Assembly (NCBI GenBank): GCA_016196065.1
Contig: JACPYL010000008.1
Coordinates: 186,001 to 250,000 of the forward strand
Direction: 5' to 3'
DNA: 64,000 nt
From: Acidobacteriota bacterium
GTDB taxonomy: Bacteria > Acidobacteriota > Terriglobia > Terriglobales > Acidobacteriaceae
Position numbers and translations under genes: made by a program. Positions 1 through 64,000 of this stretch are shown here, one piece after another. The notes beneath the pieces are model-generated. The model ran no database searches. It had not been told where the DNA came from and was given only the letters and a program-made list of their open reading frames with translations. The number at the start of each line of letters is the position of its first letter. The stretch's first letter is position 1.

Positions 1-1
1 C

Positions 2-2287
2 CTACGGCGTGCCGTACAGCCGCTGATACAGCGTTTCATTCCGCAAGATTGCCTGCACGTACTCGCGAGTCTCCGTAAACGGTATGGACTCCACGAATTC
101 CTGTGGATCGCGGTAGTGTCCTTGTCCGAGCCAGTCGCCGACGCGGTCGCTGCCGGCGTTGTAGGCGGCGAGGGCGTATTCGAGTTGTCCGCCGTACTTG
201 TCGACCATGGATTTGAAGTAGCGAGTCCCGAGTTGCATATTGACGGACGGCGTGTAGAGTTGGCTCGGGTTATAGCCTTTCAGCTTGATTTCTTTTGCGA
301 CGTGCTTGCCGACGCTGGGAAGCAATTGCATCAGTCCAACGGCGTTGGCCCGTGACACGGCCATCGGATTGAATTCCGACTCCTGCCGGATCAGCGAAGC
401 GACGAGGTAGGGACTGAGTCCGTTCTGCTGCGAGTATTTACGGAGATCGGTCCAATACGGTTTGGGAAAGAGTCCGTCCCAATAGGCACGTGGCAGTTCC
501 GGTACGTCGACGGCAAAATAGTTAGGCTTGGCGCGCTTGAGAGTCTGAATGGCGCGGTTGTACTGGCCGCCATCCTGATAGATGCGGACGGTTTCGGACA
601 GTGCCCACGATCCGCCGTCTTCGAGAGCGGCAGCCTGCAACTCGCGGACAGCAAGGTCTGCTAACGCGCCGTTCGAAAGCAATCGCGCACGCTGCAAACG
701 GAGGTTCTCTTCAGGTGGCTCGCTGTCAGCGACCTTATCTTTTTGCGAAAGCGGAGGCACCCGGTCCAATAGAGCGTAATGATGCGCGACGTCGGCGCTT
801 GCAGCCGGAAGATTCTTCAGACGCTGGCGGCCTAGTTCGGCGTAGTAGTAATTCAGAAAGCGCGACGTCAGCTTCTGGTAAAACGCTCTGGCCATAGCCG
901 CGTCGCCATCTTCTTCGGCAACACGCGCGCGCCAGTAGAGCGCGGCCGGCACTTCATTGGAATCGGGATAGAGCGCGATCTGATCTTCAAATCCTTTGCG
1001 GGCTTCGTCGGCGCGGCCTTGCCGGAAACAGAGCCACGCGGTCTTCCAGTGCGCATAGCTGGCGCGAGGGGCGCTCGGAAAACGTTGTTGCAGTTCGCGG
1101 AAATGATCGATGGCGCGGTCGTAGTCGCGCTTGAGCAGATACATGTTCGCGGCTGAGAGCAGAGCTTGTTCCAGCCATGGGCTGGTGGGCCCGAACTGGC
1201 GAAGTTGCGCGAGGGAGCGCTGCACATCTTCGTCATCATTGCTGGAGCGGGCCGTTTCGTTGACCAGATACAGTCGCTGCGCTTCAGCATCTCCGGTTTG
1301 CGGTCCCATCGCGGTCAGGACCTGGCGGGCCTCGCGGCTCCGGTCATTCTTCAATAGAGAGCTGGCCAAAGCGAGTTGCAGGACAGGGCGTTCGGCTGGA
1401 GTCACTTCATCGAGCAGATCGCGGTACTCGTTGGCGGCGTCACTGTAGCGGCGCGCTTTGAACAAAAGGTCGGCACGAGTGCGGCGCTCGGTGAGGGTTC
1501 CGGTAATTTTCAGCTTGCGCAGTTCTGCTCCGGCGGCGTCGGACTCCGCACTCACCGGCAGGTTGTAGTAGACGTTGCGGAATGCGGTCGAAGCTTTTTC
1601 TTGCTGACCCAAGGTGGCGTAAGCTCGCCCGATGGCCAGTTCTAGATCGCTGCGCACCGGCTCACGGTCTTTTTCCAGTAAGGTGGCCGCTTCCTGCGCC
1701 CGGTTTTCTTTCATCAGCGCACTGGCGTAGACGAGATGCACGTCACGGGTGAGAAGAGAGTCAGAGAAATTTTTATTGAAATCGGCCAGAGTGGAAAGCG
1801 CTTCCGCGGTGTGTCCAGTCTCAAGGTAGGCGTCGCCCAGGTAGTAGGCCACGTAGTCGCCCAGTTCACTGGCGCCGGATTTCGAACGGTTCAGCGGATC
1901 AATCGCTCTCCCGTAGTCATGATCGAGCGAGCGAGCGTAGCCGACCACCAGCCAGGCTAAGGCGCCCGCGTCTTCCTTAGCGTGCTGGCGGGCGTAGGTT
2001 TCAACTCCGGCATAAGCGGCGGGAGTGCGGTCCTGCAACAGCTGTTGGGCCATCGGACGCAGGCTCGCGGAAGCAACAAAGGCTCGCTTCACGCGGCGGA
2101 CCCTCGGAGATGCTTCTTTTCTCCTCTTCTTGCTCTTTACAGACTTGCTGGTTGCTGACGTTTTTTTCTTCGCGCTGGCAGCGGAAGTCTTGCGCGCTGA
2201 GGAGGTACTCTGCGCCATGCCTGCATCGGGCAAAATTAGGGAAAGGAAGAGAGAGACTACCAGCAACCTGCCAAGCGCACTACGCAA
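2..2287 (-). CDS. Soluble lytic transglycosylase with TPR superhelix
   Basis: Probable periplasmic murein lytic transglycosylase of 761 aa that cleaves the MurNAc-GlcNAc bond to give 1,6-anhydro-muropeptides. Residues 1-26 form a signal peptide (hydrophobic core, AGMAQ end), followed by a Ser/Lys-rich linker to about residue 65 and a long run of TPR-like helices (about 80-560). The C-terminal SLT domain (about 615-750) has the family signatures: RQESEFNP with catalytic Glu at about 636, GLMQLLP, and ALAAYNAG. The start is a TTG behind an AGGTAGGG-like ribosome site. It begins 11 bases after the stop of the upstream GAF-type gene, so the two are probably cotranscribed. The anhydro-sugar products are the kind consumed by NagZ and AnmK at 30-32 kb. 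The function class is secure; the substrate preference is inferred. Confidence 0.93.
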   Translation of the reverse strand: MRSALGRLLVVSLFLSLILPDAGMAQSTSSARKTSAASAKKKTSATSKSVKSKKRRKEASPRVRRVKRAFVASASLRPMAQQLLQDRTPAAYAGVETYARQHAKEDAGALAWLVVGYARSLDHDYGRAIDPLNRSKSGASELGDYVAYYLGDAYLETGHTAEALSTLADFNKNFSDSLLTRDVHLVYASALMKENRAQEAATLLEKDREPVRSDLELAIGRAYATLGQQEKASTAFRNVYYNLPVSAESDAAGAELRKLKITGTLTERRTRADLLFKARRYSDAANEYRDLLDEVTPAERPVLQLALASSLLKNDRSREARQVLTAMGPQTGDAEAQRLYLVNETARSSNDDEDVQRSLAQLRQFGPTSPWLEQALLSAANMYLLKRDYDRAIDHFRELQQRFPSAPRASYAHWKTAWLCFRQGRADEARKGFEDQIALYPDSNEVPAALYWRARVAEEDGDAAMARAFYQKLTSRFLNYYYAELGRQRLKNLPAASADVAHHYALLDRVPPLSQKDKVADSEPPEENLRLQRARLLSNGALADLAVRELQAAALEDGGSWALSETVRIYQDGGQYNRAIQTLKRAKPNYFAVDVPELPRAYWDGLFPKPYWTDLRKYSQQNGLSPYLVASLIRQESEFNPMAVSRANAVGLMQLLPSVGKHVAKEIKLKGYNPSQLYTPSVNMQLGTRYFKSMVDKYGGQLEYALAAYNAGSDRVGDWLGQGHYRDPQEFVESIPFTETREYVQAILRNETLYQRLYGTP

Positions 2288-2298
2288 TGGAACCCTAC

Positions 2299-3456
2299 CT
2301 AATGCCGGAAATTCGCGCCCATGATGGAGACGTCGTCTTCGGCGAGACTTCTTACCAGTTCATGTTGAAAGTAATCGCCGGAAGCCGCAACTGTATTCCC
2401 GTAACGTTTCTGGTACGTGCCGCGGCTTTTCTCAATCGCTTCCTTCAGACGATCGTAAAGATCTTTGTGTTTCCGGCCTTCCGTGACCTTCGCCTGATTA
2501 TAGAGTTTGACTTCGTCCACGAGCAGGCGCGCGAAGCGCTGGGCCTTGCGATGTACGTCCTGATCCTCGGATGAGCCTGCCGGAGCGGGCGACGATTCAG
2601 GCGCGGCTTCCGTGGCAACCGCCACGGCGGGCACCAATTCCTCGACTACAACTGGTTCGGCCTCGGCCACCGCGCTCATCACCGCTGCAGGTGCGGGCGC
2701 TTCCGCGGATGCGGAAGCAGCGGCTGCCATTGCGTGCGTCGGAGAGTGGGATGCGAACGGATCATTGAATGCAGGCGCCGCTTCGGCCATGGGCGCAGGC
2801 CGGCTCTCGCCACGTTCAGCCGCCGGTTCCTTGTGGGCCAGCTTCCGCAATGAAGTCACTTCGAGCCAGGCGCTGGTCGAAAGGACGAGCAATTCGAGCG
2901 AACCGGCGTCGAGATGGCCGGTCTCGGTACCTGCGTCGGCATATACGAGCGCTGCCACTTTATCTTTCAAGACGAGCGGCAACAATCGCGCTTCCCCGCT
3001 GGCCGGAGCGCCAAAATCCTGTGCGAAACGCGCATCGAGATCTGCAGTGGGAGCGGAAACTGGCGCGCGGTCGCCGATCGCGCTTACAACGGAGGCAGCG
3101 TGCGCATCGAGCGCAAAATCCTTGATGCCATCATTGTTGCTGAAGCCGCGCCCTTGCCATCCAGACGCGTTGTTGCCTTTCACCACAAACAGCGCCACGC
3201 GGGAAGCGTAGTTCGCGCAGCTGTCGAGCAGCGCTTTCAGAATTTCTTTCTGGGAAGTGCCGAGCTGGATTTCGGTGACAGCGCGCGCGAGATCCGCGGA
3301 GTTCGCACCGGCAGGAGCGGACTCTGGCTCGGGCTGAGAAGCAATTTCAGCCATCACCTGACGTACGATTTCCGTTCGCAGTTGGACAGCATGGCTCTCC
3401 AGTGACTGAGTAACCACCCGCTCCACGATCGGCTGCATCCAACTGCGGTCCGTCAT
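2299..3456 (-). CDS. GAF-like domain protein with conserved helical C-terminus
   Basis: Predicted cytoplasmic protein of 385 aa. Residues 1-60 are helical, about 60-205 look like a GAF-type sensor fold (VALFVVKGN, ARLLPLVLKDKVAALVYAD), 210-290 is an Ala/Pro/Glu-rich linker, and 295-385 is a charged helical domain ending in DVSIMGANFRH. No catalytic residues are evident and no output domain was recognised. It lies directly upstream of the lytic transglycosylase gene on the same strand, so a role linked to envelope or growth control is possible but unproven. The GAF call rests on secondary-structure pattern only. Confidence 0.75.
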   Translation of the reverse strand: MTDRSWMQPIVERVVTQSLESHAVQLRTEIVRQVMAEIASQPEPESAPAGANSADLARAVTEIQLGTSQKEILKALLDSCANYASRVALFVVKGNNASGWQGRGFSNNDGIKDFALDAHAASVVSAIGDRAPVSAPTADLDARFAQDFGAPASGEARLLPLVLKDKVAALVYADAGTETGHLDAGSLELLVLSTSAWLEVTSLRKLAHKEPAAERGESRPAPMAEAAPAFNDPFASHSPTHAMAAAASASAEAPAPAAVMSAVAEAEPVVVEELVPAVAVATEAAPESSPAPAGSSEDQDVHRKAQRFARLLVDEVKLYNQAKVTEGRKHKDLYDRLKEAIEKSRGTYQKRYGNTVAASGDYFQHELVRSLAEDDVSIMGANFRH

Positions 3457-3567
3457 TCACACTCCGGATAATCTTGCTGATGGCCCAACGATGCCTTCTA
3501 ACTCATGATTATAAGCCACTTGCAGGTATTTCCGGGACACCATAGTACGTGTTCTCCCGGTTACCAG

Positions 3568-3637
3568 CGTGCCATGGAACCAATCCCATTAATGAGACTC
3601 AGGGTCGCAAAGCCGGGCCGCATCCCAAAAAGGCACG
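3568..3637 (+). promoter_or_regulatory. Structured leader candidate upstream of the sigma factor gene
   Basis: A 6-bp stem CGTGCC/GGCACG encloses a segment holding GGGTCGCAAAGCCGGGCC, which resembles the 3' core of a class I cyclic-di-GMP (GEMM) aptamer (consensus GGGACGCAAAGCC). The upstream half, CATGGAACC, is only a weak match to GGCAAACC, and the inner helix is not convincing. A TACAAT box at 3646-3651 could be a -10 element, which would place the structure outside the transcript. Weak call. Confidence 0.22.
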
Positions 3638-3701
3638 TTAAACGGTACAATAGCACTCTGGTATTGCGTCGCGCAGCGCTAAAAACTGCATCGAGTTACG
3701 A

Positions 3702-4331
3702 ATGAGTGCCATCCAACCCAATATAACGGAGCCCCTCAGTGAAGAACTGACACTGGTACGGGCCGCGAAGCAGGGCGACGATAAAGCGTTCGAAGAATTG
3801 GTGCGGCGATACGATCGCAACGTTTTTCGAATCGCACAGCACATTACGCAGAATCGCGAGGACGCGGAAGATGTAGTGCAGGACGCGTTTCTCAAGGCGT
3901 ATGGCAATCTGCAGCAGTTCCAGGAGCAGTCGAAGTTTTACACCTGGCTGGTCCGGATTGCCGTTAACGAAGCGCTGATGAAGTTGCGCCGGAGGAAACC
4001 GGAACGCACGGTTTCCCTCGACGAAGAAATCAAGACCGAGGATGATTCGGTTCCGCGCGAGGTTGCGGATTGGAGTCCCAATCCGGAGCAGATGTATAAC
4101 CAAGCGGAATTGAGAGACATCCTGACGCGCACGATCCAGGGATTGCCGCCGGGGTTTCGAACGGTGTTTGTGCTCCGGGATGTGGAAGGTTTATCCACCG
4201 AAGAAACGGCGCAAGCTTTGGAGTTAAGCATACCGGCAGTGAAATCGCGCCTGCTGCGGGCACGCTTGCAACTGCGCGAACGGCTCAGCCGGTTTTTTCA
4301 GAAACGGGCGAGCGGAGACAGCGACCAGTGA
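3702..4331 (+). CDS. ECF-type RNA polymerase sigma factor (RpoE-like)
   Basis: Sigma-70 family ECF factor of 209 aa. Region 2 lies at about 24-92 (KAFEELVRRYDRNVFRIA, EDAEDVVQDAFLKAY). A short linker leads to region 4 at about 140-195 (LPPGFRTVFVLRDVEGLSTEE followed by the helix-turn-helix IPAVKSRLLRARLQLRERL). Its stop overlaps the start of the next gene by four bases (GTGA), and that gene encodes a zinc-binding anti-sigma factor, so the pair forms a standard regulator/antagonist operon. The ATG start gives a normal-length ECF protein. The inducing signal and target promoters cannot be read from the window. Confidence 0.95.
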   Translation: MSAIQPNITEPLSEELTLVRAAKQGDDKAFEELVRRYDRNVFRIAQHITQNREDAEDVVQDAFLKAYGNLQQFQEQSKFYTWLVRIAVNEALMKLRRRKPERTVSLDEEIKTEDDSVPREVADWSPNPEQMYNQAELRDILTRTIQGLPPGFRTVFVLRDVEGLSTEETAQALELSIPAVKSRLLRARLQLRERLSRFFQKRASGDSDQ

Positions 4332-4585
4332 AGTGCACTGAATTCCTTAAGGAACTGACTAACTACCTCGACGGCGCGATCGATGCGCGTACCAAGTCCG
4401 ATCTCGAGGATCACTTGGCGTGGTGCCATAACTGTTACGTGGTTTGCGACACCACCCGCAAAACGATTGAGATCTATCGCGACTCCGAGCTCTATCCGCT
4501 ACCGGAAGATCTGCGTGGACGTTTGCGTTCGGCGATCATGTCGAAGTGCACCGCGAGCAAGAAGTCTGATCCTCAGACCAGCTGA
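4328..4585 (+). CDS. Zinc-finger anti-sigma factor (zf-HC2 type)
   Basis: An 85-aa protein with the N-terminal zinc-binding anti-sigma module: Cys3 and the HxxxCxxC motif HLAWCHNC at about residues 28-35. No transmembrane segment follows, so this is a soluble anti-sigma, unlike the membrane-bound RseA type. It starts at a GTG overlapping the stop of the ECF sigma gene, implying translational coupling and stoichiometric synthesis. By analogy with ZAS-family proteins it should hold the sigma factor inactive and release it on redox or metal stress, which is inferred. Confidence 0.9.
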   Translation: MKCTEFLKELTNYLDGAIDARTKSDLEDHLAWCHNCYVVCDTTRKTIEIYRDSELYPLPEDLRGRLRSAIMSKCTASKKSDPQTS

Positions 4586-4765
4586 CACGCAATTTCCCCC
4601 ACCTCCCCCAAGCCCTTGATTCTTGGCAGCTAAGTGTACTCATCAGGTACGCAGGGCCACGAACGAACCTTTTCAGCCCATTTTGAATCTAAGATTATGA
4701 AGCAGTAACCGCCCAAAAGAGCGAGGTGTGCAGCGCTGAGGCGGCCCCGTGGTAGGGAGGCAACA

Positions 4766-4993
4766 ATGTTTTCCAAGTTGATGGACGCGATGTTTGGCTG
4801 CTGGCATTCCCACTATAGTTTTCCGATGACGGTGCGTGCTTCGCGTCGCAATCAGAGCACTGCGAAAGTAGGCACGTACGTCGTGTGTCTCGATTGCGGC
4901 AAGGAACTCGCCTACGACTGGAAGGAAATGCGCGTGATGGAAGGCACTCCGCAAGCAGCATCTCGATCCCTCGTGATCAAAGAAGCCGCCTAA
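4766..4993 (+). CDS. Small Cys/His-rich protein, possible zinc ribbon
   Basis: A 75-aa protein of unknown function. It has Cys12, His14 and His16 near the N-terminus and a CLDCGKEL knuckle (Cys41, Cys44) in the middle, which could together bind one metal ion. GGGAGG lies 7 bases before the ATG. The gene stands alone between the sigma/anti-sigma pair and a YbaK-type gene, and is closed by a very strong terminator 23 bases after its stop, so it is its own transcription unit. The strong ribosome site and terminator suggest a real, well-expressed gene. Confidence 0.75.
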   Translation: MFSKLMDAMFGCWHSHYSFPMTVRASRRNQSTAKVGTYVVCLDCGKELAYDWKEMRVMEGTPQAASRSLVIKEAA

Positions 4994-5015
4994 GATCAGA
5001 TTTTCTCCTGGAAGA

Positions 5016-5044
5016 AGCCGCGACTCGGGTCGCGGCTTTTTTTT
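5016..5044 (+). terminator. Rho-independent terminator
   Basis: Perfect 9-bp stem AGCCGCGAC/GTCGCGGCT with a TCGG tetraloop, followed by a run of eight T (5037-5044). It ends the transcript of the small Cys/His-rich gene. Confidence 0.95.
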
Positions 5045-5222
5045 GTCCGCATCAAGGGGCAGTGCCTTCTCTTCGGCGATTCGATCGGGCCATGCCCTCA
5101 TGCACAAAAAAAATGTGCGCCTTTGGGGTGCGCGGGCGGATAATGGGGCGAGCTGAATCGCGGATCCTGTTCGAGGATCTGATTTCTAGTTTCTCTCCAG
5201 ATGATTCGGCCCGGAGGTATCT

Positions 5223-5708
5223 ATGCCTCTTTCCAAGCTTCGCGAATTCCTTGACCAAAACAATATTAAATATCTGGTAATTTCCCACTCGGTTGCGTAC
5301 ACGGCGCAGGGCATCGCGGCGATGGCGCACATCCCTGGAAAAGAACTGGCGAAAACGGTCATGGTGCTGGTGGACGGACGACTGGCAATGGCGGTTGTGC
5401 CCGCTTCCTCCCGTGTTGATCTTGCGAGGTTGACCCGGTATCTGGGAGCGGACGTAGTGGAACTAGCGTCGGAAACCGAATTTCGCGACCGCTTTCCGGA
5501 TTGCGAGACCGGAGCCATGCCACCTTTCGGCAATCTCTACGGCATGGCCGTGTTCGCGGACGAAAGCCTGACTCATGACAAGGAGATCGCCTTCAACGCC
5601 GGATCTCATCGGGAACTGGTGCGGATGAGCTTTTCCGATTTCCAGCGCCTCGTAAATCCCGCTTTGATGCCGTTGGCATTGGCGCGAGCCAGAGCTTACG
5701 CCGTCTGA
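5223..5708 (+). CDS. YbaK/ProX-type aminoacyl-tRNA deacylase domain protein
   Basis: A 161-aa single-domain member of the YbaK/aminoacyl-tRNA-associated family, whose members hydrolyse mischarged tRNAs in trans. Visible family features are the N-terminal helix with SHSVAYTAQGIAAMAHIPGKELAKTVM, the VVPASSRVDLARL strand-helix, and the GAMPPFGNLYG loop equivalent to the substrate-pocket GxxxPxG loop. The length fits a stand-alone editing domain. Members differ in specificity (Cys-tRNA-Pro, Ala-tRNA-Pro and others), which cannot be decided here. It stands alone between a terminator and the arginine decarboxylase gene. Confidence 0.9.
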   Translation: MPLSKLREFLDQNNIKYLVISHSVAYTAQGIAAMAHIPGKELAKTVMVLVDGRLAMAVVPASSRVDLARLTRYLGADVVELASETEFRDRFPDCETGAMPPFGNLYGMAVFADESLTHDKEIAFNAGSHRELVRMSFSDFQRLVNPALMPLALARARAYAV

Positions 5709-5857
5709 GCGAGGTCCGGCGGGCCGGTTTCCCGGGCACGGATAGCAAGGAAATGCGTCTCAGGGAAAGTTCTTTTCATTTTTCATCCAAACTTCACAAA
5801 TCACTGTGTTAGATTCAATTTCCTACAGTCAATTTTGACTTCCCGGAGGAAAATGAA

Positions 5858-6415
5858 TTGGGCAAAGACATGGTCCCCAAGCGGATCTTTTTCACCAAAG
5901 GTGTGGGAAAGCACCGCGAGCGGCTGACGTCTTTTGAGCTCGCCCTGCGCGATGCCGGCATTGCCGCGCAAAATCTGGTGCGTGTCTCTTCGATCTTTCC
6001 GCCTAACTGCAAGCTGGTACCGCGCTCCCAGGGACTGAAATACCTACACCCCGGAGAAGTTGTGTTCGCGGTGGTCGCCGAAAATTCCACCCATGAACCG
6101 CACCGTCTGCTGGCCTCGTCGATCGGCGTCGCCATTCCCGCCGACCGCAACACCTACGGCTATCTGAGCGAACATCATTCATTCGGCGAAACGGAAGACT
6201 CCGCCGGAGATTACGCTGAAGAACTCGCTGCTGAAATGCTGGCGACTACGCTCAACGTCGAGTTCGATTCCGACCGGTCGTGGGACGAGAAGAAGGAGAT
6301 CTACCGGATTTCCAACAAAATCGTTCGCACGGCTAACGTCACGCAGTCGGCGGTCGGTGACAAACGCGGATTGTGGACGACGGTCATCGCGTCCGCGGTT
6401 TTGATCTTCGACTAA
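5858..6415 (+). CDS. Pyruvoyl-dependent arginine decarboxylase
   Basis: A 185-aa proenzyme of the PvlArgDC family that converts arginine to agmatine and CO2. The self-cleavage site is visible as VSSIFPP: Ser44-Ser45 is where the chain breaks to form the beta subunit and the pyruvoyl-capped alpha subunit. The downstream core ([35 protein letters not shown]) also fits the family. The start is a TTG at 5858, chosen because CGGAGGA lies 7 bases upstream; the ATG at 5853 is out of frame. Agmatine made here is the substrate of agmatine deiminase at 13.9 kb, so this is the probable first step of the local polyamine route. Confidence 0.93.
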
Positions 6416-6557
6416 ACCAGTGGATCCACGGCACGGCGCCGAATCTCCATTGAGTTCGTGAGAATGGGTGAGTCCATCTGCCAGTTTTGAGTATCGGTAC
6501 GGGCCCTGGTTGATCCGGAAGAGTCTTCAGGAGGCTCTTCCGCATAGGAGAACGCCC

Positions 6558-7346
6558 ATGTCACGCACCTTTGTTTTGTCGGTGTCTTTTGCTTTTCTCG
6601 CCTTGCTGGGTGCGGCGACAATCAACTGCGGCGGCTCTTCAAGTTCCGGCGGAGGAAATGGCGGAGGTCCTTTCGATGTCGTGGGGGACTGGCAACTCGT
6701 CTTCTCTTCCAATGTCGGTGATACCGCATTCGCCTTTGGAGCGATCAATTCCTCCGGATTGGGCGCATTCCTGGACTTCTCGGGAAATATCGTGACTCTA
6801 CCCAAGGTCACCGGCGTGAAGTCGTTTTCCGGAAACTTGACCGCGTATGCCGTGAATCCGAACTTCTTCTCCAATGGCACTCCGCTCGAGACCGATCCCG
6901 CGCAGGGCAACGTGAACTCCGCCACGTCGATCACCGGCACGTTTACAAGCGGCACGAATCCGGCCGGCACTTTTGCCGCTGGCCCCTATTTCGCCATCAC
7001 TGGCGCCCCTGTCGCTCTTTCGGGAGCGATGAATGGGAAAGAACTGGGCTTCGTGAACACCTTGCTCCTTACCTTCAACTCGAATGGGACTTTCAGCGGA
7101 GGTGATAACTTCGGCTGCAGCGTTGGCGGGACGATCGCGCAGGAGAAATCCAGCGATGTTTTTGACGTAACCTTCTCGAATGTATCCGGCGCTTGCACGA
7201 CCGACACGCGCACCGGCATTGCCTTTGAAAGCAAGACGGATTTTTTCAATGTGAACGCCGGCGCGGACGCCACCTATTTCTACATGATCCTGCTAACATC
7301 CCAATTGACCAACGTGCGCCCGGGTGTGATCGTAATTTACCAATAG
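6558..7346 (+). CDS. Putative secreted lipoprotein, Gly/Ser-rich N-terminus
   Basis: A 262-aa exported protein of unknown function. The N-terminal hydrophobic stretch (LSVSFAFLALLGAATINCGG) resembles a lipoprotein signal, but the residue before the candidate lipidated Cys is Asn rather than Gly/Ala/Ser, so lipidation is uncertain. A Ser/Gly linker follows, then a beta-rich region full of Gly, Asn, Thr and Phe without recognisable catalytic motifs. The ATG at 6558 is preferred because AGGAG lies 7 bases upstream. It sits between the arginine decarboxylase and TonB receptor genes with no clear functional link. Confidence 0.75.
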   Translation: MSRTFVLSVSFAFLALLGAATINCGGSSSSGGGNGGGPFDVVGDWQLVFSSNVGDTAFAFGAINSSGLGAFLDFSGNIVTLPKVTGVKSFSGNLTAYAVNPNFFSNGTPLETDPAQGNVNSATSITGTFTSGTNPAGTFAAGPYFAITGAPVALSGAMNGKELGFVNTLLLTFNSNGTFSGGDNFGCSVGGTIAQEKSSDVFDVTFSNVSGACTTDTRTGIAFESKTDFFNVNAGADATYFYMILLTSQLTNVRPGVIVIYQ

Positions 7347-7663
7347 AGGGCGGACGATCGACCTTCCCTCCTGCGCAACAGTCACGGCTTACCCGATGTT
7401 GTGTGATGGGCACCATTGTTAAGAGCACCCAACATTTTCGAAACATTCTCCGTTGTCTAGTGAGTCCGCAATTCCGTAAAGTCATCGCAGGTGTCTATGA
7501 ATTTCGGTTTTTGAAACCCCTCCCACCCGAGAAACTCCCAGCCTTCCTTGTAAATCTGTGATGGCCATCCCTTTGCGTTGTAACTAGTAGCCCAATCGCG
7601 GCCTGCACGGCAGTTCATGACAAAAAACAGAGCTGACGTGATGTCAATCAAAAGGAGAATGTT
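7347..7663 (+). other. Intergenic region upstream of the TonB receptor
   Basis: No supported gene, RNA or repeat was found in this 317-base stretch. It should contain the promoter of the receptor gene, but I cannot assign -35/-10 boxes. The receptor's ribosome site AAAGGAG is at 7651-7656. Confidence 0.5.
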
Positions 7664-10600
7664 ATGGAGAGTATCCGAAGCGTCCAGTGGCGGCTGGGAA
7701 CAATTTTTGTACTCTTGTTGTGCGCGTGCACTGCCATCGCACAAACGCAATTTGGAACGATCACGGGACGAGTCACGGACAAGACGGGAGCGGTTATCGG
7801 CGATGCAGTCGTGACCCTAACCGATACTTCGACTCAAACCAGCAAAGAGGTCAAGACCGGTGCAGATGGAAGCTTCACCTTCGCAGCCGTCGTTCCATCC
7901 AATTACAAGCTGAATGTAGCGAAAGAAGGATTTGGCGGGTTCCAGAAAACATTCGCCGTCACTCCAGCTGATCGCCTGACCGAAGACGTTTCGTTGGCGG
8001 TGGGCGGTTCGCAGACAACCGTCACGGTTGAGGCCAATACTGTTCAGGTCAACACGACCACTGGAGACGTCTCGCACTCCATTACCACCAGCGACCTGCA
8101 GAACATGCCGCTGCTCACCAAGAACCCGTATGCTCTGATCGGCCTTGCCGCCGGCGCAACCGATACCGCGTCCGCGAACGGCGACACTCGCGGTCAGGGC
8201 TTCGCGGTGAACGGACAGCGCACCTCATCGGTCAACTACCTCCTGGATGGCGCCGAGAACAATGAGTCGTATATCACCGGCCCGGCTGCACTTGTACCGA
8301 ACGATTCGGTGCAGGAACTGAAAGTTCAGGGCAGCAACATGACGGCGGAATTTGGCCGCAACGCAGCGGTCGCCAACGTCGTCACCAAGTCGGGGACGAA
8401 CCAGTTCCACGGTTCCGGATCCGAGTACTATCGCGGCGCAGCTCTCACTGCCAATACTGTACAGAACAAGGCCAACGACGTTGGCAAACCGAATTTCGTC
8501 CGAAACGATTTCACATTCGCCGGCGGCGGCCCTCTTATCAAAGACAAGACTTTCTTCTATGCTGCGATTGAAGGCGTTCGCGTTCGCTCCTCCGGGCAAA
8601 ATTTCTGGTGGGTACCGACACCGGAATTCATGGCGAATACCGCCCCGAACATGGCGAATTACCTGACGGTAGGCGGATTGCCCACCGCCAGCACCACCAA
8701 TGTCATCAACTCACTCCAATTTAGGAACCTGAATTCGATCGACACCAATGGCGACGGAATTATTGAGGATGACGAACGAATTCCGGCGTTGACCAATGCG
8801 AATACAGGCGCCGTGATCGGTGATGACGTTCCCCTGTTTGGACAAGTGGTCAGCACCGCGCCGATCGATGCTGGCGGCGGCAATGCGCAGAACACTTGGA
8901 ATGCTCTGGGGAAGGTTGACCATCGTTTCACAACCAATACCCAGATGAGCTTCCGCTTCGCGTTTACCGACAACAAGTTTCCGGTAGGTTTCAACGATAG
9001 TCCCTACAACGACTTTCGAACCGCCAACTTCTTCACTAGTTCGAACTATTCCACGTCGTTGACACACACTTTCTCGCCCCGGATGATCAGCGAAAGCCAC
9101 CTGACCTTCAGCCGGACCGAACCAGAAACGCCGAATGGAACTGGCAGTCCGCTCATTCCCTGTATTCAGTTCGGTAACCGGAACGCCACGCCGGACGGAA
9201 AGCCCATCGTGTTTCCTGGCTACATTCCGACCATTTGCAACGTCGGCAGCGTACGGGCTGGTGGACCGCAGAACACGATTTCGGCAGGCACCGGCTTCAC
9301 CCTTTCGAGGGGTAACCACACCTTCAAATGGGGCGGATACTTCAGCCACCTCCGCGACAACCACACCTTCGCCGCCTTCGAGAATGGCAACGGCACCATC
9401 GCCGATCCGCAGAACCTTCTCAACGGCATTGTTGACACTCGCTTTTCCGTCGCGTTTGATCCGAAGGGAAAGGTTCCCGGCGACCTTTACGACCCGTCGG
9501 TTGACGGGCCGTTCGTCGCTCCGAACTTCACGCGCCACTATCGCTACAACGAAGTGTCGTTCTATGGGGAAGACTCCTTCCGCATTACTCCCCGCTTCAC
9601 GCTGACGGCAGGCCTGCGATGGGAATATTTCGGCGTACTGCACAGTCCGAACGCGGAGAGATCGCTGGATGCCAACTTCGTGCTCGACGCGGTGGGCCAA
9701 CCCAAGTCAGCGAACCCTTCGAAAACCGTCTTTGAGCAGATCCGGGACGGCCGCTTCCAGCGAACCAATAATCTGTTCAACCAGGACTGGAATAATTTTG
9801 GTCCGCGCCTCGGCTTTGCCTGGGACGTCTTCGGCAACGGCGGCACTTCGGTCCGCGGCGGCTACGGGATGTTCTTCGACAAAAATTTCGGCAACGCACT
9901 GTTCAATGTGATTCAGAATCCGCCGAACTACAATGTGGCGGCGCTTTCTGGATTCAATGCCGCTGTGGACGTCAACGAATACGCATTGCTCACGAACATC
10001 GTTGGCCCCGGCGCGGCGCCGGTTGGCGGTTCGGCCCGCATGCTCGACCAGAAAATGGTGACGGCCTACAACCAGCAGTGGAATATTGGAGTGGAGCATG
10101 ACATCCTGCACAAGGGACTGATCGCTTCCGTCACCTACGTTGGCAACAAGGGCGACAAACTCTATGCGTTGAACAACCTTAACCAGCGCGGTTCCTGCAT
10201 TCTGGCACCCGAGGGCTCGTTGCCAGACTGTAACGCAGCCGGCGGACGCACCGGACGGCTGAACCAGACCGGAGTCACCGGCCTGAATCGCCGTGGGAAC
10301 GAAGCCTTCTCCCGGTACAACAGCATGCGTGCTGAGTTGAAGACTCGCGCCATTCACGGCGTCACGCTCGACACCTCCTACACGCTGGCTCATTGGAAGG
10401 ACAACGTCAGTTCCTTCTTCGGGGACGCCACCTTCGACGGAAACTTTGGCTTTGGATTCCGCGATCCGTTTAATCCCAAGTTGGACTACTCGGATTCCTC
10501 CAACGACATCCGGCACCGTTTTGTCCTGGCTTACACCTGGGCGATTCCGGTGGGGAACAACATGAGCGGCATCGCCAAGAAGATCGTCGCCGACTGGTCG

Positions 10601-11164
10601 TTAAGCGGCGTCTATTCTGCCCAAACCGGTGGCGCCTTCTCCGTGTATGACGCGTCGGGCTTATTCGACAGCCAGTGCTCGGAAAGCGGCACCAACTACT
10701 GTTATCCGCTTGATGGACCAACGCCCAAGGCGCACGTAGTGAACGCTGGCCCGAACACGTTCAACTACTACGACTTGTCCGGGTACAAACCGCAGAACGC
10801 AAACTGCCTCGTCGATGGCGATCCCAACAACGTGGACCTGGCTTGCACCGCCGCACTCTATTTGCAAGATCCGACCGCCCTGGCAAAACGCAACGTTCTT
10901 CGTTTGCCTGGCGTTTGGAACTTTGACGCGGCGTTGGCCAAGAGGTTCAGTATCGGCGAGAAGATCGGGCTCGAACTGCACCTCGAAGCGTTGAACATAT
11001 TAAATCACTCGAACTTCTACGGGAACCCGGCGACGAATGATATCGCCAACGGGTTCTTCCAGGTGACCCGTGGCGTACTCCCGGTCGCGGCCGGGACGGC
11101 GCCCGCTCAGGGGACGATTGTGGAACGCCGTGCCCTGCAGTTGGGGGCGAAAATCACCTTCTAA
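7664..11164 (+). CDS. TonB-dependent receptor, acidobacterial OmpA-like carboxypeptidase-regulatory type
   Basis: Outer-membrane protein of 1166 aa. Residues 1-26 are a signal peptide ending CTAIA-Q. Residues 28-110 form a carboxypeptidase-regulatory-like beta-sandwich (FGTITGRVTDKTGAVIGDA). A plug-like region (about 130-250: QNMPLLTKNPYALIGLAAGA, GQGFAVNGQRTSSVNYLLDG) precedes a long beta-barrel ending GAKITF with a terminal Phe, as expected for barrel insertion by BamA. Receptors of this class are multiplied in Acidobacteriota and are thought to import oligosaccharides or other large nutrients; the ligand is unknown here. Start ATG 7664 lies 7 bases after AAAGGAG, and a terminator follows the stop. 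No TonB/ExbBD genes are in the window. Confidence 0.95.
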   Translation: MESIRSVQWRLGTIFVLLLCACTAIAQTQFGTITGRVTDKTGAVIGDAVVTLTDTSTQTSKEVKTGADGSFTFAAVVPSNYKLNVAKEGFGGFQKTFAVTPADRLTEDVSLAVGGSQTTVTVEANTVQVNTTTGDVSHSITTSDLQNMPLLTKNPYALIGLAAGATDTASANGDTRGQGFAVNGQRTSSVNYLLDGAENNESYITGPAALVPNDSVQELKVQGSNMTAEFGRNAAVANVVTKSGTNQFHGSGSEYYRGAALTANTVQNKANDVGKPNFVRNDFTFAGGGPLIKDKTFFYAAIEGVRVRSSGQNFWWVPTPEFMANTAPNMANYLTVGGLPTASTTNVINSLQFRNLNSIDTNGDGIIEDDERIPALTNANTGAVIGDDVPLFGQVVSTAPIDAGGGNAQNTWNALGKVDHRFTTNTQMSFRFAFTDNKFPVGFNDSPYNDFRTANFFTSSNYSTSLTHTFSPRMISESHLTFSRTEPETPNGTGSPLIPCIQFGNRNATPDGKPIVFPGYIPTICNVGSVRAGGPQNTISAGTGFTLSRGNHTFKWGGYFSHLRDNHTFAAFENGNGTIADPQNLLNGIVDTRFSVAFDPKGKVPGDLYDPSVDGPFVAPNFTRHYRYNEVSFYGEDSFRITPRFTLTAGLRWEYFGVLHSPNAERSLDANFVLDAVGQPKSANPSKTVFEQIRDGRFQRTNNLFNQDWNNFGPRLGFAWDVFGNGGTSVRGGYGMFFDKNFGNALFNVIQNPPNYNVAALSGFNAAVDVNEYALLTNIVGPGAAPVGGSARMLDQKMVTAYNQQWNIGVEHDILHKGLIASVTYVGNKGDKLYALNNLNQRGSCILAPEGSLPDCNAAGGRTGRLNQTGVTGLNRRGNEAFSRYNSMRAELKTRAIHGVTLDTSYTLAHWKDNVSSFFGDATFDGNFGFGFRDPFNPKLDYSDSSNDIRHRFVLAYTWAIPVGNNMSGIAKKIVADWSLSGVYSAQTGGAFSVYDASGLFDSQCSESGTNYCYPLDGPTPKAHVVNAGPNTFNYYDLSGYKPQNANCLVDGDPNNVDLACTAALYLQDPTALAKRNVLRLPGVWNFDAALAKRFSIGEKIGLELHLEALNILNHSNFYGNPATNDIANGFFQVTRGVLPVAAGTAPAQGTIVERRALQLGAKITF

Positions 11165-11183
11165 CCCAGAACGTTTCTTTCAC

Positions 11184-11209
11184 AAGGGGAGCCTCGGCTC
11201 CCCTTTTTT
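11184..11209 (+). terminator. Rho-independent terminator of the TonB receptor gene
   Basis: Stem AAGGGGAG/CTCCCCTT (8 bp) around a six-base loop, followed by a run of T ending at 11209. It begins 20 bases after the receptor stop codon. Confidence 0.92.
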
Positions 11210-11265
11210 CATGCAACCCGTTCGCGGATTGGCGCCTCCTTAATGTGAACGCAGGAGGAAACAAC

Positions 11266-11418
11266 ATGATCCGCAAACTTAGTTCGGGAAAATTCCGGTT
11301 GTATTCAAGAAAGAAAGATCCGAAGACGGTCAAGCGCCGCAATCTTGGAACGTTCGGCAACCGACCGGCGGCGGAGAAGCACGAGAGGGCGGTGCAATAC
11401 TTCAAGAGGGCGGGATAG
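11266..11418 (+). CDS. Small basic protein of 50 aa
   Basis: A short open frame starting ATG with a strong CAGGAGG site about 7 bases upstream. The product is very basic and contains KFRLYSRKKDPKTVKRRNLG followed by TFGNRPAAEKHERAVQYFKR. I recall closely similar 50-residue proteins from other soil bacteria, but cannot verify this here. The composition (many Lys/Arg, one aromatic-rich tail) would suit nucleic-acid binding, which is speculative. It lies between the receptor terminator and the convergent deoxyhypusine-synthase-like gene, with its own ribosome site and apparently its own promoter. Confidence 0.8.
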   Translation: MIRKLSSGKFRLYSRKKDPKTVKRRNLGTFGNRPAAEKHERAVQYFKRAG

Positions 11419-11426
11419 ATTCTCGC

Positions 11427-11441
11427 AGCGGCTGAAGCCGC
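11427..11441. repeat. Short palindrome GCGGCT/AGCCGC
   Basis: Compact hairpin GCGGCTGAAGCCGC just after the 50-aa gene. There is no T-run, so it is not a classical terminator. It may be part of a dispersed palindromic repeat; only one copy was seen here. Confidence 0.4.
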
Positions 11442-11579
11442 ATCTTTGATTGGGACAAGGAGCGCGGCCAGAAGCCCGCCTCTCAAAGGAACGTCAAGGC
11501 CAGGCCCCGCTTAGGCAAGGGTCCCACGGCAGCGAGCGGAGACATCTATAGCCAGCGAAAATCCCCCTCCCCATCTGGT

Positions 11580-12689
11580 TTAGCGCTTCTTTCCGGAAGC
11601 TTTCCCCTTACCCAATCTTTCTAATACTGCCGTCACGATCATCGGAAGACCGACCGTCGCATCGACGAATACTTCGCCGAACTTGCCGCCTTCGGCGGGG
11701 GGAACAAATTTTCCCCACGATACCGCTTCGCTATAAGGGCTGCCCGACAGGCCTCCCCAGTGCACCGGTTCGGGACAGATGCGCAAGCCATAGTGGTAGC
11801 GCTTCAAGGGCAGATCTTCCCCGCCCCGGCGATGGCGCAATTCGATGAAGGGACCGAATTGTTGCGACCAGTTGCGCGGCACGCCGCCGCCGATGGTGAA
11901 TATTCCCAGGCGTTTTTGGGCGAGCAGCGTAGCGGCAAAGTGCTCCAGATCTTCGAACGGATCAAAACGGAAACGTGCCTTGCCCTGTTTATCGCGCTCG
12001 CGATTGGTGAGAGCGTAGTCCAGTCCAAGTTCGGAATCGGAGAATGCCGGCACGAATACCGGGACATTCTGTTCATACGCCGACTTCAAGATTCCGCGCT
12101 GGCCTTTGGCCGTCTTTGCGAGATATTTCCCGATTGCGCGATTCAGCTTGTAGGAGCACATGATTTCATCGGAATCCCAATCGGAGAAGACCGCGTGCAT
12201 GACCCGTTCGACGTCGTCGAGATTCTGCTCGGGTTCAAGCGTGTCATAGACGCGGTTGTAGCCGGCTTCATAAAGTTCTTCGTCACTGAATTCAGGATTG
12301 TGGCGGAAATGAGCGCGCCCGGTGGCCTCGACGAGTCCGTGCGCCATGAGGGCGCCGGTAGAAACAATGGCGTTGACGATCCCGCGGTCGATCAGCTCAG
12401 AAATGATCAGGCCCTGCTTGGCGACAGTCATCGCGCCCGCCAGCGTCATCACAACAAAACAATCCTTGTCGCGAGCCATTGCTTCGAGAACGTCGGCCGC
12501 TTCGCCCAATTGGCGTCCAGTGAACGCGGTCTTCGCCATGGCGCGGACCAGGTCGTCCACGGTGTGAATCTTCTGGGGATCGAGAGGCTCCAGGGGGATC
12601 AGCCGATCCTGCACAGGATCGTGCAGCTTGCGGTCAATACCGGCGCCTTCCTGATGATGGCCGTGCTTCGAGTCGTTTTTGTGCTTCAA
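11580..12689 (-). CDS. Deoxyhypusine synthase-like protein (possible homospermidine-type synthase)
   Basis: A 369-aa member of the deoxyhypusine synthase family. The NAD/spermidine fold is recognisable (VVMTLAGAMTVAKQGL, FTIGGGVPRNWSQQFGP, GGLSGSPYSEAVSWGK). The lysine in AVSWGK (about residue 327) matches the lysine that forms the covalent butylimine intermediate in eukaryotic enzymes. Bacteria lack eIF5A, so the protein substrate cannot be the usual one; known bacterial relatives transfer the aminobutyl group to a small amine such as putrescine. I prefer the TTG start at 12689 because ACGGAGG lies 8 bases upstream; a TTG nine codons earlier would place that site inside the gene. It diverges from the N-carbamoylputrescine amidase gene, supporting a polyamine role. 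Confidence 0.88.
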   Translation of the reverse strand: MKHKNDSKHGHHQEGAGIDRKLHDPVQDRLIPLEPLDPQKIHTVDDLVRAMAKTAFTGRQLGEAADVLEAMARDKDCFVVMTLAGAMTVAKQGLIISELIDRGIVNAIVSTGALMAHGLVEATGRAHFRHNPEFSDEELYEAGYNRVYDTLEPEQNLDDVERVMHAVFSDWDSDEIMCSYKLNRAIGKYLAKTAKGQRGILKSAYEQNVPVFVPAFSDSELGLDYALTNRERDKQGKARFRFDPFEDLEHFAATLLAQKRLGIFTIGGGVPRNWSQQFGPFIELRHRRGGEDLPLKRYHYGLRICPEPVHWGGLSGSPYSEAVSWGKFVPPAEGGKFGEVFVDATVGLPMIVTAVLERLGKGKASGKKR

Positions 12690-12855
12690 GAATCCAACCT
12701 CCGTATGAGTAAACAAAATTGATCGGAAGAAACAATTTACTAGAAGTCGCGGGAAGATGCCGAGCCCATTGACGCCGCGTTCACATCAGGATCGCGAGCT
12801 TTGATATCCTGCCTATTCAAGTCTAATAAAGCGGGGCATCCCCTTGGAGAAATCA

Positions 12856-13761
12856 TTGCCCGATAAATTCACTGTCGCGCTAGTCCAGATGTCGTGCGGC
12901 CCGGAGCCTGCCGACAACATGGCGAAGGCGCTTGATCGAGTAGCGGAAGCAGCCAGGCGTGGTGCGCATGTCGTCTGCCTGCCCGAGCTTTTTCAGACGC
13001 AATATTTCTGCCAGCGCGAGGAAGCGGGACTTTTCGATCTTGCCGAGCCGATTCCTGGGCCGGGCACAGAAAAGCTCGCCGCAGCGGCGCGGCAAAATAA
13101 AGTAGTGCTGGTCGCTTCCCTGTTCGAGAAGCGCGCTCCCGGGCTGTATCACAATACGGCAGCGATTTTCGAGAATGACGGCTCGTTGCGGGGCATCTAT
13201 CGCAAGATGCATATTCCGGACGATCCGCTTTATTACGAAAAATTCTATTTCACTCCCGGCGATCTGGGATTCAAGGCGTTTGACACCTCGGCTGGCAAGA
13301 TCGGGACGCTCGTTTGTTGGGACCAGTGGTATCCAGAAGGCGCGCGGCTCACGGCGCTGCAGGGCGCAAGCATTCTGTTTTATCCGACCGCCATTGGATG
13401 GCATCCGGACGAGAAGGCGGAGTTCGGAATCGCGCAGCATGATGCCTGGAAGACGATCCAGCGCGCGCATGCGATTGCGAACGGCGTGTATGTTGGAGTG
13501 GTCAATCGCGTGGGATTCGAAACCGGCAACATTCGCGGCAAGTCCGCGCCCGGCAAGGGGCTTGAATTCTGGGGCGGATCGTTCTTGTGCGATCCATTCG
13601 GAAGAGTGCTCGCGGAAGGTTCGCATGACAAAGAAGAAATTTTGCTGGGTGAAGTGGACCTGCGGCACCTGGAAGAAGTCCGCCGCAACTGGCCGTTCCT
13701 GCGGGACCGGCGCATCGATGCATATGCCCCGATCACAAGCCGCATGCTGGATGGGAAGTAG
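12856..13761 (+). CDS. aguB: N-carbamoylputrescine amidase
   Basis: Nitrilase-superfamily amidohydrolase of about 301 aa that cleaves N-carbamoylputrescine to putrescine, CO2 and ammonia. The Glu-Lys-Cys triad is clear: Glu in VVCLPELF, Lys in YRKMHIP, Cys in LVCWDQWYPE. The HIPDDPLYYEKFYFTPGD and GWHPDEK stretches are typical of the AguB branch. The start is placed at the TTG 12856 because GGAGA lies 5 bases upstream; a TTG four codons earlier is also possible. Agmatine deiminase follows 162 bases downstream on the same strand, separated by a long palindromic repeat. The pair converts agmatine to putrescine. Confidence 0.93.
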   Translation: MPDKFTVALVQMSCGPEPADNMAKALDRVAEAARRGAHVVCLPELFQTQYFCQREEAGLFDLAEPIPGPGTEKLAAAARQNKVVLVASLFEKRAPGLYHNTAAIFENDGSLRGIYRKMHIPDDPLYYEKFYFTPGDLGFKAFDTSAGKIGTLVCWDQWYPEGARLTALQGASILFYPTAIGWHPDEKAEFGIAQHDAWKTIQRAHAIANGVYVGVVNRVGFETGNIRGKSAPGKGLEFWGGSFLCDPFGRVLAEGSHDKEEILLGEVDLRHLEEVRRNWPFLRDRRIDAYAPITSRMLDGK

Positions 13762-13800
13762 GATGGAAATCAATCGATTTGTCGGCACTCTATTTCGAAC

Positions 13801-13880
13801 TGTCATCTTGAGCGGAGCGAAGGACCTGATTTCTTTTCGTTCGTCGGGACAGCAGGTCCTTCGCTCCGCTCAGGATGACA
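13801..13880. repeat. Long palindromic repeat, family A (copy 1)
   Basis: Arms 13801-13828 and 13853-13880 (28 bp each) are complementary except for one position, with a 24-base loop. The arm contains the motif GAGCGGAGCGAAGGACCTG. Related copies occur at 25901-25973 and 32296-32375, with a partial copy at 17516-17554. It lies between aguB and aguA and could act as a processing or attenuation hairpin. Confidence 0.9.
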
Positions 13881-13923
13881 TTGTTGTAGTGGAATGTGGT
13901 TTAGACACAGGTGGCATCCGCTC

Positions 13924-15009
13924 ATGACCCCCCGCCCTCGCAAACCGCCCTCCGCCCTCGGCTATCGCATGCCCGCCGAGTGGGAGCCGCATGAATCCAC
14001 GTGGCTGGCCTGGCCTCATTTTCGGGATGACTGGCCGGGCAAGTTTGAACCCATCCAGTGGGTGTACGCAGAGATAATCCGCAACCTGGCCCGGCATGAA
14101 TGCGTCGACCTGGTCGTGAATAGTGCAAAAGCCGAGCGGCAGGCGCGCGCGGTGCTGGAGAAAGCCGATGCTCTTTCCGACAACGTTCGCTTTCACCTGT
14201 GGCGTACCGATCGTGTGTGGACACGCGATTCGGGCTGCATTTTCCTTCAGAAAGATTCGGACGACAGCAAGGCTGCGACGCTTGCGCTGAATTTCGAATT
14301 CAACGCGTGGGCGAAGTATCCGAATTACAAGTTCGATGCGAAGATGGGCGCTCGCATGGCGAAGACCTCGGGCGCGCGCGTGGTGCAGCCCTTCTCTGGA
14401 GACCATCGCGTTGTGCTCGAAGGTGGATCAATTGATGTCAACGGCTCCGGAACGCTGCTGACGACGGAAGAGTGCCTGCTCTCGAAGGTGCAAGAACGAA
14501 ATCCGCCGATGGACCGCATGGCCTACGAGCAAATGTTTGCCGACTACTTTGGAGTGCAGACGGTGATCTGGCTCGGCGAGGGCATCGCAGGCGACGACAC
14601 GCACGGGCACGTAGACGACATCACGCGCTTCGTCGCACGCGACCGGGTCGTCACGATGGTAGAGGCCAACGCGCAGGACGACAACTACGCGACGCTCCAG
14701 GCAAATCTTGGTCGCCTGCGCGCAGCGCGCACCGCGGATGGGACCAAGTTCGACGTGGTTGAGCTTCCGATGCCGCGTCCAGTGATCTTCGAAGACCGTC
14801 GTCTACCAGCAAGCTACGCCAACTTCTACATCGCGAATGGAGCGGTACTGGTGCCGGTCTTTAACGATCCCAATGACCGGGTGGCGTTGAATACGCTGGC
14901 TGAGTTATTCCCCACCAGCGAAATTGTCCCCATTTATTCTGGCGACCTGATCTGGGGATTTGGGGCGCTGCACTGCATGACGCAGCAACAACCGGCGGTC
15001 AGCGCCTAG
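13924..15009 (+). CDS. aguA: Agmatine deiminase
   Basis: A 361-aa guanidino-modifying enzyme of the PPAD superfamily that converts agmatine to N-carbamoylputrescine and ammonia. Family motifs are RMPAEWEPHESTWLAWPH near the N-terminus, WTRDSG, LEGGSIDVNG, GDDTHGHVDDI (catalytic His/Asp region) and the C-terminal catalytic Cys in LHCMTQQQP (about Cys351). The segment before the Cys reads GFGALHC where GGGNIHC is common, so the usual Asn is Ala; activity is still likely but worth checking. ATG 13924 is preferred over an ATG ten codons upstream because AGGTGG lies 9 bases before it. It acts immediately before AguB in the pathway. Confidence 0.92.
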   Translation: MTPRPRKPPSALGYRMPAEWEPHESTWLAWPHFRDDWPGKFEPIQWVYAEIIRNLARHECVDLVVNSAKAERQARAVLEKADALSDNVRFHLWRTDRVWTRDSGCIFLQKDSDDSKAATLALNFEFNAWAKYPNYKFDAKMGARMAKTSGARVVQPFSGDHRVVLEGGSIDVNGSGTLLTTEECLLSKVQERNPPMDRMAYEQMFADYFGVQTVIWLGEGIAGDDTHGHVDDITRFVARDRVVTMVEANAQDDNYATLQANLGRLRAARTADGTKFDVVELPMPRPVIFEDRRLPASYANFYIANGAVLVPVFNDPNDRVALNTLAELFPTSEIVPIYSGDLIWGFGALHCMTQQQPAVSA

Positions 15010-15025
15010 TCCAGAGTGTGATCGA

Positions 15026-15457
15026 ATGATGGTTGCCTTAAGAGCGGTACTCGCAGTGGCTGTTCTCTTTTCCTGTATTGGTTGCAGGGATGAAAGCATC
15101 TCGGATCGTCTTGCTTCTCAGGTCGGGTCAAAAGCGAGCAGTTTGGATATGGGAAAGATTGCAGCTTTTAACTGGGATCAACTGTTCATATTTAGCCCTT
15201 ACGCTTTTCCCCAAGGCATCTGCGACACAATCAGGTTGTCGCCCTCCGAGTGTTCTGCGGCACACTTCAGCGACGTCGACGAGGGAGACTTCTTGCTTGT
15301 ATTCATGCATGGACGCGAGATCGTACGCCGTGAGTTGGTACGCCGATTGATTGGCGATTTCGACGCTGCTTGCTGCTGGAAAGCATGGCGCCGAACTGAT
15401 GCGGTGTTCACGATAAACCGAACATCGTCAGGCGTCTATTTCTTGTGTTCCAAGTAG
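15026..15457 (+). CDS. Small putative lipoprotein, unknown function
   Basis: A 143-aa protein with a lipoprotein-type signal (hydrophobic core then SCIGC, lipidated Cys at about 20). The mature part has no recognised domain; it contains a block around DEGDFLLVFMHGREIVRREL and four further Cys. It follows aguA by 16 bases on the same strand, so it may be read from the same message, though no functional link is evident. Two adjacent ATG codons (15026 and 15029) are possible starts. Confidence 0.65.
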   Translation: MMVALRAVLAVAVLFSCIGCRDESISDRLASQVGSKASSLDMGKIAAFNWDQLFIFSPYAFPQGICDTIRLSPSECSAAHFSDVDEGDFLLVFMHGREIVRRELVRRLIGDFDAACCWKAWRRTDAVFTINRTSSGVYFLCSK

Positions 15458-15522
15458 ATACGCCCTGAGCCTCAGGATTCACTCCCGTCTGAATTAAGAA
15501 GCACTTCATTTACACTACCCCT

Positions 15523-16767
15523 GTGAACGCGGAAACCATCGCCGTGGGCTCGGAGATGCTGACGCCGCATCGTCAGGATACGAACTCGCTCTACCTCACG
15601 GAAAAGCTGAACGAGTTGGGCGTCGAGGTGCGTCACAAATGCGTGGTCGGCGACAACAGTGACGATCTGGCGGCGGCGGCGAAGTTGGCCATGCGGCGCT
15701 CGGACATCATCATTCTGATTGGCGGGCTTGGTCCAACGGAGGACGATCTCACGCGCGAGGCGGTGGCGGAAGCGCTGAATCTGCAGTTGCGGCGCGATCC
15801 GGAAATTCTCGTCAAGTTGGAAGAACGTTTTGCCAATCGGGGATGGAAGATGTCCCCTAACAATGCCAAGCAGGCAGACGTGATCACGGGCGCAGTGGTG
15901 CTGCCGAATCCGAATGGGTCGGCGCCCGGACAGTGGATCAGCGGGAAATACGATGGCCAGGAACGGATTGTCATCCTCCTACCCGGTCCGCCGAATGAAT
16001 TGAAGGGGCTGTATGAAGGCGAGTGTATTGCGCGGTTGAAGGCTCGCGTACCGCAGCAGTTCATCGCCATGCGCGAATTGAAGATTGCCCTCCTGCCGGA
16101 ATCACAGGTCGACGCGAAGGTCGCTCCCATCTACAAAACGTTCACAGATGTCCAGACCACAATCCTCGCAGGCTCTGGCGAAATTCAGCTGCATCTGCGT
16201 TGCCGCAAGGAATCGCAGGAGGAAGCCGAAGCGCGCGTCGAGGAGTTGGCCGAAAAGATCGACGAGGAGATGGGCGACACAATTTTTTCCCGCAAGGGAG
16301 AAAGCCTGGAGCAAATCGTCAGCTACCTGCTGCAGATGCGCGGCATGACTCTGGCGGTCGCCGAATCCTGCACGGGCGGATTATTGGCGCAGCGGATCAC
16401 CGGGCTGAGCGGAAGTTCGCGCTATTTTCTCGGCGGCGCGGTGGTCTACTCCAACGAATTAAAGACGCAGTTTGCGAATGTCCCCAAGGCCTTGATCGCC
16501 AAGCATGGAGCGGTCAGCCGCGAGGTCGCCAAGGCGCTGGCGGAGGGGATCCGCCAACGGTGCCTTTCGAGCTACGGAATTGGTATTACGGGCGTGGCCG
16601 GCCCGACGGGCGGCACCGAACAGAAGCCGGTTGGCCTGGTCTACGTGGCCCTGGCGGGGGAAGAAGGGACGCAGGTCGTTGAGCGGAACTTCCCTGGCGA
16701 CCGCAAGCGCGTGCGCTGGTATGCCTCGCAACAGGCGCTGGAGATGATCCGGCGGGCCCTACTATAG
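15523..16767 (+). CDS. cinA: CinA-like protein (molybdopterin-binding domain plus NMN deamidase domain)
   Basis: A 414-aa two-domain protein. Residues 1-165 are the MoaB/MoCF-like domain (IAVGSEMLTPHRQDTNS, GGLGPTEDDLTREA, LLPGPPNELK), which in characterised CinA has ADP-ribose pyrophosphatase activity. Residues about 255-410 are the CinA_C/PncC domain (AVAESCTGGLLAQRITGLSG, GGAVVYSNELK, GITGVAGPTGG), which deamidates NMN to nicotinate mononucleotide in pyridine-nucleotide salvage. The start is GTG at 15523. The length and domain order are normal for full-length CinA. It stands alone between the small lipoprotein gene and the PilZ gene. Confidence 0.95.
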   Translation: MNAETIAVGSEMLTPHRQDTNSLYLTEKLNELGVEVRHKCVVGDNSDDLAAAAKLAMRRSDIIILIGGLGPTEDDLTREAVAEALNLQLRRDPEILVKLEERFANRGWKMSPNNAKQADVITGAVVLPNPNGSAPGQWISGKYDGQERIVILLPGPPNELKGLYEGECIARLKARVPQQFIAMRELKIALLPESQVDAKVAPIYKTFTDVQTTILAGSGEIQLHLRCRKESQEEAEARVEELAEKIDEEMGDTIFSRKGESLEQIVSYLLQMRGMTLAVAESCTGGLLAQRITGLSGSSRYFLGGAVVYSNELKTQFANVPKALIAKHGAVSREVAKALAEGIRQRCLSSYGIGITGVAGPTGGTEQKPVGLVYVALAGEEGTQVVERNFPGDRKRVRWYASQQALEMIRRALL

Positions 16768-16884
16768 AGACGGATTGACCATCGCGAGTCTCTGACCTAA
16801 AGTACCGGAGCGGCACCCCTTTGTATTATCGTGGTGACGCGGCCGAGCGGTATCATCGGCTGTAGAGCGGTCAATAGGCTATCC

Positions 16885-17514
16885 ATGACCCAACAACCCG
16901 AACCACGCGTGACTGTGGACCTGCCGGTGCGGGTGTGGGGGATGACTGCGGACGGACGTCCGTTCTCGCAGCACGCGCGGGCGCAGAACATCAGTTCAGA
17001 AGGCGCTTTACTGGCAGGGATCGAAAGTGAACTGAAGGTCGGGGACATCATCGGCGTGCAGTGTGAAGAGAAGAAAACTCGCTGCACGGTGATGTGGGTG
17101 ATGAACACCGGCCCCATCAAGAAAAATCAGGTTGGCATCAAGTTGCTGGCGGATCAGGATTGTCCGTGGAAAGCCTACTTGCCGATGCAAGGGACCACGG
17201 CCACGATTCTCGAGAGCAATCGGCGGAAGTGGCCCCGGCACAAGATTTCATTCCCAATTGAACTCCGCGACGAGCGCTTCAAGACGCCGATGCGGATCAG
17301 CGCTACCGATGTCAGCGGCAATGGTTGTTACGTGGAAAGCATCATGCCACTGCCGATCGGAACCGTCCTGCGCGTCGACTTCTATCTGCAGAACGAGCAC
17401 ATCACGATCACTGCCGTGGTGCGAACGTGCGATCCGGGCGTGGGGAACGGGATCGAATTTACCGGCGACCCCTATTCCTCAATCGCCGGCGTCGAAACGA
17501 CAGGCTTCCGCTAA
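16885..17514 (+). CDS. Tandem PilZ-domain protein
   Basis: A 209-aa protein made of two PilZ-like beta-barrels. The second (about 105-200) has both cyclic-di-GMP signatures: RKWPR (RxxxR) and DVSGNG (DxSxxG). The first (about 1-100) keeps an NISSEG motif but its N-terminal arginines are not spaced as RxxxR, so it is probably structural. No membrane or output domain is present, so it likely works by binding a partner. ATG 16885 begins cleanly at the first barrel; an earlier start would add an unstructured leader. With the receiver/PilZ protein at 38 kb it suggests active c-di-GMP signalling, although no GGDEF or EAL gene is in the window. Confidence 0.85.
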   Translation: MTQQPEPRVTVDLPVRVWGMTADGRPFSQHARAQNISSEGALLAGIESELKVGDIIGVQCEEKKTRCTVMWVMNTGPIKKNQVGIKLLADQDCPWKAYLPMQGTTATILESNRRKWPRHKISFPIELRDERFKTPMRISATDVSGNGCYVESIMPLPIGTVLRVDFYLQNEHITITAVVRTCDPGVGNGIEFTGDPYSSIAGVETTGFR

Positions 17515-17515
17515 A

Positions 17516-17554
17516 CCGCCAGCTGCAGATCCCTCGCTCCGCGCGGGATGACAG
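17516..17554. repeat. Partial copy of palindromic repeat family A
   Basis: CCGCCAGCTGCAGATCCCTC then GCTCCGCGCGGGATGACAG matches one arm and the loop side of the repeat at 25901-25973. Only half of the palindrome is present, directly after the PilZ gene stop. Confidence 0.7.
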
Positions 17555-17581
17555 AATCTTAAAAAATACCGTAGCTGCACT

Positions 17582-18385
17582 TCACGCCGCGAAGGTGGCG
17601 TAGCGGGCGAGCAGGATGGCGCGAATCAGGCCGCCCATGGTGAATTCGCGGGCTTCAATCCCAGGCACCAATTGCAATTCTCGAAGCGTGGCCGAGGTTA
17701 CCGGACCAATCGATGCGAATTGAACTTTCTTGAGCGAGCGAGCACGGGATGACCCGAGGAGTTCGGCAAAATTTCGCACCGTGGAAGAGCTGGTAAAAGT
17801 CACGATGTGTGGACGCCGTTCTGGGTCTTTCATCAGGGCACGTAAACGGATTTGCGATTTCTTCGGCACGACGGTCTCGTAGGCTTCTACAACATCGACG
17901 GTAGCGCCGGCCGAGCGAAGTTCCTCAGGAATCACATCGCGAGCGACTTTGGCGCGGACCAGCAAGACACGCTTCCCGTTTACCTTGTCGCGCAAGCCTT
18001 TCACCACGGATTCGGCAACGTATTCTTCTGGAACCATCTTCACTTTCAGGCCGCTTTTCAAGAGTGCTGCCTTGGTAGCCGGGCCGATGGCGGCGATCTG
18101 CAAATGCTTGAAATGCCGGGCGGTCAGGCGGAACTTGCGGCGGCGTTCCCACATCGCTTTCACGCCGTTGACACTGGTCAGAATCAGCCAGTCGTAGTTC
18201 TTCAAATTCCTGAGCGCCTCATCGAGTGGCTGAAAGGATTCCGGCTTGCGAATCTCGATAAATGGAATCTCGATGACACTCGCGCCGAGCGTGCGCAGGC
18301 CAGCAGAAAGTGCGCTCGCTTGATGACGAGCGCGTCCGACAAGAATTCGAGTACCGCGGAGAGGACGTTTTTCGTTCGGGGCCAT
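17582..18385 (-). CDS. hemD: Uroporphyrinogen-III synthase
   Basis: A 267-aa HemD-family protein that closes and inverts ring D of hydroxymethylbilane to give uroporphyrinogen III. The fold is two alternating alpha/beta domains with the weakly conserved family features: ILVGRARHQASALSAGLRTLG at the N-terminus, YDWLILTSVNGVKAMWER, AAIGPATKAAL, and VTFTSSSTVRNFAELLG. It is the last gene of the minus-strand tetrapyrrole cluster but is separated from hemC by about 190 bases filled with a heptamer repeat pair. HemD is hard to assign by sequence alone; the context next to hemC makes the call strong. Confidence 0.92.
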   Translation of the reverse strand: MAPNEKRPLRGTRILVGRARHQASALSAGLRTLGASVIEIPFIEIRKPESFQPLDEALRNLKNYDWLILTSVNGVKAMWERRRKFRLTARHFKHLQIAAIGPATKAALLKSGLKVKMVPEEYVAESVVKGLRDKVNGKRVLLVRAKVARDVIPEELRSAGATVDVVEAYETVVPKKSQIRLRALMKDPERRPHIVTFTSSSTVRNFAELLGSSRARSLKKVQFASIGPVTSATLRELQLVPGIEAREFTMGGLIRAILLARYATFAA

Positions 18386-18391
18386 GGAAAC

Positions 18392-18457
18392 CAGTTCTCA
18401 GTTCCTAGTTCTTAGTTCTTAGTTCTTAGTTCTCAGTTCTCAGTTCTCAGTTCTCAG
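18392..18457. repeat. Heptamer tandem array (hemD/hemC spacer, left arm)
   Basis: About nine tandem copies of a 7-bp unit, first TTCTTAG then TTCTCAG. It is complementary to the shorter array at 18535-18566, so the two could pair across the spacer. Confidence 0.9.
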
Positions 18458-18500
18458 AAAAGGCAAAAACACTGGTAAATGGGCGTCAACAGATCTCTTT

Positions 18501-18528
18501 AGAAACCGGAACGCTGGTCCCGGTTTCT
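18501..18528. repeat. Perfect hairpin inside the hemD/hemC spacer
   Basis: AGAAACCGG (18501-18509) and CCGGTTTCT (18520-18528) form a 9-bp stem with a 10-base loop. On the minus strand no T-run follows, so it is not a clear terminator of hemC. Confidence 0.6.
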
Positions 18529-18534
18529 GGTTTT

Positions 18535-18566
18535 ACTGAGAACTGAGAACCGGGAACTGGGAACTG
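18535..18566. repeat. Heptamer array (hemD/hemC spacer, right arm)
   Basis: Four and a half units of ACTGAGA and its variants ACCGGGA and ACTGGGA, the inverse complement of the 18392-18457 array, ending 5 bases before the hemC stop codon. Confidence 0.85.
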
Positions 18567-18571
18567 CTTTA

Positions 18572-19498
18572 CTACGGCAGTGCGAATCCGGATCCGTAGA
18601 CTTCTTCCAGTATCGCATCTCCGCCACGTCGGAGAAGAGTTTCGCCGACTTCCTCACCTAACTTAACCGGATCATTGCCTGCGCGCGTCTCTCGGAGGAC
18701 TTTTGTTCCGTCCGGATGTGCAACCAGAGCGTTCAAGTGGATCTTGCCATTTTGCACTTGGGCAAAAGCGCCGATTGGTACCTGGCAACCGCCTCCGAGC
18801 TTATTGAGTAGAGCGCGTTCGCAGGTGGTGCTGGCACGGGCAGCATGGTCATCGAGAAAAGCGAGATGAGCGCGGGTTGCGCTATCACCGTTTCGGATCT
18901 CAATTCCGAGAGCGCCTTGCCCAGCGGCAGGAGTCATGACATCGACTGGAATGACCTGGCGGATGAGCTGCGTCTTTCCCAGGCGATTCAATCCGGCGGC
19001 GGCGAGAATGATGGCATCGTAGTCCCCCGCTTCGAGCTTGCGAAGACGCGTGTCGACATTGCCGCGCAGGGGATGAATCTTCAAGTCCGGCCGGATCGCC
19101 ATCAGTTGAGCCTGGCGGCGCAGGCTGCTGGTGCCGACATTGGCTCCTTGCGGCAGGTCTGCGATGCTGGCGATGTTCACCGAGCAGAAAACATCGTTGG
19201 GATTTTCGCGCGACGTAATGGCAGCAATTTCAAAATCACTCGCCAATTCCGTAGGCAGATCTTTCAAGCTATGCACCGCCAAGTCGACGCGATTCTCCAC
19301 CAGGGCCTCTTCGATTTCCTTGGTGAACATGCCCTTGGTACCGACTTTGGCGAGGGCGACGTCGGTGATCTTGTCGCCGGTGGTCTTGATGATCTCCAGT
19401 TCGACAGTGTGTCCCTGGGCGCGCAGCAGATCAGAAATATGATGCGCCTGCCAGAGGGCCAGTTGGGAGCCGCGAGAACCGATCCGGAGGAGTGCCAT
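18572..19498 (-). CDS. hemC: Hydroxymethylbilane synthase (porphobilinogen deaminase)
   Basis: A 308-aa HemC that polymerises four porphobilinogens into hydroxymethylbilane. Signatures are [16 protein letters not shown] at the N-terminus, the arginine-rich pocket [11 protein letters not shown] and the invariant Cys in [11 protein letters not shown] that carries the dipyrromethane cofactor. The length is normal. Its ATG shares one base with the hemA stop codon (TAATG), showing tight translational coupling. It provides the substrate for HemD downstream. Confidence 0.97.
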
Positions 19499-20829
19499 TA
19501 GTTAGACTCTCCTGCATCACGGCCAGACTTGGAGGCTGCGGTACGCTTTTCTTTTCCCTGCTCGGGCGACTCGCCCTCTTCGAGGTTGAACAGGCGGCGC
19601 ACCAGTTCAACGACGGTCGTGGACTCCGGTTCGCGGGCAGCCGTCTTTAATGTGCTGATCGGGGTATGCATGATCTTGTTGATGATGCCGCGGGTCAGTG
19701 CTTCCACCGCCATTTCCTGATCGGGAGACATTGTGCCCAGGCGTCCGCGGACGCGATCGATTTCGGCTTGCCGGATAGTCTCCAGATGATCGTGCAGCGA
19801 GACGATGGTGGGAACGACGTCGAGCGTCTGCAGGCGAGCATTAAATTTCACCACCTCGCCGTTGACGATCGCTTCGGCCTTTTCGGCTTCTTTCTTGCGA
19901 TCGGCTACGTGCGACGCTACAGCCTGCTGCAGATCGTCGATGTCATAGACGAAGACACCGTCCAGCTTGTTCATCTCCGGATCGACATCGCGAGGCACAG
20001 CAATATCGATGAAGAACATGGGACGGTTGCGGCGGCGCGACAGGAACTGCTCTCCATGCTCGCGTTTGAAGATAAAATTTGGCGATCCGGTGGAGGTTAT
20101 GACGATGTCGGCGCGATCGCACGTTTCGTAAAGACGGCTGAACTCGATGGCCTGTCCGTTAAATTTGTGGGCGAGCCCAATCGCGCGATCGTAAGTGCGA
20201 TTGGCGACAAAAATCGACTCCGCGCCATGAGCGAGGAGATGCCGGGCAGCCAGTTCGCTCATCTTGCCCGCGCCGACCAGGTAAACGGACTTCCCTTTCA
20301 GGTTGCCGAAGATTTTTTCCGCCAGCTCGACCGCAACCGAGGCAACGGACACGGACGATGAACCGACCGCGGTTTCCGTGCGCACTCGCTTGGCGACGGC
20401 AAAAGCACGGGTGAGCAACTGGTCCAACTGCATGCGGACGGCGCCGACTGCGCGGGCGGTCGCGTATGCCTCTTTGATCTGACCCAAGATTTGCGGCTCG
20501 CCGACGATCATGGAGTCGAGGCTGGCGGCAACGCGGAACACGTGACGGATGGCTTCGTCCTCGCGAAACTCGTAGAGATGGCTTTCAAACGGCCCCATGT
20601 CGACATCGAAGTAATCGCGCATGAAAGCGCGCAGGTCGCCGGAACCATTCTTCATGTTGGCGAGAAATTCCACGCGGTTGCAGGTGGAAACGATCATGCC
20701 TTCAGCGACGTCCGCATGTTCCGCAAGTCGCTTGCAAGCCTCCGGCAGGCGCGATTCCGGGATGGCAAGGCGCTCGCGCACTTCGACCGGGGCCGTCTTG
20801 TGATTCACGCCGATGAGTTGAAATCTCAT
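19498..20829 (-). CDS. hemA: Glutamyl-tRNA reductase
   Basis: A 443-aa HemA that reduces Glu-tRNA with NADPH to glutamate-1-semialdehyde, the first committed step of C5-pathway tetrapyrrole synthesis. The nucleophilic Cys is Cys50 in VSTCNRVEF, the usual position. The NADPH domain follows ([29 protein letters not shown]), then a C-terminal dimerisation helix region with a charged tail. ATG 20829 begins at [19 protein letters not shown]; an open extension upstream lies within the neighbouring gene. The start overlaps the stop of the upstream cytochrome-assembly gene by ATGA, so the two are coupled. No hemL is in the window. Confidence 0.97.
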
Positions 20830-21638
20830 GAGGCAATAAACCTGTGCATGCCGCTGAAATAGTTCGCTGCCCATGCCACGATCGCCGCGACGAAGGCAAC
20901 ACTGGCCAATAGCGCGGCTCGGCGTCCCCGCCATCCCGCACTCAGGCGCATGTAGACCATGAGCAGGTACACGACCCACATCAGAACCGAAAGCAGAATC
21001 TTCGGATCGAAGAAATCGACTTTGCCGTACGCAGATTCCGCAACTACCGATCCGAGTACCAGGCCCAGCGTCATGAACGGGAAGCCCAACATCAGCGAAC
21101 GGTAGCCGATGTCGTCAATGACCTGGAGCGCGGGTAAGCGTGCAAACACCCCCACGGAATTCTTCGCCTTCAGGGCACGTTCCTGCAACAGGTACAGCAG
21201 ACTGGCTCCGAAGCTGAGGAATAGTGCCGCATATCCGGTGAAGATCATCAGGATGTGCGCCGCAAGCCATCCCTTGACGGCTACCGGCGTCAGCACGAGC
21301 GGCTGCTGGGCGGTGGCGGCGACGAATGTCAGCAGAAAGACGATCGGAAAGACCACGATCCCGGGCGAGGTCGTCTTGTAAATCAGGTACGCGATCATGA
21401 AGACAACCATGATCAGGAACGCGAGCAGGGACTCCGAATTATGCACCGATGCCAAGGTAAACTGGCCGGCATCGACAACCGCCTCTACCAGGGATACGAA
21501 GTGCAACACCATCCCAAGGTAGGCAGCATGCAAAGCCACTTTGCTAAGAGTTTCCGCAGTGCGGTTGAGCGCGACTAGGGCATACAGCAAGCCCACGGCA
21601 TAACAAAACAGCGCCACTCGCAACCAGATCAAAGTCAT
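20826..21638 (-). CDS. HemX/CcsA-type cytochrome c assembly membrane protein
   Basis: A 270-aa polytopic membrane protein with about eight hydrophobic segments. It belongs to the CcmC/CcsA/HemX superfamily: it has the tryptophan/heme-handling region reduced to LAAHILMIFTGYAALFLSF and conserved His residues in the membrane. In Bacillus, HemX lies upstream of hemA and affects HemA levels, and CcsA exports heme for cytochrome c. The location directly before and overlapping hemA fits the HemX-like role. Start ATG 21638 removes an unlikely hydrophilic extension. Whether it acts in heme export or HemA control is open. Confidence 0.85.
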   Translation of the reverse strand: MTLIWLRVALFCYAVGLLYALVALNRTAETLSKVALHAAYLGMVLHFVSLVEAVVDAGQFTLASVHNSESLLAFLIMVVFMIAYLIYKTTSPGIVVFPIVFLLTFVAATAQQPLVLTPVAVKGWLAAHILMIFTGYAALFLSFGASLLYLLQERALKAKNSVGVFARLPALQVIDDIGYRSLMLGFPFMTLGLVLGSVVAESAYGKVDFFDPKILLSVLMWVVYLLMVYMRLSAGWRGRRAALLASVAFVAAIVAWAANYFSGMHRFIAS

Positions 21639-21750
21639 AGTCTTGATGTATGCAGGACATCGGCTGAAGGATTCATCCCTCACCCGAACCCAGTGATTAT
21701 AGTGTGCATGGTGGTCTCCACGCGCGGAAACAGGCGGGATCACAAGTACA

Positions 21751-21766
21751 TGTGACGTCCGTCACA
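21751..21766. promoter_or_regulatory. CRP-like operator TGTGA-N6-TCACA
   Basis: Perfect inverted repeat TGTGACGTCCGTCACA with the exact spacing of a CRP-family site. It lies 113 bases upstream of the cytochrome-assembly/hemA operon and 126 bases upstream of the secreted glucanase gene, in their divergent region. A second site with the same half-sites and spacing is at 41807-41822. Confidence 0.6.
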
Positions 21767-21822
21767 ACAGAAATTTGTACATCCGGTCCATGCGCATTTC
21801 AGCGGGCACGTCGGGGCAGCGC

Positions 21823-21851
21823 TTGACTGCGCACCATGATCCGTTTTCAAT
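21823..21851 (+). promoter_or_regulatory. Candidate sigma-70 promoter of the glucanase gene
   Basis: TTGACT (21823-21828), a 17-base spacer and TTCAAT (21846-21851), 40 bases before the start codon. The -10 box is imperfect. The CRP-like dyad would be centred about 100 bases upstream of the start point. Confidence 0.35.
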
Positions 21852-21891
21852 GCCTGCAGTGACAGGTCGGTTGGAGAGAGGATTTTTTAAC

Positions 21892-24063
21892 ATGCAAAAC
21901 CGTCGAAGTCTGCTGGTGCTCGCGTTACTCACCCCGATACTCGGTTGGGCGCAGTCCTCATATTACGATCACGTAAGTTTTGACAATAGCCTCGCCGACC
22001 GGTCGTTTTATTCAAGCCATGTATCGTCAACTCTTCCCAGCGAGATTGATGCGATCGATGGCAAGTTGCCCGTCGATGCGGCGCACTCGGTGAGCCCGCC
22101 GAATTCATTGCGCTTGAAGTGGAGTTCGCGCACCGGAGGGGAATGGGACGTCAATCTGAGAGCGCGGGCGAATTACGGCATGCCCGATTTCTCGGGACAC
22201 TCTCTGTGGTTCTGGGCTTTTTCCGAGGAGGGCCTGTCGTCTGCGGAGTCTCCCCTCATCTACCTGGCGGGAAACGACGAGGGGACCAATACGATTCGCC
22301 TGCTGGGCAAACTGGATCGAATCCCAGCGCAGAAATGGGTGCGAATTCAGCTTCCGCTTGACTCCTTCAAGGGACAAGTAGAGAACACGCGCGAGTCGCA
22401 CTTTGATCTGGCAAAACTGTCGGAGATCGGCATCGTACAGGGATTAGACGATGGCAAGTCGCACACTCTCTACCTCGACGACATTGAGGTTCGCGACGAT
22501 TCGCCCGCATCGAGTCATCCTCCTGTAACACCTTTGGGTTTGGCGGCAAAAGGATATGACCGGCACGTTGAATTGTCGTGGACCGCGCAGTCCGAACCGG
22601 ACCTTCGCTATTACACAATCTATCGCTCGCTGGATGGGAAATCCTACGAACCGATTGGCATTCAGCGATCCGGCCGATCGCGATATGAGGATTTTTTGGG
22701 CGCGAGTGACAAGACCGCCCATTACAAGATCAGCGCGGTGAGTGTCGGTTACGACGAGTCTCCGCTTTCTTCCGAAGCGAGCGCCAGCACACGCGCGTTC
22801 ACTGACGATGAATTGCTGACCATGGTGCAGGAGGCATGCTTCCGCTACTACTGGGAAGGCGCGCACCCCAATGCCGGGATGGCCCTCGAGATTCAGCCCG
22901 GCGACCCCAACATGGTAGCCGTGGGATCGTCAGGTTTCGGCGTCATGGCGCTGGTGGTGGGCACGGACCGCGGGTTCATTACGCGACCGCAAGGCGCAGA
23001 TCGCATGCTGAAGATCGTTCGCTTCCTATCGAAGGCGGATCGCTTCCATGGAGTCTGGCCGCACTTCCTCGACGGCCGCACCGGCAAAGTCATGCCGTAC
23101 TTTGGTCCGTATGACAACGGAGGCGACCTGATCGAAACCGCCTTCCTGGTGGAAGGACTGCTGACCGCGCGCCAATATTTCACCGCAGACAATGCCGCTG
23201 AGCGCGAAGTGCGTGACACCATCACCAGTCTGTGGAAGTCGGTGGAATGGGACTGGTACGCAAAGGGGCCGGATCCGAATTTTCTTTACTGGCACTGGTC
23301 GCCCGACAAGGGCTTCTACATTCATCATCCTCTGATCGGCTGGAACGAGACGATGATTGCGTACCTGCTGGGGATCGCTTCTCCGACACATCCGATTCCA
23401 GCCAGCATGTACTACAGCGGATTTGCCAGCCAGTCCGACTTTGCGGCGGAATACCGGCAAGGCTGGGGACGGACGACGCAAGGCGATCACTTCCAGAACG
23501 GAAATTCCTATTACGGAATCAAACTCGATGTCGGAGTCGGCGAAGGTGGTGGACTTTTCTTCACTCACTATTCGTTTCTGGGATTCGATCCACGCAACAA
23601 GCACGACCGCTACACCAACTACTTCCAGAACAGCCGCAACATTGCGCTGATCGCTCACGCCTACGCGGTGGCCAATCCTCTGAAGCATGCGGGCTACGCC
23701 GACAATTCGTGGGGACGCAGCGACGGCGTCAATGCCCGCGAAGGCAAGTCGCATCCGCGCGGCGACAATGGCACCGTTACCTGTACGGCCGCACTGGCAT
23801 CATTCCCCTATACGCCGGAAGAGTCGATGAAAGCGTTGAAACATTTCTACCGTGATCTGGGCGGGAAGTTGTGGGGCGTGTACGGATTCCGCGATGGCTT
23901 CAACCTGACGGAAAACTGGTTCGAAGACGTCAACATGGGACTGAACCAGGGACCGATTGTGGACATGATCGAAAACCACCGCACGGGACTTTTGTGGAAA
24001 GCTTTCATGTCCAATCCTGAAATCGATCCGATGATGAAGGCAATCGGATTCCAGAAGGATTGA
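21892..24063 (+). CDS. Secreted glucoamylase-like/GH144-type glucanase with fibronectin III domain
   Basis: A 723-aa exported protein. Residues 1-21 are a signal peptide ([12 protein letters not shown]). Residues about 25-210 form a beta-sandwich resembling a carbohydrate-binding domain, 215-305 a fibronectin type III domain ([20 protein letters not shown]), and 310-720 the catalytic alpha/alpha toroid of the glucoamylase/DUF3131 type ([58 protein letters not shown]). Such domains are classed as GH144 and cleave beta-1,2-glucans in characterised cases; the substrate here is inferred. The ATG at 21892 follows a GGAGAGAGG site. The gene stands alone with its own regulatory region. Confidence 0.88.
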
Positions 24064-24091
24064 GCTGACAGATGTTCACGGACGCCGGCGG

Positions 24092-24895
24092 TTAGTGTCT
24101 GACGAAGCCGCCCAGCACATCTTGCAGCGTGTGCGAAATCATGCCCGGCCGCAGGCTGCGACGCCAGTACGCGAGCAGACCGAGCAGCACTCCGAGCACT
24201 CCGATTTGCAACGCCTTCGCGAGACCCTGATAGGAATGCGCGGCACCGAACACGGACGCAGACAGAACGATGCCAGCGGGAATACTTTTGGTCAGAGCAG
24301 CGAATTGTTTCTGCAAGTAGCCACGAAAGACAGCCTCCTCACAGATGCCGGCGCTGATCGAGAGCGCCACCCACAGCACTCTCTCAAGGGTGGTATGCGG
24401 CAGGAGAAACCGCGTGCTCTCGTCTTGCGCGTCGCGATGAGAAGCAAGCATCGACAGGACACCGATCGATACGATCAGAAAGAGCACTCCGATTCCAATA
24501 TCGCGAAAGAAATCCCCGAAGGACTGCCAGCGTTCTCCTAAGACAGTGAGAGCCGACGATCCAGCCAGCCATAGTCCGATGAGCACAAGCCCGACAAGAA
24601 GCCATTCCGTCGCGATGGTGCGCAGATAGAGTCCGACGCGATGTTGATCGGCCATGGCGTGCATCAGTGCGGCACGCTGCCATCCTCGGAAGGCGAGTGT
24701 GCCAATGGCAGCAAGCACGGCAACGGTGTGCCACGGTGAGGCGATCCGACGAAGTGTACCGATCTCGGGTGGCGGCGAAATGTTGGTGGCGATGAGTGGC
24801 TCCTTGCGCACAAGGCACTGCAGATAGCCCTTGGACGTGCCAGAAGTGAAAGTGTCACTAGATCCGTCGTTGGTCGTTCGTCGTTCGCCAGGCAT
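24092..24895 (-). CDS. CPBP-family intramembrane glutamic/metalloprotease
   Basis: A membrane protein of up to 267 aa with about six hydrophobic segments. The CPBP (Abi/Rce1-like) motif is present: EEAVFRGYLQKQF (Glu-Glu then Arg, about 186-191) and a second motif FGAAHSYQG with His. Family members cleave membrane-bound peptides, and some confer bacteriocin self-immunity. The first 28 residues come largely from a heptamer repeat (24865-24885), so translation may really begin at the GTG at 24811; no good ribosome site decides this. The next gene upstream is beta-lactamase on the same strand. Confidence 0.8.
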   Translation of the reverse strand: MPGERRTTNDGSSDTFTSGTSKGYLQCLVRKEPLIATNISPPPEIGTLRRIASPWHTVAVLAAIGTLAFRGWQRAALMHAMADQHRVGLYLRTIATEWLLVGLVLIGLWLAGSSALTVLGERWQSFGDFFRDIGIGVLFLIVSIGVLSMLASHRDAQDESTRFLLPHTTLERVLWVALSISAGICEEAVFRGYLQKQFAALTKSIPAGIVLSASVFGAAHSYQGLAKALQIGVLGVLLGLLAYWRRSLRPGMISHTLQDVLGGFVRH

Positions 24896-24935
24896 GGATT
24901 TGCTAACGACGAAGGACGAACGACCGACGACGATC
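24861..24935. repeat. Paired heptamer arrays (CPBP/beta-lactamase spacer)
   Basis: Left arm of 7-bp units CGTCGTT, GGTCGTT, CGTCGTT (24865-24885). Right arm of complementary units AACGACG, AAGGACG, AACGACC, GACGACG (24905-24932), flanked by GATC on the outside. The two can fold into a long hairpin. Confidence 0.8.
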
Positions 24936-24937
24936 CG

Positions 24938-26017
24938 CTATTTACTGGAATTCCCCGGCGAAATCACGCGGCCGTATTCGCTGGCGCGAGCCAGGCGATC
25001 GAACATTCTCCAAGCGGAGAGAGAAATCTTGCTGATGGCTTCTTCGCCCTCGCGCTCGCGATGCAGATACGAAGTCATCACGCACAAAATGTACGGACGC
25101 TTCTCCACGAAAATTACGCCGGAATCGTTGCGGACACCTTCTAGCGCGCCGGGCTTATCGGCGATCTTCAAGTCGTCGGGGAGATCGCGCGGGATCCAAC
25201 TATCTTTGTGGGTCGCGAGCACGCGGAAGAAGTCTTCCGTCATCTCTTTGTTGAGCACTTTGCCGCGATAAAGCGCCTCAAGCAGGGCCATCATCTCGGA
25301 CGGTGTCGAGATATTTTCCCGGCCTTCGCCGGCGGCTTTCAGGTCCATCATCTTGCGGCGCAGGCGCGTGTGGGTGAGGCCAAGCGAATCCAGCCATGCG
25401 TTGACGTTCTCCATGCCAACCCGGTCGATCAGCACGTTGGTAGCGGAGTTATCGCTGACCGCAACCATCATGGTCGCCAGATCGCGCAGCGTGATCTTCG
25501 TGACGCCGGGAGTCAGGCCGCCCATGATGTCGCTGTCCTGAACAAGGTCAGAGGCATTAACCGTGTAAAGGTCCGTCAGTTTGAGCTTGCCTTGCTGTGC
25601 CTGCCGGTAGAGTTCAGCGAGCACGCATATCTTGATGGAACTGGCTTGGGCGAAGACGTCATTGCCATGCAGTAAATATTTGTGGCCGTCAGTGAGATCG
25701 AGAATCGCGACGCCCATCGACCCATCAAGGTTGCGATCGACGTCGCCGATCGAACTCTCCAGTTTCTGCCAGAGGGCTTGCTGCTTTTCCTGCGGAGCGG
25801 CTGCGGCGTTTTGCGCAACCGCGATTCCGCTGATCATCGAGCAGCACATCGTCCATGCAAAAGTAGCGGCTCGCCACCGATTGACCCTCCCCCAAGGTCT
25901 GCCATCCCGAGCGAAGCGAGGGATCTGCAGCTGGCGGCGAACTGCGGATCTCTCGCTCCGCTCGGGATGACAGTGAGGGAAGAGTATCTCCACGATGGCA
26001 AGGGCTCGCATTCGCAT
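24938..26017 (-). CDS. Class A beta-lactamase-type serine hydrolase
   Basis: A 359-aa exported protein of the class A beta-lactamase family. Ser126 and Lys129 form the SxxK motif (SSIK), residues 188-190 are SDN, and the third motif is KPG (288-290) rather than KTG. The proteins can hydrolyse beta-lactams or act as peptidases; activity cannot be predicted from the altered third motif. Residues 15-39 are encoded by a palindromic repeat (CHPERSERSAV... FARDG), and the signal peptide core (AATFAWTMCCSMISGIAVAQ) lies only at 50-69. No start codon lies between the repeat and the signal core except ATG within the core itself. The start is 3 bases after the upstream GalT-like stop. Confidence 0.85.
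   Translation of the reverse strand: MRMRALAIVEILFPHCHPERSERSAVRRQLQIPRFARDGRPWGRVNRWRAATFAWTMCCSMISGIAVAQNAAAAPQEKQQALWQKLESSIGDVDRNLDGSMGVAILDLTDGHKYLLHGNDVFAQASSIKICVLAELYRQAQQGKLKLTDLYTVNASDLVQDSDIMGGLTPGVTKITLRDLATMMVAVSDNSATNVLIDRVGMENVNAWLDSLGLTHTRLRRKMMDLKAAGEGRENISTPSEMMALLEALYRGKVLNKEMTEDFFRVLATHKDSWIPRDLPDDLKIADKPGALEGVRNDSGVIFVEKRPYILCVMTSYLHREREGEEAISKISLSAWRMFDRLARASEYGRVISPGNSSK
25901..25973. repeat. Palindromic repeat, family A (copy 2), inside beta-lactamase
   Basis: Arms 25901-25930 and 25943-25973 share the GAGCGAAGCGAGGGATC motif in inverted orientation around a GCTGGCGGCG loop. The whole element is read in frame as residues 15-39 of the beta-lactamase protein. Confidence 0.85.
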
Positions 26018-26020
26018 GCG

Positions 26021-27007
26021 TTATATCTTCGCCTCTCGCAAACGCTTCACCGCCGTCTCCGAAGTCACCGGAGAATAGTAGACCTCTTTGAAAGTGTACG
26101 AACGTCCTTTGGACGCGATCACGGGCAGGATTTCAATATGCCAGTGATAGTCCTCGTCGAGCGTCTTCCAGTAGCCGAGCGTGCCCGATTGATGGCGGCT
26201 GTTCGGCGCCGTGTGCAGCACCAGATGGAAAGCCTCCGTGATACTGCGGATTCTCTTCAAAGTGCGTCGCAAGAGTGCTGCCAGATCGGCAATCGCGCCG
26301 GCCTTCAGAGCCCCGGTACGCTCAAACGAAGACTCATGGGTGCGCGGCACGATCCATGTCTCATACGGCGCGCGCGGAGCGTAGGGACAGAACGCCGTAT
26401 AGTCACCGCGGATCTCAAGGATGCGCGATCCCTGGCGCTCTTCCTGCGCAACGATGTCGCAAAACACACAGCGCTCTTTGCTCTCGAAGTAGTCACGCGC
26501 GGCGCGCAGTTCGTAGAGCACACGGCGAGGGACAAAAGTCGTCGCAGTCAGCTGTGAAGCGGGATGTTCGAACTCCTGTCCAGCAATCGGGCCATGATTC
26601 TTGAAAACGCTCACGTATTTGAAGCGGCTGTCGAGTTTCAGATCCTGGATGCGCTGCGCCATCAAGCGCAGGAATGGCTCCAGTTCGCGGTCGCTGGCTT
26701 CCCAGAGATGGCGATCGTGCTTGGGATTTTCGAGCAGAAGTTCGTGGGCGCCGATCGATCCCATGCGGTCATACAAGCCATCGCCGCGTCGCCCCGGTTC
26801 GCCTTCAATGTGGTAAATCGGTGCCGGATGCACCACGGAACGAGCCGCCCATGTGTTGCCGTCCAGGCCGGGCAGAGTGGCGACCACTTGCAACTGCTGC
26901 GATCCGTCACCGCAAAACAGACATGGTCCGGGACGCGGCGCCGGCTCGGGGACATCGTCGCCGGTAATCACCCAGGAGCGCGTGATCGGATCTTTACGGA
27001 GTTCCAT
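26021..27007 (-). CDS. GalT-like nucleotidyltransferase lacking the canonical HPH histidine
   Basis: A 328-aa HIT-superfamily protein of the galactose-1-phosphate uridylyltransferase group. Two zinc-type CxxC pairs are present (CLFC about 29-32, CVFC about 180-183), as is the FKNHGPIAGQEFEHP block. However the active-site HPHxQ motif reads HPASQ: the position of the uridylylated histidine (about residue 150) is Ala, confirmed at codon level (CAT CCC GCT). A DYHWHIEILPV segment near residue 300 provides another His pair. The protein may be inactive as GalT or use another chemistry, such as a nucleoside-phosphate phosphorylase. ATG 27007 gives the family-typical N-terminus MELRKDPITRSWVI. Confidence 0.82.
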   Translation of the reverse strand: MELRKDPITRSWVITGDDVPEPAPRPGPCLFCGDGSQQLQVVATLPGLDGNTWAARSVVHPAPIYHIEGEPGRRGDGLYDRMGSIGAHELLLENPKHDRHLWEASDRELEPFLRLMAQRIQDLKLDSRFKYVSVFKNHGPIAGQEFEHPASQLTATTFVPRRVLYELRAARDYFESKERCVFCDIVAQEERQGSRILEIRGDYTAFCPYAPRAPYETWIVPRTHESSFERTGALKAGAIADLAALLRRTLKRIRSITEAFHLVLHTAPNSRHQSGTLGYWKTLDEDYHWHIEILPVIASKGRSYTFKEVYYSPVTSETAVKRLREAKI

Positions 27008-27051
27008 AGCTAGCAGGAGAACAAAATGCAACAGGCACGTCAAATGGGAAG

Positions 27052-27157
27052 TGTAAATTTGTGATTTGATAATTTGTGATTTGCAATTTCCAAACGAAAC
27101 CAGCCGTATACTCACTGAGATTGCAAATTGCCCGATTACAAATTACAAAATTACCAG
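27052..27157. repeat. Paired A/T-rich heptamer-like arrays (galT-like/mutS spacer)
   Basis: Left arm 27052-27089 contains repeats of the type TGATTTG; right arm 27119-27155 contains CAAATTA/CAAATTG units, partly its inverse. The unit is close to 7 bp with a few 8-bp steps. It occupies the divergent intergenic space up to the mutS start. Confidence 0.6.
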
Positions 27158-27163
27158 TTCGCC

Positions 27164-29863
27164 ATGTCTGAGCCCTCCACGCCGCTGATGCGGCAATATT
27201 CCGCCATCAAGAAAGAGCATCCCAATGCTCTGCTGTTGTTTCGGCTGGGGGATTTCTACGAACTCTTCTTTGAAGACGCGGTGGTGGCGGCCCGCGAATT
27301 GCAAATCACACTGACGTCGCGGAACAAGGAAAAGGGGATGGCCATCCCGATGTGCGGAGTGCCCTACCACGCCGCCGAGGGATACATTTCGAAGCTCATC
27401 CGCCGCGGATACAAAGTCGCGATCTGCGAGCAAATGGAAGACGCGCGACTCGCCAAGAAATTGGTGCGGCGCGAGGTCACGAGAGTCGTCACGCCGGGGA
27501 CAGCTGCGGATTCGTCCCTGGGTTCGGAAGAAAACAATTTTCTGGCGGCCGTGGCGGCAGTTGGCGATCGGGTGGGATTTGCTGCCCTGGATTTGTCCAC
27601 GGGCGAGTTTCGAGCGACCGAATTCGCCGGAGAATCGGCCGCTCGCCGCATTCAAGAAGAACTTGAACAGTTACGTCCAAGAGAGCTTTTGTACGGGTCT
27701 TCCGTACCGCTACTGGAGGGAAGGGCGAGGACTGAAGACGGCCTGCCGAGTTTGGCCCGGCCTGGACAGGTCAGAGACCTGTCCCCACATGGACAAGGGC
27801 AGCGGTCGACATGGGCAGAGACGCCTCTCGACGACTGGATCTTCGCTCCCGACCATGCCGTACCTCTGCTGGAAAATCATTTCGGCGTGCTCTCGCTCGA
27901 AGGCTTCGGACTCGCGGGCAAACCGGCAGCAGCATCGGCGGCAGGAGCGATCCTCTATTACATCCGCTCGACGCAACGCGGCGCGCTGCAGCACGTGGAC
28001 CGCATCGGCTTCTATGAACGTCAAAATTGTCTGGTCCTCGACGCCGTCACGGTGCGCAACCTCGAACTGATCGAACCCCTCTTCGCCGGAACCGACGCGG
28101 GCGTCACGCTCTTTCGCGGGCTGGACGCAACCGTGACGCCGATGGGTAAGCGTCTGCTCCGCGCCTGGATGCTGCGGCCTTCGCTCGACCGTTCAGAGAT
28201 AGAAGCGAGGCTGGATGCGGTGGAGGGGCAAGTCAAAGATCTGATCCGGCGCGAAGAGTTGCGGCGGGCGCTCGAAGGGATCCTCGACCTGGAGCGCTTA
28301 CTGAGCCGGGTCACGCTGGAGACGGCAAACCCGCGGGACGTACTGGCGCTATCCGCTTCGCTTGCGAAAATTCCTCAGGTGCGAAGCGGGCTGGCAGGAT
28401 TTGCGGCGGCACGGTTGGGCGCACTCCATGGCCTGATCGATGAACTCGCTGATTTGCGCGCCAAGATCGACAGCACGATTGTCGAGGAACCTCCGCTCAC
28501 CCTGAGCGATGGTGGCGTGATCGCCGCGGGAATCGACAAGGATCTCGACGACCTTCGCGACCTGAGTCGCAACTCAAAACAATATCTCGCGCAGGTGGAG
28601 CAACGCGAACGGGAACGAACCGGCATCCGATCGCTCAAAGTAAAGTTCAATTCTGTATTTGGTTACTACATCGAGATTTCGAAAGCGAACCAGCACCTCG
28701 CTCCCACCGATTACGAACGCAAACAAACTCTGGTGAACGCCGAGCGGTACACGACTCCTGAGCTTAAGGAATACGAATCGAAGATTCTCGACGCGCAGGA
28801 AAAAATTGTCGACATCGAGCGACGTCTGTTCGCCGAGTTGCGAACGGCCATTGCAGCCGAAGCCAAGCGCATTCGGCAGACCGCGCTGGCCCTGGCTGAA
28901 GTGGATGTGCTGGCGTGCCTGGCAAATGTCGCGGCATTGCGCAATTACTGCCGCCCGAAGTTTACTGAGGCGCCCGGCGAGAAGGCGGGAGACTCCGGCG
29001 ATCTCGAGATTGTCGACGGCCGCCACCCCGTGATCGAACAACAGGAACTGGCAGCGGGCAGCGAGCGCTTCGTCCCCAACGATCTGTTCCTGAATTCGAC
29101 GACTCACAACATCGTTGTACTGACTGGCCCGAATATGGGAGGTAAGAGTACCTACCTGCGACAGGCCGCCCTGATCGTGATCCTGGCGCAGATGGGATCG
29201 TTCGTTCCCGCTCGCTCCGCACGCCTTGGCATTGTCGATCGTGTCTTCACCCGCATCGGCGCCAGCGACAACCTCGCCCGTGGACGCTCCACCTTCATGG
29301 TCGAAATGACCGAAACCGCAGCCATCCTGCACACCGCCACGCCGCGTTCGCTCATCCTGCTCGACGAAGTCGGACGCGGCACCGCCACCTATGACGGCCT
29401 CGCCATCGCCTGGGCCGCGGTTGAATACCTGCACACTCGCGTCCACGCCAAGACGCTCTTCGCCACTCATTATTTCGAGCTGACCGAATTAGCCGAACAA
29501 CTCAGCGGCGTAAAGAACTACCATGTATCCGTAAAAGAGACCGGCGGAGGCGTAGTGTTCCTCCGCAAAGTGGAACCGGGCGCCGCGGACAAGAGTTATG
29601 GCATCGAAGTCGCCAAACTCGCGGGACTGCCGAATGAAGTGGTGGTGCGGGCGCGGGAAGTGCTGGCCGAGCATGAGTCGGCGGAGCGGCAATTGTCAGA
29701 ACATTTGACCCCCGGTTCGCAGCCGGAACGTCCGGCGCAGTTGACGATCTTCACTCCGCTCTCGCAACCAGTGCTGGAGAAATTGCGAGAAGCGGATTTG
29801 AATCGGATGACACCGCTGGAGGCGCTGAATTTGCTGGCGGAGTTGAAGAGGCAGATTGACTAG
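27164..29863 (+). CDS. mutS: DNA mismatch repair ATPase MutS
   Basis: An 899-aa MutS1-type protein that recognises mismatches and recruits MutL. The mismatch-reading motif is present near the N-terminus ([14 protein letters not shown] with Phe-Tyr-Glu), then the connector, core, clamp and ATPase domains. The ATPase domain has the Walker A site [15 protein letters not shown], the signature region STFMVEMTE and the Walker [20 protein letters not shown] 27164 gives the standard start [12 protein letters not shown]; a TTG 12 codons upstream lies in repeat sequence. Residues about 201-207, in the connector domain, are encoded by a small palindrome at 27764-27784, seemingly an insertion relative to typical MutS. 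No mutL is in the window. Confidence 0.97.
27764..27784. repeat. Small palindrome within mutS
   Basis: GGACAGGTC-AGA-GACCTGTCC, a perfect 9-bp stem with a 3-base loop, in frame inside the mutS connector-domain coding region. It encodes part of [12 protein letters not shown], which looks like an insertion between otherwise conserved MutS segments. Confidence 0.75.
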
Positions 29864-29877
29864 CGGGCAGCCCGAGC

Positions 29878-29973
29878 GTAGCGCCGCCGCCCCGGCGGCA
29901 GTCGTGGCGGCGACCCGCCGCCACATCCGAGGGCGAGGCGCCCTCGGGACGGCCGGCAAGGTGCCGGCGCTAC
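29878..29973. repeat. Multi-hairpin GC-rich element between mutS and nagZ
   Basis: Outer arms GTAGCGCC (29878-29885) and GGCGCTAC (29966-29973) close a series of GC-rich hairpins: GCCGCC/GGCGGC near 29883-29899, GTGGCGG.../GCCGCCAC near 29904-29924, CCGAGGGCG/CGCCCTCGG at 29927-29947, and GCCGGCA/TGCCGGC at 29952-29968. The result could be a cloverleaf-like fold. Confidence 0.8.
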
Positions 29974-30010
29974 TTTTCGCTGTGCGCAGTTTCAGACTAG
30001 AAAGCGAGAT

Positions 30011-31120
30011 TTGACCTTGGCGCATCCGTCGACCGCAGCGAACATCGGACAACTCCTCATCATCGGCTTCGACGGTACCGAGATGTCGCCGCGTCTCGCT
30101 TCCCTGCTCACTCGTGTCCAACCGGCCGGTGTGATCCTCTTCGCGCGTAACATTGCCAGTGCCGACCAGACGCATCGCCTGCTTCGCGCCTGCCAGAAAC
30201 ACGTCGCGACGCCCCTGTTTACCTGCGTCGACCTCGAAGGCGGCACGGTCGACCGCTTCCGCAACGTGCTCGGGCCCGCACCGTCCCCTGCGCAAGTCTT
30301 CGCCACCGGGCGCCGCGAACTCTATCGCAAGCACGGACGCATCATCGGCACGAACTGCCGCGCCCTTGGCTTTAACGTCGACTTCGCTCCCGCGCTCGAC
30401 CTAGCCTTGAAAGCATCGCGCTCAGTCATGAGTTCCCGCGCAGTCTCCGCCGACCCGAAGCAGGTCATCATTTACGCTCGCGAATTCCTTCGCGGGCTGG
30501 GCGATGCCGGAGTCCTCGGCTGCGGCAAACATTTTCCCGGACTCGGTGAAGCCAACCTCGACACGCATCATGAACTCCCGAGCGTCGAGAAGACGTTGCG
30601 AAAACTGTGGGCTGAAGACCTGGTCCCTTATCGCACCATGCATCGCGCACTTCCCTTCGTAATGGTTTCGCACGCCGCATTCCCGCTGGTCACCAAAGAA
30701 AAAACACCCGCGTCGCTCTCGAAGAAGTGGATCACCGACATCCTCCGCAAGAAGATCGGCTACCGCGGCCTGATCTGCTCGGACGATCTGGAAATGGGCG
30801 GAGTGCTCAAAGCAGCGCCGATTGAAGAAGCAACGGTCGGATTCATTCGCGCGGGTGGAGATCTCGGACTGATTTGCCACCAGGAGGATTACATCGTGCG
30901 GGCGTTTGCAGGCTTGACTCGCGAAGCCAGTCGCGATCGCAAGTTTGCGCGGCGAGTCGAAGAATCGGTCAAACGCGTGTTGGCGTTCAAAAGGAAATGG
31001 AAGCCGCGGCGCTCGCCGATTCCGACCGACGCGGCCACGCAGAAACTCACCCGCCAGCTGTGGGAGTTCGGCGAGGAGATCCGGCTCGATTCGCTGGAAG
31101 TTGAGGGGCAATCCGCATGA
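30011..31120 (+). CDS. nagZ: Beta-N-acetylhexosaminidase (NagZ type, GH3)
   Basis: A 369-aa GH3 enzyme that removes GlcNAc from GlcNAc-anhydroMurNAc muropeptides in cell-wall recycling. Visible motifs are KHFPG (173-177), the loop D184-T185-H186 that matches the NagZ Asp-His acid/base dyad, and the nucleophile-bearing SDDLEM (about 257-262). No signal peptide is present, so the enzyme acts in the cytoplasm. TTG at 30011 or at 30017 are both possible starts. It overlaps anmK by ATGA at its end, forming a recycling operon. The GH3 fold and dyad make the NagZ assignment strong. Confidence 0.93.
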   Translation: MTLAHPSTAANIGQLLIIGFDGTEMSPRLASLLTRVQPAGVILFARNIASADQTHRLLRACQKHVATPLFTCVDLEGGTVDRFRNVLGPAPSPAQVFATGRRELYRKHGRIIGTNCRALGFNVDFAPALDLALKASRSVMSSRAVSADPKQVIIYAREFLRGLGDAGVLGCGKHFPGLGEANLDTHHELPSVEKTLRKLWAEDLVPYRTMHRALPFVMVSHAAFPLVTKEKTPASLSKKWITDILRKKIGYRGLICSDDLEMGGVLKAAPIEEATVGFIRAGGDLGLICHQEDYIVRAFAGLTREASRDRKFARRVEESVKRVLAFKRKWKPRRSPIPTDAATQKLTRQLWEFGEEIRLDSLEVEGQSA

Positions 31121-32265
31121 TCGTCGCTGGCGTGATGAGCGGGACATCGGCGGATGGGATCAACGTTGCACTCGTTCGCATCAGCGAACGCGGGCGTGGG
31201 CGCCCGCGCCACACCATCCTCGCTCATGCCGAATACCCGTTCCCGGCTCAGGTGCGGCGGGCGATTCTTGGAATGATGAACGCGGAGTCGGCGCGCGTCG
31301 CTGACATTGCGCGGCTGAATTTCTTGCTGGGCGAACTTTACTCCGAGGCTATCGGCAAGACGGTCCGTTTGCACCGGGCAAAAATCGAATTGGTCGGATG
31401 TCACGGCCAGACGCTCTATCACCAGGGAACTGCGGCACCGTTTCTAGGACGCATGGTGGCGGTCACCTGGCAAACGGGCGAAGGCGCGGTGATCGCCGCC
31501 CGACTTGGTGTGCCGGTAGTTTCGGATTTTCGTCCCGCTGACATGGCCGCTGGTGGAAAGGGCGCGCCGCTGGTGCCGTTTCTCGACTACGCGGTCTACC
31601 GCGACCCGCGCATCGGACGCATCGCACAGAACATCGGCGGCATTGCTAACCTCACCGCGATTCCTTCCAATGCGAAGGCCGATCAGGTCATCGCCTTCGA
31701 TACGGGTCCGGGCAATATGGTGATGGATGCGGTCACCGAGAAGTTGTTTGGCAAACGGTACGATCGCGACGGACGAATCGCCGCGTCCGGGCAAGTTCTT
31801 GAAGATGTGGTCGCGCAACTAATGAAAGCGCCTTTCTTCCGTCTGAAGCCTCCCAAGACTGCCGGCCGCGAAGAGTTCGGCAGCGTTTACGCGAAGGAGT
31901 TCCTCCGCCGCTGCGGACGCGCCGATAAGCGCGACATCGTCGCCACTGCGACCGCCCTCACCGCTCGGTCGATTGCCGATGCAGTCCAGCGCTACGTAGC
32001 TCGGAAGCGCGGCGCCTATCAGGAAATGATTGTGTCGGGCGGGGGCGCGAATAACCCAACGCTCATGGCGATGTTACGCAACGAACTTGCGCCGCTTGGG
32101 ATTGCGCTGCGCTTCTCCGACGAATTCGGAGTGCCTACGGAGGCAAAAGAAGCGGTCGCGTTCGCGATCCTCGCTTACGAGACGTGGCACCGGAGACCGT
32201 CGAATGTCCCGTCAGCAACCGGAGCAAAGCGAGCAGCGGTTCTGGGGAAGATTTCCTATGCGTAA
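31117..32265 (+). CDS. anmK: Anhydro-N-acetylmuramic acid kinase
   Basis: A 382-aa AnmK that opens and phosphorylates 1,6-anhydro-MurNAc to MurNAc-6-phosphate in peptidoglycan recycling. Family signatures are GVMSGTSADGINVALV at the N-terminus, GCHGQTLYHQG, VVSDFRPADMAAGGKGAPLVPFLD, FDTGPGNMVMDAV and VSGGGANNPTLM near the C-terminus. The ATG overlaps the nagZ stop by four bases, and its own stop overlaps the next gene's ATG by eight. Substrate comes from NagZ, which acts on products of lytic transglycosylases such as the 0-2 kb gene. No murQ is in the window. Confidence 0.96.
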   Translation: MIVAGVMSGTSADGINVALVRISERGRGRPRHTILAHAEYPFPAQVRRAILGMMNAESARVADIARLNFLLGELYSEAIGKTVRLHRAKIELVGCHGQTLYHQGTAAPFLGRMVAVTWQTGEGAVIAARLGVPVVSDFRPADMAAGGKGAPLVPFLDYAVYRDPRIGRIAQNIGGIANLTAIPSNAKADQVIAFDTGPGNMVMDAVTEKLFGKRYDRDGRIAASGQVLEDVVAQLMKAPFFRLKPPKTAGREEFGSVYAKEFLRRCGRADKRDIVATATALTARSIADAVQRYVARKRGAYQEMIVSGGGANNPTLMAMLRNELAPLGIALRFSDEFGVPTEAKEAVAFAILAYETWHRRPSNVPSATGAKRAAVLGKISYA

Positions 32266-33910
32266 GGCTCGAGCTGCGCATTCCTTCCTCAAAACTGCCA
32301 TCCTGAGCGACGCGAAGGACCTGCTTTCTTTTCGTTCGCAAGGAAAGCAGGTCCTTCGCTTCGCTCAGGATGACAGTTCTCATAAGAGTGGCGGCAGGGC
32401 TATTGCTCTTGGACTGGCGACCATCCTTCTTCTCTTCCTCCTCTCCTGCTCCCAGCCTCCCGATCCGAACACGCTGGTCATGATCATCGAGAGCAGCCCG
32501 ACCAACCTCGACCCTCGTGTCGGCCTGGACGCGCAATCGGCACGCATCGATGCGCTGATCTTCGACGATCTGCTTGAACGCGACGAGCATCTCAACGTGA
32601 CGCCGTCGCTCGCGGAACGTTGGGAGATTCCCGACCCGCTGACGTATGTCTTCCATCTCCGCCGCGACGTGAAGTTTCACGATGGCCGTACGCTCACCTC
32701 CCGCGATGTGAAATGGACTTTCGATTCGCTTCTCGAAGGCAAGATCCGCAGCACCAAGACAGGAACGTACCGCATCTTGGATCGCATCGATACGCCCGAT
32801 GAAAGGACCGTCGTCTTTCGCCTCAAAGAGCCGTCTTCCACTTTGTTGTGGAACTTATCGGACGGCGTCATCGGCATTGTGCCCTTCGGCAGCGGAGATG
32901 AGATGACCAACCATCCCATTGGCTCTGGCCCTTTCCGTTTTGTCAGCGCGGAGACGGACAAGGAAGTCATCCTGCAACGCAACGATGCGTACTGGGGAGC
33001 AGCGCCTCATCTCAGCCGTGTGCGTTTTGTCGTTGTGCCGGACGCGACCACGCAGGCGCTTGAACTACGCAAGGGTAGTGCCGACCTCACGATCAACTCT
33101 CCGATGCCGCCAGACACGGTTTTGACGCTAGAACGCGATCCTTCGCTCACTGTTCAGCGAGGACCGGGCACGCGGCTCGCCTACCTTGCGTTTAATCTGC
33201 GCGATCCCATCCTGAAGGATGTCCGGGTCCGCCAGGCAATCGCCTACGCGGTGGATCGCCGCCCGATGATCGAGCATCTATGGCGCAATCAGGTGCAGGC
33301 CGCCGACAGCGTGTTGCCACGCCAGAGCTGGGCCTACGACGATCATGTTTCTCGGTATGATTTTGATCCCGCGAAGGCCCGCCTCTTGCTCGACGCGGCC
33401 GGTTATCCGGAAGTGAACGGCGTGCGCTTTCATATCACGATGAAAACCTCGACCGACGAAAACACGCGATTGATGGTCGCGGTCATGCAACAGCAGTTGC
33501 GCGGAGTCGGTATCGTGCTCGACATTCGCACTTTCGAGTTTGCGACTTTCTTTTCGGACGTAACGCACGGCGCGTTTCAGCTCTATGGATTGCGCTGGAT
33601 CGGCGCCAACGAAGATCCCGACATCTTCGAGTACGCCTTCCACAGCGCAAAATTTCCACCCAATGGCGCCAATCGCAGTTTCTATTCCAACCCCCATCTT
33701 GACGCCCTCATCGATCAAGGAAGGCGCGAAACCGATCCAAACGCGCGCAAGCAGATCTACGCTGAAGTGCAGCAGATTCTCGCCACGGATCTTCCCTACA
33801 TCAACCTCTGGTATCTCGACAATGTGCTAGTGCATACGCGGCGAGTGAAAAATGTCACGCTGAATCCGCCCGGCAACTACGATTTCCTGAAGACGGCCGA
33901 AATGCAGTAG
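32258..33910 (+). CDS. Peptide-binding lipoprotein of an ABC importer (DppA/OppA type), repeat-encoded N-terminus
   Basis: A 550-aa family-5 extracellular solute-binding protein, likely the binding lipoprotein for peptide or muropeptide uptake. Its lobes carry the usual landmarks (LAERWEIPDPLTYVFHLRRD, KFHDGRTLTSRDVKWTFDSL). ATG 32258 overlaps the anmK stop, with GGGGAAG 8 bases upstream. Residues about 14-39 are encoded by palindromic repeat family A, and the lipoprotein signal only starts at about 47 with the lipidated Cys at about 64 (LLSC). The n-region is therefore unusually long. Position in a nagZ-anmK operon suggests muropeptide import; permease and ATPase genes are not adjacent. Confidence 0.9.
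   Translation: MRKARAAHSFLKTAILSDAKDLLSFRSQGKQVLRFAQDDSSHKSGGRAIALGLATILLLFLLSCSQPPDPNTLVMIIESSPTNLDPRVGLDAQSARIDALIFDDLLERDEHLNVTPSLAERWEIPDPLTYVFHLRRDVKFHDGRTLTSRDVKWTFDSLLEGKIRSTKTGTYRILDRIDTPDERTVVFRLKEPSSTLLWNLSDGVIGIVPFGSGDEMTNHPIGSGPFRFVSAETDKEVILQRNDAYWGAAPHLSRVRFVVVPDATTQALELRKGSADLTINSPMPPDTVLTLERDPSLTVQRGPGTRLAYLAFNLRDPILKDVRVRQAIAYAVDRRPMIEHLWRNQVQAADSVLPRQSWAYDDHVSRYDFDPAKARLLLDAAGYPEVNGVRFHITMKTSTDENTRLMVAVMQQQLRGVGIVLDIRTFEFATFFSDVTHGAFQLYGLRWIGANEDPDIFEYAFHSAKFPPNGANRSFYSNPHLDALIDQGRRETDPNARKQIYAEVQQILATDLPYINLWYLDNVLVHTRRVKNVTLNPPGNYDFLKTAEMQ
32296..32375. repeat. Palindromic repeat, family A (copy 3), inside the binding-protein gene
   Basis: Arms 32296-32327 and 32343-32374 with the GAGCGACGCGAAGGACCTGC motif and its near-perfect inverse. 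It is read in frame as the N-terminal region of the binding protein, giving ILSDAKDLLSF and VLRFAQDD. Confidence 0.88.
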
Positions 33911-33927
33911 CCCGTTCTCGCTCACCA

Positions 33928-33947
33928 GCGAAATCAAGAGATTTCGC
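33928..33947. repeat. Perfect hairpin after the binding-protein gene
   Basis: GCGAAATC-AAGA-GATTTCGC, an 8-bp stem with a 4-base loop, 18 bases after the stop codon. It has no T-run, so it is at best a weak or processing-type terminator. Confidence 0.5.
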
Positions 33948-33998
33948 GTGATAACATGAAAAGCTCGACCAGCTCCAGGCGCCGCCTTTGCCGTTCCT

Positions 33999-34027
33999 GA
34001 GACCTGACACCTAACACCTGAGACCTG
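33999..34027. repeat. Short heptamer array upstream of the YmdB-like gene
   Basis: Four 7-bp units GAGACCT, GACACCT, AACACCT, GAGACCT ending just before the gene. The complementary unit AGGTCTC is related to the array at 37397-37459. Confidence 0.75.
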
Positions 34028-34032
34028 CTTCT

Positions 34033-34824
34033 TTGAACATTCTCTTCATCGGCGACATTTTTGGCCGCCCTGGGCGGACCATCGTCAAGGAACGCCTGCC
34101 CGGCATCGTCAAGGACCATGCCATCGACCTCGTCATTGCCAACGGCGAGAACTCTGCTGCCGGATTTGGCATCACGCCGCAACTGGCCGACGAACTGTTC
34201 GATCTCGGCATCGACGTGATGACGACCGGAAATCACGTCTGGGACAAACGCGAAATCATCGAATACTTTCAGATGGCGGATGGCAACCCGCACAGTCCGG
34301 CGCGACGACTGCTGCGTCCGGCGAATTTTCCCGCCGGCATGCCCGGCTGGGGAGTGTATGAAGGCGAGAAGAAGGGCGTTGGCTACGCGGTGGTTAACCT
34401 GCAGGGGCGCGTGTTCATGGGGTCGAGTGACGATCCGTTTCGATACGTGGACAAGCTTCTCGAGAAAATCAAAGCCAAGGTGATCTTCGTCGATTTCCAC
34501 GCCGAGGCCACGTCCGAAAAAGTTGCGTTCGGGTGGTACCTCGATGGACGGGTCACGGCGATCGTCGGTACGCACACGCACATTCCGACCGCGGACGAAA
34601 TCGTGTTGCCCAAAGGGACCGCGTATATCACCGACGTGGGGATGACGGGCCCGTACGATAGCGTGATCGGCGTGCGCAAAGAGTTGGTCGTGGATAAGTT
34701 TGTCAGCGGGATGCCTGCACGTTTCGAAGCGGCGACCGGGGATGTCCGCTTGTGCGCGGTCGTGGTCGAGTGTGACAGCAAGTCGGGACGGGCCACGGGC
34801 ATGAAGCGGTTGATGCTGCGTTAA
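34033..34824 (+). CDS. YmdB-family metallophosphodiesterase (TIGR00282 type)
   Basis: A 263-aa calcineurin-like metallophosphoesterase. Metal-ligand motifs are visible: GDIFGRPGR at the N-terminus, NGENSAAGFGI, and TTGNHVWD, followed by IFVDFHAEATSEK and GTHTHIPTAD. In Bacillus YmdB has 2',3'- or 3',5'-cyclic nucleotide phosphodiesterase activity and influences biofilm choice; the physiological substrate here is unknown. The start is a TTG directly after a heptamer repeat, so the ribosome site is weak. It lies alone before the secretin gene. Confidence 0.92.
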   Translation: MNILFIGDIFGRPGRTIVKERLPGIVKDHAIDLVIANGENSAAGFGITPQLADELFDLGIDVMTTGNHVWDKREIIEYFQMADGNPHSPARRLLRPANFPAGMPGWGVYEGEKKGVGYAVVNLQGRVFMGSSDDPFRYVDKLLEKIKAKVIFVDFHAEATSEKVAFGWYLDGRVTAIVGTHTHIPTADEIVLPKGTAYITDVGMTGPYDSVIGVRKELVVDKFVSGMPARFEAATGDVRLCAVVVECDSKSGRATGMKRLMLR

Positions 34825-34915
34825 ACGACATTTCTCCCCGTTACGACGGTAGTTCCTCTCTCCTGATTTTGCTTGCAAGACACTGGCGGCGACGCATTCT
34901 ATAGTAGGTATAGCC

Positions 34916-36745
34916 ATGCGATCGCTGTTTACGGGAATCCTGCTTTTGAGTGCCGCGGCTTGTCTTGCTGCCGATGGCATTCCTTCGTCTCCCTGCTCGG
35001 AGGCGGCGGGTGCTCCCGCGTGCAAAGCAGCGGCCAAGGACTTGAAAGCGGCTCGCCAGGCGTTTACTCGCGGATTGAAGTTCGAACACTCCAAAAACTT
35101 CGATGAGGCATTCTCACAGTTTGAAGAGGCATCCCGGCTCGTCCCGCAGAACGTGGAATACCTTACAGCGCGGGAAATGCTGCGCCAGCAAGTAATCGCG
35201 TCCCACCTGGAACACGGCAACGACCAGCTTCAAAATGGACATCAAGTCGAGGCGCTGGCTGATTTCCGGCTCGCCGTACAACTCGATCCGCAGAACGACT
35301 TCGCGCAACAACGGTTGCGGGATGCTGCGGGCACGCCTGCGGTCCACATTATGGGTGCGCCAGAAATGGTTGAGAGCGTTGACGCGCTCGCTTCCAAGCC
35401 CAAAGAAGAGCGTCATGACTTTCACTATCGCGGAGATTCTCGCGGTCTGCTCACCGCTGTTGCCACAAGTTTCGGACTCACAATAATTTTCGATGACGCG
35501 TTTCCCAGCCGCCGCGTCCACTTTGATGTGGAAGATGTCGATTTCCCCACCGCCCTGCAGGCAGCAGAGTCGGTTACGAAGAGTTTTGCGGTGCCGCTCG
35601 ACGAAAAAGTCCTGTTTGCCACGCTCGATAATCCTGAGAACCATCGCCTGTACGATCGCATGGGAATGCGTTCGTTTTATGTTCCCGGAAGCGGTACACC
35701 GCAGGAACTGAACGAACTGTTGAACTCCATCCGCTCGCTGTTTGAATTGCGCTTTGCCAGTTTGAATATCGCTTCCAGCGTGATCACTGTCCGCGGGCCG
35801 CAAAGCATTCTGGAGGCCGTCACCCGGTATCTTGACACCCTCGATAACGCGCGTCCCGAAGTGCTGCTGGACGTGAAGGTGTATTCGATCGATCACAGCT
35901 TCGCCCGCAGCATTGGCCTGCACATCCCGAACGATTTTCATCTTTTCAATATCCCGCTGGCCGCCTTGCTGGCTGCCAGTGGCCAGAATATTCAGGATCT
36001 GATCAATCAATTGATAGCCTCGGGCGGCATCAACCAGGCTGGGAATCAGGACATCCAGTCGCTGCTCGAGCAATTGCAGGGACAGACAGGTTCGATTTTC
36101 AGCCAGCCGCTAGCCACGTTCGGCGGCGGCATCACGCTGTTTGGGCTGAGTGTAGATCAACTACGGGCAGGACTCTCAGTCCACGAAAGTTCGGTGCGGA
36201 CGCTCGAACACGTCACATTGCGGGCTAGCCACGACCGGGAAGCTACCTTCAAGTTGGGGTCGCGTTTTCCGATTCTCAATTCCAGTTTTGCCCCGGTGTT
36301 CAACAATCCGCAGATCGCGAAGGTGATCGGGAACAATTCCTTCACCGCGCCTTTCCCTTCCGTGAACTACGAAGACCTGGGACTCACCGTCAAGGTGAAG
36401 CCGGCGGTGCATGGGACGTCCGATGTAAGCATGCAATTGGAACTCCTGTTTCGCACCCTGGGAGGCGCAAGCCTGAACGGCGTACCCGTCATTTCGAATC
36501 GTGAATTCAAGGGTGGCATCGCTTTGAAGGAAGGCGAACCGGCCGTGGTAGCCGGCATGGTGAGCAAGACCGAGCAGAAAAGTCTGAGCGGATTGCCGGG
36601 AATGTCGCGAGTGCCGCTACTAAAAACTCTGGCCGCCGAAAGCTCCAAGCAGGAAGAAGACAACGAACTGCTGATCGTGATCACGCCCTACGTTGTGCGG
36701 GGTCCGGAAGGCAGGGAAACGCCGGAAATCTGGCTGAGCAAGTAA
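34916..36745 (+). CDS. Secretin-family outer-membrane protein with TPR domain
   Basis: A 609-aa exported protein. Residues 1-18 are a signal peptide. Residues about 45-140 hold TPR-like helices (KFEHSKNFDEAFSQFEEASRL), 165-240 a STN/secretin N-like domain, and the C-terminal half (about 400-600) a secretin domain ending VPLLKTLAAESSKQEEDNEL LIVITPYVV, as in GspD/PilQ. Secretins form outer-membrane channels for type II secretion or type IV pili. No other secretion or pilus genes are in the window, so this is an orphan copy. The inner region with AGNQDIQSLLEQLQG is unusual. Its partner machinery cannot be named. Confidence 0.88.
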   Translation: MRSLFTGILLLSAAACLAADGIPSSPCSEAAGAPACKAAAKDLKAARQAFTRGLKFEHSKNFDEAFSQFEEASRLVPQNVEYLTAREMLRQQVIASHLEHGNDQLQNGHQVEALADFRLAVQLDPQNDFAQQRLRDAAGTPAVHIMGAPEMVESVDALASKPKEERHDFHYRGDSRGLLTAVATSFGLTIIFDDAFPSRRVHFDVEDVDFPTALQAAESVTKSFAVPLDEKVLFATLDNPENHRLYDRMGMRSFYVPGSGTPQELNELLNSIRSLFELRFASLNIASSVITVRGPQSILEAVTRYLDTLDNARPEVLLDVKVYSIDHSFARSIGLHIPNDFHLFNIPLAALLAASGQNIQDLINQLIASGGINQAGNQDIQSLLEQLQGQTGSIFSQPLATFGGGITLFGLSVDQLRAGLSVHESSVRTLEHVTLRASHDREATFKLGSRFPILNSSFAPVFNNPQIAKVIGNNSFTAPFPSVNYEDLGLTVKVKPAVHGTSDVSMQLELLFRTLGGASLNGVPVISNREFKGGIALKEGEPAVVAGMVSKTEQKSLSGLPGMSRVPLLKTLAAESSKQEEDNELLIVITPYVVRGPEGRETPEIWLSK

Positions 36746-36759
36746 GGTCGGACCGCCTT

Positions 36760-37368
36760 TCATGCTTTCAGTTCTGCGGCTTCTCTTTCGGCTCCGCTGA
36801 ACAAATTCTTCAACGCCCGAATTACCCACCGGACGACCACAGCAATCGCAATCAGCAACGCCAGCACGATCATGGACGACAGAACTGGATGCTGGGTGGA
36901 GAACCAGACCAGAAAGATTGCCAGTACATCCTCTCCCATGCTGAGAGAAATGTTGGAAACAGGTTCCGGCGAAGGTGTCACAGCGGCTCGCGCGGCGGTC
37001 TTGCCGCCATGTGCTGCCAGGGCGATGGCGCCGCCCGCCAAGGTCGCCAGGAGCTGCTTTTCCGGCGACAACTGAGACGTGGCGCTATAAGCGATGACGG
37101 CGGCGACTGGTACCCGAACAAAAGTGTGGAGCGCGTTCCAGATGAGGTCAAAAGCGGGAATCTTGTCAGCGAAGAACTCGATGACAAACAGTACGAGGGA
37201 AGCGGCAATGACCCACCAACTGGCAACCAGATGGATCCCCGGTGGCAAAGCCAACACGCCGAGGTGCGCCAGGATGCCCAGAGTCCCAACCGTCGCATAC
37301 ACATTCAGTCCGGCGGCGAAGCTGGTGGCAACCAGCAAACCCACGAGTTCGGTTCCCCCGAATTTCAT
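36760..37368 (-). CDS. DUF4126-family integral membrane protein
   Basis: A 202-aa membrane protein with about five hydrophobic helices and the DUF4126 pattern (FGGTELVGLLVATSFAAGLN, GIHLVASWWVIAASLVLFVIE, ADKIPAFDLIWNALHTFVR). Its function is unknown. It is convergent with the secretin gene, 14 bases away, and is followed by a heptamer array upstream of its start. No operon partner is seen. Confidence 0.82.
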   Translation of the reverse strand: MKFGGTELVGLLVATSFAAGLNVYATVGTLGILAHLGVLALPPGIHLVASWWVIAASLVLFVIEFFADKIPAFDLIWNALHTFVRVPVAAVIAYSATSQLSPEKQLLATLAGGAIALAAHGGKTAARAAVTPSPEPVSNISLSMGEDVLAIFLVWFSTQHPVLSSMIVLALLIAIAVVVRWVIRALKNLFSGAEREAAELKA

Positions 37369-37396
37369 GAACGCAAGGATACCTCAGGGACGGGCA

Positions 37397-37459
37397 CAGG
37401 TCTCAGGTGTCGGGTCTCAGGTGGCAGGTTTCAGGTTTCTGGTTTCTGGTTTCTGGTTG
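37397..37459. repeat. Heptamer tandem array (exactly nine units)
   Basis: Nine 7-bp units covering 63 bases: CAGGTCT, CAGGTGT, CGGGTCT, CAGGTGG, CAGGTTT twice, CTGGTTT twice, CTGGTTG. Variation is progressive along the array. No complementary partner was seen nearby. Confidence 0.85.
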
Positions 37460-37502
37460 CGGATCAGCTTCCCATCATGTCTTAATCGCAAACCTTCACT
37501 CC

Positions 37503-37531
37503 AAAAGCAAAAGGGTCGCGCTAGGCGACCC
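37503..37531 (-). terminator. Rho-independent terminator for the small 75-aa gene
   Basis: On the minus strand GGGTCGC-CTAGC-GCGACCC is followed by TTTTGCTTTTGG. The 7-bp stem ends the gene at 37558-37785. Confidence 0.85.
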
Positions 37532-37557
37532 TATGGAAGAACTGAGCCTTAACTTGA

Positions 37558-37785
37558 TTACAGTGTGGACTCGATTTCAAAGCCCCAGGCTTCGAGCAAG
37601 GGCTCAGGAATGTACTTGGAGTTCTTGTTGCGCCGCGCCCATTCGCGCAGTCGAGTCGACCGCAAGTATTGATCAGGAGAGAGCTTGTACTCCCGCACAA
37701 CCTGCTCAAACTCGGTAATGGTCGGAGTCACGGGCCCGATCGGCTCGGGCTTGCCCCAATTAGGATTTCCACGTCGCTTTGCCAT
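37558..37785 (-). CDS. Conserved-looking small protein, 75 aa
   Basis: A 75-aa protein of unknown function. It is hydrophilic and rich in Arg, Pro and Trp (KRRGNPNWGKPEPIGPVT, RLREWARRNKNSKYIPEP). No domain is recognised. It has its own terminator downstream, which supports expression as a single-gene unit. Neighbours are DUF4126 and the receiver/PilZ gene, neither with a clear link. Confidence 0.7.
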   Translation of the reverse strand: MAKRRGNPNWGKPEPIGPVTPTITEFEQVVREYKLSPDQYLRSTRLREWARRNKNSKYIPEPLLEAWGFEIESTL

Positions 37786-38271
37786 GGGGAAGACAACCCT
37801 TTCTTGCTTAAGATGACGGCTACTTCAGCATTTCCTTTAACTTTGATTCCAAAAACCGTATCCGGGATTCATGCTCCAGACATAAATTCAGCGTAGTTGC
37901 AGCCTGCACTACGCTCAATATTCCATTTGGAAACTACTGATAATAATGGGTTTCCATCCATTAGTCAACAGAAAAATGACATTTGGAATATCTTGGCACA
38001 TATCCCCTTTCCATCCAGCGACTTCCAACAGTCTCTGCCCCATGGTGATCCTGCCCCATCCCAATCCGTGCCATGCAAGTTAGTCGGCTCTTCCCCGATG
38101 CAAAACACCGCTGCCAGGTACCTCCAGGTGACCAGCGTAACCGGAAGATCAGGCCATAGCGTTGACCATGGATTTCCATAGACTTAGAGTGCGATGTAGG
38201 AGTGCCCGGTCGGACTCGGCTACCGCGCCCCAGCGCGGCCGGGACAAAGGTTCGACCCGTTCCCGAAGCTT
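37786..38271 (+). other. Gene-free region upstream of the receiver/PilZ gene
   Basis: This 486-base stretch is relatively A/T-rich compared with its neighbours and has no supported ORF. I see no clear riboswitch, tRNA or repeat in it. It probably holds the promoters of the two flanking divergent genes. Confidence 0.5.
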
Positions 38272-39390
38272 ATGAATTTGAAGTGTCTACTGGTGAGTGC
38301 CGACGAGAAAACCGTGCGCATCCTGCGCCGGGTTCTTAGCGACCTGGAAATCCTGGTCGAGCATTGCGAAGCCGCCGATGGGGCGATTCGAAAAATCACA
38401 CGGCAGCGTTTTGAATCCATCATTGTGGATTGCTCGATCCCGGAAGAGGGTGCCAGTGTCTTGCGGGCAGCCAAGGCCGCCCCTGCCAATAATCGCGCCA
38501 TCGGAATCGTGCTCGTGGATCCCGCACTTGGGATGCGCGGCGGCTTCGATATGGGAGCCCACTTTGTTCTGCACAAGCCGATTTCAGGAGAGCGCGCGAA
38601 GGCCAGCTTCCGAGCCGTCCGAGCCTTGATGAAACGGGAGCGGCGGCGGCAATTGCGGGTGCCGGTCCAGATCCCGGTCGAATGCCGCGCCTTTGGCAGT
38701 GCGGTGGTATTCAAAGGCAGTACTTTGGACCTTTGCGAAGGCGGGATGGCCATGCAGTTTCCGGGACCGTTCCCCAAGGAAAATTCGCTGCGTTTCTCGC
38801 TCGACTTGCCCGGCATGGACCGCAAGTTTGAAGTGGAAGGCGAATTGGCGTGGGAAGGGCATCGCGCCCAAGCCGGCGTCCGCTTCAAAACCATTTCCGA
38901 GGAACAGCTGCAGACGCTGCGCCAATGGTTGAATGGCCAGTTGCCTGAGGCCGAACCGGATGATCCGCCCGTCAGCTGTACATTGACCGACCTCAGCCTG
39001 GGCGGCTGCTATTTGAAGACAGTCTCACCCTTTCCCCATGGGACGCGCGTCACTTTGTCCATGAAGACCGCCGAGTTATCGCTGCGGGCAGGCGGAGTGA
39101 TTCGTATCGTTCATCCTGAATTTGGTATGGGAGTAGAGTTCCTCCAATCCACAAGCGAGCAGCATGACCAGGTGCATCGGTTAATCGAGACACTGCGGGC
39201 AAGTGGAGCAAAATCGCCGGAACTGCTGGTCGAGCCTGATGGCCTGGAAGGCGCTTTGCCGGCCGAGGCGGCGGCGACCGCTGCCGGCGAGGATAGTCTG
39301 CTGGAGTTGTTCCGGCACAAATCGAAAATCCCGCTCGATGCGTTCCTTGAAAAGATGCGGGAACAGAGACAGGCATTGGAAATACATTAA
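38272..39390 (+). CDS. Receiver-like domain fused to two PilZ domains
   Basis: A 372-aa signalling protein. Residues 1-115 resemble a receiver domain (CLLVSADEKTVRILRRVL, a region around IIVDCSIPEEG), with the phosphoacceptor position weakly defined. Two PilZ-like domains follow. The first (about 120-215) has RRQLR (RxxxR) but its second motif is LDLCEGG. The second (about 230-305) has DLSLGG (DxSxGG). The C-terminal tail is helical. It would be a c-di-GMP-responsive regulator acting through protein contacts, as no enzymatic output is present. ATG 38272 fits the domain boundary. Confidence 0.82.
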   Translation: MNLKCLLVSADEKTVRILRRVLSDLEILVEHCEAADGAIRKITRQRFESIIVDCSIPEEGASVLRAAKAAPANNRAIGIVLVDPALGMRGGFDMGAHFVLHKPISGERAKASFRAVRALMKRERRRQLRVPVQIPVECRAFGSAVVFKGSTLDLCEGGMAMQFPGPFPKENSLRFSLDLPGMDRKFEVEGELAWEGHRAQAGVRFKTISEEQLQTLRQWLNGQLPEAEPDDPPVSCTLTDLSLGGCYLKTVSPFPHGTRVTLSMKTAELSLRAGGVIRIVHPEFGMGVEFLQSTSEQHDQVHRLIETLRASGAKSPELLVEPDGLEGALPAEAAATAAGEDSLLELFRHKSKIPLDAFLEKMREQRQALEIH

Positions 39391-39438
39391 TTTCGAGATG
39401 CAGCCTGCTGCGTCTTACAGCTCCAGAAAAGAGTTCTC

Positions 39439-39558
39439 ATGGATCCAGCCGCCGCATTCCTGCTCGCTCTCGGTATCTGGCTGATCCTTTCGGAAGTCGT
39501 ACTCCCCAACCTGGATTCGTCTCCCGACCAACTGCCGGACCAACCGGAACCGCGATAG
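39439..39558 (+). CDS. Possible small membrane protein (39 aa)
   Basis: A short frame whose product begins MDPAAAFLLALGIWLILSEV and ends in a Pro/Gln-rich acidic tail, giving one transmembrane helix. The ribosome site is weak (GAG 6 bases upstream). It follows the PilZ gene by 48 bases on the same strand. Function unknown; it may not be expressed. Confidence 0.4.
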   Translation: MDPAAAFLLALGIWLILSEVVLPNLDSSPDQLPDQPEPR

Positions 39559-39573
39559 AGGTATGGCCGGCTT

Positions 39574-39595
39574 GAGACGCGGCAAGCCGCGTCTC
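39574..39595. repeat. Perfect palindrome between the 39-aa frame and acs
   Basis: GAGACGCGGC-AA-GCCGCGTCTC, a 10-bp stem with a 2-base loop. It lacks a T-run and so is unlike a normal terminator. It could serve as a bidirectional stop for the convergent genes. Confidence 0.7.
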
Positions 39596-39625
39596 TACAG
39601 CAGGAACAAGTGTGACCACGAAGAT

Positions 39626-41593
<1,968 letters not shown>

Positions 41594-41924
41594 TTTATCT
41601 TCCTCGGGTAGTTGGGCCATCAACCTGGCCCAGGACAACGGGAACGATTTTACTTGGGCGGGATGGGAATGTCTGCCGCGGGGAAAGGCAAATTCTTTAA
41701 ACCACGGAGGTCGCAGGGGATGCGGAGGAAACTCGATGCCTTGGCTTCCCCGTGTTCCCTGTGGCCTCTTTAGTCAAGAAACGGTTTTCGGCACGTCCAA
41801 ACCTCGTGTGATTGTCGTCACAACCGGGTGTGACCCACGTTGCCGACCCTTGGCCCGTTCCTCCGGCATCATGAACGAGATGGCGTCGCCGCCAGTGGGG
41901 TCGACGTACCAGAGGGGAACAATC
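41594..41924 (+). other. Divergent acs/nifJ regulatory region
   Basis: Holds the CRP-like dyad at 41807-41822 and the AGAGGGG ribosome site of nifJ. Exact promoter boxes could not be assigned. No gene supported in this region. Confidence 0.6.
41807..41822. promoter_or_regulatory. CRP-like operator TGTGA-N6-TCACA
   Basis: Perfect inverted repeat TGTGATTGTCGTCACA between acs (start 214 bases away) and nifJ (start 103 bases away). It has the same half-sites and spacer length as the dyad at 21751-21766. Confidence 0.6.
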
Positions 41925-44900
41925 ATGAGTCGCAAGTTCAAAACCATGGACGCGAACGAAGCCGTCGCTCACGTCGCCTACCGCGTCAACGAAGTGATCG
42001 CGATCTATCCCATCACGCCCTCGTCCAACATGGGAGAGTGGGCTGACCAGTGGGCTTCCGAAGGAATCGAGAACATCTGGGGTACGGTCCCGCAGGTCAC
42101 CGAAATGCAGAGCGAAGGCGGAGCGGCCGGCGCGGTTCACGGAGCTCTTCAGACGGGCTCTCTGTCGACGACCTTTACCGCGTCGCAAGGCTTGCTCTTG
42201 ATGATCCCGAACATGAACAAGATCGCGGGAGAACTGACCCCGACGGCTTTCCATGTTTCGGCTCGCACCATCGCGACCCACGCGCTTTCAATTTTCGGCG
42301 ACCACAGTGACGTCATGTTCTGCCGCACGACAGGCTTCGCAATGCTGTCATCGAATTCCGTGCAGGAAGCCATGGACATGGCGCTGATTGCCCATGCCGC
42401 CACGCTGGAAACACGAATTCCCTTCCTCCACTTCTTCGATGGCTTCCGCACCTCGCACGAAGTGAACAAGATCGAAATGCTGGCGGACGACGATCTCCGC
42501 GCCCTGATCAACATGGACCGCGTCTTCGAGCACCGCGCACGCGCACTTTCGCCGGAACATCCGGTGCTGCGGGGCACGGCGCAGAATCCAGATGTGTTTT
42601 TCCAAATGCGCGAAGCGATCACGCCTTTCTACGACGCGTGCCCGGACAAAGTGCAATCCGTGATGGATAAGTTCGCGCAAGTCGTGGGCCGCTCTTATCA
42701 CCTGTTCGATTATGTGGGAGCTCCTGACGCCGAACGCGTGATCGTGATGATGGGATCGGGCGCCGAAGCAGCTCATGAAACTGTGGAGGCGCTGACGGCG
42801 CGGGGCGAGAAAGTGGGTTTGCTGAAAGTACGGCTCTATCGTCCGTTCGCAGGGAAGCAGTTCCTGGCAGCGCTACCCGCATCGGTGAAGAAGATTGTGG
42901 TCCTTGATCGCACGAAAGAAGCGGGCGCAGAAGGCGATCCGCTCTATCTCGACGTGGTCAATGCTCTGCACGAAGGAAAGCGGTCCGTGGAGGTGATTGG
43001 CGGACGTTACGGCCTGTCCTCGAAGGAATTTACTCCCGCAATGGTTAAGGCCGTCTACGACAACCTGGCCTCCAAGAGTCCGAAGCCGCACTTCACAGTC
43101 GGCATCCAGGACGATGTTAGCCACTCCAACCTCGACTATGACACTGCTTTTTCCACCGAACCAGACAATGTGGTGCGCGCCCTGTTCTATGGGCTCGGCG
43201 CAGACGGCACGGTGGGCGCGAACAAGAATTCCATCAAGATCATCGGCGAAAATACCGACAACTACGCGCAGGGCTACTTCGTGTATGACTCCAAGAAGTC
43301 GGGCGCGGTAACCGTTTCTCACCTGCGCTTTGGACCGAATCCGATTCGCTCGACCTACCTGGTTTCCAAAGCAAATTTCGTCGCCTGCCACCAGTGGATC
43401 TTCCTCGATCGTTACGACATGCTCAGCGCGCTCGTCGATGGCGGGACATTCCTGCTGAACAGTCCCTTTGGCCCCGACGAGATTTGGGACAAGCTGCCGC
43501 AACTGGTGCAGGAGCAGTTGATCGCCAAGAAAGCCAAGTTCTTCGTGATCGACGGTTACCAGGTGGCGCGCGACACGGGTATGGGCAGTCGCATGAATAC
43601 GATCCTGCAGGTCTGCTTCTTTGCGATCTCGAAAGTATTGCCGGGCGATGGAGCAATCGAGGCGATTCGCAAATCGATTCGCGACACCTACGGACGCAAG
43701 GGCGAAGAGATCGTCCAGAAGAATATGAAAGCCGTCGACGAGACGCTGGCCCACCTGAACGAAGTAAAAGTGCCTGCCACCGTCACCAGCCGGTTTCAAT
43801 TGCCCTCCCCCTTCCCTTCCCATGCACCCGATTTCGAGCGCAATGTCCTGGGAACGATTTACGGCAACCGCGGTGAAGAATTGCCGGTCAGCGCATTTCC
43901 AATCGATGGCACATTCCCAACCGGAACCGCAAAGTGGGAAAAACGGAATCTCGCTCTCGAGATTCCAGTGTGGGACGACAAAATCTGCATTCAGTGCGGC
44001 AAGTGCGCGATGGTATGCCCGCATTCCGTGATTCGAATCAAGGTGTTCGACTCCACGGAACTGCAAAGCGCACCCGCAACTTTCAAGTCCACCGAAGCGC
44101 GCGACAAGGAATGGGCGGGCATGAAATACAGCCTGCAGGTTGCGCCGGAAGACTGCACAGGATGCGGCATCTGCGTGGAAGTCTGCCCGGTAAAGAACAA
44201 GAGTCAGGCGCGGTTGAAGGCAATCAACATGACGGCGCAGCCGCCGTTGCGCGCAGCGGAAGCTGAGAACTGGAACTTCTTCCTCAAGATTCCGGAACTT
44301 GATCGTCGCAAGATCAAGGCGGGCGCGATCCGCCAGCAACAGGTACAGGAACCGCTCTTCGAATTTTCAGGAGCATGCTCCGGATGCGGCGAGACGCCGT
44401 ACCTGAAGCTGCTCTCGCAACTGTTCGGCGACCGCGCACTGATCGCCAACGCCACCGGCTGTTCCTCGATTTACGGCGGCAACCTGCCGACGACACCGTG
44501 GTCCAAGAACGCCGACGGCCGCGGACCGGCCTGGTCGAATTCACTCTTCGAAGATAACGCCGAGTTCGGGCTTGGCTTCCGGCTCTCGATCGACAAGCAG
44601 ACTGAGTTCGCCCGCGAGTTGGTGAAACGCTGCGCCGGAATCATCGGCGACGAACTGGCCACTGCATTACTGAACGCTTCCCAGAAGGATGAATCCGACA
44701 TCTACGAACAGCGGCAGCGGGTTTCGTTGCTGCGGGAGAAGCTGGCGGGTTCCTCCACCCCGGATGCAAAGCAACTCAACGTCCTCGCCGATATGCTGGT
44801 AAAGAAGAGTGTGTGGATCGTGGGCGGCGACGGCTGGGCCTATGACATCGGCTACGGCGGCCTCGACCACGTGATCGCGAGCGGCAAGAACGTCAACCTG

Positions 44901-45554
44901 CTCGTGCTCGACACCGAGGTCTATTCCAATACCGGCGGGCAGCAATCCAAGGCCACTCCTCGAGGAGCAGTTGCCAAGTTTGCAGCCGGCGGCAAGCCTG
45001 GGGGCAAGAAAGATCTCGGCCTGATTGCGATGACCTACGGCAATGTTTACGTCGCCAGCGTCGCGATGGGCGCGAAGGACGAGCATACGCTGAAAGCTTT
45101 CCTGGAAGCCGAAGCCTATGACGGTCCCAGCATCATCATCGCGTACTCGCACTGCATCGCGCACGGCATCGATATGACGACGGCCATGCAGAATCAGAAA
45201 GCGATTGTCGATTCCGGACAGTGGTTGCTCTATCGCTATCATCCAGAGCGGACCGCAACGGGCGAGAACCCCCTGCAACTCGATTCGCGCACACCCACTC
45301 GCAAAGTGCAGGACTTCATGCAAATGGAAACGCGTTTCAAGATGCTGACCAAGAGTAATCCGGAAGCCGCCAAGCGGCTGTGGGCCGAGGCGCAACACGA
45401 CGTCGATGTCCGCTACCGTTTCTATGAGTACATGGCATCGCGGAAATCAGACGTGGCAAAAACAGAAACACGGCCCGCGGGCCCTGCAAAGACCGAGCCA
45501 ACCACCGAAACCGCGAAGGCGCCAGCGGCCAACGAGACAGCGCTGCAGAAGTAA
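41925..45554 (+). CDS. nifJ: Pyruvate:ferredoxin (flavodoxin) oxidoreductase
   Basis: A 1209-aa single-chain PFOR that converts pyruvate and CoA to acetyl-CoA, CO2 and reduced ferredoxin. The N-terminal TPP-pyrimidine domain begins AVAHVAYRVNEVIAIYPITPSS. Two 4Fe-4S motifs follow, CIQCGKCAMVCP (from about residue 688) and CTGCGICVEVCP (from about 744). The C-terminal cluster/TPP domain shows CSGCGETPYLK (about 818), ATGCSSIYGG and GDGWAYDIGYGGLDH. ATG 41925 follows AGAGGGG; a much longer open extension upstream is intergenic. A dihydroorotate-dehydrogenase-like gene follows with 9 bases spacing. The enzyme is oxygen-sensitive, pointing to anaerobic or microaerobic growth. Confidence 0.97.
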   Translation: MSRKFKTMDANEAVAHVAYRVNEVIAIYPITPSSNMGEWADQWASEGIENIWGTVPQVTEMQSEGGAAGAVHGALQTGSLSTTFTASQGLLLMIPNMNKIAGELTPTAFHVSARTIATHALSIFGDHSDVMFCRTTGFAMLSSNSVQEAMDMALIAHAATLETRIPFLHFFDGFRTSHEVNKIEMLADDDLRALINMDRVFEHRARALSPEHPVLRGTAQNPDVFFQMREAITPFYDACPDKVQSVMDKFAQVVGRSYHLFDYVGAPDAERVIVMMGSGAEAAHETVEALTARGEKVGLLKVRLYRPFAGKQFLAALPASVKKIVVLDRTKEAGAEGDPLYLDVVNALHEGKRSVEVIGGRYGLSSKEFTPAMVKAVYDNLASKSPKPHFTVGIQDDVSHSNLDYDTAFSTEPDNVVRALFYGLGADGTVGANKNSIKIIGENTDNYAQGYFVYDSKKSGAVTVSHLRFGPNPIRSTYLVSKANFVACHQWIFLDRYDMLSALVDGGTFLLNSPFGPDEIWDKLPQLVQEQLIAKKAKFFVIDGYQVARDTGMGSRMNTILQVCFFAISKVLPGDGAIEAIRKSIRDTYGRKGEEIVQKNMKAVDETLAHLNEVKVPATVTSRFQLPSPFPSHAPDFERNVLGTIYGNRGEELPVSAFPIDGTFPTGTAKWEKRNLALEIPVWDDKICIQCGKCAMVCPHSVIRIKVFDSTELQSAPATFKSTEARDKEWAGMKYSLQVAPEDCTGCGICVEVCPVKNKSQARLKAINMTAQPPLRAAEAENWNFFLKIPELDRRKIKAGAIRQQQVQEPLFEFSGACSGCGETPYLKLLSQLFGDRALIANATGCSSIYGGNLPTTPWSKNADGRGPAWSNSLFEDNAEFGLGFRLSIDKQTEFARELVKRCAGIIGDELATALLNASQKDESDIYEQRQRVSLLREKLAGSSTPDAKQLNVLADMLVKKSVWIVGGDGWAYDIGYGGLDHVIASGKNVNLLVLDTEVYSNTGGQQSKATPRGAVAKFAAGGKPGGKKDLGLIAMTYGNVYVASVAMGAKDEHTLKAFLEAEAYDGPSIIIAYSHCIAHGIDMTTAMQNQKAIVDSGQWLLYRYHPERTATGENPLQLDSRTPTRKVQDFMQMETRFKMLTKSNPEAAKRLWAEAQHDVDVRYRFYEYMASRKSDVAKTETRPAGPAKTEPTTETAKAPAANETALQK

Positions 45555-45563
45555 GGAGGACTT

Positions 45564-46577
45564 ATGTTTGACCTGACGACCACTTATCTAGGCATGCCGC
45601 TGCGAACTCCGCTGGTGGCGTCCGCATCGCCGATCTCACAGGAGATTGCCGGCATCCGGCACCTCGAAGATGCGGGAGCCTCCGCCGTCGTCCTCTATTC
45701 GCTGTTTGAGGAACAACTCCGCCGCGAAAGCGTTGAACTCGACTTCTATCTCTCCGAAGGCACGGAGAGTTTTCCCGAGAGCCTGAGTTATTTCCCGCAG
45801 CCGAAGGAATTCTTCCTCGGCCCGGATGGGTATCTGGAACACATCCGCAAAGCGAAGGAAGCGGTGGATATCCCGATCATCGCCAGTCTGAACGGCAGTT
45901 CGGTCGGCGCGTGGATCCAATACGCCACGCAGATTGAGCAGGCCGGCGCGGATGCGCTGGAGTGCAACATTTATTGGATCGTGACCGATCCTGATGCGAC
46001 GCCCGATGCGGTGGAGCGGCACTACATTGATATCCTTCAGGCAGTGAAGCAGGCCGTCAGAATTCCAGTCGCCATCAAGTTAAGCCCGTTTTTCACCAGC
46101 CTGTCGAATATGGCGAAGCACCTCGACGACGTCGGAGCGGACGGACTGGTGCTCTTCAACCGCTTCTACCAGCCCGACATCGATCTCGAAGCATTGGAAA
46201 TGAAGCCACACGTACTTCTGAGCACGCCGCAAGCGATGCGACTGCCGTTGACATGGATTGGAATCCTGTATGGCCGGCTAAAGGCCAGTCTTGCAGCAAC
46301 GAGTGGGGTGCACAGCGCGGAAGATGTGATCAAGTTGCTGATGGTGGGCGCGGACGTGACAATGCTCTGCTCGAGCCTGTTGCGCAATGGTATCGACTAC
46401 CTGGGCGAAATCGAACGCGGAGTCGTGCAGTGGATGGAGTCGCACGAGTATGAGTCCGTCGTGCAGATGCAGGGCAGCATGAGCCAGCTCCATTGTCCGG
46501 ATCCGGCGGCGTTTGAGCGCGCCCAATATGCGCGTGCAGTGAAGGGTATCCAGCACGTGAAGGTGACGACGCCGTAA
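45564..46577 (+). CDS. Dihydroorotate dehydrogenase-like FMN protein
   Basis: A 337-aa TIM-barrel protein of the dihydroorotate dehydrogenase superfamily (DLTTTYLGMPLRTPLVASAS, ECNIYWIVTD, IPVAIKLSPF, MVGADVTMLCSSLL). Unlike true PyrD, the usual active-site Ser/Cys catalytic loop is not evident. An AGGAGG site overlaps the nifJ stop, so it is translated with nifJ. Genes of this kind are often next to nifJ and may encode an accessory or electron-transfer oxidoreductase; the exact substrate is unknown. Confidence 0.85.
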   Translation: MFDLTTTYLGMPLRTPLVASASPISQEIAGIRHLEDAGASAVVLYSLFEEQLRRESVELDFYLSEGTESFPESLSYFPQPKEFFLGPDGYLEHIRKAKEAVDIPIIASLNGSSVGAWIQYATQIEQAGADALECNIYWIVTDPDATPDAVERHYIDILQAVKQAVRIPVAIKLSPFFTSLSNMAKHLDDVGADGLVLFNRFYQPDIDLEALEMKPHVLLSTPQAMRLPLTWIGILYGRLKASLAATSGVHSAEDVIKLLMVGADVTMLCSSLLRNGIDYLGEIERGVVQWMESHEYESVVQMQGSMSQLHCPDPAAFERAQYARAVKGIQHVKVTTP

Positions 46578-46640
46578 GGTTTAAGTAGTCGGACTAGCGT
46601 CGCCAAGCGTTCGAGGCGTGGGGCTTCACCACACGGCATC

Positions 46641-47513
46641 TCACGTGGAAGATATCGCCTCGGCCACAGTTCCCTTCTCGAGCAGATAGGCGCCGGGACC
46701 CTGTTGTCCGCGAATCGATCTGCAAAACTCCACTACATAAAAACCGGCAGCGAGCGCTTCGGTGAAGGCCCAACGCGTTGCTTCGCGCCATTCACGAGCC
46801 AATCCCATGTCCGTGCGTTCCACGTCCAGAATCTCTCCTGGAATTTCGATGCTCACGCGTTGCCGGGATAGGGATTCCTTCAGATCAGCGCGGGCCGGGT
46901 GGCCGTCGGGATTGAAGCTCACCAGCGGAACCAAAAGTCGCATCGCATCGAGAGTCTCAGCACGTGTGTCCTTGCCTGCCGCGCGATCCTTGACGCGGCG
47001 CGAGTCCAGCAACCAGCGCACCCATAGGCGGTCTGTGCCGTTGCGGTGCAGCATGCTGGAAGTTTCCGGCCCGTAGAAATCAATTTTGTAAGTGTCGGAG
47101 ACAATTCCTAATTTCGCGAAATTAAAGTGGGCATTGCGGCTTTGCAGCGGATCGTAAGTCCACGTCATTTCCCGGATCCCCGTTGCGAGTGCGCGTTCCC
47201 GCTGGGCGTGCTTCAGCTTTAGCCCGAGATCGTGCTGCCGGTAGGCATCGAGCACCGCCAGCATGTGGGAGTGCACCGTAATCTGCCCGTGTTCGCGTCC
47301 GCAAAATCCGAAGGCGAAGCCCAGCAATTTCTCGCCTTCGAACGCGCCGACAAAGATGCTGCCTGCAGCCTGCAGAGCAATCGCCAGCGTCATCGGAAAA
47401 CTATCGTCCTCCGCCATGCCCCAGACTTCCTTCTCCACTACGCGCATTTGGAGAAGGTCGTCATAGTTCTTAAGGTCACGGATCACGATGTTTTGCGGAC
47501 TGCGGGCGCTCAA
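46641..47513 (-). CDS. GNAT-like acetyltransferase domain protein (COG3375-like)
   Basis: A 290-aa protein with an N-terminal GNAT fold (VIRDLKNYDDLLQMRVVEKEVWG, FVGAFEGEKLLGFAFGF, YRQHDLGLKLKHAQRERAL), corresponding to the acetyl-CoA loop, and a C-terminal alpha/beta extension. Its substrate is not known. The start overlaps the RpiR stop by ATGA, so the two are translationally coupled and probably control and act on the same amine- or sugar-related process. ATG 47513. Confidence 0.8.
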   Translation of the reverse strand: MSARSPQNIVIRDLKNYDDLLQMRVVEKEVWGMAEDDSFPMTLAIALQAAGSIFVGAFEGEKLLGFAFGFCGREHGQITVHSHMLAVLDAYRQHDLGLKLKHAQRERALATGIREMTWTYDPLQSRNAHFNFAKLGIVSDTYKIDFYGPETSSMLHRNGTDRLWVRWLLDSRRVKDRAAGKDTRAETLDAMRLLVPLVSFNPDGHPARADLKESLSRQRVSIEIPGEILDVERTDMGLAREWREATRWAFTEALAAGFYVVEFCRSIRGQQGPGAYLLEKGTVAEAISST

Positions 47514-48499
47514 TTGCCATCCTCCTTTGCAGACGGTGCGTACCAGCGCCCGGCTGCCGCCTCTTGCTGGTCAATTTCACGCAGACGGTTGAGCGACCGC
47601 TTGGATCGCACGTGCGCGAATGCTACCAGCAGCGCGTCCAGAGCCGCCAGGGGCGCGACATACGAGCCGTTAAAACTGGGATTGGTTACCGACACGATCC
47701 AGTGATCGCTGCAGACACGAGCGATGGGAGAATCGCTCGCATCGGTGAAGCCGAAAGTCCAGGCACCGCGTTCTTTCGCGGTGCGCGCAGCTTCCACGGA
47801 ATCGCGAAGGCACCGGCCAAAACTGATGGCAATCAGGACATCGTGCGAACCAAGTGCACGGATACGATGATGGAGGTTGCCCGTGCTTCCGACGGGAGCG
47901 TCGGCTCTGGCCCCGAGCCAGGCCAGGCCGTACGCGAGAAACCATGCCAGCGAATAGGCCAGGTCGACGCCGACCACAACGATCTGCTGTGCCTTGTCGA
48001 GGCGGCGTGCCAGTTCAACAGCGCGTTGCGGAGGCACGGCGGCGCGCAGCGCGTCAAGATTCTCCCTCTCCATGTCCAGACTCTGCTGCACGTGCCCCTC
48101 GATGGTGCGGCGCTCGCGGGTCGCCGACTTCATCTGGCGATAAGGAGTGATTCGCGTGACAAAGTACGACCTAAGATCGGAAGTGAATTCCGCATACTGC
48201 TGGTACCCCAGCACCTGGATGGTGCGAACGATCGTGGCGGCATCGACTCCGTAGCGGCGCGCCATCTTGCGTGAGGAGAGGTAATAGGTGTCTTCGGCAT
48301 TCTCCAGAATGGAAAGCAGTAACCGCTTGCGCCGTGCACTCAGTTTGTCGTCGGCTCGCTGTAGGCGCTGCTCCAAAGGCGTCGCCCACTTTTGCACTCC
48401 GTTCACGGCCATGCTCGCCTCCAGGGGCCCATGCAACAGCGACACCGGGTTTACAACATTCGTTGCATCCATGTCAACAAGAAGATTGAGATGTTGCAT
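47510..48499 (-). CDS. RpiR-family transcriptional regulator (HTH plus SIS)
   Basis: A protein of up to 329 aa with an N-terminal helix-turn-helix (about 50-115: SSRKMARRYGVDAATIVRTIQ VLGY) and a C-terminal SIS sugar-phosphate-binding domain (about 160-290: QIVVVGVDLAYSLAWFLAYG). Such regulators respond to phosphosugars. It precedes the GNAT gene in the same transcript. The true start may be one of the later Met codons (residue 10 or 30); ATG 48499 is the longest form. The upstream sequence has repeated TGTTGCAT/CGTTGCAT motifs that could be operator half-sites. Confidence 0.85.
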   Translation of the reverse strand: MQHLNLLVDMDATNVVNPVSLLHGPLEASMAVNGVQKWATPLEQRLQRADDKLSARRKRLLLSILENAEDTYYLSSRKMARRYGVDAATIVRTIQVLGYQQYAEFTSDLRSYFVTRITPYRQMKSATRERRTIEGHVQQSLDMERENLDALRAAVPPQRAVELARRLDKAQQIVVVGVDLAYSLAWFLAYGLAWLGARADAPVGSTGNLHHRIRALGSHDVLIAISFGRCLRDSVEAARTAKERGAWTFGFTDASDSPIARVCSDHWIVSVTNPSFNGSYVAPLAALDALLVAFAHVRSKRSLNRLREIDQQEAAAGRWYAPSAKEDGN

Positions 48500-48613
48500 C
48501 TAACAATCAGCACGTGGCAACTGGCTAGCCCCTGGGTCCGTGGCCCTGAGGACCTCGGCCTGAGGACTGAATGCTTCCTGCCTTCCGTGCTACCCTGAAT
48601 TTTGGAGATAAAA

Positions 48614-49594
48614 ATGGTTGCGAAGACCTTGGTTCCCGTGCTTTTCGCATTTTCTGTGCTGACCCTGGCGACGCCGAACGCGCGCTCTGCCGAGCGCGGC
48701 GTGCTGGTGCGTGAAGCGGTGATCTATCTTTCTCCTGACGTCACGTCCAGCAAACTCGGCGAAGCAGGCCGCGGACGCGAGATGATTCTCCTCGATCGCA
48801 GCAAGAACTGGTTGCATGTCGAGGCCTTGCTCGGATTTTCCAAGACGCCCGATCCCGCCTTCGTGGAAGATGAGGATATGGAAGGCAAGACTATTTCAGG
48901 ATGGATCCTCGATACCGGACTGGTGTGGGAATCCACCGCAAACGGTGATCGGATTCTGTTTGGCGCAGCGGTCGATTCCGAAGATGAAGCAAGCCGCCGC
49001 CATGGCCGCCGCGGCGCCGATCAGGACGCCTTGCGCCTCTATCGCCGCGTCTATGATCTGTTCCCGGCCTCTCCGCTGGCGGGAGAAGGACTCTACCGCG
49101 CCGCCGACGTCAAATGGCAGATCGAAAAGTCAGATGTGATGACTCGCCCCTCCGCCCGCGAAAAAGATGCATCGATGCGCGAGGGCATGGACGAACAGCC
49201 CATGAAGCAAGTCATCAAGAAGTTTCCCGGGACGAAGTGGGCTGACCTCGCCGCCTTCCATCTGCTCGACAACAAAGTCTGCGGAGACTGGCAAGGGACA
49301 TCGAAATGCCCAGACAAAGAAGCGGAGATGTTTGAAAAATACGTAAAGGAGCATCCGCAGTCGCCGTCCGCTCCTGAGGCGCTCTACCGTGCGACTTTCC
49401 GCCGGGCAGCTCTGGTCGAAATTTACAAGACAGAAGAGCAAGCGAAGAAATCAGAAGAATCGAAAAGTCGGGCGATTGCCCTGGCGCAACAGTTGGTGTC
49501 GCAGTATCCGCAGAGCGACTGGTCCGCCCGCGGACAGATGCTGCTCTATCTCTTGCAGCAGGGAGTTCCGGCCTACGGCAACGTGGTCCAGTAG
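48614..49594 (+). CDS. Exported SH3-like/TPR-type protein
   Basis: A 326-aa exported protein with a signal peptide (LVPVLFAFSVLTLATPNARSA). Residues about 30-110 look like a bacterial SH3-like domain (VREAVIYLSPDVTSSKLGEAGRG), and 130-320 contain TPR-like helices (DALRLYRRVYDLFPASPLAGEG). It likely acts in the periplasm, possibly binding the cell wall, but its function is not known. ATG 48614 follows GGAG by 6 bases; the TTG four codons earlier overlaps that site. Confidence 0.8.
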   Translation: MVAKTLVPVLFAFSVLTLATPNARSAERGVLVREAVIYLSPDVTSSKLGEAGRGREMILLDRSKNWLHVEALLGFSKTPDPAFVEDEDMEGKTISGWILDTGLVWESTANGDRILFGAAVDSEDEASRRHGRRGADQDALRLYRRVYDLFPASPLAGEGLYRAADVKWQIEKSDVMTRPSAREKDASMREGMDEQPMKQVIKKFPGTKWADLAAFHLLDNKVCGDWQGTSKCPDKEAEMFEKYVKEHPQSPSAPEALYRATFRRAALVEIYKTEEQAKKSEESKSRAIALAQQLVSQYPQSDWSARGQMLLYLLQQGVPAYGNVVQ

Positions 49595-49615
49595 AGACCC
49601 ATCCTGCCAACGCCG

Positions 49616-51484
49616 TTACTGCGGCAGTCCCACGCGCCGCAACAACTCCGCGAACCGGGGATCGGCCCGCAACCGGTCGTAGCGCGGGTCCACTTTCAAA
49701 TACACCACCTGCGGACTGCGTTCCTCCACGGCTCGCCCCAGCCAAGTCAAGGCCTGATCCTTGTCGCCAAGAAGAGTATGGACTTGTGCAAATCGAATGG
49801 GGGAAACGTAATGCGCTTTGGATTCCTCTTTCAACCCATCCAGCCAACCCGTCAGAGCGGCGCGGTATCCTTGCGCGGAATTAATGTAACCAACGCGGTC
49901 AGCCAGCTTGCCATCGCCCGAAAACCTTAGATTGAGAATCGCTTCGCGCATCGCGTCTTCGTACTTGCCCTGCTGTTCATAGACCGCCATCAGGTCTTCA
50001 TGGGCAACCGGAAAATTCGGGTCCATATCGATCGCCTTGCGATAGATCTTGATGGCCGGGGCGTATTGATGCTGATAGTGATACGGATACGCGCGATTCG
50101 AGTTGATGATCAACGACAACGGATCAAGTTCCAGCGCCTTCTGCAATTCGGCTTTCGATTCCTCAAAACGCCCCATTGCACCCAGATGGATCCCGTACCA
50201 GTGGTGGGCAGTGGCGTGCCCCGGATTCAACTCGATGGCCCGCCGGAACTCGCGCTCTGCCCCGTCCCAGTCCCACTCATAGAGCGCCTTCACCATGGCC
50301 AGCGAAACATGCGCTTCGGCCATCTGATCGTCAATCGCGAGCGCTTTTTCCGCCATCTGCCTGGCTCGAGGAAAGTAGTCTTTCGGCGGATCGGTCTCCC
50401 ACCCGAGCAGGCCATAGGTGTCCGCCAGTCCCGCATACGCCAGTCCGTACGTCGGATCCTTGGCGATGGCCTGCTGAAAAAAGTCGGTGGCCTTGGCAAA
50501 TCCGGCATCCGTGCGCTTGTTGAAATAGAACCGTCCCTGCAAATAAAGCTGGTGTGCTTCGCTATCTTCAGTGGAGTGTTGCATCAGACGGCGTTGCTGC
50601 GGCGCCGTCAGTTGAACCTTCAGTGCGGTTGCGATCTGCGGTGCGATCTCGTCCAGCACGCCGAGAATATCGGTTGGCTTACGGTTATATTGTTCCCCCC
50701 ATATGAGGGAGCCGTCGTCGACGCTGGTCAGTTCGACGCTGATGGTCATCAAGTCGTCGTGCTGCAGCACGTGCCCGGCGAGCACGGCTCGTACACCTAA
50801 CTCCCGTCCCACGGCCCGGGGATCACCTTCTTTGCCCTGGTAGTGGAAGACCGTGCTCCGCGCCATGACGCGCAAGCCAGCAATCTGAGAGAGCTTGTTG
50901 GTGACGCTCTCCGTCACTCCTTCACACAGATAGTCCAGGTCGGCCACATGAGCGTCGTTCACCAGTGGCAGAACTGCGATGGAATCAATCGTCCCAACTT
51001 CTCTTTTACGAGTCAGGTAGTAGCCGCCCAGCGCGAGCGCGAAGATGAAGATAGCGATTGCCGCTGCCATCAGGACAACGCGTTCCATGCGAGCGGGTGG
51101 GACTGCAGAGTCAGAGGTCGTATCCACGGATTGGGGCGCCGCGGCTTCCAGCCCGGTCGCTCCTGATACAGGAGCAATGAAGCGATAGCCCTTGCGGGGG
51201 ACCGTCTCGATGAAGCGCGGACTCTCGGCGGAGTCTCCCAGAGCCTCCCGCAATTTATTAATCGCCTTATTCAGTCCTTGATCAAAATCGACGAACACGT
51301 CGCTCGGCCACAACCGTTGGCGCAGTTCCTCCCGCGAAACGATGGCGCCAGGCCTTTCCAGCAGGAACGCCAGGACGCCAAAGGGTTGCGCCTGCAGGCG
51401 TAGGCGGACACCGCGCTTGCGCAGTTCGCCTGCTTCCAGGTCGACCTCAAATACTCCGAATTGGATTGGCTTGCTGATGCTCAT
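49616..51484 (-). CDS. Winged-helix regulator with membrane segment and TPR domain (CadC-like architecture)
   Basis: A 622-aa protein. Residues about 5-105 are an OmpR/ToxR-type winged helix (LLERPGAIVSREELRQRLWP, NKAINKLREALGD). A transmembrane helix follows at about 130-152 (VVLMAAAIAIFIFALALGGYY), then a TolB-like domain (about 165-290) and TPR repeats to the end. Such one-component membrane regulators are frequent in Acidobacteriota. Signal and targets are unknown. It is transcribed away from the ECF sigma gene at 51.7 kb. Confidence 0.9.
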   Translation of the reverse strand: MSISKPIQFGVFEVDLEAGELRKRGVRLRLQAQPFGVLAFLLERPGAIVSREELRQRLWPSDVFVDFDQGLNKAINKLREALGDSAESPRFIETVPRKGYRFIAPVSGATGLEAAAPQSVDTTSDSAVPPARMERVVLMAAAIAIFIFALALGGYYLTRKREVGTIDSIAVLPLVNDAHVADLDYLCEGVTESVTNKLSQIAGLRVMARSTVFHYQGKEGDPRAVGRELGVRAVLAGHVLQHDDLMTISVELTSVDDGSLIWGEQYNRKPTDILGVLDEIAPQIATALKVQLTAPQQRRLMQHSTEDSEAHQLYLQGRFYFNKRTDAGFAKATDFFQQAIAKDPTYGLAYAGLADTYGLLGWETDPPKDYFPRARQMAEKALAIDDQMAEAHVSLAMVKALYEWDWDGAEREFRRAIELNPGHATAHHWYGIHLGAMGRFEESKAELQKALELDPLSLIINSNRAYPYHYQHQYAPAIKIYRKAIDMDPNFPVAHEDLMAVYEQQGKYEDAMREAILNLRFSGDGKLADRVGYINSAQGYRAALTGWLDGLKEESKAHYVSPIRFAQVHTLLGDKDQALTWLGRAVEERSPQVVYLKVDPRYDRLRADPRFAELLRRVGLPQ

Positions 51485-51725
51485 TCGTACCGTGCAAGCG
51501 GGGGGCGGGGTGGAGAAATCTTACCATTACAGGCCGCGAACGACACGCGAGCCACTCAATTCTTGGGGAATCTATCCGCGCAACTCGATTGTTTTCTGCA
51601 AGATCTTAGGGAAGGTGGCGGGCAGGGCGAAACCAGTCCTGGTCCATTGCACCTCCCCGCGCCTGCGTACAAAGTCGCTCCCATAGTTCACATGCCACCT
51701 GAGAGTGGCTCGAAAGGGTACGACG

Positions 51726-52391
51726 ATGGCGGCCAGTGCTGAAACACTTGGAATGATATTTGCGGGAACCCGCTCGACGGTAGCTCCCGAATCTCGGACT
51801 CCCCGACGGGAACTCGTGGATGTCCATCTGCTCGAACGAATCGCAACCGGAGACCAGCAAGCCATGGCCGTTGCTTTTGACCGGGCCAGTTCGGTGGTCT
51901 ATGGCATGGCGCTGCGCGTGCTCCTCGATCCCCGCGACGCCGAAGAGGCCATGATGGACACTTTCCTCCACGTTTGGCGAAAAGCCTCCACTTTCAACCC
52001 AGCCCTGGGAAATCCATCGGTGTGGGTCATCGTGATTGCCCGCAGCCGGATTCTCGATCGCCTGCGCATGCAAAAAACGAGGCGGCAGTATGAAGAGAAC
52101 TTGGGAGACGACTGGGACGCGCCATCCCGTGCGCCCGACGCGGAAAAACTGTCAATCGCCCGGCACGACGCGGAAAACGTAAGAACTGCCTTGGCAGAAC
52201 TCAACCCGAGACAGAAACAGGCTTTGGAATTGGCTTACTTTCAAGGCATGACACAAGAAGAAATTGCCGATGCGACGGGCCGTCCGCTGGGCACGGTAAA
52301 GACCCAGATTCGCCAGGGATTGTTGAAGCTGCGTCAACTGCTGTCTAGAGCGAACGGTTACGACTCCGCCAACACCTGGTGCACCATGTGA
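51726..52391 (+). CDS. ECF-type sigma factor without adjacent anti-sigma
   Basis: A 221-aa ECF sigma factor. Region 2 is at about 45-110 (VVYGMALRVLLDPRDAEEAMM) and region 4 at about 155-215 (LNPRQKQALELAYFQGMTQEE, GRPLGTVKTQIRQGLLKLRQLL). The N-terminal extension is longer than usual. No anti-sigma gene follows; instead its 3' end overlaps the convergent thioredoxin-reductase-like gene by 34 bases. ATG 51726 has AAAGGG about 8 bases upstream; a GTG seven codons earlier is an alternative. Confidence 0.9.
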   Translation: MAASAETLGMIFAGTRSTVAPESRTPRRELVDVHLLERIATGDQQAMAVAFDRASSVVYGMALRVLLDPRDAEEAMMDTFLHVWRKASTFNPALGNPSVWVIVIARSRILDRLRMQKTRRQYEENLGDDWDAPSRAPDAEKLSIARHDAENVRTALAELNPRQKQALELAYFQGMTQEEIADATGRPLGTVKTQIRQGLLKLRQLLSRANGYDSANTWCTM

Positions 52392-54043
52392 ATCGAGATC
52401 GCGCCCTCTCCCACGGCTGACGCCACCCGCTTTACGTTTCCCGAGCGGACGTCGCCCACCGCAAAAACTCCCGGCAGGCTCGTCTCCAGCATGAATGGCA
52501 GACGCGTCTTTGGCCACGCCGGCCCCTCGTCCTGCAATGCGCCTTCGACCACATCACGACCGGTGAGAATGAAACCTTTCGGGTCGAGCGCGAGACATCC
52601 TTTGAGCCAATCCGTTCGCGGCGACGCGCCCGTCATGACAAAAATATGCCGGATCGGGTGGGTCGAGGTCTCTCCGGTAGCGTTGTCTCGCCAAGTTACG
52701 CTCTCCAAGTGTGTGTCTCCGCCCAGGGCGATGATTTCTGTTTTATAGTGCAGTTCGATCGCAGGATTTTCTTCGATTCGCTGGATGAGATAGCGCGACA
52801 TCGTACTCGAAAGTTCTGGCGCCCGCACCAGCATGTAGACCTTGCGAGTCGCCTGCGACATGTAGACGGCCGCCTGTCCCGCGGAATTTCCGCCACCCAC
52901 CACGATCACATCATCGCCGCCGCACATTTGCGACTCCATAAAGGTCGCGCCGTAATAGACACCCTGCCCTTCGAACTTCGCAAGATTTCCGATTTTCGGC
53001 TTGTTGTATTGCGCGCCGCTGGAAATTACGATGCTGCGGGTCAAGAGACAAGTACCGCCGTCGAGCATCACCTTGTAGGGACGAGCGCTGCAGTCCAGAC
53101 TCTCCACGCTATGCGCGACCATCATCTTCGCGCCGAATTTCAAGGCTTGCGTGGTCGCGCGATTCGCCAGTTCCTGTCCGGAAACACCGGTGGGAAAGCC
53201 GAGATAGTTTTCGATCTTCGAGCTGGAACCAGCCTGGCCTCCGGGTGCAGCAGTCTCGATCACCATGACGTCGAGTCCTTCGGAAGCCGCATAGACAGCG
53301 GCGGCCAGCCCAGACGGTCCCGCACCGATGACAACCACATCGTGAACCTGGGACTCGTCGACCGTCGCATTGAATCCCAGGCAATCTGCCAGTTCCGACA
53401 CGGTCGGATTGCGCATGACGTTGCGGCTGCTGCTGCAAATGACCACCGGAATCTCATCGACCGAAATATGAAAACGGTCCAGCAGTTCCTGGGAATCCTT
53501 GTCAGTATCGAGGTCGACATAGTTGTGAGGCTGTCCATTGCGAGTCAGGAATTCTCGCAGCCGCAGAGTGTGCGCGGAATGGTTCGACCCCATGAGGATC
53601 AAGTTGCCGTAGCCCGCATTGATCAGCGCGAGGCGCCGCAGGATAAAGGCCCGCATCAGGATTTCGCTGAGTTCGGCATCCTTGGCAATCACCGCCCGGA
53701 ACGCCTCGGGAGTAAGTTCAAGAAATTCTCCGGCCACATTCACGCGCCCCGTCACCAGAACGGCACGCCCGGAGATCATGGTGAGTTCTCCGGTGAAATC
53801 GCCGCGCGTGTCGTGCGCGACGATCAGGCGCTCACCCTTGAGAGAGGACTGCACGATTTCCATGCTCCCGCTGAGGACAACAAAAAACGGCACAAGCGTG
53901 GTTCCCGGCTGGAACAGGACTTCGCCCACTTTGACTTTACGAACGGTGCCGAGCGGCATGAGCCGCTTGATCTGCGCTTCGGAGAGGGCGGGAAACGTTT
54001 GCGTCTTGGCATCGAGCACACTGGAAATTGGAGGAGTCGCCAT
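52358..54043 (-). CDS. Cyclic nucleotide-binding/glutaredoxin-like/thioredoxin-reductase-like fusion
   Basis: A 561-aa three-domain flavoprotein. Residues about 10-130 form a cNMP-binding domain (GEVLFQPGTTLVPFFVVLSGSM), 145-220 a glutaredoxin-like fold without cysteines in the usual place (MGSNHSAHTLRLREFL), and 232-555 a thioredoxin-reductase-type FAD/NAD(P)H domain (VVVIGAGPSGLAAAVYAAS, VIVVGGGNSAGQAAVYMS, PGVFAVGDVRSG). The redox CxxC of classical TrxR is absent: the equivalent segment is YYGATFMESQMC with a single Cys. It probably uses another electron acceptor, perhaps a peroxide or sulfur compound. The ligand of the N-terminal domain is unproven. Confidence 0.87.
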   Translation of the reverse strand: MATPPISSVLDAKTQTFPALSEAQIKRLMPLGTVRKVKVGEVLFQPGTTLVPFFVVLSGSMEIVQSSLKGERLIVAHDTRGDFTGELTMISGRAVLVTGRVNVAGEFLELTPEAFRAVIAKDAELSEILMRAFILRRLALINAGYGNLILMGSNHSAHTLRLREFLTRNGQPHNYVDLDTDKDSQELLDRFHISVDEIPVVICSSSRNVMRNPTVSELADCLGFNATVDESQVHDVVVIGAGPSGLAAAVYAASEGLDVMVIETAAPGGQAGSSSKIENYLGFPTGVSGQELANRATTQALKFGAKMMVAHSVESLDCSARPYKVMLDGGTCLLTRSIVISSGAQYNKPKIGNLAKFEGQGVYYGATFMESQMCGGDDVIVVGGGNSAGQAAVYMSQATRKVYMLVRAPELSSTMSRYLIQRIEENPAIELHYKTEIIALGGDTHLESVTWRDNATGETSTHPIRHIFVMTGASPRTDWLKGCLALDPKGFILTGRDVVEGALQDEGPAWPKTRLPFMLETSLPGVFAVGDVRSGNVKRVASAVGEGAISIHMVHQVLAES

Positions 54044-54232
54044 AGTTTTACCTGGGAAAAATACTGGTGTGAAACATAGTAGATGATACAAACCTTCATT
54101 CGGCTTCAAGGGTCCTCTCAAGAAGGCGTTCGACCCAGAGCCATCTGCATGGCCGGAGGACCAGATTTCCGCCCGCGTCGTGCAAGAGCCAGCTCACCTG
54201 TTATGCTAAAAATCTTTGCTGAGGATATTTCC

Positions 54233-55822
54233 ATGAGGAAGCTCTCCTTATTTGTCTTCGCTATGGCCATTTTTGTGTCGGCCCAAACTGCTGGCCATTT
54301 CGACGGCCATACCTGGTGGGACACCATCAAAGTCATCGCTGACGACAAAATGGAAGGCCGCGATACGGGCAGCCGTGGAGAGCATGCCGCACAGGAATAT
54401 GTAGTCGAACAATTAAAGAAAGCTGGCTTGGAACCCGCGGGCACGAAGGGCTTCTATCAGCCAATAAAGTTTGTCTCGCGGCAGATCGTGGAAAAGGATT
54501 CCAGCCTCACGCTCGTCCATGACGGCCAACGCGAACCACTGGTTCTTGGTGATGACGCTTTCATCGGCACCCGGATTGCACCGGCGGCAGAGGTCAATGC
54601 CCCCATGGTCTTTGTCGGCTACGGACTCACTGTTCCGGAAAATAAGTACGACGACTTCGCGGGCGTCGACGTGAAAGGCAAGCTGGCCGTGATCTTTTCC
54701 GGATCGCCTGAGGAAATTCCTGGCCCGCTGGCTTCCCATTATCAAACTCTGCTCGAGCGGGGGAAGGTTCTTCGCGCTGCCGGGGCGATCGGCATCATAT
54801 CTCTGATTAACCCTGCTTCGATGGATATTCCGTGGTCGCGTATCTCGCTCAATCGCACACATCCCAGCATGGATCTTGACTATCCGGAATTCAATGAAAC
54901 GGCTGGCTTGCACCTGGCCGTAACTGTGAACCCGGCGAGCGCTAAGAAACTCTTTGCGGGATCGGGCCATACCTTCGCCGAAATTGCCGCGCTCGGTAAA
55001 GATCGCAAAGTGCTGCCGCACTTTCCGCTCTCCGTTTCGCTCGAAGCGAAAACCAAAATTGAAACTCAGAAGGTGGAATCAGCAAACGTGGTCGCCAAAC
55101 TTAAAGGAAGCGATCCAAAGCTGAAAGACGAATATGTCGTGCTCTCGGCCCACATCGATCATGTCGGGATCGGGGCGCCCATCAACGGTGACAGCATTTA
55201 CAACGGCGCCATGGACGATGGTTCCGGCAGTGCCCTGCTGATGGACGAGGCAGCCACTTTCAAGAAGAACCCCGAAAAACTGCGCCGCTCGATCTTGTTC
55301 GTGTTTGTCACTGCGGAAGAAAAGGGGCTGCTGGGATCAAAGTATTTTGCGGCTCATCCTACGGTGCCGGCGAAATCGCTGGTCGCGGATGTCAACGTGG
55401 ATATGTTCCTCCCCATCGTTCCGTTGAAAGTCCTGCGCGTGCTTGGCTTGGACGATTCTGACCTGGGCGACCGCGCCCGTGCTATCGCGCAGTCCTACAA
55501 CGTACAAGTTCAGCCGGACCCCGAACCGCTGCGCAACCTGTTCGTACGCAGTGACCAGTACAACTTCATTCGTCACGGAGTGCCGTCGATCATCATGAGC
55601 GTCGGTACCGAACCGGGCTCACCGGAGTCGAAGATATTCAAAGACTGGCTGACGAATCGTTACCACGCGCCCTCAGACGATCTGAACCAGCCTGTGGACT
55701 TCGAATCAGCAGCCAAGTATGAAGAGATTGTTCGCAGCCTTTTGATCGACGTCGCGAACAACGGAAATCATCCGCAGTGGAAACAGACCAGTTTCTTCCG
55801 GCGGTACGCGGCGGGTAACTAG
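54233..55822 (+). CDS. M28-family zinc aminopeptidase, secreted
   Basis: A 529-aa exported peptidase. The N-terminal 17 residues form a signal peptide (LFVFAMAIFVSAQ). A PA-like domain is at about 130-250. The catalytic M28 domain shows the zinc ligands in order: His/Asp in SAHIDHVG, Asp in AMDDGSGSA, Glu pair in TAEEKGLLGS, Asp in DVNVDM, and His in RYHAPSDDL. It likely removes N-terminal residues from peptides. ATG 54233 follows GAGGA by 8 bases. The gene is divergent from the cNMP/TrxR-like gene. Confidence 0.92.
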   Translation: MRKLSLFVFAMAIFVSAQTAGHFDGHTWWDTIKVIADDKMEGRDTGSRGEHAAQEYVVEQLKKAGLEPAGTKGFYQPIKFVSRQIVEKDSSLTLVHDGQREPLVLGDDAFIGTRIAPAAEVNAPMVFVGYGLTVPENKYDDFAGVDVKGKLAVIFSGSPEEIPGPLASHYQTLLERGKVLRAAGAIGIISLINPASMDIPWSRISLNRTHPSMDLDYPEFNETAGLHLAVTVNPASAKKLFAGSGHTFAEIAALGKDRKVLPHFPLSVSLEAKTKIETQKVESANVVAKLKGSDPKLKDEYVVLSAHIDHVGIGAPINGDSIYNGAMDDGSGSALLMDEAATFKKNPEKLRRSILFVFVTAEEKGLLGSKYFAAHPTVPAKSLVADVNVDMFLPIVPLKVLRVLGLDDSDLGDRARAIAQSYNVQVQPDPEPLRNLFVRSDQYNFIRHGVPSIIMSVGTEPGSPESKIFKDWLTNRYHAPSDDLNQPVDFESAAKYEEIVRSLLIDVANNGNHPQWKQTSFFRRYAAGN

Positions 55823-55830
55823 TCACCAGC

Positions 55831-57030
55831 CTAGCGCGAGAAAACAACTCCGTGGGGATGACCGGAACCCTTCCACCCGTGCGGCCAGTCGCGATTATCA
55901 AAATTGAAACCGACTTTTCCGTCGGCATCGCGGAAGGCTTCATCCATGGTCAAAGTCCCCGTTGCCTGATCCAGCTTGAGCAGGTAGAGGCGGTTGCCTG
56001 AACCGGTGATGGCCAGGCGTTGCGCCTTCGGGTCCCAACCGGTCCAGTGCGGATCGAATGCGTCATCAATCTTGAGCCGCGATACTTCGACCGGCTTCGC
56101 TCCGTCCTTCAAGTCCAAAACGATCAAACCATGTATCGAAGGGACGCTCTGAATCAGGTAGCGTCCGACAATCGTCGGGACGCCGCACCAGTTGCCGGGA
56201 AAGTTGTAAACAAGTCTTGATGTAGGCTCGTCTGAATTCACTCCGGTGATGCGCTCGATACCGCAACCTAGAGTCTGCACAAAGACTGAGCCATCCGGAC
56301 CGAGTCGCGGCTCTTCCGGACTAATCTGTCCGTAGTGATTGGCCCCGATGTCGAAGTATGCCGTCCTAAGAAGTTTCAAGTCAGACAAACGCCAGACCTG
56401 ATAGGTCGATCCAAGAAATATGGTTTCCAGGTGCATCGAAGAATTGGTGGACACCACCCGATCGAGTTCCGGGACGACCACAAGGCTGTAGGGCGTCAAC
56501 AAGGCGTCGGCAAAGGTGGGATCAGCGCTGCTGGCCGAACGAATCACTTTCCCGCTGTCGTCAATCTCCACCAGTCCGCCGGTATGCCCATCGGCATGGT
56601 GAGCATGCTGGAAGGTGGCAAGCACGTTGCCATTGGGCAAACGCAGGTAGGAATGCGGATGCATATACCCGGCCATGTCGGTGAATGAAGTCACGGTCTT
56701 CGGATGAACTGGGTCGCGCACATCGAATATGAAAGTGCGTCCGGCGTCATGGTCGTTGGCAAACAACATGCCGCTGGCAGGCATCGTGTATTCCGTGTGA
56801 TGCGCTTTCATCGTCTTCTGGTCCGTGGCAAGCGTCGTGACGAGGTGTCCGTAGGAAGGTGAGGATGGGTCGGCATCAATCACTGCGAGGAAGTCGTTGC
56901 CTTTGCCAGCAGCGTCCCCGGTCCATGCAAACAGAGTGTGCGCGGACGCCATCGTGACCTGAGCGATGAGGCGTGCGGGAAAAACGGCAACACAGAAGTA
57001 CAGGAATGATGCAAGCAATACACGTTTCAT
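55831..57030 (-). CDS. Exported beta-propeller protein, SBP56/methanethiol-oxidase-related
   Basis: A 399-aa exported protein with a signal peptide (VLLASFLYFCVAVFPARLIAQ). The remainder is beta-propeller-like with several His-rich stretches (AHHTEYTMPASGMLFANDHD, MHPHSYLRLPNG, QHAHHADGHTGG, HPHGVVFSR). It resembles the selenium-binding protein 56 family, some members of which oxidise methanethiol using copper, but the match is partial, so the function is tentative. ATG 57030 follows AAGGGG by 6 bases. It is convergent with the M28 peptidase gene. Confidence 0.7.
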   Translation of the reverse strand: MKRVLLASFLYFCVAVFPARLIAQVTMASAHTLFAWTGDAAGKGNDFLAVIDADPSSPSYGHLVTTLATDQKTMKAHHTEYTMPASGMLFANDHDAGRTFIFDVRDPVHPKTVTSFTDMAGYMHPHSYLRLPNGNVLATFQHAHHADGHTGGLVEIDDSGKVIRSASSADPTFADALLTPYSLVVVPELDRVVSTNSSMHLETIFLGSTYQVWRLSDLKLLRTAYFDIGANHYGQISPEEPRLGPDGSVFVQTLGCGIERITGVNSDEPTSRLVYNFPGNWCGVPTIVGRYLIQSVPSIHGLIVLDLKDGAKPVEVSRLKIDDAFDPHWTGWDPKAQRLAITGSGNRLYLLKLDQATGTLTMDEAFRDADGKVGFNFDNRDWPHGWKGSGHPHGVVFSR

Positions 57031-57203
57031 CGGGACCCCTTGATGGACGAAAATCCGACAACCCAGCGAGGAAGGATAGCAGTGGGCAGGAACGTCGGTA
57101 AAGACGACAGGTGCGCCCTCAATCGGTCCCTCAAGAATCAAGCTTCGTAACTCGTCCGCAACCTCTTTCTGTAATACTGCTATGGGGCGTCACCGGAGGC
57201 TGC

Positions 57204-58100
57204 TTGAACGAATATCTTTTGTCCGTGCTCCTCGGCATCATCGAGGGGCTCACCGAATTCCTGCCAGTCAGCTCTACCGCCCATTTGCGCCTAGCCGAAG
57301 CCCTTCTGAACGTGCCGCTGTCGAGCGGTTACTGGAAGATGTACTCGATCGTGATCCAGTTAGGCGCAATTCTCGTACTGCCGATTTATTTCCGCGCGCA
57401 CATCGCCAAGCTGTTTTCGACGTTCCCGGAAGGCGAGAGGAAGGACTGCACGATCCTCACGCATCCGTTGAGTTTGGTGATGATCGCGTTCGTGGTGACT
57501 GCGGGGCCGTCGTTCCTGTTGTCGAAACTGATCGGCAAGAACCTGGAAAGCTTGTACGTGATGGGTGGATCACTCCTGGTGGGTGGGATCGTGATGTGGG
57601 CGATCGACACGATGAAAGCGCCATGGGAGACGGCAGGCACGGGAGCACCGGGTTCGCCGATCCACACGTGGAAAATGGATGACATTCACGGTGGTCAGGC
57701 AATCTGGATCGGCGCATGTCAGATCCTGTCGGCAGTGTTCCCCGGAACATCTCGGTCAATGGCGACGATTGCTGCTGGACAACTGGCGGGGATGTCGCGC
57801 GCCGCGGCGCTGGAATTCTCCTTCTTCCTTTCCATGCCCACCATGGCGGTGGCCACGCTGTACACACTCTACAAGTCAATTTCTGGCAAAGACGAAAACC
57901 CCATCGGCGTGTCCCAGATAACGTCCCAGCAGTGGGTCATCCTCGCGATTGGCTTCGTGGTCTCGTTCCTCGTCGCCTACGGAGCCGTGGCATGGTTCAT
58001 GAACTGGGTCCGAAAGCGTGGATTTGCACCGTTTGCGGTCTATCGGATTGTGGTGGGGATTGCCGTACTGGGATGGGCTGCAGGCGTACTGGGAAGGTAA
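57204..58100 (+). CDS. uppP: Undecaprenyl-diphosphatase (BacA/UppP)
   Basis: A 298-aa integral membrane enzyme that dephosphorylates undecaprenyl pyrophosphate to recycle the lipid carrier of cell-wall synthesis. The two active-site motifs are present: EGLTEFLPVSSTAHL (about 13-27) and PGTSRSMATI (about 180-189). There are about eight membrane helices. The TTG start at 57204 follows GGAGG by 4 bases and gives the standard N-terminus; an upstream ATG would add a hydrophilic leader. It precedes ftsK on the same strand. Confidence 0.95.
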   Translation: MNEYLLSVLLGIIEGLTEFLPVSSTAHLRLAEALLNVPLSSGYWKMYSIVIQLGAILVLPIYFRAHIAKLFSTFPEGERKDCTILTHPLSLVMIAFVVTAGPSFLLSKLIGKNLESLYVMGGSLLVGGIVMWAIDTMKAPWETAGTGAPGSPIHTWKMDDIHGGQAIWIGACQILSAVFPGTSRSMATIAAGQLAGMSRAAALEFSFFLSMPTMAVATLYTLYKSISGKDENPIGVSQITSQQWVILAIGFVVSFLVAYGAVAWFMNWVRKRGFAPFAVYRIVVGIAVLGWAAGVLGR

Positions 58101-58255
58101 GAGTGGGGCCGGCGGCGACGGCCTAGTATCCAGTTCGCCACCCTGTACTCTTTCCTGCATTGTCGGGCACCAGACTTCTTGTCATAATCATGGTGCTCTG
58201 GCCTCTTTACGGTACCCCGGTTGAAGTGTCTGCATCCAACTCCCGGACGCCGTTG

Positions 58256-60658
58256 ATGCCAATGAAATTTCTTTCGAAGATTTTTGCGCCCACCAGGAAC
58301 CGGCGGCTCAATGAGCTGATCGGATTCCTGCTGTGCGTCTCCGCGCTCCTCCTTTTTCTCGCACTTGCTTCGTACTCGCCGCTTGATCCCTCGCTGAATA
58401 GTGCGTCCGTATTGACCGGATCGCGCGCGGCCCGCAACTGGATCGGGATCATCGGCGCCTACCTGTCCGATATCGTCCTGCAGTTCTGGGGCATCGGATC
58501 TTTTCTTCTACCCGTCTTCCTGGGAATGCTGGGAATCCGCTGGTTCCGTTCGCGAGCCGTGCAGACGCCCATCGCCAAAACTCTCGGCGGCGCATGGCTC
58601 CTTATGTTTGTCCCCGCCCTCCTCGCGATCTTGCCGGGACACTTCAAGTGGATGGGTGCCATCCCGGTTGAAGGCTTGCTGGGCCGCGTGATTGGCGATG
58701 CCCTGATTCATTTCTTCAACGTCGCTGGCGCTTACATTGTCTGCACAACGTTTCTCGCGGTCGCGCTCTATCTGACCACGGCGTTCTCCTTCGCCGCCAT
58801 TGAAGTGTGGGCACCGACGCGATTCGCGTGGGTGATCGCTCTGCGGGATCGGTATCGCGACTGGCAGGATGAGCGTCAGCGCAAGCGCCAGCAGTTTGAG
58901 TTAGAACGACGCCGCGCACAGAAGCCGATGGTGACCACGCAACTCGTCCCGGCTCGACCTGCGCAAGCGCGGACGGAACCGGCACAGGAATATGCGCCGG
59001 CGCGAACGGAACCCGTCGCCGAGGGACGCCGCACTGGCATTGAGCGGATGGCGGAAGAAGATCCGGTGGCGTTTGTCGCGCCTCCCGCTGAAGCCGACGA
59101 AGCAACTCCATCCGATATCGAAGTCACGAATCGCGCGGACTCGCAACTCAAGTCGAAGACAACGCTCCCGAAGATTGCCGGCACCTACAAGTTGCCGCCT
59201 TCAAGCCTGTTGCATCGTCCGGACGAAGCGCAATCAGTAGACGAAGGCGAACTCAAACTCCTCGCCCAGGTGTTGACCGATAAGTACGCTGAGTTCGATG
59301 TCCATGGGCAGGTTACGCAGATCAATCCGGGCCCGGTGGTGACGACGTTTGAGTTCAAGCCCGAAGCAGGGATCAAGTACAGCCGCATCACGGGGCTGAC
59401 CGACGATCTCTGTCTCGCCTTGCGCGCGGAGAGCATTCTGATCGAGCGCATGCCGGGCAAGAGTACAGTGGGCATTCAGGTTCCGAATCGCGAGCGCGAG
59501 GTCATCTGGCTGCGCGAGAACATCGAGTCACAAGAGTTTATTGGGACAAAGTCCAAGCTCACGCTCGGCATGGGCAAGGATATCAATGGTCGTCTTGCAG
59601 TTGCAGACCTGGCGGGAATGCCGCACTTGCTGATCGCCGGATCCACGGGCACCGGCAAGAGCGTTTGCATCAACGCGATGATCATGTCGGTGCTTTACAA
59701 GGCGACTCCGGATCAGGTGCGTCTGGTGCTGGTCGATCCGAAACGCCTGGAATTAGGGAACTACGAAGGCATTCCACACCTTCTGACACCCATCATCACC
59801 GAGCCCAAGCTGGCGGCAAATGCTTTGCGAAATGCGGTTCGTGAGATGGAGCGTCGCCTGAAGTTACTGGCTGCCAAAGGCGTCCGCAACATCGACAGTT
59901 ACAACCGGTTGTTTGACGACACGCCCAGTTTATTTGCGGAGCAGTCTCCGGATGAAGGCCCGATCCCTTACATCATCATCATCATCGACGAACTCGCCGA
60001 CCTGATGATGCTCGACGGCAACAACGTGGAGGAGTCGATTACGCGCCTGGCACAGATGGCGCGCGCGGTTGGGATCCACCTCGTGCTCGCGACGCAACGT
60101 CCGTCGGTGGATGTGATTACTGGATTAATCAAGGCGAATTTCCCTGCCCGCATTTCCTTCCGCGTGGCGACCAAAGTCGACTCGCGTACGATTCTGGACG
60201 CCAACGGCGCGGAGTCCTTGCTCGGGCGCGGCGACATGTTGTACCTACCTTCGGGATCGGCGCGTGTTCATCGCCTGCATGCTCCGTTCGTTACGGAGAA
60301 AGAAATTGCCGGGGTGGTCGAATTCTGGAAGGCACAAGGCCTGGCGCAATATCAGGAGAAATTCCTGGAAGCGCCGAAAGAAGATCGTGCGGCTTCCGGT
60401 GACGGCACCGACTCCGGTGAGGTAGGCGAGGATGACAATGATCCTCTCTTCAACGATGCTGTGCGCCTGGTAATTGAGTTCGGCAAGGCCTCCACTTCCC
60501 TGCTGCAGCGGCGGCTGCGCGTTGGCTACGGCCGGGCTGCTCATCTCATCGACCTCATGGAGCGCGACGGCATCGTCGGCGCCGCCGATGGACCGAAGCC
60601 GCGCGAAGTCCTGAAGCGTCCGGACTGGATTTCGGAAGTCGAAGAGTCAATGCGGTAG
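58256..60658 (+). CDS. ftsK: DNA translocase FtsK/SpoIIIE
   Basis: An 800-aa membrane-anchored DNA pump used in chromosome segregation at division. Four membrane helices lie in about the first 180 residues, followed by a Pro/Glu-rich linker to about 330, the alpha/beta motor with Walker A GSTGTGKSVCINAM (about 461-474) and Walker B IIIIDELADLMM, and the C-terminal winged-helix gamma domain (LLQRRLRVGYGRAAHLIDLM) that reads KOPS-like sequences. Its linker is short compared with E. coli FtsK. ATG 58256 is the most likely start; an in-frame TTG at 58160 would add 32 residues. Confidence 0.96.
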   Translation: MPMKFLSKIFAPTRNRRLNELIGFLLCVSALLLFLALASYSPLDPSLNSASVLTGSRAARNWIGIIGAYLSDIVLQFWGIGSFLLPVFLGMLGIRWFRSRAVQTPIAKTLGGAWLLMFVPALLAILPGHFKWMGAIPVEGLLGRVIGDALIHFFNVAGAYIVCTTFLAVALYLTTAFSFAAIEVWAPTRFAWVIALRDRYRDWQDERQRKRQQFELERRRAQKPMVTTQLVPARPAQARTEPAQEYAPARTEPVAEGRRTGIERMAEEDPVAFVAPPAEADEATPSDIEVTNRADSQLKSKTTLPKIAGTYKLPPSSLLHRPDEAQSVDEGELKLLAQVLTDKYAEFDVHGQVTQINPGPVVTTFEFKPEAGIKYSRITGLTDDLCLALRAESILIERMPGKSTVGIQVPNREREVIWLRENIESQEFIGTKSKLTLGMGKDINGRLAVADLAGMPHLLIAGSTGTGKSVCINAMIMSVLYKATPDQVRLVLVDPKRLELGNYEGIPHLLTPIITEPKLAANALRNAVREMERRLKLLAAKGVRNIDSYNRLFDDTPSLFAEQSPDEGPIPYIIIIIDELADLMMLDGNNVEESITRLAQMARAVGIHLVLATQRPSVDVITGLIKANFPARISFRVATKVDSRTILDANGAESLLGRGDMLYLPSGSARVHRLHAPFVTEKEIAGVVEFWKAQGLAQYQEKFLEAPKEDRAASGDGTDSGEVGEDDNDPLFNDAVRLVIEFGKASTSLLQRRLRVGYGRAAHLIDLMERDGIVGAADGPKPREVLKRPDWISEVEESMR

Positions 60659-60709
60659 GAAGACAGCAGCTAGTAATTCAATCCCGCCATACAACATTAC
60701 CCGTGAACG

Positions 60710-61111
60710 CTAACGCCTTCCGAGCGCGAGGAAGGCGACGTAGAACAATTGCGCGACCGCCACTCCGATGATGGCGTAGGTCGCAAATTCCAATCGACGG
60801 CTGGACTTCTTCACTTCTCTCACCACATCCGCGACTCCCGCCGTTACTTCCAGCAACGTCTCGGTGAGCTTCTCCATGTGCTCGGCCGAGGTCGTGATCC
60901 GGGCGACGACGCGGGAATTTTCCGCCAGCGACGTGGTCAGGCGTTCGCTGTTGCGGATATCCAGTTCCGTCTTACAGGCGGACCACCATGGAGTACCCAG
61001 AGCGTTGTCGTACATGCGGGCGCGGATCTCTTCGTAGGAGCGTCCACGCAGGAGCTGGAGCAGGGCGAGCGTTACCTTGCTGCCGTCGGGGGATGAGGCG
61101 GTAGCGGACAT
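60710..61111 (-). CDS. Small helical membrane protein, unknown function
   Basis: A 133-aa protein with a central coiled-coil-like helix (SAEHMEKLTETLLEVTAGVADVVREV) and one C-terminal transmembrane segment (FATYAIIGVAVAQLFYVAFLAL). No known domain. It is convergent with ftsK. Confidence 0.65.
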   Translation of the reverse strand: MSATASSPDGSKVTLALLQLLRGRSYEEIRARMYDNALGTPWWSACKTELDIRNSERLTTSLAENSRVVARITTSAEHMEKLTETLLEVTAGVADVVREVKKSSRRLEFATYAIIGVAVAQLFYVAFLALGRR

Positions 61112-61379
61112 GTCTAAGGACTATAGCCGCGAAATCAGGCAGGGCTCAGATGCCAAAAGGGCTAAGGGGCATTGCCCACTTGGCGGTCGCGGAGATTGGC
61201 ATTGGGCCAGCAGGGGACCCACGCAGAAGGGCAATGTCGGGACCGTAATCGATTACCAATTAGCGATGGTAAAGCCTCGTTTTCCGCGTTCGCTCCGAGA
61301 AATGGGCCAGGCGCCTCAGGGAATTGCCCCCACGAATTCCCCACGATGCTGAGAAGAGGGCCAACCGCCACACTCTGAT

Positions 61380-61976
61380 TCATGGATGAAGTCCAGAGAG
61401 CTCGAATCCCACAATCGCAAGGATGTTCATAACGAGATGAGCGATTATCGTGGCAGGCAAGGACTTTCGGCAGGAAACGAAAATCACTGAGAGGGCAAGC
61501 TGTTGGGGCAGGGCGATCCAAAAGTGTGCGTGTGCAGTCGCCCACAGGGTCGCAGTCGTGACTACGGCCCAAAAAACTCCTATTCGTTGCAGGAGTGTAC
61601 ACTGCATTGCCGCTCTCGCCATTTCTTCAATTATTGGGGCGACAAGAATGGCTGAGAAAATCCGGTATTTTGTCAGGGACGGATTTGGGCCGATTGAGTT
61701 GATGAACACCTGCAATACTGCCAAGGCCACAACACCAGCCCATGCATGAATTGGTAGTCGCCACAATTCTTTGGTGAAAACTCGAGGGTCCGCCCAATAG
61801 ACTAATGGCAACAACAAAAAAGCGTATGCACCACTTTCAACGATAGGCCCGTTGAAGTCCGATAGGCCCAGCCATCCTAACAAGGCCGAAACAACTTCGC
61901 CCGAAAAGACAAAAGCGACAAAAAACACAATCACACGGGTGATGCTTGGCCTAGGTTGTCCGGGTGCCTGCATCAT
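61380..61976 (-). CDS. CPBP-type intramembrane protease, second copy
   Basis: A 198-aa membrane protein with about five helices. The motif is variant: EEMARAAM (Glu117, Glu118, Arg121) rather than the usual EExxxR, with later His residues in TAHAHFWIA and IIAHLVMN. It is shorter than the CPBP protein at 24 kb and lies in a gene-poor, probably accessory stretch. Function unknown; activity is uncertain. Confidence 0.72.
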   Translation of the reverse strand: MMQAPGQPRPSITRVIVFFVAFVFSGEVVSALLGWLGLSDFNGPIVESGAYAFLLLPLVYWADPRVFTKELWRLPIHAWAGVVALAVLQVFINSIGPNPSLTKYRIFSAILVAPIIEEMARAAMQCTLLQRIGVFWAVVTTATLWATAHAHFWIALPQQLALSVIFVSCRKSLPATIIAHLVMNILAIVGFELSGLHP

Positions 61977-62050
61977 TCTTCACAATCCGTAGTCGGTACC
62001 TTGCGTCTGAGCCGGGTGCCGCATAACTTTAGGGCGCCCCAGACATTCGC

Positions 62051-62354
62051 CTGGTGCCCCAGGTTCGCGCCCCATACGAACGGTCGATCTCACGATGCTC
62101 TGTTCTTGGGGCGCTAACCTGGGTTTCAACAATTTCAAATCGGGCGCCGCCGACAAGTCTGCTCGCGGATCGGGCCGGATCGATAGTATCCGCAGGTCGC
62201 GAAACATAGTAAGAAAACTACACCCGCCAAACCTCGTGGTAAAGGAGTCGTCGGTTGGACGGGTCGGTTCGCTGTGCCCCAGGTTAGCGCCCCAAAAATC
62301 GGGGCAATCTAGATTTCCGAACTTAGAGACGGGGGCGCGAACCTGGGGCACCAG
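62051..62354. repeat. Nested inverted repeat, four alternating copies of a 20-bp motif
   Basis: Motif GTGCCCCAGGTT(A/C)GCGCCCC occurs in alternating orientation: forward at 62054-62073, reverse from about 62106, forward at 62274-62293, reverse at 62333-62352. Outer arms 62051-62073 and 62332-62354 pair perfectly (23 bp). Inner arms 62106-62123 and 62278-62295 pair perfectly (18 bp). The central 154 bases have no supported ORF. This occupies most of the gene-free interval 61977-62432. Confidence 0.85.
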
Positions 62355-62432
62355 GCACCAGGCGGCGGCCAGCCATTCGCAAAATGCGCGAAAGAATGGG
62401 GCACCCGCGAGCCACCTGGGCCACCCACCTTC

Positions 62433-62834
62433 TTAGCCAATTAACTTCTTTCGGAAATGAGGTCCGTTTGGAAGTGGGGCCAAAACGAGGGTCGGGAATA
62501 TTCCGAACGCCTTGTCAAACTGGCCGTGTGCTTGTCCCTCTGTATTCATCTCTTGTCCCGACAGTTTCAGGAATTCATGGGAAAACGAAACGTGCGCTTC
62601 ACCGTAGCGGTCCCAATGTCCTTCTGCTCTCTTGATTTCACCTGAACGCCTTAGCTCTTGCACAAAGGTACGATCTGCCCGCAGTTGCAAGACGCAATTC
62701 TCGCCGTTCCCATCAAACCCATAGGTTCCTGCTAGAACCCCATAGTCGTAATTGCTCGCGGTGTTATACCAGAACCCAAACAAGACAATTGCGAGAATGA
62801 GCCCCGGCCCCCAAAACGCACGAATGGCTTTCAT
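62433..62834 (-). CDS. Small exported protein, unknown
   Basis: A 133-aa protein with an N-terminal hydrophobic segment (GLILAIVLFGFWYNTASN) that acts as a signal or anchor. The rest has a small beta-rich pattern (YGVLAGTYGFDGNGENCVLQ LRADRTFVQEL) without known motifs. ATG 62834 follows GGAGG by 8 bases, which supports real translation. Confidence 0.6.
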   Translation of the reverse strand: MKAIRAFWGPGLILAIVLFGFWYNTASNYDYGVLAGTYGFDGNGENCVLQLRADRTFVQELRRSGEIKRAEGHWDRYGEAHVSFSHEFLKLSGQEMNTEGQAHGQFDKAFGIFPTLVLAPLPNGPHFRKKLIG

Positions 62835-63299
62835 ATTGGGTTCCTCCACGTGGAGGTTTAATCCACGAACCCCATTTGATCGTCTGGAGCGGGTGGCCCA
62901 CCTCTTCCACCCACATATTAACTCGGGGACCCATTTCTCGCGCTCTTTGCGAGAAGTGGGCAGTGATGCTGTCTGCGGCGAAGGGCTTTGTTACCTGGGC
63001 GGCGGGCAGCCACTTCTTGATCTTGAGAACAAACCAGCCGTCCACCGTCACCGGACCACCTCGGCCAACACACACGCTCTGAAAAGCTGTTTCCATCGCG
63101 CGATCTGGTTCACCGTACAGCGTGAGGGTTCGCCAACACTTTTCTTGACAGCCCAGCATTTTCGATATAAAACGGTGCCTGTTATTTTGCGGCAACGCTT
63201 GGGCTGCCGATAACTTCGATAACATCTCCGGCTTACAGTCCATACCTTCCGCCCGGCCCCGATTTTCGACACTCGTCTGCTTCTTGAAAGGTCCTTACT
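62835..63299 (+). other. Gene-free stretch with a hairpin
   Basis: No convincing gene. A long minus-strand ORF here lacks coding features. The only feature noted is the hairpin at 62930-62960. The promoter for the beta-helix gene should lie near the right end. Confidence 0.5.
62930..62960. repeat. Twelve-bp hairpin
   Basis: CCCATTTCTCGC (62930-62941) pairs with GCGAGAAGTGGG (62949-62960) with one G-T pair and a 7-base loop. No T-run. Confidence 0.65.
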
Positions 63300-64000
63300 A
63301 TGTCGTCGCATCTGGCTAGAACTGTCTTGTCCCTGTTGTGCATCATCTACTGGTTTCCTTCCACTGGATTTGCCGGCACCATCATTCATGTGCCAGCGGA
63401 TCAGCCGACTATTCAGGCCGGCATTGATGCCGCCTCCAACGGTGACACGGTACAAGTTTCGGCCGGGACCTATCACGAAAACATCGATTTCTATGGGAAG
63501 GCCATCACCGTAACCAGTGAGAAGGGTCCGGGGCTGACGGTCATTGACGGCGGGCAACCTTATTACTCGACTGTGAACTTCATTTCCAATGAAACCACTA
63601 CGTCAGTCCTGAGTGGCTTCGCGATTCAGAATTCCAACAATCAAGTTATCTATATCTCGAACTCATCGCCGACGATCCGATGGAATGTGATTTCGGGGGG
63701 ATCGCAAAGCTATACAAACGGCCTCTACGTACAAGGGGGTGCCCCGGTGATCCAAAACAACCTGATCGTTGGAAACCGGCAAAGCGGCATCACCGTGTAC
63801 AGCGACAACGGTATCCAGATTACTGGCAACCTCGTCGCAGGCAATGCAGTGGGTGTGGCTTTGAATTATTCGAACGGCACCGATGTCGTCCAGCAGAACA
63901 CGATCGCCGGAAATTCCAGCACCGGTTTCGCCGCCTACTCTTTCGGCAATAGTCTAAACCTGATACAGAATCTGGTTCTGGGGAACGTAGGTGTGGGGAT
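63300..64000 (+). CDS. Secreted right-handed parallel beta-helix protein (partial)
   Basis: Open to the right edge of the window; at least 233 residues. Starts ATG 63300 with GAAAGG about 9 bases upstream. Residues 1-25 form a signal peptide (LSLLCIIYWFPSTGFAG). The mature part has the NosD/pectate-lyase-type beginning IHVPADQPTIQAGIDAASNG and then repeated beta-helix turns rich in Asn and Gly (VIQNNLIVGNRQSGITVY, QITGNLVAGNAVGVALNYSN). Such folds bind or cleave polysaccharides; the specific activity cannot be told from this part. The missing C-terminus would be needed to see an anchor or catalytic module. Confidence 0.88.
   Translation, partial: MSSHLARTVLSLLCIIYWFPSTGFAGTIIHVPADQPTIQAGIDAASNGDTVQVSAGTYHENIDFYGKAITVTSEKGPGLTVIDGGQPYYSTVNFISNETTTSVLSGFAIQNSNNQVIYISNSSPTIRWNVISGGSQSYTNGLYVQGGAPVIQNNLIVGNRQSGITVYSDNGIQITGNLVAGNAVGVALNYSNGTDVVQQNTIAGNSSTGFAAYSFGNSLNLIQNLVLGNVGVG

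Follow-up and report, generated by a model that had tools for sequence, protein, structure and literature searches.

The window, a 64,000-nt stretch of an Acidobacteriota genome (assembly GCA_016196065.1; 5.53 Mb in 29 contigs), contains an operon of ccsA, hemA, hemC and hemD. Pfam families back the identities of ccsA and hemA as they do those of hemC and hemD, and the named relatives of the window hemC are Acidobacteriota, many of them labelled Acidobacteriaceae or Terriglobia. All four genes lie on the minus strand, which places a long tandem array directly 5' of hemD. In this genome ccsA and hemA overlap, hemA and hemC overlap by 1 nt, and the hemC-hemD junction is open at 186 nt; the initial annotation had described the array as interrupting an otherwise tight ccsA-hemA-hemC operon, and it does occupy the only open junction. 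The gap is filled by 7-bp units in inverted orientation, counted by Tandem Repeats Finder (TRF) as 9.4 and 4.6 copies, in agreement with the earlier description of about nine units facing 4.5 complementary ones.

Table 1. Genes, repeat arms and other heptamer arrays of the window, by position in the 64,000-nt stretch.
Feature	Position	Strand	Basis
hemD, uroporphyrinogen-III synthase	17582..18385	-	Pfam PF02602
hemD-proximal arm	18392..18457	-	period 7, 9.4 copies, 93% matches (TRF)
Loop/spacer with internal hairpin (about 18495-18531)	18458..18534	.	DNA matches in own genome and fold
hemC-proximal arm	18535..18566	+	4.6 heptamers, 88% matches, reverse complement type (TRF)
hemC, porphobilinogen deaminase	18572..19498	-	Pfam PF01379/PF03900
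Inverted pair of CGTCGTT / AACGACG heptamers at Rce1-like gene	24865..24933	.	TRF, Pfam
Single heptamer array, CAGGTNT type, 5 nt before called (TTG) start of YmdB-like gene	33996..34027	-	TRF, lag scan, Pfam
Heptamer array, CAGGTNT/CTGGTTT type	37397..37464	+	TRF, lag scan

On the gene (minus) strand, the hemD-proximal arm reads (GAGAACT)n with variants and its final CTG stands 6 nt upstream of the hemD ATG, while the first YAG of the hemC-proximal arm begins 5 nt past the hemC stop. The unit of the hemC-proximal array, ACTGAGA, is the reverse complement of the array facing it. The spacer between them contains a hairpin, GAAACCGG/CCGGTTTC, as first reported, which at 12 pairs in the predicted fold is slightly longer than the 9 bp originally given. 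Searching the array element against its own genome returned 102 DNA matches, some of which are both strands of one place. Among the matches listed, none spanned the spacer, and the deepest entered it by about 28 nt at 78% identity. A search of Rfam at the gathering threshold gave no match anywhere in the window.

The frequency of such arrays was measured in an 864-kb sample of the genome, made up of the window and 40 stretches of 20 kb at even intervals, with 646 genes taken from a simple coding-model caller (83% coding). Strict intergenic arrays numbered 43 at a lag of 7 and 32 at its multiple, 14, with 1 to 6 at each other lag from 4 to 15. At the same lag of 7, just 10 arrays fell in coding sequence, despite its share of the sample. 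TRF rows scoring at least 40 gave a similar picture, with 34 intergenic rows at period 7, 12 at period 14 and at most 5 at any other period. An even spread of periods, under which the recurrence of 7 would be chance, was looked for in this sample and not found. The arrays are tandem 7-bp units, mostly intergenic, as are the TAACTGA and GGGAATC repeats of other bacteria, and if the sample density (43 per 864 kb) holds, the genome would carry about 275 of them. In the window itself there were 13 relaxed period-7 matches, five of them inside called coding sequence. The pair at the Rce1-like protease gene has one arm within the called 5' end of the gene and the second in the preceding gap of 42 nt; the arm at 24865-24887 may be an array turned coding, or the start may have been called too early.

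Aligned over rotation and strand, the 43 sampled arrays share the skeleton G-N-T-N-N-Y-A, in which the values for G and T are near 0.9 and the remaining positions are loose. There is no single fixed unit in this genome: 26 different oriented units occurred among the 43 arrays, the commonest being GTTCTCA (10), GTTCGTC (5) and GGTCTCA (3). Read outward from the gene, most units begin with Y-R-G and continue with four variable bases; CAGTTCT, CAGGTNT and CAGCTNT are frequent forms. Neighbouring units within an array differed by 0.12 at G, 0.12 at the next base, 0.32 at T and 0.38-0.53 elsewhere, as measured in the 36 of 95 loose lag-7 arrays that passed the skeleton cut and could be oriented. 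The initial annotation had the 7-bp period recurring with unrelated unit sequences. The recurrence is confirmed, but "unrelated" is not, since one degenerate skeleton describes all 43 sampled arrays; even within the window, the two arrays of CAGGTNT type (33996-34027 and 37397-37464) have the same skeleton as the hem array.

Two of the 43 arrays had no flanking gene and were dropped from the placement count. Of the other 41, 28 (68%) lay within 20 nt of a gene end, compared to 37% under random placement and a maximum of 59% in 2000 simulations. Their flanking genes were co-directional in 28 cases, convergent in 7 and divergent in 6, which is near the background for gaps of at least 60 nt (265, 65 and 103, respectively). 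A motif search for outward arrays, limited to 60 nt from the gene, yielded 33 past 619 stops and 20 before 616 starts. Near gene ends the arrays are oriented and point away from the gene, as TAACTGA and GGGAATC arrays do: of the 29 arrays no more than 24 nt from a gene end, 25 were outward by skeleton score (p 1e-4), and a symmetric count in a separate motif scan gave 44 outward vs 16 inward (p 4e-4). When all 41 were oriented by their nearest gene end, nine ran against the outward rule.

Many of these arrays occur as facing pairs. The sample contained 46 strong intergenic inverted repeats, 15 of them with period-7 arms, and by skeleton score the left arm was of one and the same type in 14 of these 15 hairpins and, weakly, of the other type in the remaining one. 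Period-7 hairpins lay within 20 nt of a gene end in 13 of 15 cases, compared to 3 of 9 hairpins with a GAGCG(A/G)AGCGA core and 12 of 22 others. Another family of intergenic palindromes, CTGTCATCCCGAGCGAAGCGAGGGATCTGCA, was also observed, at 13801-13880 and 25899-25973 of the window and at seven further loci; by its core it accounts for nine strong hairpins of the sample, vs 15 for the heptamers. Half of the CTGTCATCCCGAGCGAAGCGAGGGATCTGCA palindrome was found in the hemC-side part of the hemC-hemD gap in several relatives.

Three junctions, each chosen for its hairpin in the window genome, were followed over the genus. The hemC-hemD gap was open, at 51-258 nt, in 17 of 17 relatives with both genes called, and a strict array was present in nine of these as well as in the window. 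A looser chain test detected a start-side array in 13 of 18 species and a stop-side array in 7 of 18. At the neighbouring hemA/hemC junction, the gene caller opened a gap of 72-426 nt in 4 of 19 relatives, perhaps through late starts. Units at hemC-hemD included AGTTCTC, AGGTCTC, AGCTCTC, AGTAGCT and AGTTGCC, and copy number at one site differed between species. At the malQ junction, where flanking DNA is about 70% identical across the genus, 16 of 20 species had a start-side chain, 12 a stop-side chain and 11 both (shuffle chance 1.3%). The third junction, the convergent L159, has a gap of about 111 nt in the window genome that is nearly all hairpin. After 22 of 29 loci with one readable flank or none were dropped, the other seven proved to be views of four genomes, of which two (G011 and G001) had overlapping stops and no gap and two had other gaps, of 77 and 103 nt. 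Persistence at malQ and hemC-hemD together with absence at L159 indicates that some copies are kept over the genus and that others are gained or lost within it.

At the two persistent junctions, we compared each arm's match to its own partner with its match to the partner arms of other species, using 20,000 permutations. For hemC-hemD, where gaps below 60 nt or above 400 nt were dropped, the match was 12.5 to the own partner vs 8.1 to others, a difference reached in 0 of 20,000 permutations (17 gaps). For malQ, the values were 15.5 and 13.2, with 7 of 20,000 permutations (20 gaps). A gap alignment comprised 17 rows chosen out of 20 gaps. The two arms tend to change unit together over evolution at both junctions; judged by eye, the match departs from strict hairpin register. 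On the sense strand, G-T mismatches were no commoner than A-C mismatches, at 31 vs 40 over three sets: malQ (11/19), hemC-hemD (5/10, in the 6 loci left by an arm-pattern filter, with the window gap excluded) and co-directional sample hairpins (15/11 in 8 loci, with the window hairpin eligible). Selection on RNA through wobble pairs is therefore unsupported. Both strands of the hemC-hemD gap also fold alike, each far more stably than dinucleotide shuffles, with z scores of -7.7 for the gene strand and -6.3 for the opposite strand. With no excess of wobble pairs on the transcribed strand and similar folding of the two strands, an RNA hairpin under selection explains the pattern less well than concerted change in the DNA, and our data favour a DNA-level cause.

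Collectively, the arrays are dispersed, hold to one period and one skeleton, are polar, hug genes, and persist at two orthologous junctions with turnover of units and concerted change of arms. The hem array is one of many mirrored heptamer arrays found in this soil bacterium and in its relatives, with nothing peculiar to hem genes. We consider it somewhat probable that these are abundant, dispersed gene-junction repeats, built of facing heptamer arrays around a short unique loop and placed a few bases from start and stop codons, in which slippage and DNA-level upkeep of the arms act together. Under this explanation, arrays would gain and lose length through slippage, and resemblance between the arms would be maintained in the DNA itself, through hairpin-templated correction or through other copies that replace them, rather than by selection on an RNA stem; the arm test is equally compatible with correction and with replacement of whole elements. 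The arrays would be tolerated and perhaps sometimes used as leaders. At hemD, the start-adjacent arm doubles as the 5' leader, which has no Shine-Dalgarno-like sequence, and an effect on expression is possible.

One alternative, which we think unlikely, is a non-autonomous mobile element of the MITE or REPIN type, with heptamer inverted ends, inserted in short intergenic gaps. The L159 hairpin, which fills a gap that has no counterpart in G011 and G001, fits such an element as well as it fits gene-junction repeats, and unit types common to many copies and inverted ends of one polarity in 14 of the 15 hairpins point the same way. However, the loops of the 15 sample hairpins look unrelated, and no target duplication was seen at the single empty site, L159. 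The link to RAYT transposases expected for REPINs also failed, as none of six Y1 transposase loci had a heptamer array abutting the gene and other palindromes adjoined instead. At two of the six, a single weak period-7 stretch of 2.5 copies was present, at a distance of about 570 nt in one case and 1100 nt in the other. Beside some of these Y1 (REP-type) loci lie GC-rich palindromes such as CCCGGCGCTCCAGCGCCGGG, possibly REP families of their own.

A tentative and rather doubtful alternative is that the arrays are candidate translation-initiation leaders in which the start-proximal arm takes the place of a Shine-Dalgarno sequence, a role already proposed for the TAACTGA repeats of Beggiatoaceae. 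In eighteen genes the start had an array no more than 25 nt away; 16 of these arrays shared one sense orientation, and just one of the 18 genes had a Shine-Dalgarno-like sequence, compared to 33% of 617 genes (Fisher p 0.01). Spacing would also suit a leader: of 20 outward start-side arrays, eight lay 5-7 nt from the start, nine lay 5-9 nt from it and none was nearer than 5 nt, whereas 12 of 33 stop-side arrays were (p 0.002). At malQ, 14 of 20 species had the first unit 6-8 nt away from the start codon, and at hemD the start-side array was kept in more species than its stop-side partner. Yet outward arrays were commoner past stops than before starts, and they also occur between convergent genes. 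Among hemD relatives without an array, a Shine-Dalgarno-like sequence was found in 8 of 45. Because most array-less relatives lack one as well, replacement of a lost Shine-Dalgarno sequence by the array is unsupported at hemD. Nor did the spacing recur in two other genomes of the phylum (described below), where start-side arrays lay under 10 nt from the start in 0 of 5 (G272) and 0 of 1 (G258) cases.

It is improbable that the array acts as an RNA hairpin, whether to regulate or uncouple hemD or to shield the hemC message. In favour of this reading are the very stable predicted fold of the gene strand, the opening of the junction in every relative called, and the lack of other signals: no promoter match was found in 17500-19600, and no intrinsic terminator (GC-rich stem then T run) within 18386-18571 in a scan covering loops of 3-8 nt. 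Against it, neither folding nor wobble pairs showed a strand preference, similar arrays may number in the hundreds in this genome, and 11 of 18 relatives had no detectable hemC-side arm. The uncoupling of hemD, which had been put forward as a consequence of the array, is possible but unsupported as a reason for it, with the junction open in all 17 relatives, a strict array in nine only, and similar arrays between convergent and divergent genes too. Plain, unconstrained slippage repeats would account for the differing copy numbers, but are very improbable in view of persistence at malQ with flanks of about 70% identity, polarity, a skeleton kept while other positions vary, and concerted arms.

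Beyond this genome the period was less uniform. In a sample of G272, from the same family and another genus, there were nine intergenic arrays with a lag of 7 and 14 with a lag of 8; in G258, a distant member of the phylum, there were eight at each lag. Period 7 is therefore not dominant in either, and the initial claim of a conserved period, which holds for the window genome, does not extend to G272, with its larger number of 8-bp arrays in the sample taken. Stop-side arrays were near the gene end in 3 of 4 cases in G272 and 1 of 2 in G258. The octamer arrays of G272, seen at seven loci, often read GTTGAATN, where a single base of each unit is free, and some were inverted pairs.

A run of four AGNTNNY units, which serves as a usable search pattern, was patchily distributed in the phylum and present in 99 of the 297 genomes sampled. 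The window genome had 90 overlapping matches to this pattern and 0 to a backward control. Within its family, 17 of 31 genomes contained the pattern, 12 of them at least 10 times, while the backward pattern occurred in 4 of 31 (52, 12, 3 and 1 matches). In several other families, backward matches equalled and sometimes exceeded forward ones; the skeleton is therefore not specific phylum-wide. By far the highest four-unit count of the phylum sample came from G203 (family f10), with 542 matches (forward plus reverse) and 386 to the backward control. Arrays such as AGCTGACAGCTAATAGCTCAC in other genomes keep the frame and vary in the middle, which illustrates the frame and is no test of it, because the frame served as the search pattern. 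Period-7 arrays with various unit types, many of them located where open frames begin or end, were also present on three IMG/VR contigs filed as viral; these contigs may be bacterial DNA.

Arrays of this kind are already known, with TAACTGA and GGGAATC arrays as close precedents. TAACTGA repeats occur in marine Beggiatoaceae, Cyanobacteria and Bacteroidetes (MacGregor 2015, PMC4679880) and resemble the acidobacterial arrays in being intergenic heptamers near start codons, in sense orientation (AACTGAT there, AACTGAG here) and in the scarcity of Shine-Dalgarno sequences (about 10% vs 25% there; 1 of 18 vs 33% here). The reverse strand of their unit, AGTTATC, matches the AGNTNNY pattern. In the Guaymas genome, nearly all arrays were single and direct, with one inverted in 170 sets, copies numbered two to six, and one unit was used, related heptamers being rarely repeated. 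The acidobacterial arrays differ in their inverted pairs, their many related units and their presence at stop codons too.

The GGGAATC repeats of Xanthomonas and GGGGAYT repeats of Nostoc (Rehm 2015, PMC4692102) are likewise intergenic heptamers. Those of Xanthomonas often form convergent inverted pairs (70 in one genome with 186 arrays) with the same outward geometry as ours, while Nostoc has few inverted pairs. Both units differ from the acidobacterial ones in sequence, being G-rich and quadruplex-forming in vitro, and turnover of units between species, seen here, was not found for them in the passages of that paper used here. REP/REPIN elements and GTAG/CGTC palindromes (PMC3733652) are similarly dispersed and intergenic, and some such palindromes are tied to tyrosine transposases, acidobacterial ones among them. 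The word heptamer does not occur in that paper, and the transposase link is absent at the six Y1 loci here. In the open-licence literature, with subscription journals mostly outside its reach, we found no acidobacterial heptamer family, degenerate unit of this type, or unit turnover with concerted arms.

Heptamer arrays have so far been reported piecemeal, from few phyla, and with their explanation unsettled. One speculative and, in our estimate, unlikely proposal is that a trans-acting system reading YRG every seven bases, outward from gene ends, writes or maintains the arrays; the cross-phylum fit to YRG is weak, having been made post hoc and by eye from printed units. If this were true, the heptamers of these acidobacteria, Beggiatoaceae, Xanthomonas and Nostoc would each be a lineage's own alphabet for a single phenomenon, with turnover in the variable bases of the unit and a fixed period, polarity and place. 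The acidobacterial set shows that both arms of one orthologous junction can exchange their unit jointly without loss of period, polarity or position, and it offers a question that can be tested by strain comparison and simple reporters.
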